Assembly (NCBI RefSeq): GCF_900109615.1
Contig: NZ_FOIX01000002.1
Span: 62,001-126,000, forward strand
Direction of reading: 5' to 3'
DNA length: 64,000 bases
Origin: Kaistella antarctica
GTDB lineage: Bacteria > Bacteroidota > Bacteroidia > Flavobacteriales > Weeksellaceae
Part shown: positions 1-64,000 of the stretch, in pieces
Layout: every line of letters begins with the position of its first letter
Numbering within the stretch: position 1 is the first letter of the stretch
The notes under the pieces: generated by a model
Told to the model about the DNA's origin: nothing
Seen by the model: only the letters and a program-made list of their open reading frames with translations
Database searches by the model: none
Made by a program: the position numbers and the translations under genes

Positions 1-2
1 CA

Positions 3-1511
3 AAGGCATATAGTGGACTCTTTAAGAAAGACGTTCAAATACATTATAATGATAATAATGGTTACAAATACACGATAGTAGATGCAGAACCAAGCACAAT
101 AATTACCTTAGACTATCAACTGTTGGATGGTACAAGTGAAACTCCTCAAACTGTATCCATTGCATCCCGATCAAGATCCACAGGGACGATTGACGTTTAC
201 TTTAACCATCCCGTTGACACATCGTACGCTCAAGGACAAAACGCAGTTAATCTTGGGAATACCTTAGATGATAAGTTAATTTCGTACATTAATTCAACAT
301 CAAGTTCACTTGACATCGCGATCTACAACTCATATTCTCCAAGTTCCACAACGGGAATTGCGGGTGCGATAAATGATGCGTTTGATCGAGGGGTGCAAGT
401 GCGAATAATATATGATGGTAGTACAGGAAGTACAATGATACCATTACTAAATAATTCGATTCCAAGACTCGCGAGTCCGAATAATAGTAGTTATGGTATT
501 ATGCACAACAAGTTTTTAATTTTTGACGCAAATAGTACTGATGAAAATAAACCAATCGTTTGGACGGGTTCTACAAATTGGACGGTTGCACAGATTGACG
601 GGCCTGACAAGAATAGTGCAATTGTCATCCAAGACAAATCTTTAGCATTGGGTTATCAAATCGAATTTGAAGAGATGTGGGGATCTTCAACAAGTACACC
701 TATACCATTTAATTCGAGATTCGGTCCTTACAAGATAGATAACACACCTCACACTTATAATATCGGTGGCAAGATAGTAAACAGTTATTTCAGTCCAAGT
801 GATGGTACGACATCCAAAATAATTGATGTTATTAATAGTGCGGATACAGATATTAACGTAGCAACAATGTTAATTACAAGAACTGATATTAGTGGTGCAC
901 TGATCAGTAAATACAACAATGGATTAAGTTCCACGCAACTTATAATGGATACTCAAAACCCACAGGGTAACCAAAAGGCATTATTACAGACGGAGATCGG
1001 TGCAAACAGAGTAAGAACGGATACTTCAAGAGGAGTTATGCACCATAAATTCATGGTGGTAGATAATTACGACAGTTCATCTGATCCTACAGTGCTTGTT
1101 GGATCTCACAATTGGAGTGCTTCCGCTGAAAATAGGAATGATGAAAACACATTAATCATTCACGACTTGAATATTGCCAACCAATATTATCAAGCATTTG
1201 CGTCTCTATTCAAACTGTCAGGTGGAGTCATCACAAATCCATTAGCAGTTGTTGAAAACCAATTGGTAAAAAATAACTATATCATCTATCCAAACCCAAG
1301 TAACGGAGTTATCAATATTCAAAGTAAAAATATTTTCGTCGGTAATAGTGATGTAAGAATTTATGATGCTACGGGTAAAAAAATAATTCAAGAAACATGG
1401 AGCGATTTCAACATAAAAAGTGTTGACCTAACTCTCCAATCAAGTGGCATTTATTTTGTGGTAATTACAAATGCATTGGGAGTTGATTATGTTAAAATTA
1501 TTAAATATTAA
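3..1511 (+). CDS. Secreted phospholipase D-like protein with T9SS sorting tail (5' partial)
   Basis: The frame is open from the window edge, so the gene begins upstream and the N-terminus is missing; a TTG at 123 is only an internal codon. Two HxKxxxxD (HKD) motifs are visible, at nt 501-527 (MHNKFLIFD) and 1038-1064 (MHHKFMVVD), each followed by a G-S-x-N-W motif. This is the two-half layout of the phospholipase D/nuclease superfamily. The C-terminus has a YPNPSNG motif and a short beta-rich tail ending in lysine, the type A sorting domain of the Bacteroidetes type IX secretion system, so the protein is probably exported or surface-attached. The substrate (phospholipid or nucleic acid) cannot be told from sequence. 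Confidence 0.85.
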   Translation, partial: KAYSGLFKKDVQIHYNDNNGYKYTIVDAEPSTIITLDYQLLDGTSETPQTVSIASRSRSTGTIDVYFNHPVDTSYAQGQNAVNLGNTLDDKLISYINSTSSSLDIAIYNSYSPSSTTGIAGAINDAFDRGVQVRIIYDGSTGSTMIPLLNNSIPRLASPNNSSYGIMHNKFLIFDANSTDENKPIVWTGSTNWTVAQIDGPDKNSAIVIQDKSLALGYQIEFEEMWGSSTSTPIPFNSRFGPYKIDNTPHTYNIGGKIVNSYFSPSDGTTSKIIDVINSADTDINVATMLITRTDISGALISKYNNGLSSTQLIMDTQNPQGNQKALLQTEIGANRVRTDTSRGVMHHKFMVVDNYDSSSDPTVLVGSHNWSASAENRNDENTLIIHDLNIANQYYQAFASLFKLSGGVITNPLAVVENQLVKNNYIIYPNPSNGVINIQSKNIFVGNSDVRIYDATGKKIIQETWSDFNIKSVDLTLQSSGIYFVVITNALGVDYVKIIKY

Positions 1512-1531
1512 TCTATTTTACCTGTTACTTA

Positions 1532-1921
1532 TTATTTCGATTCAGAAGACTCAGGTAGATTTTTATTAGAACTTTTGTCAACAAGTTCCATTATGTTGTC
1601 ATCTGAACTTTTATCTTGAAGTTCCGCTACTCTTTTCTCAGAATTAGCCATCGCCTCTTTCATAATTATGTCAATATGTTCATCGACCGAGTCGTTCATT
1701 TTATCAAGATCAACTTTTCTTTCATCCCATTTATTTTTAATAATTTCTTTTTCTTCTTCCGTATTCGCAACTTTCATTTCTTTTGTTTTCCATTTTTCTA
1801 AAAGATCTCTAATATATTGGATGACATATTTCGATAAACCTTTCAGAATTTGAGCAAGAATATCTTTTAAAAAGGGAAGAAGAATTTTTGTAAATAGCCA
1901 CTGTACGATTTGTTTTTTCAT
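1532..1921 (-). CDS. Hypothetical protein with amphipathic N-terminus
   Basis: A 129-residue frame converging on the phospholipase D-like gene, 20 bp from its stop. The first 40 residues are hydrophobic or amphipathic with interspersed lysines. The rest is highly charged, Lys/Glu rich and probably helical (residues about 45-110), with an acidic/serine tail. I recognise no family. It could be a peripheral membrane or phage-type structural protein. Overlapping plus-strand frames are low-complexity Phe/Ser shadows of this gene. Reality as a gene is likely but not certain. Confidence 0.5.
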   Translation of the reverse strand: MKKQIVQWLFTKILLPFLKDILAQILKGLSKYVIQYIRDLLEKWKTKEMKVANTEEEKEIIKNKWDERKVDLDKMNDSVDEHIDIIMKEAMANSEKRVAELQDKSSDDNIMELVDKSSNKNLPESSESK

Positions 1922-1985
1922 TATAGTTTATTTTTGGTGATAAAAATACAGAAATAAATCAGTATATAAGAGTGAATTTTGAGTG

Positions 1986-2519
1986 CTAAATTAAATGTAA
2001 AGCAATTAATTTGGGATCGTAATTTGGGAATAAAAAATTATCTATTGGTCGTTCAGCCAACCAAGGTTGTTCTGCATCTTTAGATAACACCAATGGCATC
2101 CTTTCTTTTTTATTATGGATTTCCGCGATTAATTCATTAAGGTTGGAAGTCAGAATAGAAAAGCTCGTCAAGGTTTCATTATTGTTTTTATCTACCCAAA
2201 TATAATAAATCCCTCGAAGGGAAAATGGTTATTACCGTTGTCCAAATGAATGAAGTATTTTTCCTTCTTTTCACCTATGGAATTTAACCACTTCCAATCA
2301 TAAAAACCATTTACTAAGATTAAGCTCCTATTGGAGACAGAGTTTTTGTAACTCTACTTTCTCTTAGAGTTTCTACTCTTGCATTTAATGTCATCTTTCA
2401 AACACCTCTGTTTTTTTGCCCAAAACGGTGTAAGTCCCCAATCACCTAACACAACCGCATTTGAATTTTCACTCGTAACGATTGGGGTTTTCGGAAAGGA
2501 AGTAGAACAAGCCGTACAT
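1986..2519 (-). pseudogene. Decayed SRAP-family (YedK/HMCES-like) gene
   Basis: Fragments of an SOS-response-associated peptidase occur in different frames. From the 5' end I read MYGLF at 2519, a piece with LGDWGLTPFWAKK, then LNARVETL (family NARxET motif), then LVNGFYDW (family GFYEW), and after a further shift IHNKKERMPLVL (family H-x-RMP motif). At least three frameshifts separate these pieces, one just after the GFYDW segment near 2220. The family normally starts Met-Cys, and that Cys2 forms the thiazolidine crosslink to abasic DNA; here the second codon is TAC (Tyr). The active-site Glu of GFYEW is Asp. The gene is dead. In living relatives it protects abasic sites in single-stranded DNA. 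Confidence 0.8.
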
Positions 2520-2736
2520 TTTTAACTTGTAATCTATTTCATTTATTTTGACTCATATTTAAATAAAAGTTTGCCTTACTTTATATATAAATTTTAACTA
2601 TTTTTAGCAATAATTAAAAGTTTGCTATAAATTATAAAGATTCCTTCTTATACATTCATGCTTTTAGATTAATAAGTAACAATTTCACAATCAAAAATAT
2701 AATAATTTATATTTTATATTTTTTAAATATTTTTTA

Positions 2737-2994
2737 ATGAAAGTAAATGACCAATTTATTAATCCTAACAATGCCGAACATTCCTTTGAATGGGTGAATT
2801 TAAATTGGGATTCTACCACTTTTTCTATCCGCAATCGATATGATAATATATTAACAGGAAAATTTAACCACATAAGTTCAAGTGAAATCTCCTGGGACAA
2901 CTTCAGATCAATGATCGAAAAGAGCATTGAAAGAAAACACGTCATAACTCAAGATACTTCTGTTATCTTGAAAAAAATAGCAGATAATATTTAG
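2737..2994 (+). CDS. Small hypothetical protein upstream of EcsC-like gene
   Basis: An 85-residue frame ending 10 bp before the EcsC-like gene, in the same direction, so probably co-transcribed. It has no membrane segment and no motif I recognise. The composition (Trp, Asn, Ile rich, with a charged C-terminal helix) is protein-like. The upstream 200 bp is very AT-rich, which suits a promoter. A minus-strand frame over the same bases was judged a shadow because it has no partner and the plus frame fits the operon. Confidence 0.5.
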   Translation: MKVNDQFINPNNAEHSFEWVNLNWDSTTFSIRNRYDNILTGKFNHISSSEISWDNFRSMIEKSIERKHVITQDTSVILKKIADNI

Positions 2995-3004
2995 GAATTC
3001 AGAT

Positions 3005-3697
3005 ATGGAAAAAGAATTTAGTAATCTTACAAATATAAAGTTTGATTTACTGTACTTAATAAAATTAGTCGCCCCTAAATATGACGATGTGTTAGATGAG
3101 GTTAACCAATTGAAATTAAGTCATCCAAAACTTACTAAGATAGAATTAAGTAAAAAATTTGCAAAGAGAATTAGAAACAATTATACATCTGTTGGTATTG
3201 CATCTGCATTCCCGAGTATAATTCCTGGGTTAGGAACGGCAGTGCAAGTAGTTGTCGAAGGAACAACTGTAACAGGTGATTTAATGTTAATGTTAAGAGG
3301 CATGGCGCGAATGTGTTACGGAGTTGGAATAATTAATGACAAAGATATGACTCAAGGTTTTAATCAAGACCTTATTAGTATCTTAGGAATATGGAGTGGC
3401 GTAATAGTAACTGCAAAAATTGCGACAGAAAAACTTGGAACTAAGGTTGCAGTTGCCCAATTTAATAGACATGTAACGGGAAAAATGTTACAAAAAATTA
3501 ATAAGCGCGTAAGCACTACAATTCTAACAAAATATGGAACGAAAAGAGGCGGTGTAGCACTAGGTAAATTGATTCCATTTGGAGTTGGAGCAGTTATAGG
3601 TGGTGGATTTAATTACGTAACTATGAAAAGTTACTCCATAGCGGCGATTAAACATTATGAGTCTGCAGATGATGTGGAATATGTCATTTTAGAGTAA
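3005..3697 (+). CDS. EcsC-like membrane protein
   Basis: A 230-residue protein. An N-terminal helical part (1-55) is followed by glycine-rich hydrophobic stretches at about 60-100 (GIASAFPSIIPGLGTA) and 120-145, and by a C-terminal LIPFGVGAVIGGGFNY block. Pairs of Gly-rich hydrophobic hairpins and a final G-A-V-I-G-G-G-x-N-Y block are typical of EcsC/DUF697-like proteins, whose biochemical role is poorly known. It probably associates with membranes. Its place next to a nuclease gene and a type IV restriction operon makes a defence role possible, but that is inference. Family assignment is moderate. Confidence 0.6.
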   Translation: MEKEFSNLTNIKFDLLYLIKLVAPKYDDVLDEVNQLKLSHPKLTKIELSKKFAKRIRNNYTSVGIASAFPSIIPGLGTAVQVVVEGTTVTGDLMLMLRGMARMCYGVGIINDKDMTQGFNQDLISILGIWSGVIVTAKIATEKLGTKVAVAQFNRHVTGKMLQKINKRVSTTILTKYGTKRGGVALGKLIPFGVGAVIGGGFNYVTMKSYSIAAIKHYESADDVEYVILE

Positions 3698-3845
3698 ATA
3701 AAAACCGAGATTTTATAGTTATTTTCCGAGGAAGATTTTAAATTTAAAAACACGATATAGTACCATAAAAACAGATATAATGGTTGCAACGGGACAATTT
3801 TTGGAAATCCAATTAATTTGCCTTAAAAAATAATATTTATTATCC

Positions 3846-4997
3846 ATGATCACAGAACAACTAAAATCCTTTTTTTCAATTCTAAATACAAAAGTTGATT
3901 TTGTAAATAACGTAAAAAAAGAATACAGCAAATTTTTGGCTTCAGATTTTAATTCTCTCGATTTCTTAAAGTTCGGAGAAAATAAGGCGTCAGAGATTAT
4001 TGCGTTTTTTTTAGATCCAAATGAGTCGCATGGTCAAGGAGACTTGTACCTGAATCTTTTTTTAGTAGAGTTAGGAATTGACTTCCGTTATGATAAATTT
4101 ACAGATGTTATTTCTGTAGTTGAAAAAAACACTGATGATCGACGAAGAATCGACATTTTTGTTAAATCTAAATCACACAAAACTTTATTTGGCATTGAGA
4201 ACAAGATTTATGTAAGTACTGCCGATCAACTAAATCAAATTAACGATTACTTAGAATTTTTAGATAAGCAAGCGATAGATCATGATTTCACTTTGTTTTA
4301 TTTAGCACCCCGAGGTAAAACAGTTAGTACTTTAAGTTTTAATGAAGACTTACTTAATCAAAAATATAGTGCAGATTGTCTCAAATTTATTACCTATGAG
4401 GATGATATGATCCCTTTGATTCATGAATTTGGTCTTAGAACTGAAAATAACAGAGTACAAGCATTTCTATTTGACTTCGAAAGAAAACTTCAAAAATTAT
4501 ATATGGGAAATAGTGAAATTAATGAAACACAAATAGTGAGAGATTTTATTTGCGAGTCGAGTGCTAATCTTGAAACGTCTTTTGCAATTACGAATAATAT
4601 TGGTGCCGTAAAATCTGAATTATTAAGAAATTTTGATCAGCAAATGAAAGAAATTTCAGCTGAACTAAATATTCAATTAGATGCTGATCCATATAGATTT
4701 ACTTTAGAGAAATTAAAAAACTTTAAAGTAGGTGTAAGTTTCGAAGACGGTGGAGTATTCTACGGAATAGTCCGTACTGCTCAAGTCTTGGAAAAGAAAC
4801 GACTTTTAGAAATTGAAATGCTTTTTCTCTATAACTTAGAGAGTAGCAAGTGGTGGCCAATTTATATTTGGGGTTTTAAAGACATCGAATCAAACTTTTC
4901 CTTTTGGCAAGCAATAATAGATGGAAGTATTAAAAAACAAATTAAAGAATTCATTTTAGTGCTCCTCAATAGTTCTTATTCACTAAAAGAAGTTTAA
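3846..4997 (+). CDS. PD-(D/E)XK nuclease superfamily protein
   Basis: A 383-residue protein. The N-terminal half carries the nuclease fold: E50 in KASEIIAFFLDP, SHGQGDLYL at 61-69, D103 in RRRIDIFV, E118-N-K120 in FGIENKI, and Q131 in the following helix. This order matches the PDDEXK_4 type, in which Asp, Glu and Lys bind the metal and act in phosphodiester cleavage. The C-terminal half (about 230-383) is an unassigned alpha/beta region with a Trp-rich segment, perhaps for target recognition. No methyltransferase is adjacent, so it is not a normal restriction-modification pair. It sits in the putative defence island. Confidence 0.75.
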   Translation: MITEQLKSFFSILNTKVDFVNNVKKEYSKFLASDFNSLDFLKFGENKASEIIAFFLDPNESHGQGDLYLNLFLVELGIDFRYDKFTDVISVVEKNTDDRRRIDIFVKSKSHKTLFGIENKIYVSTADQLNQINDYLEFLDKQAIDHDFTLFYLAPRGKTVSTLSFNEDLLNQKYSADCLKFITYEDDMIPLIHEFGLRTENNRVQAFLFDFERKLQKLYMGNSEINETQIVRDFICESSANLETSFAITNNIGAVKSELLRNFDQQMKEISAELNIQLDADPYRFTLEKLKNFKVGVSFEDGGVFYGIVRTAQVLEKKRLLEIEMLFLYNLESSKWWPIYIWGFKDIESNFSFWQAIIDGSIKKQIKEFILVLLNSSYSLKEV

Positions 4998-5120
4998 TAA
5001 TAGAACTATAATATTTTTCTTTAAAATTAGAGTGAATTTTATTTTGTATACATAGCAGATAATTCCAAATGAACATATATAAAAGTAGTGATAATAATTA
5101 TGTAGAGTGAAATCCATTAT

Positions 5121-5543
5121 ATGAAACAAATTGAACCAAAAGATGTAGTGGAGTCTTTTACTTTCTACCGAGATGAAAACGATGGAAAAGAACCCACTGA
5201 ATGGAACCAAGTTACCATGTTTAATAAATTAGGATTTGGTGTTATTGGAATCGATGGTAACTGTGGGGCAATTAATCAAGAGGGGAAAATCATTATTCCC
5301 CTGACGTATTCAAACCTAATCGATTTCGCAGAACTTGAAAGCACTCATATACTTGCTTGTGACCAAAATGATAAGTGGGGTTATATTAATTGGAAAAATG
5401 AGATATTAATACCTTTTATATTTTCATACGCCTCCGTATTTCAAGACGGATTAGCGACGGTATGCAAGGATGGTAAGTATTTCATCATCGATACTCAAAA
5501 TGAGATTCTTAAACAAGTAGATGGGCTTAAAAAATTAAAATAA
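5121..5543 (+). CDS. WG-repeat-containing protein
   Basis: A 140-residue protein with no signal peptide or membrane segment. Residues about 45-135 hold repeats of the WG type: G-x-I-x-x-x-G-K-I-I-I-P, then KWGYINWKNEILIPF, then GKYFIIDTQNEI. Such repeats form beta-propeller-like or solenoid units that bind proteins. Full WG proteins usually have more repeats, so this is a short member. It sits between the PD-(D/E)XK nuclease gene and the convergent mcrC. No specific function can be assigned. Confidence 0.6.
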   Translation: MKQIEPKDVVESFTFYRDENDGKEPTEWNQVTMFNKLGFGVIGIDGNCGAINQEGKIIIPLTYSNLIDFAELESTHILACDQNDKWGYINWKNEILIPFIFSYASVFQDGLATVCKDGKYFIIDTQNEILKQVDGLKKLK

Positions 5544-5598
5544 TCTTGATTACTTATTTACGATATGAGTGCGGCTTAATCAGATAATAAGTTTAAAT

Positions 5599-6855
5599 TT
5601 AAACATACAGTTTTCCAATGATTTCAGAGGATAACGATTTAGTATCTCGATAGTTTTCACCATCAATAATCGATATAAATCCAACCTTGCAGAAGTTTTG
5701 AATAGGTTTAAACTCATTTTCAAACTCGAAGATTGGGTTGTGGTAGTATTTTCCGAATTGCGAGTCCTGTTGATCTATTTTAGGGTACAACAAAATACTC
5801 TTACTTGATTTCCAATGAAGATTGTAAGTAAACATTTGTTTTAGATCATCGTCAGAAGGATTGCTATTATCAACAATTTTCCACTTTGTATCGATGATAA
5901 ATGTTTCGTCAGTTTTTAATTCCTTGATAACGATGTCGGGTCGGATTGTTTTGTTCTCCCAAAATAGATCTCGATCCTGCGAACTGATTTCAAATTGATT
6001 GTCCACATTATGTTTCTGTAATACTCGGTAGATGTATTCCTCCCAAAGTTTATTCATGTCGAATAGTAGGGTCAACATCTGATCACTACCTGAATTTAGA
6101 TTTGGTGAATAATTTAGAATAAGCATCTTTGCTATGTCTAATGATTTCTCGTATGGTCGCGATTTTCTATCTAATTTTAGATTTTCAAAGTGCTTACTAT
6201 TAAATTCTTTATAGGTGAAATTATTAAATTCAAATAGTAAACGTTTCACCTTGTCTTGTAGTTTTTGTGTTACTAAATTATCCAAAATGGTTAACGCTTG
6301 AAAGAGAATTTGATGAATCAAGTGGTCTTTGTCATAAACCTGATGTTCACAATAAAACCTTTCTTTGTGAACAATGTTTTTCTCAATATCACGGGAGAAA
6401 ACCAACTTGCCCTTTAATGCCAATTGGTTGTTTTCAACCCTTCTGTATTTCTTGATTAGTCCCTTCTTAACCAATTGCTCCAAATCATTTAGAAAAATTT
6501 CAAAATATACTTCTAAAATGGAATTGTGTTTCTTTTTTAAACCTGTTTCGGATACGGTATCTACTTTTATATATCTGCATACTCTCAACATATTGATTAG
6601 AACATTCTGCCATAGTTTTTTACTTGGGTCAGATGAATTATCTGCCTTAGGTAGAATTTCTATTGTCAAGCCACCAACTTGGATCACTCCGACGTACGAA
6701 TTAAATAGAATTCCATTGTAAACAGGTGTGAAATATTTGTTACCGTTTTTTTCATTGAACTTCACAAGTGATTTAAAATGATTTTCAGAAAAATCACCAT
6801 CACCAATTTTTAGTTTTTGATACTCAAATACCTGTATGAAATTTTTAGAGTTCAT
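5599..6855 (-). CDS. mcrC: McrC-family subunit of type IV restriction system
   Basis: A 418-residue protein, last gene of a three-gene minus-strand operon, starting 5 bp after the McrB-like stop. The N-terminal beta domain and the middle block (LEVYFEIFLNDLEQLVKKGL, residues 114-133) match McrC. The C-terminal PD-(D/E)XK nuclease is visible as E273 in WEEYI, D307 in RPDIVI and D322-T-K324 in IIDTKWK. In known McrBC the McrC subunit is the endonuclease and stimulates McrB NTP hydrolysis, cutting modified DNA between distant sites. Catalytic residues are intact, so the enzyme is probably active. Confidence 0.9.
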   Translation of the reverse strand: MNSKNFIQVFEYQKLKIGDGDFSENHFKSLVKFNEKNGNKYFTPVYNGILFNSYVGVIQVGGLTIEILPKADNSSDPSKKLWQNVLINMLRVCRYIKVDTVSETGLKKKHNSILEVYFEIFLNDLEQLVKKGLIKKYRRVENNQLALKGKLVFSRDIEKNIVHKERFYCEHQVYDKDHLIHQILFQALTILDNLVTQKLQDKVKRLLFEFNNFTYKEFNSKHFENLKLDRKSRPYEKSLDIAKMLILNYSPNLNSGSDQMLTLLFDMNKLWEEYIYRVLQKHNVDNQFEISSQDRDLFWENKTIRPDIVIKELKTDETFIIDTKWKIVDNSNPSDDDLKQMFTYNLHWKSSKSILLYPKIDQQDSQFGKYYHNPIFEFENEFKPIQNFCKVGFISIIDGENYRDTKSLSSEIIGKLYV

Positions 6856-6860
6856 TTATT

Positions 6861-9764
6861 TCATTGATCATTATAATCATTATAAATAGAATAAAAATCA
6901 TTGGCGGTCATTTGTTCAATATCTTTGAAGGTGTAAATTTTCTTGTCGGTTAAGAAATCTACATCTTCGTAGCCTTTGAATTTGGACAGGATTTTTTTGT
7001 TATCCTGTGCTGAGTTGGTTTCAACGAATTGATCACCTAAAACTAACCCAATTTTACCAAAATCTCCAAAAAAATACTCTTCTAATAAAGGAATAATTTT
7101 GTTTTTGAAAGTGATTTTTAAATCTGCAAGGGAGTTGACACCAATGAAATATGAATGACCAATTTGATGATCCTTATCCACTAAAAGTTCTATTCGCTTA
7201 TTAATTATATCAATCAATTCAATTAGATTAATGTTGGGAGATTCTTGAATAATACCTCCGTTCTCGTGTGCTGTTCTAATTACTTCGGGATCAGATTTCA
7301 TTTCCGTAAAGGAGAATCTTCGTCTTAAAGCAGTATCCAACGATTCAACACTTCGATCCGCAGTATTCATGGTTCCAATTATGTATAAATTTGGAGGAAC
7401 ACCAAATGATTCTTTGCTATATGGAAGTATTACTTCAATTTTCTCATCATTGCCTAATCTCTTATCATCCTCAATTAACGTAATTAACTCACCGAAAATT
7501 GCAGAAATATTACCTCTGTTTATTTCATCGATTATCAGTACATATTTGTTACGTGAAAATTTTTCATTTTCTGAAGGATCATCCTCTTTATATTCAGACA
7601 AATTGAACTGAGATTTCATAAATCCAACGATATCCTGCATGTCCTTTTGAAATGCACCCGATGGTCTTGCCTTTTTATTTTGGTAAGTATCTGAAATGTT
7701 TTGTTTAGTTATCGTAAAGGAATATTGAGATGGAGTATCTAAAGACGAATATTTTAGTGAATTTTTTGACGATAATCCGTATTCCCACGAGCCTATTTTT
7801 AATAGTTCAGCATTGGAAATTTTACTTTTCACTATTTCAATTAATGCTTCCCAACTTTCCTCAAAATTATTAGAAGGAACTGAACTATGGTTTTCTATTG
7901 CAGTTGTGCAAATGGTTTTGAAAATACCACTTTGTATTTCGTAAGATAAATCACCCTCTTCATCTCCTTTCATAGATGGTTTTATTCCTTCAATAAAGTC
8001 TTCATAACTCATACTTTGGTGGAAGGTTGTAAATTTAATTTGATTGTTTTGAATACCTTGGTCGTAAAGTTTAAGGATTTCCGCACGATCTTTTTTTGTG
8101 TTGCCAAATTTTCGATCTTCAATAATTTCAACCGCTAATTTCTTTGTACTGTAGGTTTTTCCTGAACCTGGGCAACCGAAGAGGATTTGATTAAGTGGAT
8201 GGTTCATTTTGTTTTGGTTTAATTGTGAAATTCTTAATATCTCGTCGAATTGTTCTTTTGTCGCAGTGAAATTTGTTCCCTGATTTCCGACTTTTAATGA
8301 TGAGAGAATTGAATTCAATTTCAGATCCTTCCACAATAACGGGTTAGCGGAAAAATTTTCAATAATTTTGATTCCTGTACGATCTTTATTAGGATTGAAG
8401 TCGGATTTATAAAATTTAATTTCTTCTTGATTATCATCTATAATTCCCACATCAGATGTTACTTCAGCAAGACCGTAGCATCCTGAATTTTCTCCCGTCA
8501 TCCACAGTATTACTTTGTCTCCAATCTTTATCTTATCCTTATGAGCAGCAACTTGCCAATTAGACAATACGTTAGCATTTAGAGCACCTACAATATCGTA
8601 ATACTTGGGATTTCCCTGAAAAATCCAATAATTAGTTTTGGTATTTTTTGAAAAATCAAGTCCCAATATTAAAGTCCTAAAATCTTTGTCAAATACCATT
8701 CGCTCTATGAAGGGGTTGTTATATTTGAGATAACTTGATCTTACTGTTTTATCAATGACTTCTTTAATTGCAAGGTCTATCTCTTTTTGTTTTTGGTCAA
8801 GTAGATCTAAGTCTTTAATATGATTTAGGTAAGAATTAATTGAAGAATCGAATTTTTCAGATTTTTCTCCAAACTGTCCGTCCGAAATTATCTTGAATAT
8901 TTCATGATTGTTTACCGATTTTAAGCACCAAACGTACTTTTGACCGATGGTAAAATTAAGTTGATTATCAGAAACATTAAAAACACATTTTTGAGTTCCT
9001 TTTTTAATACTAAATTCTTCAATTATTTCGTCTAAATAAGAGAAATATATCGCAAGATTATTATTTGTGAAACTATTCAGAATACCATTATAGATACCTT
9101 TTACATCTCCTCTATAACCAACATACAGAAGATTTTGAATCATTAAATTGGTGTCATCCCAATCAGGTTTAGGGTAAAATGTTCTATAAGCAGAAACGAA
9201 GTCTTCTCTTAGATTGATTACCTCATTAAATTTTGGTAACTGCTCTTGAAGCGTTATGTAACTCTCCTTGCTTGATGATTTTGGATCAAGGTTAAACTCT
9301 GAACAAAATTCTTTAAAGAATGAAGATTTGTATAGACTATATTTGTCAGGGTGTCGAAAACCAAGGTAAACTGATATTGTTCTCTCGTCCTGTTGAGCAT
9401 TGAATTTTTCAACCTTCAGATCGTCTTTTAATAAAACTAAAATTTTTTCTGAGTCCTGTTGGAAAGTATTAATTTTATCTTTTAAGTCAATGTCTTCACA
9501 ATACAACTTTCGAAACATTTCTCGTGTTTCCTCAGGAAATCTATCTACCGATTTAGATATAAATCCCCATGAGTTTTGATACAATAAATTACCCGTTTTT
9601 GCGAACGATTTTTTAAACATCTTAGCGAACTGAGGATCATCTATATTCCAATTTTGTTGAAAGTGATTTATTGCATCATATTTATATCCTTCGTTTGGTT
9701 CACCTGTAATTTTTGTAATTGATAAATATCGGTCAATAATTTTATTAACTATTTGTTCGTCCAT
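6861..9764 (-). CDS. mcrB: McrB-like AAA+ NTPase with EVE reader domain
   Basis: A 967-residue protein. Residues 1-370 are an unassigned helical N-terminal part. Residues about 378-510 are an EVE (PUA-like) domain (NYWIFQGNP, later KIGDKVILWMTG and CYGLAEVTS), a fold known to bind modified bases. The AAA+ motor follows: Walker A GCPGSGKT at 530-537, Walker B VLIIDEINRG at 742-751, McrB-specific MNTADRS at 799-805 and an LRRRFSF arginine finger at 813-819. McrB motors hydrolyse GTP and drive the McrC nuclease. The EVE domain in place of the classic DUF3578 reader implies a different modified base. It lies 12 bp after the preceding operon gene. Confidence 0.92.
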   Translation of the reverse strand: MDEQIVNKIIDRYLSITKITGEPNEGYKYDAINHFQQNWNIDDPQFAKMFKKSFAKTGNLLYQNSWGFISKSVDRFPEETREMFRKLYCEDIDLKDKINTFQQDSEKILVLLKDDLKVEKFNAQQDERTISVYLGFRHPDKYSLYKSSFFKEFCSEFNLDPKSSSKESYITLQEQLPKFNEVINLREDFVSAYRTFYPKPDWDDTNLMIQNLLYVGYRGDVKGIYNGILNSFTNNNLAIYFSYLDEIIEEFSIKKGTQKCVFNVSDNQLNFTIGQKYVWCLKSVNNHEIFKIISDGQFGEKSEKFDSSINSYLNHIKDLDLLDQKQKEIDLAIKEVIDKTVRSSYLKYNNPFIERMVFDKDFRTLILGLDFSKNTKTNYWIFQGNPKYYDIVGALNANVLSNWQVAAHKDKIKIGDKVILWMTGENSGCYGLAEVTSDVGIIDDNQEEIKFYKSDFNPNKDRTGIKIIENFSANPLLWKDLKLNSILSSLKVGNQGTNFTATKEQFDEILRISQLNQNKMNHPLNQILFGCPGSGKTYSTKKLAVEIIEDRKFGNTKKDRAEILKLYDQGIQNNQIKFTTFHQSMSYEDFIEGIKPSMKGDEEGDLSYEIQSGIFKTICTTAIENHSSVPSNNFEESWEALIEIVKSKISNAELLKIGSWEYGLSSKNSLKYSSLDTPSQYSFTITKQNISDTYQNKKARPSGAFQKDMQDIVGFMKSQFNLSEYKEDDPSENEKFSRNKYVLIIDEINRGNISAIFGELITLIEDDKRLGNDEKIEVILPYSKESFGVPPNLYIIGTMNTADRSVESLDTALRRRFSFTEMKSDPEVIRTAHENGGIIQESPNINLIELIDIINKRIELLVDKDHQIGHSYFIGVNSLADLKITFKNKIIPLLEEYFFGDFGKIGLVLGDQFVETNSAQDNKKILSKFKGYEDVDFLTDKKIYTFKDIEQMTANDFYSIYNDYNDQ

Positions 9765-9776
9765 TATAAAGAATTC

Positions 9777-10487
9777 TTATGATTTTGGAATGTAAATTCC
9801 TCCTGTCCCATTTAAAATTTTATCGTTGAGATCTTTACCAAAGTTGTTTTTGGAGATCTGTGAAAGTTCTCTATAAAGTTTTTTAAACTCATCGGAACTC
9901 TTATCTAATTTTGTAAAATACTTTTTAAGTGCAATCTGAGTCTCACCGCCACTACCTGCGGAGTCATAACCTTCGATAGTAGATCCTTTATAGCCAAGAT
10001 ATTTACTCGGTGCAAATAATCCTTCTTTTGGATAGTAATACCAATGAAAGAACGATGAATAATATTTACGAACTTGAGATGGTTCATTTTTATCTACCTC
10101 TTGGAACGATGTGAAATTATCTACAATATCTTCCCACGATTCTACGGTAACCTTTTTTGAAACTTTATACTCCTCACCCTCATGTAGTAACTCAAATTTA
10201 TTTTTAATGATGAAATCTGTGTCTTCACAGCGTATCCAATCAGTATTCTTATAAATTAATATTTCGAACATTCCATCTCCTTCAGTAGTTTTGAACATAC
10301 AGACTACAATATCATTATCCTTTTTGCCATCAAGTTCCTTCAAATCTTCAATTATAAATTTTTTCGCAACACTCAAATCTTTATGTTCAAAATTTACTCC
10401 TTGGAAAGGTTCTAATTTATGATAGTCTTCATAGTCATTATTAACTCCATAGTAATCAAATGTGTAAAATAGGTCGTTCTTTTCCAT
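9777..10487 (-). CDS. Uncharacterised first gene of the Mcr operon
   Basis: A 236-residue soluble protein transcribed first in the operon with mcrB and mcrC. I do not recognise the N-terminal half (1-125). The C-terminal half holds an aromatic, glycine-rich segment: FFHWYYYPKEGLFAPSKYLGYKG at about 146-168 split by tyrosines, then EGYDSAGSGGETQ. It ends with an alpha-helical stretch and GTGGIYIPKS. Similar aromatic F-x-P-S-K-x-x-G-Y patterns occur, as I recall, in domains linked to HNH or modification-dependent endonucleases, which would suit a second DNA reader. That link is inference. Confidence 0.6.
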   Translation of the reverse strand: MEKNDLFYTFDYYGVNNDYEDYHKLEPFQGVNFEHKDLSVAKKFIIEDLKELDGKKDNDIVVCMFKTTEGDGMFEILIYKNTDWIRCEDTDFIIKNKFELLHEGEEYKVSKKVTVESWEDIVDNFTSFQEVDKNEPSQVRKYYSSFFHWYYYPKEGLFAPSKYLGYKGSTIEGYDSAGSGGETQIALKKYFTKLDKSSDEFKKLYRELSQISKNNFGKDLNDKILNGTGGIYIPKS

Positions 10488-10545
10488 AATTGTATTTAAA
10501 GTATTTTATAAATTTTATATAAAAATAGTTAATTTTCCAACATTA

Positions 10546-10675
10546 ACTATGTCCATAGTGAATTAAAAAAATGATGAATATTCCGCAAACTTAAATATAG
10601 AAAAGCACTTTTAATTCGATTGAATTTTCATATTTTCGTTTAATTGTAAAATCATATTTATAACCAATAGTGGTT
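10546..10675. promoter_or_regulatory. Divergent regulatory region with palindromes
   Basis: The 211-bp gap between the Mcr operon and the XseA-like gene contains a perfect inverted repeat ACTATG-TC-CATAGT (10546-10559) and a second one AACCA-ATAG-TGGTT (10662-10675). The octamer CAATAGTG occurs at 10665-10672 and again over the GTG start at 10694-10701. These could be operators for a shared regulator of the two divergent units. No regulator gene is seen next to them. Confidence 0.4.
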
Positions 10676-10698
10676 GCGATTTTTAATTTATAACAATA

Positions 10699-12474
10699 GT
10701 GACTAACGATCTATCTTACCAAGTATATTCCCCGACCTCAGTACTTGGGATTTTTAGCAATGCTTTGAAGTTACCTGCAACAATTAATCTAATATATTTA
10801 AAAGGTCGTTATTCTTACGGTGGAGGAAAAGCATATTCTAATTATTATTTCGATTTACTGTATTCAGAGGGAGGCAGTATTTCAATTGCCGTTAAAATGA
10901 GTGCCACTCTAAGAAGTAAGATTAATAATGGTGATGTATACACGTTACGTGGCTTTATTGAAAAGAAAGTAAGAAACTCAAGCATAGAACTCGTTTTTGT
11001 TGTTGATGAAATAGTATCACAGGATGAGAAACAAATTAGTGAGGAAGACCTTCAACGATTCGATCTTATACGAAGTAAGTTAGAGAAAGGTTCAAGAGAT
11101 TTAGAAACCTTTATCCGTGAGAAAAAATTAAAAAACGAATCCATCAGAGTTGCAAATATTTTTGGTAATTCCGCCATAGTTCAACGAGATTTTTTGGAAG
11201 GTCTTGATGTTTCACAAAATCAATTTGAGATTACAGATTTCACTTGTAATATTACTTCATCAACATCGATACTCGATAAAATAAGAGAGATAAGTCTATT
11301 GGATTTTCACATCGTAGGAATTGTACGAGGTGGGGGAGATCAACAAAGTTTCGATGCTTTTAATGACGTTATTTTAGCAGAATATTTTATTCAATCTGAT
11401 TTACTTACGATCACTGCTATAGGTCATACCGTAGATGAAACACTTATCGATAAATTGGCTGACAAACGATTTCACTTACCTCATGATTACGGTGCAGGAT
11501 TACATAATATTATTGATAAATTATCTCAGGAAAAATCTAATTCGAGAGCAATACTTATCGATGAAGTGAAAAAGGACATTACTAAACAGTTTACTGAACA
11601 GGTAAATACCCTTGGTTCGCAATTGAAAAAGAAAAATGAAGAGTTTGTACAGGCTCAGAAAACTTACAAAGAACAGGTTGAAAATCAAACTAAATCATTC
11701 AATACCCAACTGAAGAAGCGTAACGAAGAAGTCGAGAAACTGAAGAAAGATTTATCACAAAAACATACTGAACAAGTACAGACACTTGCAAATCAACTTA
11801 AAAAGAAGAATGAAGAATTTGTTGAATCTCAAAAAACTTATAAAGAACAGGTTGAAAATCAGACTAAATCTTTTAATGATCAATTAAAAGCCCGAAATTC
11901 TGAGGTTGAAAAATTAAAGAAAGACTTATCGGAGAAACATACTGAACAGGTTAAAACTATCGCTACTCAGTTACAAAAGAAAAATGAAGAATTCCTTGAA
12001 TCTCAGAAGACCTACAAAGAACAAGTTGAGAATCAGACAAAACTTTTTAATGAGCAGTTAAAAATAAGAAATGAAGAAGTTGATAAACTGAAAAAAGATC
12101 TATCAGAAAAACATGCTGAACAGGTAAAAACACTTCAAGAACAGTTAACTAAAAGGAATGATGAGTTTCAAAAGTTCCAAGACTCTTCAACAAAGCAATC
12201 ACAAGACTTACAAAAGAATTTCCAAGATCAGCAGAAGCAACGGATTGAGGAAATGGAAAACTACAAGAAAGAAATTGCAACTCTTCATGATAAGAATATC
12301 CAATCCGCAGTCAATGAACAAACAGCACAACTCAGTGCGAATCTATCCAACTCTGCACAAGAGATTGATGAATTAAAGTTGAACTTGAAAAACAAAGGAG
12401 TCAATTATCTTTATATTGTGTTGGCAGTTGTGATGGGATTGCTTATTGGATTAATGATTAATAGGTTATTCTAA
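10699..12474 (+). CDS. XseA-like nuclease with tandem coiled-coil repeats and C-terminal TM anchor
   Basis: A 591-residue protein starting at GTG; an in-frame stop lies 13 bp upstream and the next Met is residue 66. Residues 1-110 look like the OB fold of exonuclease VII large subunit. The catalytic core (145-275) keeps D164 (VQRDF), R210 (VRGGGD), H243 and D246 (IGHTVDETL) and the LADKR motif, matching the conserved D, R, H, D set of XseA. The usual RGGGS is RGGGD. From 300 to about 526 there are four 58-residue coiled-coil repeats, then a charged helix and a transmembrane segment at about 570-590. XseA normally ends without a membrane anchor and pairs with XseB; no xseB is nearby. It is divergent from the Mcr operon. 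Confidence 0.8.
   Translation: MTNDLSYQVYSPTSVLGIFSNALKLPATINLIYLKGRYSYGGGKAYSNYYFDLLYSEGGSISIAVKMSATLRSKINNGDVYTLRGFIEKKVRNSSIELVFVVDEIVSQDEKQISEEDLQRFDLIRSKLEKGSRDLETFIREKKLKNESIRVANIFGNSAIVQRDFLEGLDVSQNQFEITDFTCNITSSTSILDKIREISLLDFHIVGIVRGGGDQQSFDAFNDVILAEYFIQSDLLTITAIGHTVDETLIDKLADKRFHLPHDYGAGLHNIIDKLSQEKSNSRAILIDEVKKDITKQFTEQVNTLGSQLKKKNEEFVQAQKTYKEQVENQTKSFNTQLKKRNEEVEKLKKDLSQKHTEQVQTLANQLKKKNEEFVESQKTYKEQVENQTKSFNDQLKARNSEVEKLKKDLSEKHTEQVKTIATQLQKKNEEFLESQKTYKEQVENQTKLFNEQLKIRNEEVDKLKKDLSEKHAEQVKTLQEQLTKRNDEFQKFQDSSTKQSQDLQKNFQDQQKQRIEEMENYKKEIATLHDKNIQSAVNEQTAQLSANLSNSAQEIDELKLNLKNKGVNYLYIVLAVVMGLLIGLMINRLF
11596..12276 (+). repeat. 174-bp tandem repeats coding 58-residue coiled coil
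   Basis: Three close copies begin at 11596, 11770 and 11944, each 174 bp, starting EQV and ending KDLS-x-KH. A fourth, degenerate copy begins at 12118. Shared residues include KKNEEF, QKTYKEQVENQTK and EVEKLKKDL. The copies differ at many codons, so they are diverged rather than fresh duplications. Confidence 0.9.
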
Positions 12475-12547
12475 AGTTGGAATAATACTATCTCAACTTA
12501 TATTATATTTCTTTCACGATGCTTATCGGTTTGATCTATCGTTATGT

Positions 12548-12583
12548 AAATATGTTGCTATAGATTATAGCAACATATTTTTT
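12548..12583 (+). terminator. Strong intrinsic terminator after XseA-like gene
   Basis: A perfect 15-bp inverted repeat, AAATATGTTGCTATA (12548-12562), loop GAT, and its complement ending at 12580, followed by more Ts. It lies 73 bp after the XseA-like stop. The A-rich left flank means it may also stop transcription on the other strand. It also lies just upstream of the next gene's -7 box and could act as an operator. Confidence 0.75.
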
Positions 12584-12604
12584 ACAGTTGATATAAATCG
12601 TATC

Positions 12605-12612
12605 TATATTTG
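12605..12612 (+). promoter_or_regulatory. -7 box TATATTTG
   Basis: A match to the Bacteroidetes TAnnTTTG -7 element, four bases before the ATG at 12617. This would place the transcript start at or next to the start codon (leaderless). The -33 element is not clear: a TTG at 12588 leaves only 14 bp. Confidence 0.45.
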
Positions 12613-12616
12613 CACT

Positions 12617-12898
12617 ATGAAATTACAGGTGAGAATTAAAGAGGGGGTTGCTTTGAAGGTAGGTAACGAACCGCAATCGGTGATCGTAGAATTTGTGGAT
12701 GATAAAGAAAAACAACGGTTCGAAGTTCTATTTTATGACTTGGATCCATTTCAGTTAGGAATTAGGTTATGGGACATTTGGGAACTAACGATAAAGTGGA
12801 AATCTGAAATCTTTACCGATCCCAAAACCGAAGTGAAATCTTACTTCACCCATTTAACTTGTACCAAAGCAAAACCAATTATGCAGATGCAGAAGTGA
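12617..12898 (+). CDS. Hypothetical small soluble protein
   Basis: A 93-residue protein, mostly beta by eye (MKLQVRIKEGVAL, then VIVEFVD, then RFEVLFYDLDPF), with Trp-rich LWDIWELTIKW near 57-67 and a C-terminal strand. It has no signal peptide or TM segment and I recognise no family. The ATG is four bases after a TATATTTG box, so the mRNA may be leaderless. It lies inside the island between the XseA-like gene and the papain-like protein. Confidence 0.55.
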   Translation: MKLQVRIKEGVALKVGNEPQSVIVEFVDDKEKQRFEVLFYDLDPFQLGIRLWDIWELTIKWKSEIFTDPKTEVKSYFTHLTCTKAKPIMQMQK

Positions 12899-12913
12899 GT
12901 TAAGAATTTCCAT

Positions 12914-12921
12914 TAAATTTG
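12914..12921 (+). promoter_or_regulatory. -7 box TAAATTTG before papain-like gene
   Basis: A TAnnTTTG match 47 bp upstream of the ATG at 12969. The -33 element is not obvious because it would fall in the end of the preceding gene. Confidence 0.4.
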
Positions 12922-12968
12922 CATTCTTATCAGTATAAACCATCATAGCAAATCTTTAAAAACGTAAA

Positions 12969-13493
12969 ATGAAAACAGAAGAAAAACTAAGTGAAATTGG
13001 AAAATTATATCAAGAAATTATAGAACACAGAGTGAGACCTCTCCCGCATGGTATTTGTTATCATGCTGCTGCAAGTTTGAATGAATATTTTTCTAAATTA
13101 TTATTGGTGTCATCAGTCGTTGTCGGAGATTTAGCACTTCTTAACACATCAGATAAATACGTGGTATATGGAACAAAAATGAATTTTAAGAAGCAGATAA
13201 ATGTGGGAGACTATCATGCGTGGTGTGAGGTTGAAATCGATGGAGTAAAGTATTTAATTGATCCAAGTATAAAATACAATAGAATTTTTCTCAGAGAAGA
13301 GCACAAATTTAAAACCTCAAAGAAAATTTTAGATATTGTGGTTACATCCGATAGGGAGACGTTTCACTGTAAATACAGACAAAATGATCAAAACATTCCG
13401 TATTACAAATTTTTTTTAAATCAAATTGAGGATGATAATAGTAGTATCAATTCCATAAGTGACGAACTACTAAGAATACGCCCGATCTTTTAA
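12969..13493 (+). CDS. Transglutaminase/papain-like fold protein
   Basis: A 174-residue protein with a Cys-His-Asp layout like the transglutaminase-like superfamily: C30 in HGICYHAAASL at the start of a helix, H83 in GDYHAWCEVEI, and D98 in YLIDPS. The spacing and the HAW-x-EV-x-(I/V)-DG-x-x-Y-L-I-D-P pattern are characteristic. Members act as proteases, acyltransferases or deamidases; which one applies here is unknown. It has no signal peptide, so it probably acts in the cytoplasm. It is the last island gene before the att-like site. Confidence 0.6.
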   Translation: MKTEEKLSEIGKLYQEIIEHRVRPLPHGICYHAAASLNEYFSKLLLVSSVVVGDLALLNTSDKYVVYGTKMNFKKQINVGDYHAWCEVEIDGVKYLIDPSIKYNRIFLREEHKFKTSKKILDIVVTSDRETFHCKYRQNDQNIPYYKFFLNQIEDDNSSINSISDELLRIRPIF

Positions 13494-13510
13494 AGGACGG
13501 ACTTTTTTTA
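13482..13510 (+). terminator. Candidate terminator
   Basis: An imperfect hairpin (CCGATC...GGACGG) is followed by seven Ts right after the stop of the papain-like gene. The stem is short and has a mismatch. Confidence 0.4.
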
Positions 13511-13522
13511 CTACTAAAAATC

Positions 13523-13545
13523 CTTGCACGATTTCTTGCACGATT
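13523..13545 (+). repeat. Direct repeats CTTGCACGATT x2 (possible integrase arm sites)
   Basis: Two exact 11-bp copies at 13523-13533 and 13535-13545, period 12 bp, about 100 bp from the tRNA remnant. Close-set direct repeats beside a tRNA-end att core are typical arm-type binding sites of tyrosine recombinases. No integrase gene is in the window, so the role is inferred. Confidence 0.5.
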
Positions 13546-13623
13546 AAAATCAAAAGTCATCAAACTGTATCAAAACAGGTCAAAAAACGATTATTTTTAT
13601 TTTGTATAAGTAATTGATTTATT

Positions 13624-13692
13624 GGTCTTTAAGAATCGAACCTTATGGATTGAAAATCCATGTGTCCCTGGTTCGATTCCTGGAGAGACCAC
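13624..13692 (+). other. tRNA-Phe 3' remnant, probable att site
   Basis: The right part reads as tRNA-Phe: anticodon stem ATGGA/TCCAT (13645-13649/13657-13661) around loop TTGAAAA with anticodon GAA at 13652-13654, a T-arm with TTCGATT loop, and 3' acceptor AGAGACC plus A. A GGTCTTT at 13624-13630 could pair with the acceptor, but the D-arm is absent: only 14 bases separate it from the anticodon stem. Instead GAATCGAACC (13633-13642) is the inverted copy of the T-arm GGTTCGATTC (13670-13679). It is therefore not a working tRNA. It fits the 3' duplicate left at the far end of an element integrated into tRNA-Phe. Confidence 0.7.
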
Positions 13693-13707
13693 TTTTTTTA
13701 AAAGAAC

Positions 13708-13741
13708 AAAGCGTACAGTTTCAAAACTCTACGCTTTTTTT
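13708..13741 (+). terminator. Terminator following the tRNA remnant
   Basis: AAAGCGTA (13708-13715) pairs with TACGCTTT (13730-13737), with inner AGTTT/AAACT pairing, and is followed by further Ts. It probably was the native terminator of the tRNA-Phe transcript before the insertion. Confidence 0.75.
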
Positions 13742-13845
13742 GTGTCTTTATTTGAGTTTAAAGTCCCACCAAACTCCCAAGTGGTAAGTAAAAATGTATG
13801 TATTTTTCAGCAATAGTAAAACAAAGTGCAATTTTAAAATTCGTT

Positions 13846-14232
13846 TTAAAAGTTTTTATTAAGAACTTCACCTAAGAAAATCTTAAATCTAAATGACATT
13901 TCAATTTTTCTTACGGCAACGGTCATTCGCCTTGCGTTTTTGTTGTATCCATTTTGGAAAATTACCGTCTCGTATCGCTTAAATTTTGTAGCGTCTTTAT
14001 TCATAAATCGTGAATAGTAAAAATCTGAACCCTCACGATATTCTATTTTTTTGGTGCCGGCTAAAATTTCATCGAAAAATTGTTTTTGCAAAATGATGAA
14101 GAGTGGCTTGGGCTGAATTTCAGTTTCAGTAGGTTTTTGTAAACCCAATTGCTTTTTTAACTGCTTTCGTCGTTCGATTTCTTCGGGGGTAAGTATTGGT
14201 CGAATGTACTCGGTATTTATTTTTCGTCTCAT
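13846..14232 (-). CDS. ASCH-domain protein
   Basis: A 128-residue protein. After a charged N-terminal 40 residues comes an ASCH (PUA-like) domain: LFIILQKQFFDEILAGTKKIEYR, with the G-x-K-x-x-E-x-R motif at 59-66, then a beta strand YETVIFQNGYN. ASCH domains bind RNA or nucleotides, and some bacterial members hydrolyse modified nucleosides. It is on the chromosomal side of the att-like site with its 3' end towards the island, so it may be core or a remnant of another insertion. Substrate unknown. Confidence 0.7.
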   Translation of the reverse strand: MRRKINTEYIRPILTPEEIERRKQLKKQLGLQKPTETEIQPKPLFIILQKQFFDEILAGTKKIEYREGSDFYYSRFMNKDATKFKRYETVIFQNGYNKNARRMTVAVRKIEMSFRFKIFLGEVLNKNF

Positions 14233-14360
14233 GATCTTTTCCTGAAGTTAGTAAAAATAAAACGATGAGGTCATTACTGGTATTATTACTGTAGATAGCG
14301 CTTTACAAACCTAGATCAATTTGGTATATTCGCAGATGAAAATCTATAATACCAGCATGT

Positions 14361-15215
14361 ATGACTAAGAACGTCCTTGGAGACTTTTATAAATTTTTAT
14401 TAAAACCAAATGATCATCAATTACAATTAAAGTTAAAAGATAAATTTCGATTGATTTTAATCTTAATGGGGTTTGAGATTCTGGTTACTCTTGTTGTAAT
14501 ACTTCCGCTTTTGTATTTGATAGATTTTCTTTCGCCCCTCAAACAAGATCGGATAGACTACTCTGAAACTTTTGTTTATTTACTAGTTTTGTTCGTCTTT
14601 GTGGTCCCTCTTATTGAAGAAGTAATCTTTCGGTTATTTTTAAGTTACAGAAGAGTTAATCTTGTTATTTCTAAAGAGAGCTGGACTAAACTCTTTCCGT
14701 ATCTCGTTTATATTCCGACCTTAATCTTTGGGTTTCTGCATCTTGGTAATTTTAATAATGATAATGCTCTTTTTTATATTCTTTCACCCTTGGTCATCTT
14801 ATCGCAATTATTCGGCGGGCTTGTTATCTCGTTTATCAGAGTGAGATTAAATTTTTTCTACAGTACTTTCTACCATTTCATATGGAACTTCCTCTTTGCT
14901 ATCGCAGTGCCATTTTTACTATCGGTTGTATTGAAGCCTTATACAGAACAAACCTCACAGTATAAGATTGTCATAGAAGAATTACCCTTTTTCGTCGAAA
15001 ATGAGGAACAAACTTTCAACATTGACAGCACCCAGAGCAGAATTAGCTCGGTTCAGTTAAGGCAATATTCCGTGCAGCATTTATTGGATTCGCTTTATTC
15101 AAAGGATAAGTATTTCGTTGATGATGTCTTAATTAATCTCGATTTCAAGTCAACAAGAGGCTTGAAGAAAGAAGAGTTTTTAGAGATCCTAAAAAAGGAA
15201 TATAAAATAAGATAG
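14361..15215 (+). CDS. CPBP-family intramembrane glutamic protease
   Basis: A 284-residue membrane protein with several TM segments (about 30-55, 70-85, 113-128, 135-158, 170-192). CPBP/Rce1-like motifs are present: E86-E87-x-x-x-R91 (IEEVIFR), H127 in GFLHLGN, and H172 with N176 in YHFIWNF. These are the catalytic Glu and His residues of the family. A soluble C-terminal tail of about 80 residues follows the membrane part, which is longer than in small CPBP proteins. Relatives process prenylated proteins or bacteriocins. The substrate here is unknown. Confidence 0.8.
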   Translation: MTKNVLGDFYKFLLKPNDHQLQLKLKDKFRLILILMGFEILVTLVVILPLLYLIDFLSPLKQDRIDYSETFVYLLVLFVFVVPLIEEVIFRLFLSYRRVNLVISKESWTKLFPYLVYIPTLIFGFLHLGNFNNDNALFYILSPLVILSQLFGGLVISFIRVRLNFFYSTFYHFIWNFLFAIAVPFLLSVVLKPYTEQTSQYKIVIEELPFFVENEEQTFNIDSTQSRISSVQLRQYSVQHLLDSLYSKDKYFVDDVLINLDFKSTRGLKKEEFLEILKKEYKIR

Positions 15216-15328
15216 AACTTTTTTTTAATCTAAGTTGCTGAGGCTGTAGTTTCTCCTTCTAGCAGAGTTTTTTTTCTTTACTCTTTCCTGCACCATATCA
15301 GTTAAGTTGATTAATATTCTTTTTATAG

Positions 15329-15357
15329 TTGAGGTGCTTTTAATTAGACTACATTTG
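15329..15357 (+). promoter_or_regulatory. Promoter of the mla operon
   Basis: TTG at 15329-15331, 18-bp spacer, TACATTTG at 15350-15357. This is a full match to the Bacteroidetes -33/-7 consensus. The predicted transcript start is about 10 bp before the ATG at 15374. Confidence 0.7.
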
Positions 15358-15373
15358 ATTGATACATGACACT

Positions 15374-16156
15374 ATGTTCAAATCATCTACATTACTAGCT
15401 TCTACCAAATCTTTTTTCGCAGAGATTGGCGATATCGCTTTGTTTGCGGGGCGATTCTTTAGAGAGGTTTTTACGCCACCTTATGAGTTCAAAGAGCTTG
15501 TTCGCCAATGTTATAATATTGGGAATCGCTCCTTGCTGCTCGTTATGGTAACTGGATTTATTTTAGGATTGGTATTTACGCTACAATCGCGTCCGACTTT
15601 GGAGCAATTTGGTGCAGAATCTTGGATTCCTTCTATGATCAGTATTTCGATTATTAGAGAAATCGGACCAGTTATTATTGCGCTCATCTGTGCGGGAAGA
15701 ATTGGATCTGGAATCGGGGCCGAGTTAGGTTCGATGCGGGTTACCGAACAAATTGACGCTATGGAAGTTTCAGGAACAAACCCTTTCAAATATTTAGTAG
15801 TGACCAGAATTCTTGCGACCACTTTGATGCTACCACTTTTAGTGGTCATCGGAGATACCGTGGCGCTCTTGGGATCGGCAATCGTTGAAAATTTAAAATC
15901 TGATGTTTCCTTTACGCTTTATTTTAATCAGGTTTTTAGCGCCATACAGTTTGGCGATATTATTCCGGCAACCATCAAAACTTTTTTCTTTGGTTTTGCG
16001 ATTGGATTAATTGGCTGTTACAAAGGGTATAACTGTGCAAAAGGAACAGTAGGTGTTGGGGAAGCTTCCAATGCTGCGGTTGTTTACACGTCGATGTTGG
16101 TTTTTGTAATTGACTTTATTGCGGTATTTGTAACGGACATTATTTTTGAAATTTAA
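15374..16156 (+). CDS. mlaE: MlaE-like ABC transporter permease
   Basis: A 260-residue inner-membrane permease of the MlaE family. Hallmarks are GFILGLVFTLQ, the REIGPVIIALICAGRIGSGIGAELG block split over the central helices, and MRVTEQIDAMEVSGTNP. With the next two genes it forms a phospholipid or other lipid transporter that maintains outer-membrane asymmetry. I chose the ATG at 15374 over the TTG five codons upstream because the TTG lies right on the -7 promoter box. The next gene starts 2 bp after this one. Confidence 0.92.
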   Translation: MFKSSTLLASTKSFFAEIGDIALFAGRFFREVFTPPYEFKELVRQCYNIGNRSLLLVMVTGFILGLVFTLQSRPTLEQFGAESWIPSMISISIIREIGPVIIALICAGRIGSGIGAELGSMRVTEQIDAMEVSGTNPFKYLVVTRILATTLMLPLLVVIGDTVALLGSAIVENLKSDVSFTLYFNQVFSAIQFGDIIPATIKTFFFGFAIGLIGCYKGYNCAKGTVGVGEASNAAVVYTSMLVFVIDFIAVFVTDIIFEI

Positions 16157-16158
16157 AA

Positions 16159-16911
16159 ATGAAAACAGAAGAGACCAGACAGCCAGTTTTAGAACTGAAA
16201 AATATCACCAAAAGTTTTGGCGACAATCATGTTTTAAAAGGTTTTAATCTTCAGTTGTTTGAAGGCGAGAACTTGACCATTATGGGAAAATCGGGTTCGG
16301 GCAAATCGGTGATGGTAAAATGCCTCGTCGGTTTATTGAAGCCAGATGGCGGCAGTATCAGTATTCGTGGCGAAGATATCACTCAGATGGGTCAGAAAGA
16401 ACTTGATATTCTGCGCACGGAAATAGGTTTTCTTTTTCAAGGAAGTGCCTTGTACGATTCCATGACCGTTCGCGAAAACTTGGAATTTCCGCTGAGAAGA
16501 CATCAAGATAAAATAGAAAATTTTACGGGTACAGAAGTTTTGGTTGTAGAAGCTTTAGAAGATGTCGGTCTTGCACAAACCATTGATTTAATGCCAGCCG
16601 AACTTTCTGGCGGAATGCAAAGAAGAGTGGCGCTTGCGCGAGCTTTAATTTTGAAACCTAAAATATTGATGTATGATGAACCTACAACGGGGTTAGATCC
16701 CATCACTTCAAAAGAAATTATAGAACTACTTAGAAATATTCAGGAAAAATATAAAACGTCATCCATTATCATCACGCACGATGTCGATTGTGCCAGAGTG
16801 ATTTCTAACCGGATGATTTTGTTGGTAGATGGCCTCAATTACGCCGAAGGTACCTACGAGGAACTTTTAAAATCAGAAGATCCACAAGTTCAGGCCTTCT
16901 TTAAAAATTAA
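16159..16911 (+). CDS. mlaF: MlaF-like ABC transporter ATPase
   Basis: A 250-residue ABC ATPase. Walker A GKSGSGKS is at 43-50, the signature is LSGGMQRR, and Walker B is ILMYDEPTTGLDP followed by the H-loop ITHD. It energises the MlaE permease. Spacing of 2 bp to mlaE and 4 bp to mlaD shows one operon. Length is normal for the family. Confidence 0.93.
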   Translation: MKTEETRQPVLELKNITKSFGDNHVLKGFNLQLFEGENLTIMGKSGSGKSVMVKCLVGLLKPDGGSISIRGEDITQMGQKELDILRTEIGFLFQGSALYDSMTVRENLEFPLRRHQDKIENFTGTEVLVVEALEDVGLAQTIDLMPAELSGGMQRRVALARALILKPKILMYDEPTTGLDPITSKEIIELLRNIQEKYKTSSIIITHDVDCARVISNRMILLVDGLNYAEGTYEELLKSEDPQVQAFFKN

Positions 16912-16915
16912 AATT

Positions 16916-17929
16916 ATGGGAAAATCAGATTCAAGTAAAATAAAGGTCGGTATTTTTGTCGTTGTCGGCACAATACTGTTGGTTACCGCACTCTATTTGG
17001 TAGGGAAACAGCAACACCTTTTTAGCAAAAATATTCAGCTTTATGCCGTTTTTACAGATGTTAGTGGCTTGCAATTGGGCAACAATGTTCGGTATTCTGG
17101 CGTAAATGTCGGCACCGTGAGCAAAATCGAAATGACGGCTGAAGGTAAAATTACCGTTGAAATGTCAGTAGATGAAAAAGCCGCCCGCTTTATCAAAAAA
17201 GATGCGGTGGCAACCATCGCTTCTGATGGATTGGTGGGAAGCATGGTCGTGAACCTCGTGCCTGGAGATAATAAGGCAGCGAAGCCGGTAGCTGCTGGTG
17301 ATCAGATTGAAATTAAAACCAAAGTCAGTGTTGATGAAATTCTGGAAACCTTTAGCAAAACCAATGAAAGTGCTGCTTTAATCACTTCCGATCTTGCGAA
17401 AATTACTCATCAGGTTGTGGGTGGAAAAGGAGCTTTGGGTGCCATCTTAAGTGACTCTTTGCTAGAGAATGATTTACGCCGTTCTATTGCCGCGCTCAAG
17501 CGAACTGCCGAAGGAACCAACCGAGCCATGGCGCAAGTAAATGCGGTTATTTCTAAAATAAATTACGACCAAAGTGCCGCTGCAGTTCTTTTAAGTGATC
17601 CAAAGTCGCGTAAGCAAATACAAGATGTTTTTACCAATTTGGAAAAATCCAGCCAAGATATTAATAAGGTATCTAAAAGTTTGAATGAGTATGTGACCGA
17701 AATTAAAACTGGAAAAGGCTCTTTAAATTATATTACGAAAGATGAAACTTTGGTTAAAAATATTGATTCGACAGTTGTCAACGTTCGAGAAGCGACCGAC
17801 AAACTGAATCAAAATATGGAAGCCTTGAAACATAACTTTTTATTCCGAGGTTATTTCCGAAAGCTTGAAAAAAAGAAAGCAAAAGAAATAAAAGAAAGTG
17901 AAATAAAAGAAAATGAAGTAAAACTGTAA
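16916..17929 (+). CDS. mlaD: MlaD-like MCE-domain protein
   Basis: A 337-residue protein with one N-terminal TM helix (about 9-27) and an MCE domain at about 38-115 (VFTDVSGLQLGNNVRYSGV). A helical periplasmic region follows, and a C-terminal tail of Lys/Glu repeats (KEIKESEIKENEVK). MCE proteins form hexameric rings that pass lipids to or from the MlaFE complex. It is longer than E. coli MlaD (about 180 residues) because of the extra helices, as is common in Bacteroidetes. Confidence 0.9.
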   Translation: MGKSDSSKIKVGIFVVVGTILLVTALYLVGKQQHLFSKNIQLYAVFTDVSGLQLGNNVRYSGVNVGTVSKIEMTAEGKITVEMSVDEKAARFIKKDAVATIASDGLVGSMVVNLVPGDNKAAKPVAAGDQIEIKTKVSVDEILETFSKTNESAALITSDLAKITHQVVGGKGALGAILSDSLLENDLRRSIAALKRTAEGTNRAMAQVNAVISKINYDQSAAAVLLSDPKSRKQIQDVFTNLEKSSQDINKVSKSLNEYVTEIKTGKGSLNYITKDETLVKNIDSTVVNVREATDKLNQNMEALKHNFLFRGYFRKLEKKKAKEIKESEIKENEVKL

Positions 17930-17957
17930 AAACTTTTCTACCCTAAAATAAATCGCC

Positions 17958-19310
17958 GTGCTGAAACATAAAATAAACCTTACCGGTCTTTTTATCGCGA
18001 TCACCGTTTTTATTGTTCTTTTATTCTTACCCGTTTTTGATAGTCAAAAAGCCCAATACGCGTTTGCCCTATTGGCGATGGTTGCCATCTTGTGGATTAC
18101 CGAATCCATCCCTTTGCCTTTAACCAGTTTGTTGATTCCCGTCGGTGCAATCTTTTTGCAGTTGCTCTCTCCCAAAGATGCTTTCACCGAGTTTGCCAAT
18201 CCCATCTTGTTTTTATTCATGGGTGGCTTTGTGTTGGCAGGAGCTTTATCGTACCATTCCCTCGACAAAATGCTGGCTCAGAAATTAATCAAACTCGCGG
18301 GTGGAAATTTCTACCGCTCGGCTATCTTTTTAATGCTTTCAACCGCCCTAACTGCTTTCTTTGTCAGCAATACTTCGTCCACAGCGATGATGATTCCGTT
18401 AGCTTTAGGAATGCTTGTGCTCGTCGATAAAGATACCGTCTCGCCAGAGTCTAAATTCCTCATGCTCGGGATAGCTTATTCTGCCAATATCGGAGGGATT
18501 GTTACCATTATTTCATCACCACCAAACGCCATTGGCGCCGCCATTTTGAACATTAATTTTCTAACTTGGTTGAAGTACAGTGTTCCCATATTTCTCATCA
18601 CTTTTCCCGTAATGATCACGGTTTTGACGCTTTATTTTAAACCAGACAGAAAGATGAGTATTGGCGTGATGACTTTTGAAAAAGAAACGGCAGCACCGTT
18701 GAAAACACTAATATTCATATTTCTACTCACTGTTATATTATGGATGATGGACGGAATACTTTCGCCACTGCTCCACATCGATAACAGTTTTAACTCTTTA
18801 GTGGCCATCTTCGCTATTTTTCTAATTTATATCACCAAAGTGTTGAGTTGGGACAAAATTTTAAAAAGTATCAACTGGGAAATTCTATTGCTTTTTGGTG
18901 GTGGTCTTACCTTGGGATTTATCATCGAAGAAAGCGGCCTTGGCGAAATATTGATAGGGAAGATCTCAAGCCTCATCACTTTGGTTCCGATTTATGTCTT
19001 CCTCTTGGCAATCGTGATATTCAGTATCATTCTCACCGAGTTTATGAGCAATACCGCCAGTGCCGCCATGATGTTGCCGCTTCTTTTTTCCTTGGCGACT
19101 CAACTTGAAATCAATCCAGTACTTTTACTTCTTCCAGCTACCATTGCCGCTTCATTCGGATTTATGATGCCTGCTGGAACACCGCCGAATGCCATGGTTT
19201 TCTCCTCAGGTTACGTCCCGCAAAAAGACATGCTGAAAGCTGGTTTAATCGTCAATGTTTTGGTTGCACTTATCGTCACCACCTATTTTTACTTTATATT
19301 TTATCATTAA
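17958..19310 (+). CDS. SLC13/DASS-family sodium:dicarboxylate symporter
   Basis: A 450-residue transporter with about 11 TM helices, starting at GTG. Two inverted-repeat signature loops are present: SNTSSTAMMIPLALGM in the first half and SNTASAAMMLPLL in the second, followed by MPAGTPPNAMVFSSG. These S-N-T motifs coordinate Na+ and the carboxylate in SLC13 proteins. It starts 28 bp after mlaD and may be in the same transcript, though the function is separate. Likely substrates are succinate, malate or citrate. Confidence 0.88.
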   Translation: MLKHKINLTGLFIAITVFIVLLFLPVFDSQKAQYAFALLAMVAILWITESIPLPLTSLLIPVGAIFLQLLSPKDAFTEFANPILFLFMGGFVLAGALSYHSLDKMLAQKLIKLAGGNFYRSAIFLMLSTALTAFFVSNTSSTAMMIPLALGMLVLVDKDTVSPESKFLMLGIAYSANIGGIVTIISSPPNAIGAAILNINFLTWLKYSVPIFLITFPVMITVLTLYFKPDRKMSIGVMTFEKETAAPLKTLIFIFLLTVILWMMDGILSPLLHIDNSFNSLVAIFAIFLIYITKVLSWDKILKSINWEILLLFGGGLTLGFIIEESGLGEILIGKISSLITLVPIYVFLLAIVIFSIILTEFMSNTASAAMMLPLLFSLATQLEINPVLLLLPATIAASFGFMMPAGTPPNAMVFSSGYVPQKDMLKAGLIVNVLVALIVTTYFYFIFYH

Positions 19311-19408
19311 AATGGGTTATTGCGTCAAGTATCTTTTAGGTTAAAAATAATCGGTATTTGTTTAAATGCTTGCAATAAAATCTCAGTTTTATATAGATAT
19401 CAGTTCTA

Positions 19409-19437
19409 TTGATTTCACCTTAAAATATTTATCTTTG
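19409..19437 (+). promoter_or_regulatory. Promoter in front of the DNA methyltransferase remnant
   Basis: TTG at 19409-19411, 18-bp spacer, TATCTTTG at 19430-19437. It lies 41 bp before the ATG of the broken gene and may now drive the downstream nuclease-like gene. Confidence 0.55.
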
Positions 19438-19478
19438 ACTATAAGTAACCGTTTCAAAGTTTATTTTAATACGCCTCA

Positions 19479-20056
19479 ATGACTATCACTCAATACATCG
19501 ACAGCCCCAACCAAAGGTATCAATTGGGCAATGCGACCGACCGTACTTTTCGTGGAGATTTACAGTTGTTAGTAAACCCAAGTTTGTCGTTAAAACCTCC
19601 GTCGATGAGGTCGCGAACTTCAAAGTTGAGGCTTCCAACCCCAAATTTGACATCAGCAGCTCTAAGTTTGACGTCCAAAACCCCCAATCTCTCGGTTGCA
19701 AACCCTAGACTAGACGCTTCGAACGCTATCGATGACGTCACCAACTCCAACTTATCTATTGTTATCCCCAAGGATGCGGTTGTGAACGCCAAATTTGACG
19801 TTCTTAACCACAAAGAAACTAATGACAGAAACAAAACTGGAAAAGTCTACATCAACGAAACTTACTACTTCCATGATGTGTCGGAATTTGCATGAAATTT
19901 ATACATCGGCGGTTATTATCCTGCCTAAAAATGGCTGAAAGATAGAACGGACAGAACGCTCAAGTTTGAAGATGTTTTGAATTACCAAAAAATAATTGTC
20001 CCGCTTTTTGAAACCGATTGGTTGATGAAGAAATCGATACTATAGAAATAAACTAA
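19479..20056 (+). pseudogene. Wrecked DNA methyltransferase (type ISP/IIG-like): N- and C-termini only
   Basis: The first 31 residues (MTITQYIDSPNQRYQLGNAT, then FRGDLQ) match the conserved start of large restriction-methyltransferase fusions. From about 19838 the frame matches their C-terminus: GKVYINETYYF, NLYIGGYYPA, KWLKDR, LKFEDVLNYQKIIVPL. The last part has TGA where Trp is expected and TAA where Gln is expected in the PA-Q-KWLKDR motif, and a final frameshift before the TAA at 20054. The whole catalytic middle (hundreds of residues) is gone and replaced by a 21-bp repeat array. The gene cannot make an active enzyme. Confidence 0.75.
19571..19802. repeat. Degenerate 21-bp tandem repeat array, about 11 units
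   Basis: Units of 21 bp (one of 22) run from 19571 to 19802. A common core is AAC-n-CCAA-n-TTTGACGTC, best seen at 19634, 19655 and 19782. In one frame this gives a heptad N-P-K-F-D-V-x. On the other strand it reads as repeated SNLxLxT-like heptads, giving two spurious frames. The units are diverged but the 21-bp register is kept. Confidence 0.75.
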
Positions 20057-20062
20057 ATTAAA

Positions 20063-20665
20063 ATGAAAAAAATGGCCATACTATTCTTAATTATTGGAAT
20101 CGCGAGTTTAGCGCTTTCTACTTATTTTTTTACGAGAAAAGAAAATACAAATCGTAGCGTACTTACTGAGCAGCAATCATCTTCAGATGCTCCTTTAAAA
20201 AAAGACATTAGTAAAGAAGATTTTGACGAAATCAAAAAACAAAAAGGAAATGATTTTGAAGATTTCATGATTCAGCTTTTAGGTAAAGAGAAAGGAGTTC
20301 AATTAGTGAGTAGGAACTCTGATTATCATAAAAACGGAGTATCAGCTTCAGAAAATATGGAGCCTGATTTAAAGTTTAAGTCGAATAGTATTCCTTTTTC
20401 TATAGAATGTAAGTGGCGAAAATCATTTTTTAATGAGGAAGTTTTTTTTGCGAAAAATTATCAAATCAGAAACTATAATCAATATCAAATCGACCGAAAA
20501 CAAAAAGTATTTGTCGCTTTTGGTATAGGTGGGCAGCCAAATTCTCCTGAAAAACTTTTTCTGGTACCATTAGCAAAGCTTTCTGAAGAATATATTGGTG
20601 AAAATCAAATCAAAACATACCAAGTGAAAAGTGCCAAAGAAATAATTGAAGTGATTAATAATTAA
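20063..20665 (+). CDS. Membrane-anchored restriction-endonuclease-fold protein
   Basis: A 200-residue protein with one N-terminal TM helix (4-23), a linker, and a PD-(D/E)XK-like domain. E66 lies in KGNDFEDFMIQLL, D102 in EPDLKF, and E115-C-K117 in IECKWR, which is the Mrr-like order. The catalytic residues are present, so nuclease activity is plausible. It begins 6 bp after the remnant of a DNA methyltransferase gene. The topology probably puts the domain either in the periplasm or at the cytoplasmic face; the sequence does not settle this. Confidence 0.65.
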   Translation: MKKMAILFLIIGIASLALSTYFFTRKENTNRSVLTEQQSSSDAPLKKDISKEDFDEIKKQKGNDFEDFMIQLLGKEKGVQLVSRNSDYHKNGVSASENMEPDLKFKSNSIPFSIECKWRKSFFNEEVFFAKNYQIRNYNQYQIDRKQKVFVAFGIGGQPNSPEKLFLVPLAKLSEEYIGENQIKTYQVKSAKEIIEVINN

Positions 20666-20729
20666 TCTTTTTTGCTCAATATTTGATAGTAATAATTTTC
20701 AGCAAATTTTTAATCTAATTTTTAAAACG

Positions 20730-21308
20730 ATGGTTGAAGCAAGCGAATATACTTTTGATTTAGCGAAAATGTTTTTTGGGGATTTCACCGTAATGATTTA
20801 TTTAGAAATCATTCTTCGCGTCGTCATCATCATGGTTTATACGATCATTATGATCAGGTGGATTGGTAAACGTGTGGTTGGCGGTTTGGGTAGCGCAGAT
20901 GTACTGTTGATCGTCGCCATGGGAAGTGCCGTCGGTGATGCCATGTTTTATCCAGATATTCCGCTGTCGATTCCAATTACCGTAATTACTTTGATTGCGG
21001 CCTTTCAGAAATTATACGTTTATGTTGGAATTAAATATGAAGCAGTCCGAAAAGTAACCGATCCCAAAGTGATGAAGCTGGTAGAAAACGGTCGCCTTTT
21101 AAAAGAAAATTTTAAAGAAGACGATATTGATGAAAATGAAGTTTATATGCTATTGAGACAAGAAGGAATACAGTTTTTATCGGAAGTAAAGGGTGCGTAT
21201 TACGAACAATCTGGCGCACTAAGCGTTTATAAATTTGAAGATCCTGTTTTAGAAAATTCAATATTACCGGAACATATTGAAGCTCTTCAATGCAATAATG
21301 AAAAATAA
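20730..21308 (+). CDS. DUF421-family (YetF-like) membrane protein
   Basis: A 192-residue protein with about three N-terminal TM helices (19-40, 52-70, 72-95). The DUF421 signature follows: RWIGKRVVGGLGSADVLLIVAMGS, with a conserved PDIPLSIPI loop, then a soluble C-terminal domain. Family members in Bacillus (YetF class) affect spore proteins, but the general role is unknown. Length and layout are normal. Confidence 0.85.
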   Translation: MVEASEYTFDLAKMFFGDFTVMIYLEIILRVVIIMVYTIIMIRWIGKRVVGGLGSADVLLIVAMGSAVGDAMFYPDIPLSIPITVITLIAAFQKLYVYVGIKYEAVRKVTDPKVMKLVENGRLLKENFKEDDIDENEVYMLLRQEGIQFLSEVKGAYYEQSGALSVYKFEDPVLENSILPEHIEALQCNNEK

Positions 21309-21434
21309 TTTCTATTAACCAACATTATTTTATTAATTGGTCTAAAATTAAATTAGCAAAGAACTTCTAAATGACATCGTTCGTTTGTTCACTCTAAAAA
21401 CACTTCTTCCTCTTTTTTTTCCGAAATTTACCCG

Positions 21435-22025
21435 ATGATTTTAGAAAAAGAAATTCAGTTTATTCTCGCTTTGGACGCTTTGAAAAAAGTGGATCGCAGA
21501 AACTTTAACCTCGAGGATTCCCGCCGGGAAAATACCGCCGAACACAGTTGGCAAATTGTTGTGTTTGCGCAAGTACTCTTGCCATACGCAAAAAATACAG
21601 ATCAGATCGATTTATTAAGAGTGATCAGAATGCTATCCATTCACGATGTCGTAGAAATCGAAGCGGGCGATACTTTTATTTTTGATGAAAGTGGCATGAC
21701 GGGAAAATATGAGCGTGAATTGCAGGCTGCCAAAAACACTTTCGGTATTTTAGATGAACCTTTAAATTCCGACTTTCTAAATTTATGGATGGAGTTTGAA
21801 GCTGAGGAAACGCCTGACGCTATTTTCGCATGTGCTGTAGATCGAATTATGCCTTTCCTGTTGAATGTGTACGGTTCTTCTAAAAGCTGGACTGAAGCTG
21901 GAGTGAAAGTTGCGCAGGTAGAAAACGTTGTCGGCACGGCTGTAAAAAAGGCTTCCACTGAATTGGGCGAAGCTTTTGATATTCTTCTAAAGAAAGCATT
22001 TGAGGAGGGAAAATTGGTAGATTAG
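21435..22025 (+). CDS. HD-domain phosphohydrolase (HDDC2/YfbR-like 5'-nucleotidase)
   Basis: A 196-residue HD hydrolase. Metal ligands are visible in NTAEHSWQI (His) and in LSIHDVVEIEAGD (His-Asp), with a later Asp in ACAVDRIMP. This is the layout of 5'-deoxynucleotidases of the YfbR/HDDC2 type, which dephosphorylate dNMPs. It is a single gene between DUF421 and the convergent mutS2. Confidence 0.82.
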   Translation: MILEKEIQFILALDALKKVDRRNFNLEDSRRENTAEHSWQIVVFAQVLLPYAKNTDQIDLLRVIRMLSIHDVVEIEAGDTFIFDESGMTGKYERELQAAKNTFGILDEPLNSDFLNLWMEFEAEETPDAIFACAVDRIMPFLLNVYGSSKSWTEAGVKVAQVENVVGTAVKKASTELGEAFDILLKKAFEEGKLVD

Positions 22026-22046
22026 ACTTTTGTAATCCTAATGGAA

Positions 22047-22080
22047 AATGCGAGAACTTATTAGATCTCGCATTATATAT
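22047..22080 (+). terminator. Terminator after HD hydrolase gene
   Basis: AATGCGAGA (22047-22055) pairs with TCTCGCATT (22066-22074), followed by an A/T stretch. It lies between two convergent genes and may serve both. Confidence 0.55.
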
Positions 22081-22127
22081 TTAAGTTTCCAGAATCTAAA
22101 ATCTACAATTACATGATTTAAAATCTC

Positions 22128-24278
22128 TTAAATTCTTTCCAATTCATCACCGCTAATCTTGGTTTTAAAAGTTCCATAGTTCACCGAAACTTTTCCATTC
22201 TTCTCGATTTTCTCAATGGTTCCGACGCTTGTTGAGCCAGGGATTCGTACGCGTTGACCAATTTTCATCCAGACTGCGCGTTCTTTTACTCTTTTGTCTT
22301 CCAGTTTTTCATTGGTTTCTACAATCTTTTCCTGAACATCTACTTTCTTTAATTGCTGCGTAATTTTTCGTTTGACGACTTGCAGCTTCTTGTTTTCATC
22401 TTTATCAGCGCCCAGTTTTCGGAACTTTTCCTGCTCGAGAATTTTGACGAAATCTGCCACAACCAACTTTCTAGTTTTTCCTTTTACATAAGAATCGATG
22501 AATCCTTCGATTTTATTTCCAAACTGTAATTTGCGGTGTTCGTCTTCGTAAAGTTTTTGAAAATTAAAAAGTTTTTGCTCCAGCTGATCATTCAGTTTTT
22601 CTAAATTCTCTTTTTTATTTTGAGTAGAATCTCTTTTTTCTGCTAAATCAGTTTTGATTTTTTCAACCTCAAATTTTTCCTGTTGTAATTTGACAATTGT
22701 TTTGTCGAGGTTCAGAATATCGTGTTCCACTTTTTTCTTCGCAGATTCAATAATGAATTTCGGAATTTTATTTTTCTCGGCAACCTCAAAAGTAAAGGAG
22801 CTTCCAGCTTGTCCGACTTCTAATTTATAAAGCGGCTCCAAGGAATTTTCATCAAAAAGCATGGCGGCGTTTGTCGCGTGCGGAAGTTGTTCGATGACCA
22901 GTTTAATATTGGTGTAGTGGGTCGTAATAATTGAAAAGCTTTTCTTGTCGTAGAAAAACTCCAGGAAACTTTCAGCCAAGGCGCCACCCAATTCAGGATC
23001 AGAACCGGTTCCGAATTCATCGATAAGCAATAAGGTTTTCGAGTTGGCTTCTTTAATGATCGTCGCCATCTTTTTAAGGCGAGAAGAATAAGTTGAAAGA
23101 TGATTTTCAATGGATTGATTGTCACCAATATCGGTCATTAATTTTTCAAAGAAAAACATTTCAGATCGAGGATGAACGGGAACTAAAATTCCACTTTGAA
23201 TCATTAGCTGTAATAATCCAACAGTTTTTAAAGTAATCGATTTTCCACCAGCGTTAGGTCCGGAAATACATAGGATGCGATTCTGTTCGGTTAGTGTTAA
23301 AGTCTGTGGGAAAATCTTTTTCTGCTCGACTTGATTTCTAATCAGCAACAAAGGATGAAAAGCATTGACTAGTCGCATGGTTCGGTGACGATTGATCTTC
23401 GGCAAAATTCCACCAATTTTATGAGCGAATTTAGCTTTTGCCCGCGTAATATCTAAATCGAAAATATATTTTTGATAAGCATAAAGCTGAGGTTGAAATT
23501 CTGAAATTTCGAAAGTCAGTTTTCGCAAGATTTTATCGACTTCCTTTTTCTCTTCTTCGATATCTTCTCTTAATTTAAACTGATGCTTAACAACAGACTC
23601 AGGTTGAATATAAGTAATTGAACCTGTTTTTGAAAGTCCTAAAACCCGACCCGGAACGCGTTTTTTATAAGCCGACTTTACGGCTAACACTCTTTGATCA
23701 TCAACAATACTTTCTTTAATGTCATCTAAATAGTCCGTAGAAGTAAGTGCAGTTAATGCTCGGTTAAAGTTTTCTTGAATCGCTTTCTTAGCGTGAGAAA
23801 TATCACCGCGCAATTGTTTAAGAATCGGTGAAGAATCACTTTTCACTTCGCCAAAACGGTTAAATACTTTGTCGATTTTATCGATGATTTCTTTGCGGTA
23901 TTCTAAATCTTTAACATCATTATTCAACTCATGAAATAAATCTTCAAAAGCTGGATAGAATTTTTGAAGTCGCGCGATTTGCTCCGTCAGGCTTTTAATT
24001 TTCAGGAAAGCCGCATTATCTAATCTGAAATTTTCAATCAACATCAGATTGAGTTCCTCGTCGATATCCTCAAATTCGCTGAAAGGAATCGCGTTATCGC
24101 TTTCAAAACTCGATAAATATTCGGCTACTTTCTTTAATGAAATTTCAGCTTCGTCAATATCAAAGGGCCGAATTGCGGCAATTCTTTCTTTCGTTTTCGG
24201 TGAAAAAGCAAAGGGGGAAATTTCCGCCAACAGTTCGGGAAATTCGAGTTCGGTTAAATCTTCTTTTTGTATATGCAC
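22128..24278 (-). CDS. mutS2: MutS2-like ATPase lacking the Smr domain
   Basis: A 716-residue MutS-family protein. Helical core and lever regions come first, then an ATPase with Walker A GPNAGGKS (about 340-348), Walker B LLIDEFGTGSDP and the STHYTNIK-like switch. A long coiled coil (about 520-640) and a small beta domain (GQRVRIPGSTSVGTIEKI) follow. Canonical MutS2 ends in an Smr nuclease domain, which is absent here. The TTG at 24284 lies inside a TAAATTTG -7 box, so I chose the GTG at 24278, three bases after the box. MutS2 acts on recombination intermediates or stalled ribosomes rather than mismatches. Confidence 0.85.
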   Translation of the reverse strand: MHIQKEDLTELEFPELLAEISPFAFSPKTKERIAAIRPFDIDEAEISLKKVAEYLSSFESDNAIPFSEFEDIDEELNLMLIENFRLDNAAFLKIKSLTEQIARLQKFYPAFEDLFHELNNDVKDLEYRKEIIDKIDKVFNRFGEVKSDSSPILKQLRGDISHAKKAIQENFNRALTALTSTDYLDDIKESIVDDQRVLAVKSAYKKRVPGRVLGLSKTGSITYIQPESVVKHQFKLREDIEEEKKEVDKILRKLTFEISEFQPQLYAYQKYIFDLDITRAKAKFAHKIGGILPKINRHRTMRLVNAFHPLLLIRNQVEQKKIFPQTLTLTEQNRILCISGPNAGGKSITLKTVGLLQLMIQSGILVPVHPRSEMFFFEKLMTDIGDNQSIENHLSTYSSRLKKMATIIKEANSKTLLLIDEFGTGSDPELGGALAESFLEFFYDKKSFSIITTHYTNIKLVIEQLPHATNAAMLFDENSLEPLYKLEVGQAGSSFTFEVAEKNKIPKFIIESAKKKVEHDILNLDKTIVKLQQEKFEVEKIKTDLAEKRDSTQNKKENLEKLNDQLEQKLFNFQKLYEDEHRKLQFGNKIEGFIDSYVKGKTRKLVVADFVKILEQEKFRKLGADKDENKKLQVVKRKITQQLKKVDVQEKIVETNEKLEDKRVKERAVWMKIGQRVRIPGSTSVGTIEKIEKNGKVSVNYGTFKTKISGDELERI

Positions 24279-24381
24279 ACGCAAATTTACTTATTTTAGG
24301 ACAATTGGTATAATAGTTTAAAGACCATCAACACCAAACTGAAAATTAATTTTTAAATGGTGAAATTGATATCTTTGAAAG

Positions 24382-24888
24382 ATGAAGTTTTCTACCGAAA
24401 GATTAATTTTAAGATCCCTTACCGAATACGATGCCGCTGAGATTTTTAGAATTAGAAGTAATCCTCAGATCAATCAATTTCTTAATCGAAATCCGCCCAA
24501 GAATTCTTTCGAAGCTTTAGATTTTATCTTAAACATTAAAAAGAAAACGGCCAATAAAGAAATTCTTTTCTTGGGAATTGCGCTTAAATCAGAGCCGACA
24601 TTACTCGGCACACTCTGCCTTTGGAATTTTTCTCAAGATAGAAAGACCGCAGAATTGGGTTACGAATTATTGCCCGATTATCACGGGAAAGGTATTATGG
24701 CTGAAGCTGTACATTGTCTTTTAAATTATGGTTTTAAAGATTTAAACTTAAAAAAGATCGAAGCTTTTACTCATAAAAACAATTCGAACTCAATAAAATT
24801 ACTTCAGAAATGTAAATTTTATCTAAATGAAAATCACCGAGACGAAAAGTTCCCAGAGAATATTATCTTTGAATTAAACGCAATTTAA
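24382..24888 (+). CDS. GNAT-family N-acetyltransferase (RimJ-like)
   Basis: A 168-residue GNAT protein. It has the ERLILRSL start, E-L-G-Y-E-L in beta-4, and the acetyl-CoA loop HGKGIMAEA, as in ribosomal-protein-alanine acetyltransferases (RimJ/RimL class). The substrate cannot be assigned. A TATCTTTG box at 24370-24377 ends four bases before the ATG, so the transcript may be leaderless. Confidence 0.85.
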   Translation: MKFSTERLILRSLTEYDAAEIFRIRSNPQINQFLNRNPPKNSFEALDFILNIKKKTANKEILFLGIALKSEPTLLGTLCLWNFSQDRKTAELGYELLPDYHGKGIMAEAVHCLLNYGFKDLNLKKIEAFTHKNNSNSIKLLQKCKFYLNENHRDEKFPENIIFELNAI

Positions 24889-24931
24889 ATAATCGGCAAA
24901 TCATAGCCTCAACTAATCATCAACTCAACCA

Positions 24932-25594
24932 ATGACCTGGACAGATATTTTAGAACCGATAAAAAACACCGAATATTTCGAAACTCTTTGGAAACAAGTA
25001 GAACAGGAATATTCTGCAGATAAATGTTTTCCGCTCAAAGAGCAGATATTCCGCGCTTTAGATTTAACTCCTTTTGAAAAAATAAAGGTTGTGATTATTG
25101 GTCAGGATCCTTATCACAATGATGATCAAGCAAATGGTTTGTGTTTTTCTGTCTCGCAGAAGGTGAAAATACCGCCGTCGCTCAAAAATATTCTTAAAGA
25201 ATTAAAGGATGATTTAGACATTGATCGATCGAATCCAGAACTCGATGATTGGGCTGAGCAGGGTGTTCTGCTGTTGAATGCAACCTTGACCGTTAAAGCG
25301 CATTCGCCAAATTCACACAAAGATTTGGGTTGGGAACACTTTACCAATTTCATCATCAAAGAAATCTCGACAAATAAGGAAAATATTGTTTTTGTGTTAT
25401 GGGGCGCTTTTGCACAAAAAAAAGAGGAACTCATTGATTCCTCTAAACATTGTATTATAAAGTCTGCGCATCCTTCGCCGTTTTCGGTCTATCGCGGTTT
25501 TTATGGAAGCAAACCTTTTTCTCAGATTAATGATTATTTAAAATCGATAAATCAGGAACCTATTTCGTGGCAGGACCGCCGCTTTGAGAAGTAG
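24932..25594 (+). CDS. ung: Uracil-DNA glycosylase
   Basis: A 220-residue family 1 UDG. The water-activating loop GQDPYH is at 57-62, LLLNATLTV at about 113-121, and the minor-groove loop HPSPFS at 180-185. It removes uracil from DNA in base excision repair. Its last 35 bp overlap the end of the convergent lipoprotein gene. Confidence 0.96.
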   Translation: MTWTDILEPIKNTEYFETLWKQVEQEYSADKCFPLKEQIFRALDLTPFEKIKVVIIGQDPYHNDDQANGLCFSVSQKVKIPPSLKNILKELKDDLDIDRSNPELDDWAEQGVLLLNATLTVKAHSPNSHKDLGWEHFTNFIIKEISTNKENIVFVLWGAFAQKKEELIDSSKHCIIKSAHPSPFSVYRGFYGSKPFSQINDYLKSINQEPISWQDRRFEK

Positions 25595-26174
25595 GCTCGT
25601 TTGGATTTTCTTTTTCAAATTTGAGCGCAATTTTATAACTTCCCTTTAATGCTTTAAATCCTTTTGCAGAAGTGGTTTCAGGACTTACGGATACCAGTGA
25701 AATCTCATAGCCATTAAAGTTTTGTTTAGTAAAATGTCCTTTCTTGGCATCAATGGTTGTGCTTAACTGATAAACTCTGGGTCTTGTGGCAACACCCATA
25801 AATTCTACTTCAGCGGTCGCATTACCAGCCCAGATGCATTGTACATCTTTCGGGCAGCGACTATCTTCCACCATTCCTTTGAAAGTGACATTCATCTTAT
25901 ATTCTTTCACATAGATATTTTCTCCTTCTTTTAGATAAACAAGGTTTGATTGATTTGGGTTTGCTGCCTCTTGTTTTGCGACTTTTACAGCTTCGGCATC
26001 GGGCGGCATTCCAGTCGACATTTTTGGTTCCGATTTTTTCGGCGTTGTCGAAGTGGTTTTAACAACAGGATTATTTTCACTTTTCGTTGTTTTTTCCGCT
26101 TTTTTCACATTTTGATTTTGGCAAGTTGCTAAAGTGAAGATTGTCATCGAGCTTAATAGGAGTCTGTAAATCAT
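25560..26174 (-). CDS. Hypothetical lipoprotein
   Basis: A 204-residue protein from the ATG at 26174; eight further upstream codons would overlap the preceding gene and spoil the signal peptide. The signal peptide MIYRLLLSSMTIFTLATC ends in a lipobox Cys. A Lys/Thr/Pro-rich linker follows, then a beta domain containing DSRCPKDVQCIWAGNA with two cysteines, a motif I have seen in uncharacterised Bacteroidetes lipoproteins. Function unknown; probably outer- or inner-membrane attached. Its 3' end overlaps ung by 35 bp. Confidence 0.75.
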   Translation of the reverse strand: MIYRLLLSSMTIFTLATCQNQNVKKAEKTTKSENNPVVKTTSTTPKKSEPKMSTGMPPDAEAVKVAKQEAANPNQSNLVYLKEGENIYVKEYKMNVTFKGMVEDSRCPKDVQCIWAGNATAEVEFMGVATRPRVYQLSTTIDAKKGHFTKQNFNGYEISLVSVSPETTSAKGFKALKGSYKIALKFEKENPNEPTSQSGGPATK

Positions 26175-26184
26175 TTTTTTAAAT

Positions 26185-26670
26185 TTAAAGGATGTCAATT
26201 AAAACCACCAAAAACATTGCCAAGGCTACAATAAAATTAAAACCCGTGCCGTAGAGAAATCCTATGAAAGCTCCTTTGGTTGAGTTCCAGGCTTTTTTCT
26301 TATCGGTGGAATCATGCAATAGTTCGCCAACGAAAACTCCTAAAAACATTCCGATTAAAAATCCAAAAGGAATTGGAATGAAGAAGAGTCCCACCAGAGT
26401 TCCAACTACTGAACCTACGCTTCCCCACCGCGTACCGCCATATTTCCGATTGGTTCGGGCTGGAATCACATAGTTTAAAATCGTAGATAGGATGGTTAGA
26501 AAAACAAAAATCCAGACATAAACCATTGATAAGGGCGCATCGGTTCCGAATTTGTAAATAAGCAATCCACAAATGCTTAGTAATAATCCAGGTAAAATAG
26601 GCAAAAATGTTCCTATGATACCAAGAACCAATAATGCGATACTTACCAATTGAATTAAAGTCGTGTCCAT
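26185..26670 (-). CDS. DUF456-family membrane protein
   Basis: A 161-residue protein with about five TM helices and the DUF456 pattern LGIIGTFLPILPGLLLS near residues 17-33, then Gly-rich helices GSVGSVVGTLVG and GMFLGVFVGELL. Function is unknown. It lies 10 bp upstream of the lipoprotein start, so the two probably form an operon. Confidence 0.85.
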   Translation of the reverse strand: MDTTLIQLVSIALLVLGIIGTFLPILPGLLLSICGLLIYKFGTDAPLSMVYVWIFVFLTILSTILNYVIPARTNRKYGGTRWGSVGSVVGTLVGLFFIPIPFGFLIGMFLGVFVGELLHDSTDKKKAWNSTKGAFIGFLYGTGFNFIVALAMFLVVLIDIL

Positions 26671-26740
26671 GGGTTGCTAAATTTTGTTAAATGTACTTAT
26701 TAATCTATTAAAGACAATCAGAATTGGTATTTTTGTGGCA

Positions 26741-28000
26741 ATGAATAAAGAACTGACAGGTACTAAAGATTTTTTACAGAATATAAGCGATTATATTCAC
26801 GTTTTTGTCCGGGAAAACTCGCCCGACAGTTGGGTTCTTTTCTTTCAGATTTTAGCCAAATTAGCGATTTTCCTGGCGCTGATTTATATCGTAGGTTTCA
26901 TTTTTAAATTCATTATTAATGGCATCTTTAAATTATTTTTTGACAAGGATAAATACCCTGTTTTAAAATCAATTTACGCAGCCAAAATCACCAATTCCTT
27001 TTCGCAATTAATGGCGCTGTTATTCAGTAGTTTTGCGGTGGAGTCTTTTTTCTATCGACATCCAAAAAGCCATGGTTTTCTGGAGAGAATGATTGGATTA
27101 TTGATTGTTATCGTAGTGGCCAATTTGCTTTTTCGTGGGATAACTGCTACCAGGAATTATTTCATCATCAAGAAAGATTATTATAAAATTATCGCGCTAA
27201 ACGCCGTGTCGCAAACGCTGAATATTTTCGGAATATTCGTGTCTTCGGTCATCGCTATCAGTGTCCTTTTTGGAATCAGCGGGTCTGCAATTGTCGGAAG
27301 TTTAGGAGCAATCACCGCCGTTTTAGTCTTGGTTTTTCGAGATACAATTCTAGGTTTTGTTACTGGAATTCACGTGGCGACTTCTAAGAATTTGAAAGTT
27401 GGCGACTGGATCGGGATTCCGAAATATAACATGGAAGGTACAATTGTCGATTTAAATCTACTGACTACCAAGATTGAGAATTTTGATAAAACAATGTCCA
27501 CCATTCCAACCTACGATTTTTTGACTACTGAAATTAAAAACCTTCAAGTGATGTCTGAAAGTAATACTCGGAGGATTAAACGGTCGATCATTTTTAATAT
27601 TAAATCCTTTAAATTTTTAGATAATGAAGCTGTGGAGCATCTCTCTAAGATTAATTTAATTAATGATTATCTGACGGAAATAAAAAAGGAAATCAATGCA
27701 GAACGGATTTCGTTTGACGATTCTGATCTTGGAATCAACGGAAGACAGTTGACAAACATTGGAGTTTTCAGAGTGTACGCTTTGAACTATCTTAAAAATA
27801 GCAAGCATCTCGATCAAAATGGAACTTTGATGGTTCGACAGCTTGAAAATACACCGCACGGAATGCCCTTAGAAATTTACTGCTTTACCAACGATTCAGG
27901 CTGGGAAGTATATGAAGGAATTATGGCAGATATTTTTGATCATCTGTTGGTTGCTTCCAAAGAATTTGATCTTGAAATAATGCAGTTTAACAAAATTTAG
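26741..28000 (+). CDS. MscS-family mechanosensitive channel (YbdG-like)
   Basis: A 419-residue channel with TM helices in the first 180 residues. The MscS pore and beta domain follow: GSLGAITAVLVLVFRD, then LKVGDWIGIPKYNMEGTIVD, with a C-terminal alpha/beta part. The longer YbdG-type C-terminus fits. The ATG at 26741 was chosen because a TATTTTTG box (26728-26735) ends five bases before it; the TTG at 26684 is upstream of that box. It protects against hypo-osmotic shock. pdxJ starts 4 bp after it. Confidence 0.86.
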   Translation: MNKELTGTKDFLQNISDYIHVFVRENSPDSWVLFFQILAKLAIFLALIYIVGFIFKFIINGIFKLFFDKDKYPVLKSIYAAKITNSFSQLMALLFSSFAVESFFYRHPKSHGFLERMIGLLIVIVVANLLFRGITATRNYFIIKKDYYKIIALNAVSQTLNIFGIFVSSVIAISVLFGISGSAIVGSLGAITAVLVLVFRDTILGFVTGIHVATSKNLKVGDWIGIPKYNMEGTIVDLNLLTTKIENFDKTMSTIPTYDFLTTEIKNLQVMSESNTRRIKRSIIFNIKSFKFLDNEAVEHLSKINLINDYLTEIKKEINAERISFDDSDLGINGRQLTNIGVFRVYALNYLKNSKHLDQNGTLMVRQLENTPHGMPLEIYCFTNDSGWEVYEGIMADIFDHLLVASKEFDLEIMQFNKI

Positions 28001-28004
28001 AAAA

Positions 28005-28724
28005 ATGACAAAACTCAGTGTAAATATTAATAAAATTGCAACCCTTCGAAATGCGAGAGGTGGTGAATTACCAAGTGTGACCGAAGCTGCGATTAAGCTC
28101 CAGGAATTTGGAGCGCAAGGAATTACCATTCATCCAAGACCCGATCAGCGACATGTGACCAGAAGAGATGTGTATGATTTAAAACCTTTAGTTCATACCG
28201 AATTTAATATTGAAGGAAATCCGCACCGATCTTTTATCGATATGGTTTTAGAAGTGAAGCCAGATCAGGTCACACTTGTTCCAGATGGCGAAGATGCGAT
28301 TACGTCGAATGCTGGGTGGGATTGCGAAAATAATTTAGAGTTTCTAAAATTGGTCATTGCTGAATTTAAAAATGCCGGCATTAGAACCTCCATTTTTTTA
28401 GATCCGAACCCAGAAATGGTAAAGTACGCTGCCGAAACTGGCACCGATCGAATTGAATTATACACGGAAGCTTACGCGACTGAATATTCAAAAAATAGAG
28501 AAGCGGCGATAAAACCCTACATCGAAACAGCCAAACAAGCTGAAAAATATGGGCTGGGTATAAATGCCGGACACGATTTAAGTTTAGTAAATTTAAAATA
28601 TTTCGCTGACAATATTCCAAATCTTTTGGAAGTTTCCATCGGGCATGCGTTGATTTCTGAAGCCTTGTACATGGGACTTGAAAATACGGTACAGGCGTAT
28701 TTGAAACGGTTGGCAAAATGGTAA
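28005..28724 (+). CDS. pdxJ: Pyridoxine 5'-phosphate synthase
   Basis: A 239-residue TIM barrel. PdxJ hallmarks are LSVNINKIATLRNARGG, GITIHPRPDQRH, VTLVPDG and a final GINAGHDL with IGHALISEA. It makes pyridoxine 5'-phosphate from 1-deoxyxylulose-5-phosphate and aminoacetone phosphate in vitamin B6 synthesis. It is probably co-transcribed with the upstream channel gene. Confidence 0.96.
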   Translation: MTKLSVNINKIATLRNARGGELPSVTEAAIKLQEFGAQGITIHPRPDQRHVTRRDVYDLKPLVHTEFNIEGNPHRSFIDMVLEVKPDQVTLVPDGEDAITSNAGWDCENNLEFLKLVIAEFKNAGIRTSIFLDPNPEMVKYAAETGTDRIELYTEAYATEYSKNREAAIKPYIETAKQAEKYGLGINAGHDLSLVNLKYFADNIPNLLEVSIGHALISEALYMGLENTVQAYLKRLAKW

Positions 28725-28763
28725 AATATAATTTGTACTGTATTTTATTCGATTTCTAATTAA

Positions 28764-29654
28764 ATGATGAATAAACATTTTAAAATATTGTTCGGGTTAA
28801 TTTTCCTTTTATCGCTTTTGAATTGTCAAGTAAATAACGTTTTAATTCCTACCAGAAATTCAACAGACATCAGAAAGTTTAATTGGAAAGAAGGAAATGA
28901 TGCTATGAAATTAGAAATCACCGGCGAAAATATGCAGCCGAATTTCTTTAAAAATGAGGATAGTTTACAGCGAGACTTTTTAATTAAAAGTTATTATTTT
29001 AAAACAGAAAGCGGTCGGAAAATCAATGGATGGTTGTTAAAATCGAAGACCGAGAAGCCAAAAGTTTCTGTCTTTGCGCTGCACGGAAACTCAGGAAATC
29101 TTAAATCTCAATATCAGCATTTTACGGAACTGACGAAATATGGTTTTCAGATATTTCTTTTTGATTATCCTGGATTCGGCTACTCTGAAGGAAAAAGTAC
29201 GAGAGAAAATGCAGTTGAAGATTCCTTTTCCGTCTTTGAATATTTCAAAAATTTAGAGGAAATCAAAAACACTTCAAAAATAATCTACGGACAATCTATT
29301 GGTGGTAATTTTTCAATTCCTGTAGCCGCGCAAAATCAAGATGATATTGAAGGATTGGTAATAGAAGGCACTTTCACCAATTTTAAAGATATTGCAAAGC
29401 GAAAAGTCCCACTTTTAGGAAATTTAGTAATTAAAGATAATTATGATAACCGATCAAATTTAAAGAATTTTAAAAAGCCAATTTTAATTGTTCACAGCAA
29501 AGAAGACAAAACGATTCCAATAGAAATGGGAAAGCAATTGTATGAAAATGCCAATGAACCAAAAGAATTTTTCGAAATAGACCAACCTCACATCACCGGT
29601 ATTTCTTACTATGGAAAAGAGATCTCGGAAAAAATTTATAAAATGATTCAGTAA
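28764..29654 (+). CDS. Alpha/beta hydrolase, predicted lipoprotein
   Basis: A 296-residue protein with a lipoprotein signal (LLSLLNC near 15-21) and an alpha/beta hydrolase fold. The oxyanion region is ALHGNSGN, the nucleophile elbow is YGQSIGGN (G-x-S-x-G), then a catalytic Asp in SKEDKTIP and His in QPHITG. It resembles the BEM46/YfhR class of serine hydrolases. The substrate is unknown. It is probably anchored in the periplasm. Confidence 0.82.
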   Translation: MMNKHFKILFGLIFLLSLLNCQVNNVLIPTRNSTDIRKFNWKEGNDAMKLEITGENMQPNFFKNEDSLQRDFLIKSYYFKTESGRKINGWLLKSKTEKPKVSVFALHGNSGNLKSQYQHFTELTKYGFQIFLFDYPGFGYSEGKSTRENAVEDSFSVFEYFKNLEEIKNTSKIIYGQSIGGNFSIPVAAQNQDDIEGLVIEGTFTNFKDIAKRKVPLLGNLVIKDNYDNRSNLKNFKKPILIVHSKEDKTIPIEMGKQLYENANEPKEFFEIDQPHITGISYYGKEISEKIYKMIQ

Positions 29655-29695
29655 GTAATCATTAAATTTGAAAAAATATTATACTTCAGCAATTT

Positions 29696-30472
29696 ATGGA
29701 CATTCTACACTCAAAAATATACGGACAGGATTTACTGGGAACGCCACTGTTGGTTTTTCATGGTTTGTTTGGAATGCTCAATAACTGGGGAAGTTTTGGT
29801 AAAGAAATGGGCGAATTTTTTCCGGTCCATTTAATCGATTTAAGAAACCACGGCAAAAGTTTTCACTCGCCGGAAATGTCGCATGACCATTTAGCGCACG
29901 ACATTTTGCATTATATGGAATTCCATCAGTTGAATAAAGTCAATTTGTTAGGTCATTCGCTCGGTGGAAAAGCGGTCATGCAGTTTGCCATTAAATATCC
30001 CATCAAAGTAGAAAAATTGATCGTGGTCGATATTTCTCCGAAAGCCTATCCGCCGCACCATCAGGGAATTTTGAAAGCTTTAGAAAGTGTTGATTTTAAG
30101 ACTGCCACTTCAAGACAGGATGTTGAAGAGATATTGTTAGCCTATATTCCAGAGAAATCAGTAGTGCAATTTTTAGCAAAAAATTTGTACTGGACGGATG
30201 ATAAAAAACTCAACTGGCGCTTCAATTTAAAAACCCTTTCTGAAAAATATACTGAATTCGTTTCTAACGCAGTGAAGTTCGGAGTTTTTTCAGGCGAGAC
30301 CTTATTTGTTGGTGGTGAGAAATCAAACTATATTTTGCCGCAAGATGAATTTCAGATTAAGCAACAATTTCCAAACGCCTCAGTGGTCACGATAAAAAAT
30401 GCTGGACATTGGGTTCAGGCAGAAAATAGTGTAGATTTCAATGCTGCTGTTCTTAAATTTTTAAAATCTTAG
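29696..30472 (+). CDS. Alpha/beta hydrolase, YbfF-like esterase
   Basis: A 258-residue soluble hydrolase. It has the FHGLFGMLNNWG oxyanion motif, DLRNHGKS, the nucleophile GHSLGGK and a catalytic His in NAGHWVQAE. The pattern matches YbfF/ABHD11-type esterases acting on short acyl-CoA or esters. Its start is 41 bp after the preceding hydrolase. Confidence 0.87.
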   Translation: MDILHSKIYGQDLLGTPLLVFHGLFGMLNNWGSFGKEMGEFFPVHLIDLRNHGKSFHSPEMSHDHLAHDILHYMEFHQLNKVNLLGHSLGGKAVMQFAIKYPIKVEKLIVVDISPKAYPPHHQGILKALESVDFKTATSRQDVEEILLAYIPEKSVVQFLAKNLYWTDDKKLNWRFNLKTLSEKYTEFVSNAVKFGVFSGETLFVGGEKSNYILPQDEFQIKQQFPNASVVTIKNAGHWVQAENSVDFNAAVLKFLKS

Positions 30473-30509
30473 TTGTGAAGATCCAACTATCAATTATCAA
30501 TAATTCGTT

Positions 30510-31514
30510 ATGATTTTAGTCACAGGCGCAACCGGTATTCTCGGCAGAGCAGTCGTTTTAGAATTACTAAAGCGTGGCAAAAGCGTTCGTGCAACAAAAA
30601 GAACTTCCAGCGATATTGATGAAGTCCGCGCGTCTTTTCGATTTTATACCGATCAAGCAGATGAGCTTTTTAATAAAATTGACTGGATTGATGTTGATTT
30701 CCAAGATCTCGAGTCGCTTCAGACTGCCTTAAATTTAGTTACAGAAGTTTATCACTGCGCTGGAAAAGTGAGTTTTCATCCAGATGACCGACGTGCAATG
30801 TATCATACGAATATCGTTGGAACGCGGCAATTGCTTTTTGCTTGTGAAAATTCATCGGTGCGGAAGTTCTGTTTTGTAAGTTCAACTGCTGTTTTAGATG
30901 GTGTTGACGAAAATGGTGAAGTCACCGAAGATTCTAATTACAATCCAAAAGTAAATCATTCTCCTTATGCGCGATCCAAGCATTTTTCAGAAATGGAAGT
31001 GTGGCGCGCGTCTGCAGAAGGTCTCAACACCGTCATCATCAATCCCGGCGTCATTATCGGCAGCGGAAATTGGCAGGCGAGTAGTGGTGAAATGTTTCAG
31101 GCATTCGAGCAATATCCGTACGCAATGAGTGGAAGTACCGCGTATGTTGACGTAAGAGATGTTTCAAAAATTGCGATTTCATTAATGGAGAAAAATATTT
31201 TCGGTGAGCGGTATATCCTGATTTCAGAAACCAAGAAAATAGTTGAAGTCGCCAACTATGTTCGAGAGAAATTAGGAAAATCAAAGGCTAAAGTCCTACC
31301 GACAGCAGTTCTAAAGTTAGGTTACGCCGTCAATGTATTATTCGGATGGCTCTTTCCCAAACTCAGAATGATGAGTAAAGTCAATTTGGAAACCGTAACT
31401 TCTCACCCGATCATTTCTAATTCTAAAATTAAGCAGGAGTTAAATTATCAATTTATTCCCGTTATTGAGAGTATCGATTTCCATTTAAAAAATTATATTT
31501 CAGATAAAAAGTAG
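30510..31514 (+). CDS. NAD-dependent epimerase/dehydratase family protein
   Basis: A 334-residue extended SDR. The cofactor motif is TGATGILG at 5-12, the catalytic site is S plus Y-x-x-x-K in SPYARSKHFSE, and NPGVIIGSG follows. These enzymes act on nucleotide sugars, flavonoids or sterols; the substrate here is unknown. The next gene starts 2 bp after it, pointing to a joint role with the acyl-CoA ligase. Confidence 0.85.
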   Translation: MILVTGATGILGRAVVLELLKRGKSVRATKRTSSDIDEVRASFRFYTDQADELFNKIDWIDVDFQDLESLQTALNLVTEVYHCAGKVSFHPDDRRAMYHTNIVGTRQLLFACENSSVRKFCFVSSTAVLDGVDENGEVTEDSNYNPKVNHSPYARSKHFSEMEVWRASAEGLNTVIINPGVIIGSGNWQASSGEMFQAFEQYPYAMSGSTAYVDVRDVSKIAISLMEKNIFGERYILISETKKIVEVANYVREKLGKSKAKVLPTAVLKLGYAVNVLFGWLFPKLRMMSKVNLETVTSHPIISNSKIKQELNYQFIPVIESIDFHLKNYISDKK

Positions 31515-31516
31515 TT

Positions 31517-33280
31517 ATGAATGTTGCAGAATTTTTAAATATAAATACCGCGAAATTTCCCAGAAAGTCCGCCATTGGTTTTAAGAAAAAAGAAAAATGG
31601 ACAGAAATTTCTTGGTCAGATTTTCGACGGTTAGTTTTTAAAACGGCCAACGCACTTCGGGCAGCCGGCATTTCTGAGCATGATAAAGTGGCCATTTATG
31701 CTGATAATTCAGCGGAGTGGATTATCACCGATTTGGCGATTCTGTCATTAGGTGCGGTCACAGTACCCATTTATTCTACCAATAATGAAGAACAATCAGA
31801 ATATATTCTAAATGAATCTGAGTGCAAAATCATCTTAGTTGGAAATCAGGAACAATATGACGCAGCCTTTAATATTTTAAATAAAAATCAAGTTTTGCAA
31901 CAGGTTATCGTTGCCAAGAAATCGATTTGGATTCAAAAAGAAAACAGTCAATATTTAGAAGATTTTATTAAAGATGCCAGCGAAGAATTTCAAATAGTTC
32001 CTAAAGAAGACGATGATTTGGCAACCATTATTTACACGTCCGGAACCACTGGAGTTCCCAAAGGCGTTATGCTTTCTCACGGAAATTTTCATAAATCCGT
32101 CGAGGCGCATTTCGAATTTTTTAAATTTAAAAACTTTGAAAATGAAACCTCTTTAGCCTTTTTACCTTTGACCCATATTTTCGAAAGATCGTGGACCTTG
32201 CTTGCCTTGTACGGTGGGTCGAAAGTTTATTTCCTGGAAAACACCAAATTAATTGCGAGCGCTTTGGCCGAAATTAAGCCCACTATTATGTGCGCCGTGC
32301 CTCGGTTTTATCAGAAGATTTATGCGAGTGTTAATGAAATGGCAGCGAATAGTTCGCCTTCGAAAAAGAAAATTTACAACTGGGCCCTGGCAACCGGAAC
32401 TGAAGTGGCAGAGTTTCGCAGATTAAATAAAAGTATTCCTTTCTCCTTAAATCTCAAAAATAAAATTGCTGGCATTATGGTCTTTAATAAGATCAAGAAA
32501 AAGATGGGTGGCAAACTATGGTTTATGCCGTGCGGTGGAGCATCGGTATCGGACGACGTGACTCGCTTTTTTGAAGCAATGGGAATTCACATTACCGTCG
32601 GTTATGGATTGACGGAAACCACTGCAACCTTAACTTGTTTTCCGTTTCATGATTTTCAACACGGGTCCGCGGGAATTCCTTTGGGTGATACCCAAATTAA
32701 AATCGGTGATAATGATGAGATTCTCGCCAAAGGAAGCAGCATTATGAAAGGTTATTATAAAAAGCCGACCGAAACGGCTGAGGTTTTCACCGAAGATGGT
32801 TGGTTTAGAACGGGCGATGCAGGACGATTTGATGAAGCCGGAAATTTATTTATTACCGACCGAATCAAGGATTTAATGAAAACTTCAAATGGGAAATATA
32901 TCACACCGCAACCAATCGAAAACCTCCTTTCCAATAATAATTTCATTAATCAAGCCATGATTGTGGCAGAAGGAAAACCTTTCGTAACCGCGCTTATTAT
33001 TCCAAATTTCGAGGCTTTGCAAGAATTAATTTCCAAGATGAATATTCAATTTACAACTTGGGAAGAAATCGTTAATCTAGAAAGTATTAAAGAATTTTAT
33101 CGCGAGAAAATGGAGGAAATCCAGAAAGGACTTTCAGGCTTCGAAAAGGTGAAGAAGTTTGTGTTGATGCCCGCTGAATTTGAAATCGGTACTGGAGAAA
33201 TCACACCAACTTTAAAAGTGAAAAGAAATGTGGTCTTACAGAAATATGCTGACTTAGTCGATAAAATGTATAATTCTTAA
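31517..33280 (+). CDS. Long-chain fatty acid-CoA ligase (AMP-forming)
   Basis: A 587-residue ANL-superfamily enzyme. The P-loop is IIYTSGTTGVPKG, then the adenine motif GYGLTETTA and the hinge TGDAGRFDEAGNLFITDRIKDL. These mark FadD15/ACSL-type long-chain acyl-CoA synthetases. It adenylates fatty acids and joins them to CoA. It is in an operon with the SDR upstream. Confidence 0.92.
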   Translation: MNVAEFLNINTAKFPRKSAIGFKKKEKWTEISWSDFRRLVFKTANALRAAGISEHDKVAIYADNSAEWIITDLAILSLGAVTVPIYSTNNEEQSEYILNESECKIILVGNQEQYDAAFNILNKNQVLQQVIVAKKSIWIQKENSQYLEDFIKDASEEFQIVPKEDDDLATIIYTSGTTGVPKGVMLSHGNFHKSVEAHFEFFKFKNFENETSLAFLPLTHIFERSWTLLALYGGSKVYFLENTKLIASALAEIKPTIMCAVPRFYQKIYASVNEMAANSSPSKKKIYNWALATGTEVAEFRRLNKSIPFSLNLKNKIAGIMVFNKIKKKMGGKLWFMPCGGASVSDDVTRFFEAMGIHITVGYGLTETTATLTCFPFHDFQHGSAGIPLGDTQIKIGDNDEILAKGSSIMKGYYKKPTETAEVFTEDGWFRTGDAGRFDEAGNLFITDRIKDLMKTSNGKYITPQPIENLLSNNNFINQAMIVAEGKPFVTALIIPNFEALQELISKMNIQFTTWEEIVNLESIKEFYREKMEEIQKGLSGFEKVKKFVLMPAEFEIGTGEITPTLKVKRNVVLQKYADLVDKMYNS

Positions 33281-33331
33281 CAATACATTGACAGAAAATT
33301 AATCCTCACTCAAGTAAATTAGAACTAAAAA

Positions 33332-34384
33332 ATGAACGAATTTTCCGGAAGTCAAAACTTCGAAATCTCTGATCAGAAAGTCACCGAATCTTGTCCGTCG
33401 AATATTGCTTTAATTAAATATTGGGGGAAATATGAAACTCAGATTCCAGCAAACCCAAGCATTAGCTACACTTTAAACCTTTGCAAAACCAATACGGAAC
33501 TTGAGTTTGTAGCCAATGAACCATTTTCTGTTCAAACCTTTTTAGCAGGAAAAGAAGAGTTGAAATTTGCGGGGAAAATTGACAAGTACTTTAGAAATAT
33601 TGAGCAGTATTTACCTTGGATTTTAAAAGGAAAATATATCATTAAGACAGAAAACACCTTTCCGCACAGTTCTGGTATAGCGAGTTCTGCTTCAGGATTT
33701 GGTGCGATTGCAAAATGTTTAATGGCTTTAGATGAAACCTTTGTCGGAAAAGTTAATGACGATACATCCTTGAGAAAAGCCAGTTTCTTGGCGAGATTAG
33801 GCAGCGGAAGCGCTTGCAGAAGTTTATACGACGGAATGGTCGTTTGGGGAGAAACGAAAGAAGTTGCCGAGAGTTCAGATTTATTTGCCGTTCGCTATCC
33901 AAATGAGGAAATTCACCCGATTTTTAGAAGTTTCAACGATTGGGTTTTATTGATTCATGAAGGAGAAAAATCGGTGAGTTCTACCGTCGGACACGGCTTG
34001 ATGAATACCAATCCTTACGCGGAAAGAAGATTTCAAGAAGCACATGAGAATTTCGCAATTCTTAAAACGATTTTGAAAGAGGGTAACATGACCGCCTTTA
34101 TTAAGCTAGTTGAACATGAAGCTTTGACCTTGCACGCCATGATGATGATGAGCGAACCTGCTTTCATTTTAATGAAAACCGGAACGTTGGCGGTGATTAA
34201 TAAGATTTGGGAATTTCGAAAAGAAACCAGTCTTCCATTATTCTTTACATTAGATGCTGGTGCGAATGTGCATTTGCTTTTCCCGAGCATCAAAGAAGAA
34301 GATCAAATTAAGGAATTCATCATCAAAGAACTGGTGCAACACACTCAAAATAATGGTGTTGTAAAAGATGTGATGAGGTTTTAA
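33332..34384 (+). CDS. mvaD: Diphosphomevalonate decarboxylase
   Basis: A 350-residue GHMP-fold enzyme. The start has SCPSNIALIKYWGK, the ATP loop is PHSSGIASSASGFGA, and the Bacteroidetes-type GSGSACRS motif is present. It makes isopentenyl diphosphate in the mevalonate pathway, which Flavobacteria use instead of the MEP route. It lies 51 bp after the ligase gene. Confidence 0.93.
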   Translation: MNEFSGSQNFEISDQKVTESCPSNIALIKYWGKYETQIPANPSISYTLNLCKTNTELEFVANEPFSVQTFLAGKEELKFAGKIDKYFRNIEQYLPWILKGKYIIKTENTFPHSSGIASSASGFGAIAKCLMALDETFVGKVNDDTSLRKASFLARLGSGSACRSLYDGMVVWGETKEVAESSDLFAVRYPNEEIHPIFRSFNDWVLLIHEGEKSVSSTVGHGLMNTNPYAERRFQEAHENFAILKTILKEGNMTAFIKLVEHEALTLHAMMMMSEPAFILMKTGTLAVINKIWEFRKETSLPLFFTLDAGANVHLLFPSIKEEDQIKEFIIKELVQHTQNNGVVKDVMRF

Positions 34385-34393
34385 AAAAAATTG

Positions 34394-34591
34394 TTATTTT
34401 TTGTTGATGCCCAATCGACTCATCGTGTGCAATATAAAAACAACGATAATCCCAACTACTGCTGCGGAAAGCGAAAGAAGGAAAACGGAATTTTCTTCAG
34501 CTAGAAATCCTAAATTCCACTCGATCACATATAAATTGATGGCAATAAAGATTACGAAAAGGATTAAGAAAATTTTATAAAACAGTTGCAT
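34394..34591 (-). CDS. Small two-TM membrane protein
   Basis: A 65-residue protein with two hydrophobic helices (about 5-25 and 37-57) and a basic tail GINKK. No family recognised. It is 11 bp downstream of the MarC gene on the same strand, so probably in its operon. Confidence 0.6.
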   Translation of the reverse strand: MQLFYKIFLILFVIFIAINLYVIEWNLGFLAEENSVFLLSLSAAVVGIIVVFILHTMSRLGINKK

Positions 34592-34602
34592 TTTTTTAGA
34601 CT

Positions 34603-35199
34603 TTAAAATTTAACGTACGATGAAAAGAGTTGTGCAAAATTAGCAGTAAACAGCTTGATTGAAATTGCAAGAAGGATAATTCCGAAAACTTTCTGTAAAA
34701 CTTGCAGGGTTCCATCTCCTAATTTTTTCTCCAGCCAATTCGCTGATTTCAGGACCAAATATACGAAAATTGTGTTGATCACAATACCTACAATAATATT
34801 GATATCATGATATTCTGCACGTAGTGAAAGGGTGGTTGTCAAAGTTCCAGCGCCCGCAATCAGAGGAAATGCAATCGGCACAATGGAAGCTGATTTCGAT
34901 TCTGTATTCTTCTGAATTTCAATACCCAAAATCATTTCTAAAGCAATAACGAAAATTACAAATGCACCAGCAATTGCGAATGAGTTCACATCAACGCCGA
35001 TGAGTTTAAGGATTTTATTTCCAATAAAAAGAAAAGCAATCATTAAAATTCCAGCTACGATTGAGGCGCGTTCTGCGTCAATCTTTCCAAATTTCTTTTT
35101 CAAGCCAACAATAATTGGAATGGAGCCAACAATATCGATGACCGCGAAAAGAATCATCGAGGCAGTAAGGGTTTCTTTTAGAGAGAAAAATTGGAACAT
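34603..35199 (-). CDS. MarC/NAAT-family membrane protein
   Basis: A 198-residue protein with six TM helices, starting MFQFFSLKETLTASMILFA, then the DIVGSIPI motif and IAFPLIAGAGTLTT. This is the MarC (UPF0056) pattern. Despite the name, MarC is not clearly linked to antibiotic resistance; function uncertain. Confidence 0.88.
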   Translation of the reverse strand: MFQFFSLKETLTASMILFAVIDIVGSIPIIVGLKKKFGKIDAERASIVAGILMIAFLFIGNKILKLIGVDVNSFAIAGAFVIFVIALEMILGIEIQKNTESKSASIVPIAFPLIAGAGTLTTTLSLRAEYHDINIIVGIVINTIFVYLVLKSANWLEKKLGDGTLQVLQKVFGIILLAISIKLFTANFAQLFSSYVKF

Positions 35200-35242
35200 T
35201 TTTGTAAATTATTAATTTCGCAAAAATATGAAAAATAATTCA

Positions 35243-36979
35243 TTATTTATTAATCTCCGAATATAATGTGTAGATCGAGTTGTAGAGGTCGTCCATCTGC
35301 TCATCAGAGGTCAAAGGTGCGAATTTTTCAATCTGAATTTGCTCCGAAAGAACACGGTATTGTTCAGAGAACTGCTGACCTTTTGTTTGTTTTAAAATCG
35401 CTCTGAATTCTGAATCGGTATTTGCAGAATGATATTCTTTGGTTTCCCGATTTAATTCAGCGTATGCGATGAAGAAATTTTTGAAATCCTTATTATCTTT
35501 TAAAATTTTCAAATATTCGATACTCTCTTCAAAATGGTTGCTAAGGTCTTTCCTGATTAATTCCTCAGTTTCAGCAATATTGGTCGTAGTTTTTGCGAGC
35601 AAGACAGGCTTTAATTTTCGCTTATCCTTTTTTCTTAAGACAATTAGAAACAATGATACGAAGGCAGATAACAGCGCAAAGTTGCCCGCGATAACTTTCC
35701 AGTTAATGCTGTTCTTGTCTTTAACTTTAAAATTTTGCGTTTGTAAAACTGGGGTGTTTACGGTTTCTAAAACGGTATTGGTATAATCGTTTACCCTTTC
35801 TAACGTTGTTTTAGCTTCTGCAATTTGTAGAGGAGTTTTCACATCAATGACCATTTCTTTAGAACCTAAATCCGTGTACTTTTTAGTGTCTGGATCAAAG
35901 AACGAAAATTCTTCAAACTTGATAGATACCAAGCCAGCTGTTTTTGGAACAATGATATATTCTGCATTTACAGAACCTGTTAATCCGTCGCGTCTGGTTG
36001 AAGTCTGCGAAGTTATTTTGGGCGGAAATGAAATGTAATCGGTGGAGTGCAGAATTTTGGGAAGATGCAAACTTCCTAAATTTCCTGATCCTGCTACTTT
36101 TAAAATAAGATGTATTGGCTTATCGATTTCTGGAATTTCTTTTGTGTTGAGATTTTTTAAATCAATTGAAAATTGACCTACGGCATTTTTAAAATGAACA
36201 GGCATTCCGATTGGTAATTTTTTCACGTTCAGTTGCGCTCTATTCGATGAAATCCTATTGTCTCTACTAGAACTACCGAAGGAAGCAGAAATCGGACTGA
36301 TGTCAATCTTACCCGTTTCTGAGGGGAAAATCATGAACACCCCAATCACTTGGGAAGGAACTCCAGCTTTTGATTCAATGGCTGATTTTGCAAAACTTAA
36401 TGGTTTTAGGTTGGCATTTCGCTGCGAGGGAAAATGCAGTTTACCAACTTTTCGGAAATTATCGTAATCGCGGCTATAAGCACGCAGAACCGCAATCGTG
36501 GGTTCGTTTTTATAAACAATTTTATCTTCAATCTCTAAAGTGAGATACAAGTCATTCTTTTCAGAATTGTCAGCAACTGAGCTAGTTTTTTCGTTATCCC
36601 GAACATTAATGTCGAAGGGTTCTGTTTTATAAATTTTACCATTCACGGTTACCAAAACAGAACCTATTTTTATTTTACCAGCTTGCTTAGGGCTGAGCAC
36701 ATACTGATAAACCAGTTGATTCATAATATCGCCTTTCTTCGCATCTAAAACTACGGTGTTCCGTTCTGAAGCGCTCCCAATAATATCAAACTTAGAAAGA
36801 TCGGGCATCATCAGCGGAGTTTGCTGCTCCATGTTTTCTCCGCTAATTTCTAACAAAACGGTTAGATTAAAGCGTTGATTAATTCTTTGATCTTTTAAAT
36901 CGGAAATAGCTAGAGTAACCTGCCCATAAGTGAATACAGCAGAAAATAGAAATAGGATATAAGAAATTTGTTGTTTCAT
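35243..36979 (-). CDS. batD: BatD-family protein (aerotolerance operon)
   Basis: A 578-residue protein with a signal peptide (to about 20), several beta-sandwich repeats, a TM helix near 430-450 and a cytoplasmic helical tail. It matches the BatD family of the Bacteroidetes aerotolerance operon. The ATG at 36979 was chosen because it overlaps the TPR gene's stop (TAATG); two codons upstream is a TTG. BatD is thought to work with the VWA proteins at the membrane, perhaps in assembly of envelope complexes. Confidence 0.85.
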   Translation of the reverse strand: MKQQISYILFLFSAVFTYGQVTLAISDLKDQRINQRFNLTVLLEISGENMEQQTPLMMPDLSKFDIIGSASERNTVVLDAKKGDIMNQLVYQYVLSPKQAGKIKIGSVLVTVNGKIYKTEPFDINVRDNEKTSSVADNSEKNDLYLTLEIEDKIVYKNEPTIAVLRAYSRDYDNFRKVGKLHFPSQRNANLKPLSFAKSAIESKAGVPSQVIGVFMIFPSETGKIDISPISASFGSSSRDNRISSNRAQLNVKKLPIGMPVHFKNAVGQFSIDLKNLNTKEIPEIDKPIHLILKVAGSGNLGSLHLPKILHSTDYISFPPKITSQTSTRRDGLTGSVNAEYIIVPKTAGLVSIKFEEFSFFDPDTKKYTDLGSKEMVIDVKTPLQIAEAKTTLERVNDYTNTVLETVNTPVLQTQNFKVKDKNSINWKVIAGNFALLSAFVSLFLIVLRKKDKRKLKPVLLAKTTTNIAETEELIRKDLSNHFEESIEYLKILKDNKDFKNFFIAYAELNRETKEYHSANTDSEFRAILKQTKGQQFSEQYRVLSEQIQIEKFAPLTSDEQMDDLYNSIYTLYSEINK

Positions 36980-37725
36980 TACCAATCTTTTTCGTTGCTC
37001 TCTGGCATCGAATAAGAATTTTTATTGAGAATTCTCTTTGCGGTTTCTCGTTCTTTATTTCCCACACGATTCAGAATGGCATCTTCTAAATCTTTGGGCA
37101 TTTTGTTATCGTTACTTTTTTTATTTTCGTTAGGATCTTTTCCGTCACCTTCGCCTTTATTTTGTTGACCTGTGCCAGCTTCTTTCTTTGCCTGATCACC
37201 TTTTTCTTGACCTTGATTTTTATCTTTACTGTCGTCGTCGCCACCTCCGCCGCCAGAACCATCTTTATCCTTTTTTTGTTCTTTCTTTTCTTTTTCTTTC
37301 AGCATCGCAATTTCGTAATTCTTTCGGATGCTTTCATTGTAGGGATCTTGCTTCAAGGCTTGCTTGTAAAGTTCTGCTGCTTTTTTAGAATTTTCCTGCT
37401 TCATAAAAGTGTTTCCTAAATTGTAGAGCGCAGCACTTTTGTCAGGAAGGTTGGCGGAAAGTTTCTCAGCTTTTTCGAATTCTGCTTTTGCTTCGTCGAA
37501 CATTTTCCTTTTGTACAATGAGTTGCCAAGATTGTAATGAGCCATAAACTCTTTGTCGTCAAGTTGTACAGCTTCCAGATATTTCGAAGAAGAGGATTCG
37601 TAATCTTGTTTATCAAATTGTTGGTTCCCTTTGAAAACTAAAGTCTTATAATTTTCCTGGGCAGAAATTAAATTAAATCCAACTGATAAAAAAAACGCCG
37701 TAAAAAGTAATTTTAAATTCATCAA
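36979..37725 (-). CDS. batC: TPR protein BatC
   Basis: A 248-residue protein with a signal peptide and about three tetratricopeptide repeats (35-135, for example MAHYNLGNSLYKRKMFDEAK). A charged linker of KEKKEQKKDKDGSGGGGGDD type follows, then an acidic/basic tail. This matches BatC, the periplasmic TPR member of the operon. It ends by overlapping the BatD start by one base. Confidence 0.82.
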   Translation of the reverse strand: MMNLKLLFTAFFLSVGFNLISAQENYKTLVFKGNQQFDKQDYESSSSKYLEAVQLDDKEFMAHYNLGNSLYKRKMFDEAKAEFEKAEKLSANLPDKSAALYNLGNTFMKQENSKKAAELYKQALKQDPYNESIRKNYEIAMLKEKEKKEQKKDKDGSGGGGGDDDSKDKNQGQEKGDQAKKEAGTGQQNKGEGDGKDPNENKKSNDNKMPKDLEDAILNRVGNKERETAKRILNKNSYSMPESNEKDW

Positions 37726-37810
37726 TGCAAAAATATTCCTTTATATGTTAAAGTCTAGGGATGAAATTGTTAAATTTGGGTTAAAGTCGCCCGAATGTGT
37801 TGGTTTTGAA

Positions 37811-38818
37811 TCAAATATTGAAATCGCGTTTTGGATTTAAGAGAAATATCAACAGAAAGAAAAGAAGCGAAACCCCCAAAAAATATTGATAATAGTGAAT
37901 CGCATTATTTGATTTTACCATGCTTTCTGAGGATGTAGCACTTTTTCGCAAGCCGTCAATAATCTCAGTGGTCGCATTTTCCAAAACGTTTCCATCAACA
38001 TAAGCGCCATTTGTTTGCGCCGCGATATTTTTTAAAGCTAAATTTTCTCTTTTTGAAATAACGGTTTGCCCACTTTGATCAGTCTTATAACCCATCAATT
38101 GCCCGAAAACATATTCAGGAATTGGCGCACCTTCTTCAGAGCCGATTCCAACTGAAATTACAGAGATTCCCTCTTTCATTGCTAATTTTGTAGCGGCTTT
38201 TTCATTTCCTTCATTATCTTCGCCATCACTTAGCAACACAACTTGTCGAGCACCTTTGGGAATATTTTTGAACTTATTCACTACGGTTTGCATGGCTATT
38301 AAATAATCGGTTCCCTGGATTTTCAAAATGCTGGTTTCTACACCACCAAGATAGGTTTCGGCAGCCTGATAATCCGTCGTCAAAGGCATAATTGAACTCG
38401 CTTCTCCGGCAAATACAACCACTCCGATTTTATCGTTCTTCATCTTAGCCATTGTATTGATGATGATGTTTTTGGCTTCATCCAAACGGTTCGGCTCAAC
38501 ATCCTGCGCGTTCATCGAATTAGAAACATCAAGCAGAAAAATTACGTTATTCATTTTCTGCTTTGTTTTTACTTCCTCAGATCCGATGAGTAAATCGACA
38601 ATGGAAAGAACTAAAAATAGCGTCGCTATTAAATATAAAAACGGTAAAATTTTTGAAAAAGCAGATTTACGCTCAAATAGTTCGTCTTGAAACTTGGCTT
38701 CGGCAAAGATGTTTTTCCGGCCCTTTTTCCATTTTAGATAAGTGACCATCAAAATACCCAGAAGCGGCAAAAGCAGCAACAGAAGTAAATACCAACTATT
38801 TCCTAAAGTCCAGTTCAT
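37811..38818 (-). CDS. batB: VWA-domain protein BatB
   Basis: A 335-residue membrane protein with two N-terminal TM helices, a VWA domain and a C-terminal TM helix. The MIDAS motif D-x-S-x-S is in LLDVSNSMNAQD, with a later VLLSDGEDNEG. It pairs with the next VWA protein, as in batA-batB of other Bacteroidetes. Confidence 0.88.
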   Translation of the reverse strand: MNWTLGNSWYLLLLLLLPLLGILMVTYLKWKKGRKNIFAEAKFQDELFERKSAFSKILPFLYLIATLFLVLSIVDLLIGSEEVKTKQKMNNVIFLLDVSNSMNAQDVEPNRLDEAKNIIINTMAKMKNDKIGVVVFAGEASSIMPLTTDYQAAETYLGGVETSILKIQGTDYLIAMQTVVNKFKNIPKGARQVVLLSDGEDNEGNEKAATKLAMKEGISVISVGIGSEEGAPIPEYVFGQLMGYKTDQSGQTVISKRENLALKNIAAQTNGAYVDGNVLENATTEIIDGLRKSATSSESMVKSNNAIHYYQYFLGVSLLFFLLIFLLNPKRDFNI

Positions 38819-38856
38819 CTATTAAAGTATATTATCTAATTATATTTTTGATTTAT

Positions 38857-39864
38857 TTAACTTAAAAATTTATAGAAAACCCAACGCAGCAAAGCATCAA
38901 GAAGCAAGACGCCCAAAGCAATCCACAAGAAATTTCGAAAATATTCTTGATAGTTATAGAGTTTTGTGCTTTTCAATTCGGTCTTTTCGAGTTGATTGAT
39001 TTCATCATAAACGTTTTCCAAACTTTGATTGGTGGTCGCTCGGAAATACTTTCCACCCGTAGTTTGCGCAATTTCACGAAGCACTGGCTCATCGATCTGA
39101 ACTTCTGATTCTGTAAAAATTAAATCGCCAAAAAGATCTTGAGCAGTCGGCATCAAGGCGTAACCATTGGTGCCAATTCCAACTGTGTAGACTTTAATTC
39201 CATTACTGCGAGCCAGTTCAGCACCAACTTGCGTCGGCATTGCATTGGCAATGGTGTTCACGCCATCGGTCATTAAAATAATAATTTTTGATTTCGCTTT
39301 GCTATTGACCAAATGCGCAACCGCTACGGAAAGCCCTTCGCCAATGGCAGTTCCTTGAATAAGCTCTCTCGTATTAAGATTGTCTAATTCCTCAATTACA
39401 ACAGCATGATCAGAAGTTACAGGTACTTTGGTAAAAGCTTCACCGGCATAAGTCACCAAACCAATTCGGTCTCCAGGTCGGCTGGTCACAAATTCTTTTG
39501 CAATTTTTTGCAATGCGGTTAATCGATCAGGTTCTAAATCTTTGGCTAACATACTTAACGAAACATCGACTGACAGCATTATATCAATTCCCTTGCTATC
39601 ATCCTGGTTTTGAGAAATCGTAAATGTTCGTGGTCTTGCCATCGCAATGATTAAGCAAGTAAGAATAAGGTATTTTGAAATTTTTAAAAGAAATAAAACG
39701 AAGACGATCGATTTACTTTCCTCCATATTTTGGGTAGAAGGAACAAGGATTCCCGAGCGTTTTTTATTGCGTACATCACGAATGATCAATGGGATGAATA
39801 CCGCAAAGAGCACTAAGAACCACGGACTGTAAAATTCGAAATTTAAAAAATCTAACGTCATCAT
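38857..39864 (-). CDS. batA: VWA-domain protein BatA
   Basis: A 335-residue membrane protein. N-terminal TM helices are followed by a VWA domain with MIDAS SVDVSLSMLAKD and ILMTDGVNTIAN, and a C-terminal TM helix. Same size and layout as BatB, so they arose by duplication. It starts 1 bp after the stop of the preceding gene. Confidence 0.88.
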   Translation of the reverse strand: MMTLDFLNFEFYSPWFLVLFAVFIPLIIRDVRNKKRSGILVPSTQNMEESKSIVFVLFLLKISKYLILTCLIIAMARPRTFTISQNQDDSKGIDIMLSVDVSLSMLAKDLEPDRLTALQKIAKEFVTSRPGDRIGLVTYAGEAFTKVPVTSDHAVVIEELDNLNTRELIQGTAIGEGLSVAVAHLVNSKAKSKIIILMTDGVNTIANAMPTQVGAELARSNGIKVYTVGIGTNGYALMPTAQDLFGDLIFTESEVQIDEPVLREIAQTTGGKYFRATTNQSLENVYDEINQLEKTELKSTKLYNYQEYFRNFLWIALGVLLLDALLRWVFYKFLS

Positions 39865-40761
39865 TTATACTCCAGTTCTTAATTGTTCTATTTCCAAATC
39901 CTTGGAAGAACGTTTCACGAAGGTTTTAAGCTGATCAAAATCGGTCTGCATATCCTGTTGATCCGGGAAAACTTTAGCGAATTTAACTAAATCGCCTCTT
40001 AAGAAAATGTCTTCGATAATCTTTTCATTTTCTGGGGAAATGGTGTTGTTCAATTTCATGACATCAATTAAATCATCGGTCAATAGAACATCCGCTGGGA
40101 TTTTATATTGTTTGGTGATGAAGTTTCTAGAGATGTCTAATAATTCCACATAGAACAGTCGGTAGTTTCCGTCTTCGATGTAATTTTTCTTTTTAAGTTT
40201 TTCTAATTCACGTAATGTTTGGTTGGTCATCACAATGGGATCAGAATTTTTTCGTCTGCCATATTTAATGAGCTGATAAATCAAGAAGATTACAGCCAGC
40301 ACAATTAGCAGTCCTAGAATATACCATTTGTACATTTCCCAGTAATCCTGAACGCCAAGATCGACTTGTTTGTTTTTCATGATATCATTAATTTCGTCAC
40401 CTTTTTGAGCGGTGTTAATGACTTCAATATCGTACGGAATTGTTTTAAGAACTTTCCCGTTAACTCTAAAATCCAAAGCGGGAATCGTAAATTTACCTTC
40501 TTCGAAAACCGCGAATTCGACGACGCGATCGTAAGTGTTCAGCTGTTTATTAATGCTGTCTTTTATTTCTTCAAAGTGGAAAGGAAGTAATTCATTCTTC
40601 GGCGCCGAGAGTACATCTTTTGCCTGTAAATCAGAAATCTGAATATGCAAAGTCCCGGCTTCACCAAGTGCTAAAGTCTGCTTGTCGAGCTTAGAACTCA
40701 AGGTTTGCGAAAATGAAAATATACTTAGCAGTAAAAATAGTATGAAGGGTAATCTTTTCAA
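39865..40761 (-). CDS. BatD-like/DUF4381 membrane protein
   Basis: A 298-residue protein with a signal peptide (MKRLPFILFLLLSIFSFSQ), an N-terminal beta domain of BatD type (20-120), a TM helix at about 146-165 and a cytoplasmic helical domain. It sits between the DUF58 and BatA genes, the usual place of a small BatD-like partner. Exact role unknown. Confidence 0.7.
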   Translation of the reverse strand: MKRLPFILFLLLSIFSFSQTLSSKLDKQTLALGEAGTLHIQISDLQAKDVLSAPKNELLPFHFEEIKDSINKQLNTYDRVVEFAVFEEGKFTIPALDFRVNGKVLKTIPYDIEVINTAQKGDEINDIMKNKQVDLGVQDYWEMYKWYILGLLIVLAVIFLIYQLIKYGRRKNSDPIVMTNQTLRELEKLKKKNYIEDGNYRLFYVELLDISRNFITKQYKIPADVLLTDDLIDVMKLNNTISPENEKIIEDIFLRGDLVKFAKVFPDQQDMQTDFDQLKTFVKRSSKDLEIEQLRTGV

Positions 40762-40764
40762 AAT

Positions 40765-41628
40765 TTATCTTTTTCTAAAATATTGATACAAAAATTTAGC
40801 GTAATCATCACCTGTATTGATATTAATAAAGCCGGCCGATGAACTTTCAAAATCGTCTGTTACGCTTTTTACTTTTTGTTTTTGTTGTTCGGCAAATTGA
40901 TATCGCCATCTTGCATTGCTTGTATTGGCCCAAATTTGTTTGCCCGTTTCGGCGTCGGTAAAAAGGGCATAACCTACGTCTGGAATTTCGTTATCTTTTT
41001 GGTCGAAAACTCTCAAACCCAATAATTGATGTTTTCTAGCGGCGATTCTCACCATCTTCAAATCGTATTGATCTTCGAAATCGGAGAACATAAAAATTAA
41101 TGATTTCTTCTTGAAAACCGTCATTGTATACTCCAGTGCTTTATCAATCTTCGCTTCAGCGGGAATATATTCTGCTGATAAAATAGTACTGATAATTGCT
41201 AAAATATGTTTTCGTCCTTTTTGCGGTGGAATCACTTTATATATTTTGTCGGCAAACAATATTAAACCAACTTTATCATTATTTCCAGCGGCCGAAAATC
41301 CTAAAGTTGCGGCTATTTCTGCCACAAATTCTCGCTTGAGCTGGGTTTGCGTTCCGTAATCCATTGAAGCAGAAATATCGACCAAGAGCATCATGGTCAG
41401 TTCCCTTTCTTCCTCCATCACTTTCACAAATGGTTCCCGAAAACGGGCTGTTTTATTCCAGTCGATTCTTCGGATTTCATCACCATCTTGATAGGGACGG
41501 ACTTCTGAAAAAGTCATTCCTTGCCCCTTGAAAGCGCTGTGATATTGACCCATCAAAGTAGCTTCCGTTTTCTTGCGAGTTCGGATTTCAATTTGTTTTA
41601 CTTTTCTGATGATGTCTTTAATCTGCAT
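40765..41628 (-). CDS. DUF58-family protein
   Basis: A 287-residue protein with the DUF58 signature GMTFSEVRPYQDGDEIRRIDWN and a degenerate VWA fold with LLVDISASMDYG. DUF58 proteins accompany MoxR ATPases and are taken as adaptors or substrates. Here the pair is separated by the TlpA-like gene. Confidence 0.9.
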   Translation of the reverse strand: MQIKDIIRKVKQIEIRTRKKTEATLMGQYHSAFKGQGMTFSEVRPYQDGDEIRRIDWNKTARFREPFVKVMEEERELTMMLLVDISASMDYGTQTQLKREFVAEIAATLGFSAAGNNDKVGLILFADKIYKVIPPQKGRKHILAIISTILSAEYIPAEAKIDKALEYTMTVFKKKSLIFMFSDFEDQYDLKMVRIAARKHQLLGLRVFDQKDNEIPDVGYALFTDAETGKQIWANTSNARWRYQFAEQQKQKVKSVTDDFESSSAGFININTGDDYAKFLYQYFRKR

Positions 41629-41641
41629 AACTTTGCTAACC

Positions 41642-43510
41642 TTATTTATTTTCGTTTATGATTGCTGCTAAATTTCCGTCATAACCGACAGTCCGCGACA
41701 TTAAATTCCCTTCCTTATCAATAACAATTTCTACAGGAACTCCGCTAATCAGATATTTTTTTGAAACTTCATTTTCATGATCAAATAAAACATTTAAATC
41801 ATACTTATTATCAGCCATAAATTTGGTCACCTTTTTTTCGGTTTCCACAGGTTTTGTTCTTTCCATCGTATTAACGAAAAGGAATACCACTTCTGATTCA
41901 TCATACTTTTTTACCAATTCCTGCATGTGAGGAAGTGCTGCCCGACAAGGTCCGCACCAAGTTGCCCAGAAATCAAGCACCACAATTTTTCCTTTTAAAT
42001 CACTCAGTTTAACTTTGTTTCCCTTTAACGTCGTTAATTCAAAATCTTTTGCTTTTAAATCTCCAGAATAAAACTGTAATAATTCCTTTCTTGATTTGTT
42101 GGTTGCTGTTTTTTTATTTTCTTCTTTTAATTTTTCAATTTCTACCGTCGGCAAATTTTGAACTTTATAAATGGCCGTAAGCGAATTAAAAAGACTATCA
42201 GAAATTTTCTGTTCCTTTAAAAGATGATCGAGATAATTTTTTACAAACTGATCTCCTTTTGCTTTTTGAGCGTACAGCACATATCTTTCTCGATTACTGT
42301 CATCAATTAATCGGGAATCAATAATCTTAGATTGTTCATTGAATGCTTCCTGATATTTTTTCTCTTTATATAAAACCAATGCCAGGGCGTCTGTATAGTA
42401 CGTAAAGCTTTGGTCAAAATCTGATTTCTGTTGATATTTATCTAAATTACTAACTTTTTCGTCAAAGATTTCAAGAGATTTTCTAGCTAGTTTTTCTGCA
42501 AATTCTAAATCATTTCCTGCTGAAGTAATATCATCTCCGTCCGCAAATTTCCAGGCACTAGCATTAAATTCCTGCGCTGCGTAAAAATTATTGTTAAACC
42601 TATTTGTAAAGTCATCAATTTTTCTCCAATCTTTTGATTCAATTACCTTTTTAAAAATGATACCATTCATTTCATCAGCTATTTGATTAGTGTAGGCGTC
42701 TTTTGGATAGTTCTTTTTATAGTCTTCAATATATTGTAAGAGTACCTTTTGCTCTTGCTTATTTGTAGGATCGTTGGCCTCTTTGAAAAACTTTTGAATC
42801 AATTTACTTTTTGCAAGTTCACCGTTTGGATATTTCTCTAAAATGATCTTGGACAGCGAGTTTGCTTTGTCGGAGTCTTTAAGATTGAAATCATATAAAT
42901 TTAAGGCAGCGATTAAGTTTTGTTCACCGCTTTTTGATTCAAAATTTTGGGCTAACTCTTTACTTACTACTATTTCTTTTTTAGGATCAACACTAGAAAG
43001 AGCGCTTAGATAGGGATATAGATTTACTGCTTTATCTTTCAGCTTCGGTGATTTTTCAAATAAACGCTCGTATTCTTCCACGAAATATCTTTTGGAATGA
43101 TTAAGCTTAAATAAATAACCACCTGTGTTATGAAGAAGCATCACCTTATCTAAACTGGCCTGTGCGGGATCAGCATTATTAAGTGCGAGCGGAAATCCTT
43201 TGTCAAAATTATTATCAATTAATTCTCCTTTTTTATCAAAAAACGAAACGATAATTGCTCTTATGCTATCTGGGACTTTAACAGTAAACTCATATTTGTT
43301 TTGTTTTTTTACTAAGGGTGAATTTTTGTAGCCGTCTATGTATGCATATTTTGCTGCAGCACCATCACTGATATTCATGGCACCTGTTGGTTCATAAACG
43401 AAAGTGTTTTCCTCACCTAAAATAATTTTCCCCTTTGGGTAAATTTTAGAATTTTGAGAAGATAAGGCAATGGAAAATAGTGCAAAAAAGAAAGTGATAA
43501 AAATTCTCAT
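41642..43510 (-). CDS. TlpA-like thioredoxin-domain protein
   Basis: A 622-residue exported protein: signal peptide, a long helical region (about 90-470) and a C-terminal TlpA/AhpC-type thioredoxin domain. The active site is WATWCGPCR (about 515-523), then a GVPVEIVIDKEGN cis-Pro loop. It is a probable periplasmic thiol-disulfide reductase. It sits between moxR and the DUF58 gene, which are usually adjacent; spacing of 13 bp to DUF58 and 28 bp from moxR shows it belongs to the operon. Confidence 0.85.
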   Translation of the reverse strand: MRIFITFFFALFSIALSSQNSKIYPKGKIILGEENTFVYEPTGAMNISDGAAAKYAYIDGYKNSPLVKKQNKYEFTVKVPDSIRAIIVSFFDKKGELIDNNFDKGFPLALNNADPAQASLDKVMLLHNTGGYLFKLNHSKRYFVEEYERLFEKSPKLKDKAVNLYPYLSALSSVDPKKEIVVSKELAQNFESKSGEQNLIAALNLYDFNLKDSDKANSLSKIILEKYPNGELAKSKLIQKFFKEANDPTNKQEQKVLLQYIEDYKKNYPKDAYTNQIADEMNGIIFKKVIESKDWRKIDDFTNRFNNNFYAAQEFNASAWKFADGDDITSAGNDLEFAEKLARKSLEIFDEKVSNLDKYQQKSDFDQSFTYYTDALALVLYKEKKYQEAFNEQSKIIDSRLIDDSNRERYVLYAQKAKGDQFVKNYLDHLLKEQKISDSLFNSLTAIYKVQNLPTVEIEKLKEENKKTATNKSRKELLQFYSGDLKAKDFELTTLKGNKVKLSDLKGKIVVLDFWATWCGPCRAALPHMQELVKKYDESEVVFLFVNTMERTKPVETEKKVTKFMADNKYDLNVLFDHENEVSKKYLISGVPVEIVIDKEGNLMSRTVGYDGNLAAIINENK

Positions 43511-43538
43511 ACAGTTTTCGTTTTAGAATTAATTGAGT

Positions 43539-44543
43539 CTAAGGCGCTTGAATTTTCCCAAGAATTTTATCCACGATTTCATCAGAAGTAATTTCTTCGG
43601 CTTCCGCTTCAAAACTAAGTCCGATACGATGGCGCAATACATCTTTAGCAATTTCCTTCACATCTTCTGGGATTACAAAGGCACGATTTTTTAAGAATGC
43701 CATCGCTCGTGCAGCAATTGATAAATTAATCGATGCCCGCGGTGAGGCGCCAAAACTAATGTAATTTTTCAAATCTGGAAGTCCATATTTTTCTGGAAAA
43801 CGGGTTGCGAAAACCATATCTAAAATATATTTTTCAATTTTCTCATCTAAATATATTTGATTGATTAAATTCTTGGCTTCTGTAATATTATCTAAAGTAA
43901 TGACGGGACGAATTTCTGGCGAATGTCCGCTGGCAACCATATTCATAATCTTTCTCTCGTCATCAAAATCAGGATAAGTGATGGTACACTTCAACATAAA
44001 ACGGTCGCTTTGCGCTTCTGGCAAAAGATAAGTTCCTTCCTGATCAATCGGGTTTTGCGTGGCCAAAACTAAAAAGGGCTTGGGTAGTGCCATTGTTTCA
44101 TCACCGATGGTCACTTGTTTTTCCTGCATGGCTTCTAATAAAGCCGACTGCACTTTTGAGGGCGCGCGGTTAATCTCATCAGCCAATACGAAGTTCGCGA
44201 AAATTGGACCGCGCTTTATGGAAAAGTCGTTGTCTTTAATACTATAAATCTGCGTTCCTACGACATCTGCTGGCAGTAAATCCGGAGTAAACTGGATTCT
44301 GGAAAAAGCTCCTTGAACTGCATCGGCCAAGGTTTTAATCGCTAAAGTTTTTGCTAAACCTGGCACACCTTCCAACAAGACATGGCCATTGCCAAGAAGA
44401 CCGATTAATAAACGGTCTACCATGTATTCTTGTCCGATAATTGCTTTGTTGATTTCCTGTTTTAAAAGTGAAAAAAAGTAATTCTGTTCTCTTACTTTTT
44501 CTGTTAATTGTCTAATATCTTCAGCTTGATTGAGTTCTGACAT
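43539..44543 (-). CDS. moxR: MoxR-family AAA+ ATPase
   Basis: A 334-residue AAA+ ATPase. Walker A is GVPGLAKT, Walker B is FVLADEINRAPSKVQSALLEAMQE, and sensor 1 is LATQNPIDQEGTY. MoxR ATPases act as chaperones for metal insertion or complex assembly together with VWA proteins. I chose the ATG at 44543 over a TTG eleven codons upstream. It is the first gene of the bat cluster. Confidence 0.93.
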   Translation of the reverse strand: MSELNQAEDIRQLTEKVREQNYFFSLLKQEINKAIIGQEYMVDRLLIGLLGNGHVLLEGVPGLAKTLAIKTLADAVQGAFSRIQFTPDLLPADVVGTQIYSIKDNDFSIKRGPIFANFVLADEINRAPSKVQSALLEAMQEKQVTIGDETMALPKPFLVLATQNPIDQEGTYLLPEAQSDRFMLKCTITYPDFDDERKIMNMVASGHSPEIRPVITLDNITEAKNLINQIYLDEKIEKYILDMVFATRFPEKYGLPDLKNYISFGASPRASINLSIAARAMAFLKNRAFVIPEDVKEIAKDVLRHRIGLSFEAEAEEITSDEIVDKILGKIQAP

Positions 44544-44830
44544 ATTTTTTGTAGAATTTAGAGTGTAAATTTCCAATAATTACCGACACCAATCAACACA
44601 ATTAGTGCCAATTCAGAGTTAAAGTTTGTTAAACATTGCAATTCAAAATGAGCTTTTGTAGAAATGTGTTCCCAGATTATAAGATTGGTGTGAATGATTT
44701 TCTAATTGAATTAAAATTGAATTTGTTTAATTTCATTTCCAAAGTCATTCATTTACATCGCTGAAACCGTCTTAAATTCTTGTCATTTTCAGTTAATTAA
44801 CCTATTTTTGAACCTTAAAATAATGGCAAA
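44544..44830. other. Divergent intergenic region between moxR and DinB gene
   Basis: 287 bp without a gene. It holds the DinB promoter at its right end. A possible weak -7 box for moxR exists on the minus strand near 44620, but I cannot support it firmly. No repeats or RNA structure stand out. Confidence 0.5.
44780..44810 (+). promoter_or_regulatory. Promoter of DinB gene
   Basis: TTG at 44780-44782, 20-bp spacer, TATTTTTG at 44803-44810; ATG follows 20 bp later. Confidence 0.55.
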
Positions 44831-45301
44831 ATGAATTATCATTTTCAGGCACACCGCCAAGTTCGACGAAACCTTTTAGAAATCTTACAAAACACTTCAA
44901 CCAAAGATTTGTTGTTGATTCCAGATGGCTTTAATAACAATATCTATTGGAACATTGTTCACTGTGTGGCAACTCAGCAGTTACTTCATTACTATTTGAG
45001 CGGAAATCCTTTTCGAATTGATAAATACTGGATTGAAACGTATAAAAAAGGAACGCTTCCCAATTTGAATGTGGCGCAATCAGAAATTGATGATTTGGCT
45101 TTTCTACTTACGGAAACTTCGAAGGTTTTAATGAAAGATTACGACGATGATTTTTTTCCCGATTATACTTCCTACACGACCAGTTTTGGATTGGATTTAA
45201 AAAATATTCAAGATGCCATTATCTTTAACAACATGCACGAAAGTATTCATTTAGGATATGCCATGGCTCAAAAAAGAGCAATTCTTGGCGAGCAATTTTA
45301 A
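44831..45301 (+). CDS. DinB-family protein
   Basis: A 156-residue four-helix protein of the DinB/YfiT type. It has a His in WNIVHCVATQQ and a C-terminal H-x-x-x-H pattern in NNMHESIHLGYAMA, the usual metal-binding triad. Related proteins are thiol-dependent metalloenzymes; the reaction here is unknown. Confidence 0.8.
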   Translation: MNYHFQAHRQVRRNLLEILQNTSTKDLLLIPDGFNNNIYWNIVHCVATQQLLHYYLSGNPFRIDKYWIETYKKGTLPNLNVAQSEIDDLAFLLTETSKVLMKDYDDDFFPDYTSYTTSFGLDLKNIQDAIIFNNMHESIHLGYAMAQKRAILGEQF

Positions 45302-45367
45302 AAAAGACCATTCCGATTTCGAGGTGAGGATTAAAAAAAAACCTTGAGCATTTAATTTGAATAACAA

Positions 45368-46105
45368 ATGAAAGACGATTTTATATTTGGGTTACGCCCA
45401 GTGATTGAAGCAATTGACGCCGGCAAAACCGTTGATAAAGTATTTTTACAAAATGGGCTGCAAGGCGATCTTTACTATGAATTAAAAGATTTACTGGCAA
45501 AATACAAAATAAGACCGAATTTTGTTCCCGTTGAAAAATTAAATCGCTTTACCCGAAAGAATCATCAGGGTGTTGTTGCTTTTATTTCTGATGTTCCCTT
45601 TCATTCGATAGAAAATATTTTACCTGAAATTTTTGAATCCGGTAAAACGCCGTTTCTTTTAATTTTAGATCGATTGACCGACGTCAGAAACTTTGGAGCG
45701 ATTTGCAGAACGGCGGAATGTGCTGGAGTGGATGCGATTATTATTCCTGAAAAAGGTGGAGCACCGATGAACTCTGACGCGATTAAAACTTCGGCGGGTG
45801 CCATGTACAACATTACCATCTGTAAAGAGAAAAACTTAGGACACACCGTAGATTTCCTGCAACAATCTGGAGTTCAGGTTTTTTCTGCCACTGAAAAAGC
45901 GCAGAAATTATATTATGACGTCGATTTTACACAACCTTGTGCGATTGTGATGGGTAATGAAGAAACAGGAATTTCTAAAGAAGTTTTGCATCATTCAGAT
46001 GAAAAAATAAAACTTCCGATGGAAGGCAAGACCCAGTCTTTAAATGTTTCGGTAGCGTGCGGTGCTATTCTTTACGAAGCTACTCGGCAACGCTTGAAAA
46101 TGTAA
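45368..46105 (+). CDS. rlmB: 23S rRNA (guanosine-2'-O-)-methyltransferase RlmB
   Basis: A 245-residue SPOUT methyltransferase. The L30e-like N-terminal substrate-binding domain (FGLRPVIEAIDAGK) is followed by knot motifs NFGAICRTAECAG, MGNEETGIS and LNVSVACGAILYEATRQR. It methylates G2251-equivalent in 23S rRNA, using S-adenosylmethionine. Confidence 0.92.
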   Translation: MKDDFIFGLRPVIEAIDAGKTVDKVFLQNGLQGDLYYELKDLLAKYKIRPNFVPVEKLNRFTRKNHQGVVAFISDVPFHSIENILPEIFESGKTPFLLILDRLTDVRNFGAICRTAECAGVDAIIIPEKGGAPMNSDAIKTSAGAMYNITICKEKNLGHTVDFLQQSGVQVFSATEKAQKLYYDVDFTQPCAIVMGNEETGISKEVLHHSDEKIKLPMEGKTQSLNVSVACGAILYEATRQRLKM

Positions 46106-46186
46106 TCTTACTTTAAATTACAATTAACTTTTTAAACCGTTTCTATTTGAAAAGAATTTTTATCTTTAATAAAAATTATAAGCGGT

Positions 46187-46636
46187 ATGCAGAAAAGTAC
46201 CCTCGTAAAAAGCGAAGTTCGCAGTTACGTTCAAGAAAAGATTAAGCAAAAAATTCAGAAAGTAGAGAATTTTATGGAGTTTACTTTGGAGGCAAGCCGT
46301 GAGGTGAAAAAAACTTCTAAGTATGATTCCATTCGTGAAGAAATGCATGAAGAGATTTACCAGATTCAAAAGCAGCTTGCTACCTTAAAGGATTTACAGC
46401 GAAATCTATCCAAGATTAAACAAAACACTTCGGATCGAATTCAACATGGTTCCATTGTCTTTACGAATAAGGCGAGATTTTATATTTCGGTTTCTTTGGG
46501 AGAGTTTTTCTTTGAAGGAGATCGGTTTTATGCTATTTCTGAAGAAAGTCCAATGGCGAAAATCATGTTCGGTAAAAAGGTTGGCGACTCTTTTACTCTT
46601 AATAATATCAGCCAGATTATCGAACAAGTTTCGTAA
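46187..46636 (+). CDS. GreA-like transcription factor-related protein
   Basis: A 149-residue protein. An N-terminal helical coiled coil (1-85) precedes a GreA/GreB-type C-terminal FKBP-like domain: GSIVFTNKARFYIS, then AISEESPMAKIMFGKKVGDSF. The coiled coil lacks the clear acidic tip of GreA, so it may regulate RNA polymerase without cleavage-factor activity. That is inference. Confidence 0.65.
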   Translation: MQKSTLVKSEVRSYVQEKIKQKIQKVENFMEFTLEASREVKKTSKYDSIREEMHEEIYQIQKQLATLKDLQRNLSKIKQNTSDRIQHGSIVFTNKARFYISVSLGEFFFEGDRFYAISEESPMAKIMFGKKVGDSFTLNNISQIIEQVS

Positions 46637-46655
46637 TCTTTAACTAAAATAAAAA

Positions 46656-47165
46656 ATGGAAAAAGTAGAAATACTGAAAAATATCATCGAAGCCAGAAGG
46701 AGCACTTTTCCAAAATCGTATTCTACGGAGGAAATTCAACAAAGCGTTCTTACAGAAATTTTAAATTCTGCCAACTTTGCTCCGAATCATAAACGCACAA
46801 AACCTTGGCGATTAAAAGTTTTCCGTGGGGAAGAAAAAAATCAGTTGGGCGTAAAATTAGCGGCGATTTATCAGGTAACAGCTGACCCACAAACCTTTCT
46901 GGAAAAAAAATACATTGATATCACCGATAAAATAGCGATGTCAGATTCTATCATTACCATTTCTGTTAATTTTAGTGGATTGCTTCCAGAATGGGAAGAA
47001 ATTGCGGCAACTGCCATGTCTGTTCAGAATATGTATCTTACTGCAACGGCTTACGAAGTCGGTTGTTATTGGAGCACTCCGGGAATGATCAATCATTTGA
47101 GAGAATTTCTACAATTAGAAGAAAATCAAAAGTGCATTGGTTTGTTTTATTTAGGAAAAGTTTAA
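46656..47165 (+). CDS. Nitroreductase-family protein
   Basis: A 169-residue FMN-dependent nitroreductase fold: IIEARRSTFPK at the N-terminus (FMN phosphate binding), ANFAPNHKRTKPWRLKVF, and the AYEVGCYWSTPG motif. It starts 19 bp after the GreA-like gene. Physiological substrate unknown. Confidence 0.85.
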   Translation: MEKVEILKNIIEARRSTFPKSYSTEEIQQSVLTEILNSANFAPNHKRTKPWRLKVFRGEEKNQLGVKLAAIYQVTADPQTFLEKKYIDITDKIAMSDSIITISVNFSGLLPEWEEIAATAMSVQNMYLTATAYEVGCYWSTPGMINHLREFLQLEENQKCIGLFYLGKV

Positions 47166-47231
47166 AATATCTGTAACATCAGGTCAATTTTGTACACTTA
47201 TATTTAAACAAAGAACTAAAAACAATAAAAT

Positions 47232-47534
47232 ATGGAAACTTACGGTTACAACAATCCGGAATCTTCGCAGAATCCCAATCCTGGCTACAATCAAGGAAAC
47301 TATCGCTCCGAGAAAAAATTGGCAGCGGGAATTTTAGCTATTTTATTAGGTGGTTTGGGAATACATAAATTTTATCTTGGATACACCAAAGAAGGAATTA
47401 TACAGCTGGTCTTAACTTTTGTAACCTGCGGAGCAGCGAGTATCGTTGGTTTGATAGAAGGGATTCTTTATCTCATTATGGCTGATGAACAATTCGACCG
47501 AACTTATGTTCAAAATAAGAAAGGTTGGTTTTAA
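47232..47534 (+). CDS. TM2-domain protein
   Basis: A 100-residue protein. An Asn/Gln/Tyr-rich cytoplasmic N-terminus is followed by a TM2 domain with two helices: KKLAAGILAILLGGLGIHKFYLGY, and GIIQLVLTFVTCG. The linking D-R-F-type motif is replaced by GIHKFYLG. Function unknown. Confidence 0.85.
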   Translation: METYGYNNPESSQNPNPGYNQGNYRSEKKLAAGILAILLGGLGIHKFYLGYTKEGIIQLVLTFVTCGAASIVGLIEGILYLIMADEQFDRTYVQNKKGWF

Positions 47535-47540
47535 AATACA

Positions 47541-47572
47541 AAGAACTTCTAAATTTTAGAAGTTCTTTTTTT
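47541..47572 (+). terminator. Terminator after TM2 gene
   Basis: AAGAACTTCTAAA (47541-47553) and its complement TTTAGAAGTTCTT (47555-47567), then Ts. Between convergent genes. Confidence 0.75.
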
Positions 47573-47586
47573 ATATTTAAATTGTT

Positions 47587-48579
47587 CTAGTGGTTCAATA
47601 AAATCGCGGCCTCTTTTGCAGCATAGGTAAAAATCATATCTGCTCCGGCGCGTTTAATGCACGTCAAACTTTCAATAATCGCTTTATCATTATCTAGCCA
47701 ACCATTTTGGGCGGCTGCTTTTAACATTGCGTATTCGCCACTTACGTTAAAAACTGCAATGGGCAAATCGATTACCTGTCGAGCTTTAGCAACGATATCC
47801 AGATACGGCATTCCCGGTTTAATCATGATGATGTCGGCACCTTCTGCAACATCTTTTAAAACTTCGTCGATGGCTTCTCTGGAATTGTGAAAATCCATTT
47901 GATAGGTTTTTTTGTCCTTCGGATTTTCTACATCTTCTTTCGGTGCTGAATCTAAAGCATTTCTAAAAGGACCGTAAAATGAACTAGCATATTTCGCAGC
48001 GTAACTTAAAATTCCAACATCGGTAAAACCATTTTCTTCTAATCCAGTTCTTATGGCGGCAACTCTTCCGTCCATCATATCGCTTGGGGCAACAATGTCT
48101 GCTCCAGCTTCTGCCAATGAAACCGACATTTTAACTAAGGAATCATTCGTCGCATCGTTATCGATTTTTCCTTTGGTAACAATTCCATCATGACCGTAAA
48201 TGGAATAGGGATCCAAGGCAACATCGGGCATAATAAGCATTTCTGGAACTGCATCTTTTATTGCTTTAATGGTGTTTTGCATTAATCCATTAGGATTCCA
48301 AGATTCTTTTCCCGTATTGTCTTTTAAATCTTCCGAAACTTTCATATATAAATTGACCGCTTTCACTCCCAGAGAAAATAACTCGCGACATTCGATCACC
48401 GTCAGATCCAATGTTCTTCTGAAAATTCCCGGCATTGATGAAATTGCCTCCTGCTTGTTGACGCCTTCCATTACAAAAATGGGCATTACAAAGTCATTGG
48501 TTGTTAAGGTAGTTTCCTGAACGAGCGCTCTGATGGCGGCACTTGCTCTAAGTCTTCGATTTCTGGAATAGATGATCAT
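47587..48579 (-). CDS. hemB: Porphobilinogen synthase (ALAD)
   Basis: A 330-residue TIM barrel. The metal-site segment D119-V-A-L-D-P-Y (to GHDG at about 129-132) has aspartates in place of the zinc-binding cysteines, so it is the Mg2+/zinc-independent type. The Schiff-base lysine lies in ADIIMIKPGMPYLD. It joins two 5-aminolevulinate molecules in haem synthesis. Confidence 0.95.
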   Translation of the reverse strand: MIIYSRNRRLRASAAIRALVQETTLTTNDFVMPIFVMEGVNKQEAISSMPGIFRRTLDLTVIECRELFSLGVKAVNLYMKVSEDLKDNTGKESWNPNGLMQNTIKAIKDAVPEMLIMPDVALDPYSIYGHDGIVTKGKIDNDATNDSLVKMSVSLAEAGADIVAPSDMMDGRVAAIRTGLEENGFTDVGILSYAAKYASSFYGPFRNALDSAPKEDVENPKDKKTYQMDFHNSREAIDEVLKDVAEGADIIMIKPGMPYLDIVAKARQVIDLPIAVFNVSGEYAMLKAAAQNGWLDNDKAIIESLTCIKRAGADMIFTYAAKEAAILLNH

Positions 48580-48641
48580 TTTTTTGGAATGGTATTTGAG
48601 TTATCGCTTGCAAATTTAATTATAGTTTTGCGAAAAAACTA

Positions 48642-48671
48642 TTGTATTTCAAATGGAATTTCTTACTTTTG
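48642..48671 (+). promoter_or_regulatory. Promoter of T9SS-tailed protein gene
   Basis: TTG at 48642-48644, 19-bp spacer, TACTTTTG at 48664-48671. Full consensus match, 31 bp before the GTG start. Confidence 0.7.
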
Positions 48672-48702
48672 TAAGGATATAGGTTAAAATAAAATCATAT
48701 AG

Positions 48703-49059
48703 GTGAAAAAATTATTATTTTCTTTAGTATTAATCGGCAGTTTAACGGTATTCTCAGAAAAGGTTTCTGCGCAGTCTGTTGATAGAGTTTCGATGATGAC
48801 CAATCAGAAATCTGATGATGGACTGTTGGTTGCATACCCTAATCCAGCTCGAGATTTTATCATTGTAAAGTCAAAAGATACCTCTTTAAAAATAAAGTCA
48901 GTTACATTTTATTCCATTTTGGGAATGCAGGTAGCGGAATATCAGATTAATAAAAACTCTGAAGAAATTCGATTAGATAAACTCAGACCAGGGAAGTACT
49001 TGATGAGATATGTCCTAAGTGACAATACTCAAAAAGTAACCCAAATCGTAAAACAATAA
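48703..49059 (+). CDS. Small exported protein with T9SS type A sorting domain
   Basis: A 118-residue protein starting at GTG. It has a signal peptide (about 1-23, ending SAQ) and then almost directly a sorting domain: LLVAYPNPARDFIIV, LDKLRPGKYLMRYVLSD and a final K-Q. There is hardly any cargo between signal and sorting tail. It may be a stand-alone sorting-domain protein or a truncated one. Confidence 0.8.
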   Translation: MKKLLFSLVLIGSLTVFSEKVSAQSVDRVSMMTNQKSDDGLLVAYPNPARDFIIVKSKDTSLKIKSVTFYSILGMQVAEYQINKNSEEIRLDKLRPGKYLMRYVLSDNTQKVTQIVKQ

Positions 49060-49064
49060 AATTT

Positions 49065-49096
49065 AAATCCTTGAAACTTTTTCAAGGATTTTTTTT
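49065..49096 (+). terminator. Terminator after T9SS-tailed gene
   Basis: A 12-bp perfect stem AAATCCTTGAAA/TTTCAAGGATTT (49065-49076/49080-49091) with 3-nt loop and following T-run. Confidence 0.85.
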
Positions 49097-49149
49097 GCGG
49101 TTATTTAGAATTGAAATAGATTGATTAAAATTTCCTTATTTTTGCACCA

Positions 49150-50412
49150 ATGGAAGCACGTGAAAAAATAGTAATTATTGGTGGCGGATTTGCCGGTTTG
49201 CAATTAGCAAAATCACTCAATAATAAAAGAAAGAAAGTGATGGTGATCGACAAAGTTAATCACCATATGTTTCAGCCACTTTTTTACCAAGTTGCTTGTG
49301 GACGTATAGAACCCAGCAATATTTCCTTTCCTTTCAGAAAAATTTTTCAGCGATCTCGAAATATTCAATTTCGATTAACGGAAGTACAAAGTATTGTTCC
49401 CGAACAAAATAAAATTATTACCGACGAAGCCGAATTCACTTATGATAAACTGGTGATCGCGTCTGGGTGCAAAACCAATTTTTTCGGCAATGCTAAAATG
49501 GAGCATCTGACCTTTGGAATGAAAAATACCCAAGAGGCAATTGCGATCAGAAATCATGTTTTATTAACTTTCGAAAAATTAATTATTGAAAGAAAACGCA
49601 GTGATGACGGCAACTGGAATATCGTTATCGTCGGAAGCGGACCAACGGGCGTGGAATTAGCTGGCGCTTTTGCAGAAATGAAAAAGGATATTCTCCCCCG
49701 AGATTATCCTCATATGAATTTTGATGATTTAAAAATTATTCTTATCAGCTCCACGGAAAAGCCGTTAGCGGTTATGAGTGAAGAAGCGCAAGATAAATCT
49801 GATGAATATTTGCAGGAATTTGGCGTCGATTTCATGAGAGGCGAGATGGTGACAGATTATGATGGCGATAGAGTGTATATGAAAAGTGGGAAAACCATCG
49901 CTTCCAATAACGTAATATGGGCCGCCGGCGTAACCGGAAATATCATTGATGGTTTGCAGCCTGAGGTGATCATCAGAAACAGATTTAAGACCGACCGCTA
50001 TAATCGAATTCTCGGTCACGATAATATTTTCGCGATTGGAGATATCGCTTACATGGAAACTCCAAAGTATTCAGCTGGCCATCCTCAAGTTGCCAATGTT
50101 GCCATCAACCAAGGCAAGAATATGGGAAAAAATTTCCTAAGAAAATCTGAAAAAGATTGGACGGAATATGAGTACAACGATCAGGGAAGTTTGGCAACCA
50201 TTGGAAAACACCGTGCCGTCGTCGATCTTCCGAATTTTAAATTTCAAGGTTTGCTCGCCTGGTATTTCTGGATGTTTTTACATTTAATGTTAATTTTAAG
50301 TGTCCGAAATAAACTGGCGATTTTCTTCAACTGGATGTGGAGTTACATCAATAAAGATTCCTCATTAAGGCTAATTATCATTCCCAACAAAAAGAATAAT
50401 ACCGAACAATGA
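49150..50412 (+). CDS. ndh: Type II NADH dehydrogenase (NDH-2)
   Basis: A 420-residue flavoprotein. FAD motif [13 protein letters not shown] is at 9-21, NADH motif [15 protein letters not shown] near 160, and the [12 protein letters not shown] site near 300. A C-terminal hydrophobic stretch ([14 protein letters not shown]) anchors it to the membrane. It passes electrons from NADH to menaquinone without pumping protons. A TATTTTTG box ends five bases before the ATG. Its stop overlaps the trmD start (ATGA). Confidence 0.92.
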
Positions 50413-51083
50413 GAATAGATATAATAAGTGTCTTACCAGAATTAATGGAAAGTCCTTTTCAAACTTCAATTTTGAAAAGAGCAGTGCAGAAGGGTTTGGC
50501 GGAAGTTCATTTTCATCAACTGCGGGATTGGAGCATCGGGAAACACCGGCAGATTGATGACGAACCTTATGGCGGTGGAGCTGGAATGATCATGATGATT
50601 GAACCGATTGATAAATGTATCTCTGATTTAAAAGCACAGCGGGAATATGATGAAGTCATCTACCTCACGCCCGATGGTGAAACCTTAACCCAAAAAATAG
50701 CCAATACACTTTCTATTAAAAATAATCTTATTTTTTTATGTGGTCATTATAAAGGAATAGATCAGAGAGTCCGTGAACTTCATATTACCAAAGAAATTTC
50801 GATTGGCGATTATGTTTTAACGGGCGGCGAATTAGCAGCTTGTGTTTTAGCAGACTCTATTATTAGATTGTTACCAGGAGTGTTAAATGATGAACAATCT
50901 GCTTTAACCGACAGTTTTCAAGACAATCTTCTTTCACCTCCTATCTTTACTAGACCTGCTGAGTATAAAGGTCTTAAAGTTCCGGATATCTTACTGAGCG
51001 GAAATTCTAAAAAAATTGAGGAATGGCAGCATGATCAAGCCCTTCAAATTACTTTAGAAAAAAGACCAGATATTTTACGGTAA
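50409..51083 (+). CDS. trmD: tRNA (guanosine(37)-N1)-methyltransferase
   Basis: A 224-residue SPOUT enzyme. TrmD motifs are [35 protein letters not shown] and [11 protein letters not shown]. It methylates G37 of tRNAs next to the anticodon. Coupled to ndh by a 4-bp overlap, so translated from the same mRNA. Confidence 0.95.
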
Positions 51084-51144
51084 ATGAAACGTTTTTCAAT
51101 TATTTCTAGTAAGTTTACATTTATGAAAATAGTAGTTGATAACG

Positions 51145-52128
51145 ATGATGGAAAATAGAGAGGAAAAAGAATTAATTGCTTTCTATAATGTGGAAAACTT
51201 GTTTTGTCCAGATATACCGCAGATTCACAAGTTAGACCCAACTGCTTCGGGTATGCAAAATTGGGACGAAAGAAAATATGAGAATAAGCTGACTAAAATA
51301 GCACATGTTTTTCAACTGATTCAGGATAGTGAAAATTCGCTGCCTATGTTGATTGGTCTATCTGAAGTTCAGGGTCGTAAACCGTTAGAAGATTTGGTGA
51401 AGTTAGATCCCTTCAACTCTACTTACGGAATTGTGCACTACGAATCGATGGATGAAAGAGGAGTAGATGTAGCACTGCTTTACGATAAAAGTAAAATTGA
51501 AATTATCTCCTCGGAACCGCTGTCTTATTTTTTTACGGTTGAAGGTCGAAATTCTGAATATTACGATACAACCCGAGATGTTCTTTTTTGCAAAGTAAAG
51601 TACGCTGAGACGATTATTAATCTCTTCGTTTTGCATTTGCCTTCCAAAAGGGAAAAAGATGTTAATAAATCCAAGCGAGAATATATCCTCAAAGACTTGC
51701 ATCACAAAGTTTCAGAAATAAGTTCAACCACCAACGAATCAGTTTTAGTTTGTGGTGATTTTAATGAAAATCCTGATGAAGAGATGATAGCAAATTTTGG
51801 TTATGACAATGAATTTAATAAAGTCCTCTTAAATCCGTACGCCGACTTGTTTAAAAATGGAAAATTTTCTACATTTCACTACAAAAATGGCTTGCTTTTT
51901 GACCAAATGTTTTTATCGGTAAATTTTTTTAACGCAAACAATCCGCTTGTTTTTAAAGAAGCTAAAGTCTTCAATCATGAGAAATTGAGCAACTGGGATC
52001 AGAAATTTAGCGGTCGCCCTTTCAGAACTTATGCTGGGACCAGATACTTGGGTGGATATAGCGACCACTTTCCTATCTTTACTGTATTGTCACGAAATCA
52101 GAAACAAGACAAACACGATATATTTTAA
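51145..52128 (+). CDS. Endonuclease/exonuclease/phosphatase-family protein
   Basis: A 327-residue EEP-fold protein. Motifs are IAFYNVENLF (Asn), GLSEVQGRK (catalytic Glu), VCGDFNENPDE (Asp-x-Asn) and YSDHFPIF (Asp-His). It has no signal peptide. The substrate could be DNA, RNA or a phosphoester. The ATG at 51145 (or the next codon) replaces a TTG three codons upstream. Confidence 0.85.
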   Translation: MMENREEKELIAFYNVENLFCPDIPQIHKLDPTASGMQNWDERKYENKLTKIAHVFQLIQDSENSLPMLIGLSEVQGRKPLEDLVKLDPFNSTYGIVHYESMDERGVDVALLYDKSKIEIISSEPLSYFFTVEGRNSEYYDTTRDVLFCKVKYAETIINLFVLHLPSKREKDVNKSKREYILKDLHHKVSEISSTTNESVLVCGDFNENPDEEMIANFGYDNEFNKVLLNPYADLFKNGKFSTFHYKNGLLFDQMFLSVNFFNANNPLVFKEAKVFNHEKLSNWDQKFSGRPFRTYAGTRYLGGYSDHFPIFTVLSRNQKQDKHDIF

Positions 52129-52145
52129 ACACAAAAACACTAACA

Positions 52146-52616
52146 ATGAAAAATGCAATTAATGCCGAGTATCATTTAGATAAGATCGATAAAGAGATTA
52201 TCTATATGTTGATGGACAATGCTAAAACATCGCTAGCCCAGATTTCAAAAAATGTGGGAATTTCTACGACAGCAGTTCATCAAAGAATTAAAAAATTAGA
52301 AAATGCGGGCGTCATGGAGAATTCTATTTCGTTTCTGAATCCGCGTAAAATTGGTTTTAAGGTGGTCTCTTTTATTGGCGTCTTTCTAGAACAGCCAAGC
52401 CATTATCAAGACGCAATTAAAGCACTGAAGGAGATTAATGAAGTGGTAGAAGCACATTACACGACCGGAGATTACACTGTTTTTCTTAAAGTGTTGTGCA
52501 GGGATAATGACCATTTAATGGAGATTTTAAATAAAATTCAAAAATTAAAAGGAGTAACCAGAACTGAAACTTTTATTTCTTTAGAACAAAGCATTAGCAG
52601 ACAACTAAAGGTTTAA
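52146..52616 (+). CDS. Lrp/AsnC-family transcriptional regulator
   Basis: A 156-residue protein. The N-terminal winged helix has LDKIDKEIIYMLMDNAKTSLAQIS, with recognition helix ISTTAVHQRIKKLE, and a C-terminal RAM ligand-binding domain (VVEAHYTTGDYTVFLKV). It probably senses an amino acid. It starts 17 bp after the EEP gene. Target genes unknown. Confidence 0.92.
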   Translation: MKNAINAEYHLDKIDKEIIYMLMDNAKTSLAQISKNVGISTTAVHQRIKKLENAGVMENSISFLNPRKIGFKVVSFIGVFLEQPSHYQDAIKALKEINEVVEAHYTTGDYTVFLKVLCRDNDHLMEILNKIQKLKGVTRTETFISLEQSISRQLKV

Positions 52617-52643
52617 CCGGAAAATTTAAATTTAAAAAATTAT

Positions 52644-52680
52644 AAAAAATACATTTCGCCAGAAGTGTATTTTTTGTTAA
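52644..52680 (+). terminator. Terminator after lrp
   Basis: AAAAAATACA with TTC (52644-52657) pairs with GAA-G-TGTATTTTTT (52662-52675), loop GCCA. Confidence 0.75.
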
Positions 52681-52789
52681 AAGTAATTAGCACAATTTCC
52701 CAAAAGTACTCGTCGAATCTGCAGATAATTGGCTATTTTTACATTCCTCAATTAATAAATATCAATTTTCTAATTAAATTTAATTATTC

Positions 52790-53788
52790 ATGCAAAAGAC
52801 ATTAGAAAAAACCCATACGATTCCTATGGAAAATCACCATGAAGTGCGAAATGAAGGATGGCCATTCAATACCAAGTATTTTGATGCGATCAATATCAAT
52901 CGTAGCGCCGTGGAGAAACGGGTCGCAACCTTAGCGGGACGACGAAGTGTGAAAAAAGAATTTCAAGCAGCCTGGCTACTCAAGGCAATCTCCATGATCG
53001 ATCTTACCACGCTCGCTGGCGACGACACCCGCGGAAACGTGATGAGACTTTGTGAAAAAGCCAAGAATCCGGTTCGAGAAGATATTCTGCAACGATTAGG
53101 CATGCAGGATGCAAAATTGACTACAGGCGCCGTTTGCGTCTATCACAATTTAATTCCCTTTGCCAAAGAAGCTTTGAAAGGAACAAACATTCCAATCGCC
53201 GCAGTATCTACTGGCTTTCCAGCTGGTAAAATTTCCCTGGAAGACAAAATCACAGAGATCAAAAAATCTGTAGCTGCCGGAGCCACAGAAATCGACATCG
53301 TAATTTCCCGTGATTTGGTTTTAGAATCAAAATGGAAAGAACTGTACGATGAAATTAAATTATGTCGCGCGGCGTGTGGCGATGCTCACATGAAAACAAT
53401 CTTGGCGACAGGTGAAATTCCTACTTATACCAAAGTAGCAAAAGCATCTTGGGTAGCCATGTTGGCTGGCTCAGATTTTATCAAAACCTCTACGGGGAAA
53501 GAATCCGTGAACGCAACTTTAGCCATTAGTTTGGTCATGATCCGTTGCATTCGCGATTACCATGAATTAACTGGCGTGAAAGTCGGTTACAAACCCGCAG
53601 GTGGAATTCAAAAAGCAAAGCAAGCGCTTGATTATTTAATCTTAATAAAAGAAGAATTAGGAAACGATTGGTTAACTCCAGATTTGTTCAGATTCGGAGC
53701 AAGTTCCCTATTGGGCGACATCGAGCGACAGTTAGAGCATTACGTAACCGGACGATATAGCGCAGGATTCAGACATCCGATGGCATAA
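52790..53788 (+). CDS. deoC: Deoxyribose-phosphate aldolase, long (animal-like) type
   Basis: A 332-residue class I aldolase. The Schiff-base lysine K232 is in DFIKTSTGKES and the second lysine K268 in YKPAGGI. It is longer than the E. coli form (about 260) and has the AAWLLKAISMIDLTTLAGDDT segment, as in animal DERA. It cleaves deoxyribose-5-phosphate to glyceraldehyde-3-phosphate and acetaldehyde. The aldehyde dehydrogenase downstream could oxidise the acetaldehyde. Confidence 0.93.
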   Translation: MQKTLEKTHTIPMENHHEVRNEGWPFNTKYFDAININRSAVEKRVATLAGRRSVKKEFQAAWLLKAISMIDLTTLAGDDTRGNVMRLCEKAKNPVREDILQRLGMQDAKLTTGAVCVYHNLIPFAKEALKGTNIPIAAVSTGFPAGKISLEDKITEIKKSVAAGATEIDIVISRDLVLESKWKELYDEIKLCRAACGDAHMKTILATGEIPTYTKVAKASWVAMLAGSDFIKTSTGKESVNATLAISLVMIRCIRDYHELTGVKVGYKPAGGIQKAKQALDYLILIKEELGNDWLTPDLFRFGASSLLGDIERQLEHYVTGRYSAGFRHPMA

Positions 53789-54132
53789 TTGTCATACTGA
53801 GCTTGTAGAAGTACGGTTACTGAGCTTGTCGAAGTACGGTTACTGAGCTTGTCGAAGTACGGTTGCTGAGCTTGTCGAAGTAGGGCGCACCTTTCCGTCT
53901 TCCACTCCCGCTTTTTTGTTTCACTTCGTTACACAAAAAGAGCTCTGTTCAAGCCGGGGCGCGGTGGGATCTAAATATAAAGAAAGGTTATAATAAAAAA
54001 CACTAAGATTTTTAACAGCGCAAATCCACAATCTTTTTTTGCCCTTTTGAAAAACTTAAAAAAATAAAAACTTTTGTGACTTTCGTGGTTCATTAACACA
54101 TCACCAAATCATCACATTAACACATCATCAAA
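53789..54132. other. Gene-free region between deoC and ALDH gene
   Basis: 344 bp with no gene. It begins with four tandem 23-bp repeats, then a GC-richer stretch (53887-53970) with a CTTTTTTGT...ACAAAAAGAG hairpin, then AT-rich DNA before the next ATG. The GC-richer part stands out from its surroundings and looks like a dispersed extragenic element. Confidence 0.6.
53795..53886 (+). repeat. Four tandem 23-bp repeats
   Basis: Copies at 53795, 53818, 53841 and 53864, with core CTGAGCTTGTCGAAG. Copies two and three are identical; copy one differs by one base and copy four at three. The core is, from memory, a common extragenic repeat in Flavobacteria. Confidence 0.85.
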
Positions 54133-56526
54133 ATGGAAATCAAAGAAATATACGACACCATGGTTTACGGTCCAGCTCCAGAAAGTGCAGCGCCAGCTGT
54201 GGAATTTTTAGAAAATCATAACCGACAATTTGAATTGTTCATCGGTGGAGAATGGGTAAAACCCAACTCAAAAAAATATGCCGATTCGAACAATCCATCC
54301 AATAAAGAGTTTTTAGCAAAAATTGCCGAAGCCGACGAAACCGATGTTGATAAAGCAGTGAAAGCCGCCAACAAAGCTTTGCCGGAATGGGCCGCTCTCA
54401 GTGGTTTCGAACGGGCCAAATACTTATACGCCATCGCCAGACAAATTCAGAAACACTCACGACTGTTTGCCGTTTTGGAAACCTTAGACAACGGAAAACC
54501 AATTCGCGAAACTCGTGATATCGATATTCCAATTGTGGCCAGACATTTTTACCACCACGCAGGCTGGGCAAAATTAATGGATACCGAATTCCGGGATTAT
54601 CAGGAAGTTGGTGTTGTCGGACAAATTATTCCGTGGAACTTCCCTTTAATGATGCTTTCTTGGAAAGTGGCGCCGGCTTTAGCGATGGGAAATACCGTAG
54701 TATTAAAACCAGCAGAATTGACTTCTTTAACAGCTTTACTCTTTGCAGAAATCTGTGAAAAAATTGGGTTGCCAAAAGGAGTTGTCAATGTCATCACTGG
54801 AAAAGGAACCGAAGCTGGAAACGCTTTGGTCAATCATAAAGATATTCAGAAAATTGCCTTTACAGGTTCTACCAGCGTAGGCAAAATTTTAAGAACAAAC
54901 ATTGCCGGAACAGGAAAGAAAATTTCCTTAGAATTAGGCGGGAAATCACCTTTCATAGTTTTTGAAGATGCTGATCTGGATTCCGCAGTAGAAGGAATTG
55001 TTGATGCTATCTGGTTCAACCAAGGACAAGTTTGCTGTGCAGGTTCTCGATTATTAATTCAGGAATCAGTTGCCGAAAAGTTCTACAAAAAATTGCGCAC
55101 TCGTATGGATAATCTCCGCTTGGGCGATCCCTTAGATAAAGCCGTTGATATGGGTGCGATCATTGATCCAAAGCAATTGAAAACCATTAAAGATATGGTG
55201 AAGATCGGTGTGGATGAAGGTTGTACCATGTACCAGCCCAAAAATGGTGTTCCAGAAAATGGCTGGTTTTATCCACCCACTTTATTTACCGATGTTCCGA
55301 CAAGTGCCGTAATTGCACAGGAAGAAATCTTCGGACCAGTGCTAGTTGCCATGACTTTCCGTTCGCATTCCGAAGCGGTGGCTTTGGCGAATAACACAAG
55401 ATATGGTTTGGCTTCAAGCGTCTGGACAGAAAATATTAATTTAGCTTTAGATATTGCACCGAAAATTAAAGCTGGAAGCGTTTGGATTAACTGTACCAAT
55501 CAGTTTGATGCTGCTGCCGGTTTTGGTGGCTATAGAGAATCAGGTTTCGGACGTGAAGGCGGAAGAGAAGGATTGTATGAATACATGAAACCAAGAGTAG
55601 AAGCTGAGTTCACTTCAAAACCAATTTTGCCAAAAGCGGAAAAACCGAAAGCAAATCAAAAAGCGAAAAATAGTTTAGCAGATATCGACCGTACGACTAA
55701 AATGTATATCGGTGGAAAACAAGCTAGACCTGATGGAGGTTACAGCACAGAAATCAAGAATGCTTATGGTGACTACATTGGCGAAGTTTCAGAAGGAAGC
55801 AGAAAAGATATCAGAAATGCAGTTGAAGCCGCACATGCAGAAAAAGCTTGGGGCGGAATGACTGGTCATGCAAGAGCGCAAGTTCTTTATTATATCGCAG
55901 AAAATTTAGCAATCCGTTCGGAAGAGTTTGCGGAGAGAATTGTGGAAATGACGAATCAATCTTTAGAATCTGCCCTAGATGAGGTTGAAAAATCAATCGA
56001 AAGAATTTATACCTACGCTGCTTATGCTGACAAGTATGATGGAGCAGCCCATTCTACCGTTCAAAGGATGGTAACTTTAGCAATGCCAGAAGCAATTGGG
56101 GTGATGGGAGTTGTTTGCCCAGATGAAAATCCATTGTTAGGATTTATCTCTACGGTGATTCCTGCGATTGCGATGGGAAATAGAGTAGTCGTAATCCCTT
56201 CTGAAAGACATCCTTTCTCAGCAACCGATTTCTATCAGATTTTAGAAACTTCAGATGTTCCTGCCGGAACGGTAAATATAGTTACAGGAGCAAAAGAAGA
56301 ATTAGCCATCGAACTTGCCAAACATTATAATGTGGAAGGAATTTGGTATTTCGGAAGTGCAGAAGGAAGTAAGAATATCGAATTGTTATCCACCGATTCC
56401 ATGAAACGTTCTTGGGTGAATTTTGGAAAATATAGAAACTGGTTGAATCCAAAACATGGTGAAGGTCAGGAATTCTTAAGACATGCTACAGAAATTAAAA
56501 ATATCTGGATTCCTTACGGGGCTTAG
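54133..56526 (+). CDS. Double-domain aldehyde dehydrogenase, ALDH16-like
   Basis: A 797-residue protein. Residues 1-490 are a full ALDH with catalytic E268 in LELGGKSP and C301/C302 in GQVCCAGS, and NAD-binding PWNFPLMM. Residues 525-797 are a second, partial ALDH domain lacking the Cys and Glu motifs, as in ALDH16 proteins. The first domain should be active and the second probably helps assembly. Located after deoC, so acetaldehyde oxidation to acetate is the likely role. Confidence 0.88.
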   Translation: MEIKEIYDTMVYGPAPESAAPAVEFLENHNRQFELFIGGEWVKPNSKKYADSNNPSNKEFLAKIAEADETDVDKAVKAANKALPEWAALSGFERAKYLYAIARQIQKHSRLFAVLETLDNGKPIRETRDIDIPIVARHFYHHAGWAKLMDTEFRDYQEVGVVGQIIPWNFPLMMLSWKVAPALAMGNTVVLKPAELTSLTALLFAEICEKIGLPKGVVNVITGKGTEAGNALVNHKDIQKIAFTGSTSVGKILRTNIAGTGKKISLELGGKSPFIVFEDADLDSAVEGIVDAIWFNQGQVCCAGSRLLIQESVAEKFYKKLRTRMDNLRLGDPLDKAVDMGAIIDPKQLKTIKDMVKIGVDEGCTMYQPKNGVPENGWFYPPTLFTDVPTSAVIAQEEIFGPVLVAMTFRSHSEAVALANNTRYGLASSVWTENINLALDIAPKIKAGSVWINCTNQFDAAAGFGGYRESGFGREGGREGLYEYMKPRVEAEFTSKPILPKAEKPKANQKAKNSLADIDRTTKMYIGGKQARPDGGYSTEIKNAYGDYIGEVSEGSRKDIRNAVEAAHAEKAWGGMTGHARAQVLYYIAENLAIRSEEFAERIVEMTNQSLESALDEVEKSIERIYTYAAYADKYDGAAHSTVQRMVTLAMPEAIGVMGVVCPDENPLLGFISTVIPAIAMGNRVVVIPSERHPFSATDFYQILETSDVPAGTVNIVTGAKEELAIELAKHYNVEGIWYFGSAEGSKNIELLSTDSMKRSWVNFGKYRNWLNPKHGEGQEFLRHATEIKNIWIPYGA

Positions 56527-56544
56527 CTACATTTAAGATAATCT

Positions 56545-56576
56545 AAAAAAGCCACGGAAATTCTCGTGGCTTTTTT
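56545..56576 (+). terminator. Terminator after ALDH gene
   Basis: AAAAAAGCCACG and CGTGGCTTTTTT (56545-56556/56565-56576) flank an 8-nt loop. It works on both strands by its A/T flanks. Confidence 0.85.
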
Positions 56577-56663
56577 ATTAGAAAAATCTGCTTGATCCGC
56601 GAGATGATTAATGCATTAATGAAGGTTGAAAATTTTATTAAAAAGAAAAATTATTTAGAAATA

Positions 56664-57746
56664 TCAATTTCTAAAATCTCCCATATCCAATTTCAAAGAA
56701 AAGAAATTAGAGAAGAAGTTTGAGCCGCCGATTCCCGAATTGGTAATCGCATAATCCAAAGTTAGGCCTTGATATTTAACACCGATTCCAGCGCTGGGCT
56801 GAAAAGAAACTTTCCTTTTTAAATTTTCAATGTCGGTAATGGTTTGAAACCTATTTAAACCAACTCTTACAAAAATCATATCCTGAAACTTCAATTCTGC
56901 GCCCGCGTAAGGAGTGATACTCGCAAAGTCAGTAGAAATAACTGCGGCCGTCTTCGCGAAATCAACATTGATTCCAACTTCAGGCATTAATTCTAAATCG
57001 CGATTAATTTCAATATTACGACTCATTCCCAAATTTAATTTAGGCATCGTTAATTCGAGTTTATCTTTCGGAGCTGGATTAAACTCCTCTCCATTGACCA
57101 CAGCGGATAGTTCCTTTTGATTGACTGTCCAGAAGTTTACGGTTGTCGTAACATCTTTCATCACGGCACCGTAATTCCAGCCATTATCTGAATGATAAAT
57201 CGCTCCGATGTCAAATCCAAAACCATAACCGCTCGCAAATTTCCCAACATTTCTATAAACCAGTTTCGCGTTGACACCAACGTCTAATTTCGCGTTTCCA
57301 CCAGGATTAAAAGCGTAAGAAACTAACGCTGCATAATCAGATTGTGAAAAACTGGTAATTTTATCGTAATCAATATTTCCTTCAGGATCAATTAACTGCG
57401 TGGTATTTAAAATATTATCAACACCGAGACGCACGATGGAAATTGCAAAGACGCCTCCTTTATTATCTAAAGGTTTAGCAAAAGCGATGTAATCATATTT
57501 AGCAATCGATTCGAAATACTCAGCATGCATCGCAGCTCCCTGCCAATCACGATCGACGCCAAGTAAACCCGCAGGATTCCACATCGGAGAATAGACGTCG
57601 TTTTGATTAGAAATTACCGCGCCACCCATGGCTAATCCGCGTGCACCAGCACCGATATTGAGAAATTCGTTCGAATATTTCCGCACAATTTGAGCTTCAG
57701 AAAAAACTCCTGAAGTGACTAAGGCGGCGAAGAATAATTTTCTCAT
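56664..57746 (-). CDS. PorV/PorQ-like outer-membrane protein
   Basis: A 360-residue beta-barrel protein with a signal peptide and the start FLNIGAGARGLAMGGA, then YSPMWNPAGL. This pattern is shared by PorV/PorQ (FadL-like) proteins of the type IX secretion system. It probably is a PorV2-like accessory of T9SS. The ATG at 57746 overlaps the EamA gene's stop (TGATG). Confidence 0.8.
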   Translation of the reverse strand: MRKLFFAALVTSGVFSEAQIVRKYSNEFLNIGAGARGLAMGGAVISNQNDVYSPMWNPAGLLGVDRDWQGAAMHAEYFESIAKYDYIAFAKPLDNKGGVFAISIVRLGVDNILNTTQLIDPEGNIDYDKITSFSQSDYAALVSYAFNPGGNAKLDVGVNAKLVYRNVGKFASGYGFGFDIGAIYHSDNGWNYGAVMKDVTTTVNFWTVNQKELSAVVNGEEFNPAPKDKLELTMPKLNLGMSRNIEINRDLELMPEVGINVDFAKTAAVISTDFASITPYAGAELKFQDMIFVRVGLNRFQTITDIENLKRKVSFQPSAGIGVKYQGLTLDYAITNSGIGGSNFFSNFFSLKLDMGDFRN

Positions 57747-58639
57747 CAATTCTGTAATTTTTTTTCGGCTGCGTTTTTGCGAGATTTTAATACGCCATTA
57801 ACGATAATTGCTGAAATCATCACCAAAGAAGCACCGTAAAAGATCGGACTCATTTGCTCAGATTCTCCAAAGATAAAGAAAGCCAGGATAATCCCATAAA
57901 CTGGCTCCAAATTTACAGTGATAATTAAGGTAAATGGAGAAATATACTTCATTAAACTGACCGATTCTAACATGGGGAACGCTGTAAATACACTAGCTAA
58001 TAAAATAACTAACGTCAAATCATGCGTGCTTATTTCATTCAATTGGAAAATTTGTCCCGTCATTAGTAAAAAGGCGGTTAAGATGAGAAAACCCGAAAAA
58101 ATTTCATAGAAAATAATATTTCCCGAACTAGTTTTTCCAAAAATCTTGCCATTAAAAACAGAAAAAATGGTGCCGAAAAGAGCAGTCAGTATGCCGAAAA
58201 AGATGCCTTCTTTATATTGAAATTCTGTTTTGAAAATTAAGCCCATACAAATTACAATCACAATTCCCATGACTACTTCTGAAATATCTATTTTCCTTTT
58301 AAAAATAATCGGTTCTAATATCGACGCGAAAAGGGTAGAAAGTGAAAGGCAACTTAATGCAATCGACACATTAGAAACCTTGATGGAATAAAAGAAGCAC
58401 AGCCAATGAAAAGCCATAAATCCGCCAATTGTGGAGAGTTGAATGAAAAGTTTTTTGGAAACTTTAATGCTTTCCTTTTTAACAAACCGAATGAAAATAA
58501 ATAAGAAAATGGCTGCGAAAAGCATTCGATAAAATGTTAAGGCTTGCGCATTGGTCTCAATCAGTTTTCCTAAAATTGCGGTAAATCCCCACAGAAATAC
58601 AATCATATGAAGACGAAAAAGGGCAGAGTTTTTAACCAC
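57746..58639 (-). CDS. EamA-family transporter (DMT)
   Basis: A 297-residue protein with ten TM helices in two EamA repeats. Start LHMIVFLWGFTAILGKLI and second-half PVYGIILAFFIFGE are typical of drug/metabolite exporters. Substrate unknown. Co-transcribed with the PorV-like gene by overlap. Confidence 0.88.
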   Translation of the reverse strand: MVKNSALFRLHMIVFLWGFTAILGKLIETNAQALTFYRMLFAAIFLFIFIRFVKKESIKVSKKLFIQLSTIGGFMAFHWLCFFYSIKVSNVSIALSCLSLSTLFASILEPIIFKRKIDISEVVMGIVIVICMGLIFKTEFQYKEGIFFGILTALFGTIFSVFNGKIFGKTSSGNIIFYEIFSGFLILTAFLLMTGQIFQLNEISTHDLTLVILLASVFTAFPMLESVSLMKYISPFTLIITVNLEPVYGIILAFFIFGESEQMSPIFYGASLVMISAIIVNGVLKSRKNAAEKKLQN

Positions 58640-58948
58640 TATTTAATATTTTAACTTTTGCAAATCTACAAATCCAATTTAGATTTTTAAGAAAGTTTCC
58701 AACTTGATTCACCAAAAAAAAACCCTAAAAATTTCTAAAACTTTTAGGGTCTTCAAATAATAAACTACTAAAAAAATAAACTAGGAATAATTCCTAGCAT
58801 TGATAACGACTATTCAGCTCTTTTATTTTGAATGATTCTATTTAAATTGAGATAATAATTTGCATGACTGAAAATTAATAGGTTTTGAGAGGTTTAGCCG
58901 TCGCATTATCTTTAAAAATATTACCTTTATCCCAAATTTTTGCAACTT
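58640..58948. other. Gene-free divergent region
   Basis: 309 bp with no gene. It holds a minus-strand terminator-like hairpin, a CTAGGAATAATTCCTAG palindrome near 58782-58798, and the AATTTTTG box of the carboxylase gene at 58935-58942. A short RNA on the minus strand is possible. Confidence 0.45.
58713..58750 (-). terminator. Orphan minus-strand terminator
   Basis: On the minus strand, ACCCTAAAA pairs with TTTTAGGGT (plus positions 58742-58750 and 58722-58730), followed by nine Ts. No minus-strand gene lies to its right, so it may end a small RNA. Confidence 0.5.
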
Positions 58949-60577
58949 ATGGATTTAGAATTTAATAAAAGAGAAGATCAAAATAAATTAAAGCTCGGTG
59001 CGATTAACAGTTTGCTTTCTGAAATTAAGAAAGGAGGCGGTGAGCAGCGTTTACAGAAACAACGAGATGAAGGGAAGTTAACGGCCCGTGAGCGAATTGA
59101 TTATCTCCTCGATAAAAATTCAGATTCTATAGAGATCGGTGCTTTTGCTGGTTACGAAATGTATGAAGAACACGGTGGTTGCCCAAGTGCAGGTGTTATT
59201 GTGAAAATGGGTTATGTTGCGGGCAAGCAATGTTTGGTCGTTGCCAACGATGCCTCTGTAAAAGCCGGTGCTTGGTTTCCGATCACGGCTAAAAAAAATC
59301 TTCGTGCGCAGGAAATTTCTATGGAAAATAGATTACCGATTATTTATCTGGTGGATTCTGCAGGGGTGTTTTTACCGATGCAAGACGAAATTTTCCCAGA
59401 TAAAGAACATTTTGGACGAATCTTCCGCAACAATGCTAAAATGAGTTCCATGGGAATTATTCAAATTTCTGCGGTCATGGGAAGCTGCGTGGCTGGTGGT
59501 GCGTACTTGCCGATTATGAGTGATGAAGCGATGATCGTTGATAAAACGGGTTCTATCTTTTTAGCCGGAAGTTATTTAGTGAAGGCTGCCATTGGAGAAA
59601 CCATTGATAACGAAAGTTTAGGAGGTGCCACAATGCATTGCGAAATTTCGGGCGTGACCGATTATAAAGCCAAAGATGATAAAGACGCTTTGGATCGAAT
59701 TAAAAATATTATGAAATCAATTGGCGACTACGAAAAAGCTGGTTTCGACCGAACTGAAAGTTTTCCACCAAAACAAAAGATAGAAGATATTTTTGGGCAT
59801 ATGCCAATTTCGAGAGCGGAACAATACGATACTTTTGATATCATCAAATCTTTGGTCGACAATTCTGAATTCGAAGAATACAAAGGAGATTATGGCAAAA
59901 CAATTATTTGCGCTACCGCCCGAATTGATGGCTGGAGTGTCGGAATCGTTGCAAATCAAAGGAAATTAGTAAAAAATGGAAAAGGAGAAATGCAGTTTGG
60001 TGGTGTCATTTACTCTGACTCTGCAGATAAATCGACGAGATTTATAGCGAACTGCAATCAGAGAAAAATTCCTTTATTATTTCTGCAAGATGTAACCGGA
60101 TTTATGGTAGGTTCAAAATCTGAACAAGGTGGGATCATCAAAGACGGAGCGAAAATGGTGAATGCCGTTTCTAATTCCGTAGTGCCGAAATTTACTGTTA
60201 TCACAGGGAATTCATACGGTGCTGGAAATTACGCCATGTGCGGAAAAGCGTATGACCCACGATTAATTGTTGCCTGGCCTTGGGCTGATTTGGCGGTGAT
60301 GGGTGGAAGTCAGGCCGCGAAAGTTTTGGCTCAGATTCAAACTTCGACTTTAAAGAAACAAGGAAAGGAAATCTCGGCAGAAGAAGAGCAGGAGATTTTG
60401 GATACCATTTCGAAAAGATATCAGAAACAAACCGAACCAACTTATGCTGCAGCGAGATTATGGACGGATGCAATCATCAATCCAGTAGACACCAGAAAAT
60501 GGATTTCAATGGGAATCGAAGCAGCGAATCATTCGCCAATTACAGAAAAATTTAATTTAGGAGTGATTCAGGTTTAA
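58949..60577 (+). CDS. Acyl-CoA carboxylase, carboxyltransferase beta subunit
   Basis: A 542-residue carboxyltransferase of the propionyl/methylcrotonyl-CoA carboxylase class. It has GGEQRLQKQRDEGKLTARERI, the acyl-CoA site GGAYLP, and carboxybiotin-site GNSYGAGNYAMCG. The biotin subunit is not adjacent. Subtype (PccB or MccB) cannot be fixed; the AGVFLP motif favours an MccB-like type. ATG at 58949 was chosen over a TTG overlapping the -7 box. Confidence 0.9.
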   Translation: MDLEFNKREDQNKLKLGAINSLLSEIKKGGGEQRLQKQRDEGKLTARERIDYLLDKNSDSIEIGAFAGYEMYEEHGGCPSAGVIVKMGYVAGKQCLVVANDASVKAGAWFPITAKKNLRAQEISMENRLPIIYLVDSAGVFLPMQDEIFPDKEHFGRIFRNNAKMSSMGIIQISAVMGSCVAGGAYLPIMSDEAMIVDKTGSIFLAGSYLVKAAIGETIDNESLGGATMHCEISGVTDYKAKDDKDALDRIKNIMKSIGDYEKAGFDRTESFPPKQKIEDIFGHMPISRAEQYDTFDIIKSLVDNSEFEEYKGDYGKTIICATARIDGWSVGIVANQRKLVKNGKGEMQFGGVIYSDSADKSTRFIANCNQRKIPLLFLQDVTGFMVGSKSEQGGIIKDGAKMVNAVSNSVVPKFTVITGNSYGAGNYAMCGKAYDPRLIVAWPWADLAVMGGSQAAKVLAQIQTSTLKKQGKEISAEEEQEILDTISKRYQKQTEPTYAAARLWTDAIINPVDTRKWISMGIEAANHSPITEKFNLGVIQV

Positions 60578-60613
60578 GAAATTAAAAACACAAACCTTTT
60601 AAAAACACTTATT

Positions 60614-61222
60614 ATGAAAAAATTTATTTTAGTAATTGCCTTGCTATTTTATGCAGGGCTATTTTCCCAATGTAACATCATGGGACCTGATCAAATTCAG
60701 GTTGGAGAAAGGCAAAATTATACGGCTGAAATTTCAGCGGATCCTACAGCTAATCATTACGAATGGATTTATCTCGATCAGAAAATGATTCCGCAAAGTG
60801 ATCTTAATCAAAATATTCTTACTGTTAAAGGATCGGTTCCAGGAAAATCTGTCTTATCTTTAAAAATAAAGGCAGCTGGCAAAACTTTTAATTGTAAGAA
60901 GTCAGTTGAGGTCATAGCGCCGCTATCGGTTTCTCTGGATATTAATGCTCAGAAATGTGATATCGAAATAGAAGCTTTTAAAGAAATTAGAGTTTCTAAT
61001 ACCATCGTAGCTTTCGAAGCAATCGCAGCTGACAACAGCTTTACTTATCAATGGACAATTCATTATAGAAATGGCTCTAAAAAAATTTCCAATGACAAGG
61101 TAGGAAAGTTCGATTACTCTAATGAAAATGTTATCGATCAGGTAGATCTAGACATTACCGATAAAAAATGCACCAAGAAAATATCAAAAACGTACAATCA
61201 TAACTTTTGGTATTTTTTCTAG
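60614..61222 (+). CDS. Exported PKD-like hypothetical protein
   Basis: A 202-residue protein with a signal peptide (about 1-19, ending FSQ). An Ig/PKD-like beta domain follows (NHYEWIYLDQKMI), with cysteines at about 20, 96 and 116. It has no sorting tail. Function unknown. It starts 36 bp after the carboxylase gene. Confidence 0.65.
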   Translation: MKKFILVIALLFYAGLFSQCNIMGPDQIQVGERQNYTAEISADPTANHYEWIYLDQKMIPQSDLNQNILTVKGSVPGKSVLSLKIKAAGKTFNCKKSVEVIAPLSVSLDINAQKCDIEIEAFKEIRVSNTIVAFEAIAADNSFTYQWTIHYRNGSKKISNDKVGKFDYSNENVIDQVDLDITDKKCTKKISKTYNHNFWYFF

Positions 61223-61244
61223 AAAGATTTGATTTATAAAAAAA

Positions 61245-61280
61245 TAAAGTCCACTTCGAAGAGTGGACTTTACTTTTTGT
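61245..61280. terminator. Bidirectional terminator between convergent genes
   Basis: TAAAGTCCACT and AGTGGACTTTA (61245-61255/61262-61272), loop TCGAAG, with a T-run on each strand. Confidence 0.85.
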
Positions 61281-61293
61281 TATAAATCGAATT

Positions 61294-61803
61294 TTAAGCT
61301 TTCACGAACTGTAATTCTCCAGCGATTTTTACGTCGTCAGAAACCATTACACCACCTGCTTCCAGGGCTGCGTTCCAGTTTAAGCCGAAATCACTTCTTT
61401 TAATTTTTCCTTCAAATGAAAAACCAGCTTTGGTTTGTCCCCAAGGATCAACATTGATTCCGCCAAAGTCAACATCTAGTTGAATCGGTTTTGTAACGCC
61501 ATTCATAGTCAAGTGACCCGTAATTTCGTTCTTTAAAGAGTCAGTTTCGAAAGTAATTTGTGGGGTCGCTTCTACATTGAAAAAATCTTCACCTTTCAAA
61601 TGCGCATCTCGATCTGCACTATTCGTACTGACAGAATCAGTTTGAATGGTTGCGTTAATTTTTGCGTTTTTAAAAGTGTCATCTTCTGCGTGCATTTCTG
61701 CCGTGAAGTTGGTGAATGATCCTTTAACATTAGAAATCATCATGTGTCTTACTTTAAAAGTAATTTCGCTGTGACTTTGATCTAAATTCCATTGTGTTGC
61801 CAT
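61294..61803 (-). CDS. YceI-family protein
   Basis: A 169-residue lipocalin-like beta barrel starting MATQWNLDQSHSEITFKVRHMM, then NATIQTDSVST and GHLTMNGVTKPIQLDVDF, typical of YceI. It has no signal peptide, so it is cytoplasmic. YceI proteins bind isoprenoids such as polyprenyl chains. Confidence 0.93.
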   Translation of the reverse strand: MATQWNLDQSHSEITFKVRHMMISNVKGSFTNFTAEMHAEDDTFKNAKINATIQTDSVSTNSADRDAHLKGEDFFNVEATPQITFETDSLKNEITGHLTMNGVTKPIQLDVDFGGINVDPWGQTKAGFSFEGKIKRSDFGLNWNAALEAGGVMVSDDVKIAGELQFVKA

Positions 61804-61839
61804 AAGTATATATTTGATGTGTTTTTAATTTTGATAATG

Positions 61840-61847
61840 CAAAGATA
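61840..61847 (-). promoter_or_regulatory. -7 box TATCTTTG of the YceI gene
   Basis: TAnnTTTG match on the minus strand 37 bp before the YceI start. The -33 is weak (TGTTTC). Confidence 0.45.
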
Positions 61848-61899
61848 TTTCAGGACAAATAGAGAAACATTGATGTAGGTTAAGAACGTATAAATTTTT

Positions 61900-61907
61900 T
61901 ACATTTG
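61900..61907 (+). promoter_or_regulatory. -7 box TACATTTG of the PAP2 gene
   Basis: TAnnTTTG match 16 bp before the PAP2 ATG; no clear TTG at the usual distance. Confidence 0.45.
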
Positions 61908-61923
61908 TCACAAGCACTTTACT

Positions 61924-62631
61924 ATGAAAAATTATTACGCTTTTCTACTGTTTTTCTTTTTTACGAGTCTAAATTTCGCTCAACAAAAAGATTCGATAAA
62001 AATCGAAAATCAGCGATTCGATTTTCAATACAAGGAACTGTATGTGCCAGCCGGATTGATGATTTCCGGAATTATCGCAGACGGTCGCGGTAAAGAATCT
62101 CTGAAAAACGAAATTGTAGAAGAGCGAAACGAACATATTTTTGGCTTCGAAAATCACTTAGATGATTACGCCCAGTTTTTTCCGTTCGTGGCTATTTATG
62201 GCTTTGAAATCGCTGGCATGAAACCCAGAACGGATTATAAAAATCGAACTGCGATTTTAGTCAAAGGACAATTAGTTAATTTGGGTTTGGTTTATATTCT
62301 AAAAAAATCTTTAAAAGAAACGCGTCCTGATGGCACTGCTTATTCTTTTCCGTCTGGTCACACGGCTAATGTTTTTGCAGGAGCGACCATGCTCGCTATT
62401 GAATATGGTGAGCATCACAAATGGGTTCCTTATGTGGCTTATGGTGTTGCAACGACGGTTGGCGCGATGAGAATGATCAATAACAAACATTATATTTCAG
62501 ATGTTTTATTTGGTGCAGGTTTAGGAATTCTCTCCATGAAAGCTGCATACTGGACGCATCAATATAAATGGAACCGTGCGAAATCTGACCGCGATCCGCT
62601 CACTAATTTGTACACTTATCCAGAGAATTAA
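61924..62631 (+). CDS. PAP2-family phosphatase
   Basis: A 235-residue protein with a signal peptide or TM (FLLFFFFTSLNFAQ) and the PAP2 active site: K-x-x-x-x-x-x-R-P in KKSLKETRPDG, SGH in SFPSGHTANVFAGAT, and S-x-x-x-H-x-x-x-D in NNKHYISDVLFGA (Arg position is altered). It would dephosphorylate lipid phosphates at the periplasmic face. Confidence 0.85.
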   Translation: MKNYYAFLLFFFFTSLNFAQQKDSIKIENQRFDFQYKELYVPAGLMISGIIADGRGKESLKNEIVEERNEHIFGFENHLDDYAQFFPFVAIYGFEIAGMKPRTDYKNRTAILVKGQLVNLGLVYILKKSLKETRPDGTAYSFPSGHTANVFAGATMLAIEYGEHHKWVPYVAYGVATTVGAMRMINNKHYISDVLFGAGLGILSMKAAYWTHQYKWNRAKSDRDPLTNLYTYPEN

Positions 62632-62742
62632 TTGGTTTAATAGAAATCAATTTAATTTATTAATTTTAGCCATCTTTTAAAAGTGGTTAAAAACCTTTGA
62701 TTTAAAGGATTCTTTTCTATTTAAAAATATTTATTATATCTA

Positions 62743-64000
62743 ATGAAAATATCTAAACTCTCTTTTCTATTCCTTTTTTCAGGAAGTTTTCTCTTTGCTC
62801 AAACTCAAAAATTTACGATTGCTGAAGCGGTAAATGGTTTAAGAAGCAATCTTGCCGTAAAAAATATTTCCCAGTTTTCTTGGGCTGATGATGGTAAATC
62901 GTTTTATGAAGGAACCAAAAACGGTTATTTGATGACGGATGTTTCTACTAATAAGGTAGACACCTTGGTTTCATTGCATCAGTTGAACACGACATTGTCT
63001 TTGGATAAAAAATTAAAGTCTTTTCCGAGAATTACTTTTGTCAATAAAAACAAAGGATATTTCACTCAAAATTCACAAAACTTTTGGATCGAGCGTTCTG
63101 GAAAAGAATGGAAAATTAAAGAAGGACTTACTTTAGATAAAGAAGCTGAGAATTCCCAAATGCTGAATGATCATCAAGATTTTGTTTACACTGTTGGAAA
63201 TAATCTTTATCTCAATAAAAACGGAAAAGTGGTAGCCATTACAACTGACGGAACTAAAGATATCGTCAATGGAAAGGCAGTTCACCAACAAGAATTTGGT
63301 ATTGATAAAGGAATTTTTATTTCACCCGACAATTCTAAAATAGCCTTCTACAGAATGGATCAGTCGATGGTGAAAGATTATCCGATTATTGATTGGAGCG
63401 TTGTGCCAGCGGTCAATAAAAACATCAAATATCCAATGGCGGGAACGCCTTCGCATCACGTGACTTTGGGCGTTTACGATATTAAAACCAATAAGACGAC
63501 TTTCCTCAATATCGAAGGTGATCCAGAGCAATATTTGACCGTTGTTACTTGGAATCCAGATTCTAAATCAGTTTTTGTGGGTGTTTTAAATCGTGATCAG
63601 AATGATTTAAAAATGAATCAATACAATGCTTCCACCGGAAGTTTTATGAAAATGTTGTTTGAGGAGAAATCTGATAAATATGTCGAGCCACAACAGCCAC
63701 TATTATTTTTCCCGAATTCAACAACTGATTTTATTTGGCAAAGTCAGCGAACAGGCTACAATCATTTATTCCATTATAATATAGATAAAGGATTGGTCGC
63801 GCAGTTGACTAAAGGAGATTGGTTGGTAACCGATATTCTCGGTTTTAATGAAAAGAAAAAAGAAATTTTCTACGTTTCGACGCAGGAATCTCCGATGGAA
63901 AGACATCTTTACAAAGTAGACTGGACGAATTTTAAAACTCAGAGATTAGATCAAGGTGCCGGAATGCACTCAGGCGTTTTGAGTAAAGATGGAAATCATT
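62743..64000 (+). CDS. DPP4-type S9 family peptidase (3' partial)
   Basis: The ATG at 62743 begins a signal peptide (MKISKLSFLFLFSGSFLFAQ), then an N-terminal beta-propeller: FTIAEAVNGLRSNLAVKNIS, WADDGKSFYEG, and ISPDNSKIAFYRMDQS with VKDYPI. This is the start of a dipeptidyl-peptidase IV homologue of Bacteroidetes. About 419 codons are in the window; the catalytic Ser-Asp-His domain lies beyond the end. Confidence 0.85.
   Translation, partial: MKISKLSFLFLFSGSFLFAQTQKFTIAEAVNGLRSNLAVKNISQFSWADDGKSFYEGTKNGYLMTDVSTNKVDTLVSLHQLNTTLSLDKKLKSFPRITFVNKNKGYFTQNSQNFWIERSGKEWKIKEGLTLDKEAENSQMLNDHQDFVYTVGNNLYLNKNGKVVAITTDGTKDIVNGKAVHQQEFGIDKGIFISPDNSKIAFYRMDQSMVKDYPIIDWSVVPAVNKNIKYPMAGTPSHHVTLGVYDIKTNKTTFLNIEGDPEQYLTVVTWNPDSKSVFVGVLNRDQNDLKMNQYNASTGSFMKMLFEEKSDKYVEPQQPLLFFPNSTTDFIWQSQRTGYNHLFHYNIDKGLVAQLTKGDWLVTDILGFNEKKKEIFYVSTQESPMERHLYKVDWTNFKTQRLDQGAGMHSGVLSKDGNH

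Follow-up and report, generated by a model that had tools for sequence, protein, structure and literature searches.

The gene at 10699..12474 (+) in the window, as we call the whole 64,000-nucleotide stretch of Kaistella antarctica DNA analysed here, encodes an XseA-like nuclease that is anchored in the membrane by its tail and has no XseB partner. This tail-anchored, XseB-less form looks like an undescribed branch of exonuclease VII. Judging from the gene order in its relatives, it repeatedly lies beside a mobile SOS-mutagenesis cassette composed of ImuB, DnaE2, a LexA-like repressor and AlkB. Exonuclease VII has been treated as a soluble complex of XseA and XseB; here a conserved branch appears to have dropped XseB and gained a membrane anchor and a tether whose length is quantised. 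An XseB-free branch living near mobile SOS-mutagenesis genes implies that the catalytic unit of exonuclease VII can work in another setting, and a natural XseB-free enzyme offers a way to test what XseB does. The protein is also a candidate new component of the mobile SOS cassettes of Bacteroidota. We found no membrane-anchored XseA, and no XseA tied to an imuB-dnaE2 cassette, in the open-licence PMC literature, a search that does not prove absence.

Is the protein an exonuclease VII relative at all? The open reading frame is 591 amino acids long, and its GTG start aligns with the ATG starts of relatives. PF02601 matches residues 142-400 with 86.5 bits (gathering cut-off 35.9, E 3e-24), so that the profile covers the catalytic core, as the earlier note had required of an XseA-type nuclease. 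That note also looked to an OB domain and to structure prediction. The Pfam OB model, PF13742, is not among the matches of the protein, but the OB fold is present in the predicted structure: in a model of residues 1-314 (mean pLDDT 81.9), residues 6-110 (10714..11028, +) match OB folds in VIA and Foldseek comparisons. The best structural match of this model is 8txr, the Escherichia coli exonuclease VII large subunit (Foldseek E 2e-14). VIA aligns 280 residues with 8txr at Z 18.4 and an rmsd of 12.9, a high value that we attribute to rotation of the two domains relative to each other. A model of the whole protein has a poor tail (mean pLDDT 64.9).

The active site is kept. We aligned 52 tail-anchored sequences with 13 canonical XseAs. 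The predicted catalytic D164 (codon 11188..11190, +) is D in 51 of the 52 tail-anchored rows and in all 13 canonical ones; R210, in an RGGG motif (codon 11326..11328, +), is R in 52/52 and 13/13. In the GHTVD motif, which holds H243 to D246 (codons 11425..11436, +) and aligns with the H238A site of 8txr, the histidine is invariant among the rows without a gap (51/51 tail-anchored, 12/12 canonical). D246 is D in 45 of 51 tail-anchored rows, the rest having E or N, and the 12 canonical rows are split between D (five) and N (seven). The four residues and their numbers are thus exactly those named in the earlier note, in the same columns as in canonical XseAs. By profile, fold and active site the protein is a member of the exonuclease VII large-subunit superfamily; its nuclease activity and polarity are predicted.

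The C-terminal half is where the protein departs from the canonical enzyme. A coiled coil built of 29/58-residue repeat units occupies residues 270-572 (11506..12414, +), modelled as helix. It is longer than had been described, about 303 residues and not about 226. The 58-residue repeat stands: Tandem Repeats Finder (TRF) reports an array at 11592..12135 (+) with a period of 174 bp, or 58 residues, and 3.1 copies, and by eye each 58-mer reads as two 29-mers. The membrane anchor proposed earlier is found in a C-terminal hydrophobic helix at about residues 570-588 (12406..12462, +; hydropathy 2.3 over 19 residues). We predict that this helix inserts with the N-terminus of the protein inside the cell. 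The K/R charge bias before the helix (2.6 vs 0.2) carries little weight, since the protein ends soon after it.

The same architecture of XseA core, coil and membrane helix, which the earlier note proposed to look for in other genomes, recurs as a family. We surveyed 40 open reading frames picked by length (at least 370 amino acids; broken copies left out, and one, L064, without its N-terminus). A C-terminal membrane helix is present in 40/40. The distance from catalytic domain to helix falls into classes of 125-129 (n=13), 155-158 (n=14) and 186-187 (n=12) residues, with the window protein at 303. Coil length therefore changes in 29-residue steps among these proteins, and the coil of the window protein, about 303 residues, equals 187 + 4 x 29. 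Eight more members lie on plasmids of Prevotella, Thermus, Azospira and Sulfuricystis and on one faecal phage scaffold. Hydropathy shows the terminal helix clearly in five of them (L132, L134-L137), in L138 it is visible by eye, in L133 it is weak (1.34), and the L131 protein is cut short and lacks it. On the betaproteobacterial plasmids of L136/L137 the xseA-like gene is divergent from a PD-(D/E)XK nuclease gene, near PRTRC genes.

The window protein is not the canonical XseA-XseB enzyme, since it fails on both the TIGR00237 score and the presence of XseB. Like canonical XseA (PF02601; 8txr), it combines an OB fold with a core that carries the D, R, H and D/N of the active site. Unlike it, it scores 75 bits against the xseA equivalog model TIGR00237, below the cut-off of 180, and it has a single long coil and a C-terminal membrane helix in place of the canonical C-terminal region. 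As the earlier note held, XseB is missing from the window genome: the best PF02609 match there scores 17.7 bits, under the cut-off, and lies in an open reading frame that reads as an unrelated haem-binding protein. Nor is there a second PF02601 match over cut-off elsewhere in the genome. These whole-genome searches rule out an overlooked xseB or a second xseA.

The absence of XseB extends to the family. PF02601 matches occur in 65/296 genomes of the window's family (59 over cut-off). Eight of the 65 score 194-226 bits, like canonical XseA, and nearly all others score 55-87 bits or lower. We searched for XseB in 57 of the 65, a set that omits G079 (canonical) and seven genomes with weak or broken matches. 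XseB is over cut-off in 7/57, exactly those with canonical XseA, and in 0/50 of the genomes holding only the divergent form. The earlier note would have been refuted had its homologues always come with a normal xseB in a housekeeping setting; this result speaks clearly against such a refutation. No examined family genome has both XseA forms above cut-off. On a tree of 65 protein sequences, made by a quick method with long-branch warnings, one branch (SH-aLRT 99) separates the 52 tail-anchored sequences from the 13 canonical XseAs. Relatives carry the annotation 'exodeoxyribonuclease VII large subunit', a label that calls for caution.

The gene is accessory and yet constrained. It is present in 50/173 genomes of the Chryseobacterium-type genus. 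With a broad profile, six genomes in a sample of 395 Bacteroidota scored over 250 bits and all others at most 81 bits, like canonical XseA; two of the six, G1014 and G497, are outside the window's family, and the sequence of G497 forms part of the profile. Weaker members with the same OB-XseA-coil-TM architecture occur in G544 and G568. Two scans of viral contigs gave no tail-anchored relative. Of 55 pairs, 8 have dS < 1.5, and in these dN/dS on the OB and catalytic part is 0.038-0.065; judged from these codon comparisons this part is under strong purifying selection. Together with the alignment of start codons, this rules out a chance open reading frame or pseudogene. Several genomes carry more than one copy, many of them broken or interrupted by stop codons, as in C. 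balustinum (L035, L064, L066, L070); multiple or broken copies are also seen in G1020, G281, G264, G250 and G259. Such copies point to rapid gain and loss.

What lies beside the gene in its relatives? An imuB/lexA pair is upstream of it, with lexA on the strand of the gene, in 16/43 named loci; in the other 27 no such pair is seen, and several of these end early at contig ends. By Pfam the block comprises a DnaE-type polymerase, an IMS polymerase, an HTH repressor, an AlkB-type oxygenase and a DJ-1 protein. In a count that includes fragments (62 copies, being the 65 rows minus three second pieces of the same copy), ImuB lies within 10 kb of at least 29 copies, in at least 26 of the 50 Chryseobacterium-type genomes, and 26 of these at least 29 copies have the imuB/lexA-upstream arrangement. 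ImuB is present in 47/50 genomes with the xseA-like gene vs 77/123 without it (Fisher p 1e-5, kinship ignored). In L054 alkB stops 11 nt before the xseA-like gene. Sixteen proteins around the gene are unrelated or have no Pfam name.

How much of this linkage is independent? On the tree, the label 'with cassette' changes four times (14 with, 26 without), so that many of the 16 or 29 cassette cases share common ancestry; they stand for more than one event, but for fewer than sixteen. In six loci the xseA-like gene is followed by genes for DUF3945 and topoisomerase III, presumably genes of an integrative and conjugative element (ICE). In 10 cassette-bearing genomes without the xseA-like gene, the slot behind the cassette holds unrelated cargo, and part of the linkage may thus reflect shared ICE cargo. 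The association also appears at a distance. In L124, a member with 29% identity from another family, imuB, dnaE2, an 80-aa gene, a fusion gene and the XseA-like gene lie on one strand, with a gap of about 44 nt before the last and a divergent SRAP gene. The fusion protein, of 974 aa (9682-12606 of L124, -), joins an ExoIII-type endonuclease, an ATP-dependent ligase and a LigD primase-polymerase, in what we read as a Bacteroidota mutasome operon.

In the window itself the link is a predicted regulatory site. An exact copy of the predicted LexA-like operator palindrome, TTGCTATA-N3-TATAGCAA, lies at 12555..12573, 80 bp past the stop codon of the xseA-like gene. The exact palindrome occurs only once more in the genome, between imuB and lexA, where it overlaps the start of lexA. 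A reversed control pattern found one site with up to two mismatches; both real operator sites are exact. Behind the operator is a gene for a 93-aa protein (12617..12898, +) whose relatives (44-48%) sit directly downstream of dnaE2 in cassettes (L036, L054, L184). A palindrome of the same class occurs in 10 of the 16 cassettes with imuB/lexA upstream.

The repressor of the window genome has a Peptidase_S24 domain. In the part of PMC8565304 drawn on here, this repressor family is a proven SOS regulator in Bacteroidetes, with operators of the CTAA-N5-TTAG family that have diverged among the Weeksellaceae paralogues; an Elizabethkingia anophelis (E. anophelis) member and its divergent polymerase are induced by mitomycin C. 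The cassettes described there resemble ours in a repressor of HTH_3 and Peptidase_S24 domains encoded divergently from an error-prone polymerase, and in an operator of dyad-N5-dyad form; ours, CTAT-N5-ATAG, fits the CTAA-N5-TTAG family. They differ in that the same part of the source makes no mention of exodeoxyribonuclease VII, AlkB or an XseA-like gene.

Is the xseA-like gene itself under the repressor? An operator-class palindrome was not found before the gene, either in the window or, for the most part, in its relatives, and direct control by the SOS repressor through an operator in the gene's own promoter thus finds no support as the usual arrangement. A promoter-like TAnnTTTG is present upstream in 27/33. 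The gene is thus linked to the LexA-like repressor but, having an ordinary promoter and no upstream operator in most copies, is mostly not visibly controlled by it.

We favour, tentatively and at a little below an even chance, the reading that the protein is a tail-anchored, XseB-independent nuclease with a role in the DNA-damage response of mobile elements. A long coiled-coil rod, its last helix in the inner membrane, would hold the OB fold and exonuclease VII core out in the cytoplasm. If straight, the rod would measure about 45 nm in the window protein and about 19-28 nm in most relatives. There, at the membrane, the nuclease might act on DNA ends that are single-stranded or damaged, in partnership with translesion and end-joining enzymes that the element carries: ImuB, DnaE2 and AlkB and, in the distant relative, the ExoIII-ligase-PrimPol protein. 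The architecture, active site, absence of XseB, spread of the family, linkage to the SOS cassette and operator adjoining the gene in the window can all be read from sequence; the role in damage repair or tolerance is one that we infer. Part of a report on Vibrio cholerae (V. cholerae; PMC12004951) describes exonuclease VII mutants as sensitive to bile and ciprofloxacin, which fits a damage-repair role of enzymes of this class. Against the damage-response reading stand the 27 cassette-free loci, the nearest relatives from the window's own genus (L115, L116), which have neither cassette nor operator, and the defence-like surroundings of the Bacteroidales members. Nor does the reading explain what a repair nuclease would gain from a membrane tether.

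A more elaborate version of the damage-response reading, which we think unlikely, would make the protein part of a mutagenic repair station of mobile elements. The tail-anchored nuclease, ImuB, DnaE2 and the ExoIII-ligase-PrimPol protein would trim, fill and join DNA at the inner membrane, and the 29-residue units of the coil would set the reach. The substrates would be DNA of the element or of the chromosome, for example single strands arriving by conjugation.

A second explanation, which we regard as possible though doubtful, is a guard against incoming DNA, in which a tethered single-stranded-DNA nuclease waits where phage, plasmid or transforming DNA enters, as an element-borne means of defence or of excluding competitors. 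The membrane is the site of DNA entry, and the gene has the accessory, mobile character expected (50/173 genomes of the genus, frequent broken copies, ICE genes behind six loci, members on plasmids and a phage scaffold). Some copies do have defence genes next to them. In two Bacteroidales members a PDDEXK_4 nuclease gene scored as the candidate PDC-S26 adjoins the XseA-like gene, at L131:10692-11945 (19 nt apart) and L138:4749-6002 (2 nt), in opposite order; in L131 an S24 peptidase and a Y-family polymerase gene lie about 6 kb upstream. Around the gene in L132 lie PDC-S57, PDC-S01, WYL and AAA genes together with a type I restriction-modification system, and in L049 TmtA (1090 bits) is two genes away. 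The window has its own PDC-S26, a PDDEXK_4 nuclease gene 5.7 kb upstream (3846..4997, +) that may belong with the guard role, as well as an McrBC-type operon. Against the guard, PDC-S26 was not seen beside Chryseobacterium copies, and the window's defence genes do not recur beside the gene in the Chryseobacterium loci. PADLOC matched 0/10 cargo proteins beside cassettes without the xseA-like gene and 2/10 neighbours of non-cassette copies, one of which (a sigma-54 activator) is not credible. For the XseA-like protein itself PADLOC has no model, and its only matches, to ZorA, LmuB and JetC, are weak coiled-coil ones that we take as noise. Zorya ZorA, too, is a membrane protein whose long coiled coil lies in the cytoplasm; the XseA-like protein differs in having no MotA-like domain and no neighbouring ZorB match, and the similarity is coil to coil (best 28 bits).

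The window's operon deserves separate comment, because the earlier note read the neighbourhood of a type IV restriction operon as a pointer to function. The operon is a real neighbour. Its McrC (PF10117, 209 bits), a 967-aa McrB-like AAA protein with an EVE domain (EVE + AAA_5; 6861-9764, -) and a 236-aa gene without a Pfam name together occupy 5599..10487 (-) and form a modification-dependent restriction operon. As a functional clue it did not survive. In tblastn searches of L001-L138 with McrB, McrC and the 236-aa protein, matches were confined to the window and loci overlapping it, bar one AAA_5 match in L124, which falls in a gene that scores as a type II restriction enzyme. The operon is therefore not conserved beside relatives, and we judge it to lie outside the system; what recurs there is the SOS-mutagenesis genes.

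The earlier note also raised an abortive-infection effector, a nuclease that would stay inactive at the membrane and, on infection, destroy the DNA of its own cell. Overproduction of XseA kills E. coli, and an XseA without XseB may be harmful alone. The defence genes named above, beside the gene in the window (PDC-S26 included), at L131/L138, around L132 and near L049, would suit such a role as well. We nevertheless consider it very improbable: across the 43 named loci no gene for a sensor, an antitoxin or a partner is repeatedly found beside it, an ordinary promoter of its own precedes most copies, and the window's restriction operon is not conserved.

Equally hard to credit is a housekeeping replacement of canonical exonuclease VII in lineages that lost XseA and XseB: canonical XseA is found in 8/296 family genomes and never together with the divergent form above cut-off in the examined genomes, but a housekeeping gene would be near universal and in a fixed place, and this one is patchy (50/173 genomes of the genus), multiple or broken in many genomes and set in mobile surroundings, with neither form in most family genomes.

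Two minor observations complete the picture of the surroundings. Most of the sampled family genomes carry neither a canonical nor a divergent XseA. Near the start of the window, at 123-1511 (+), lies a gene for a phospholipase-D-like protein with a Por secretion tail.
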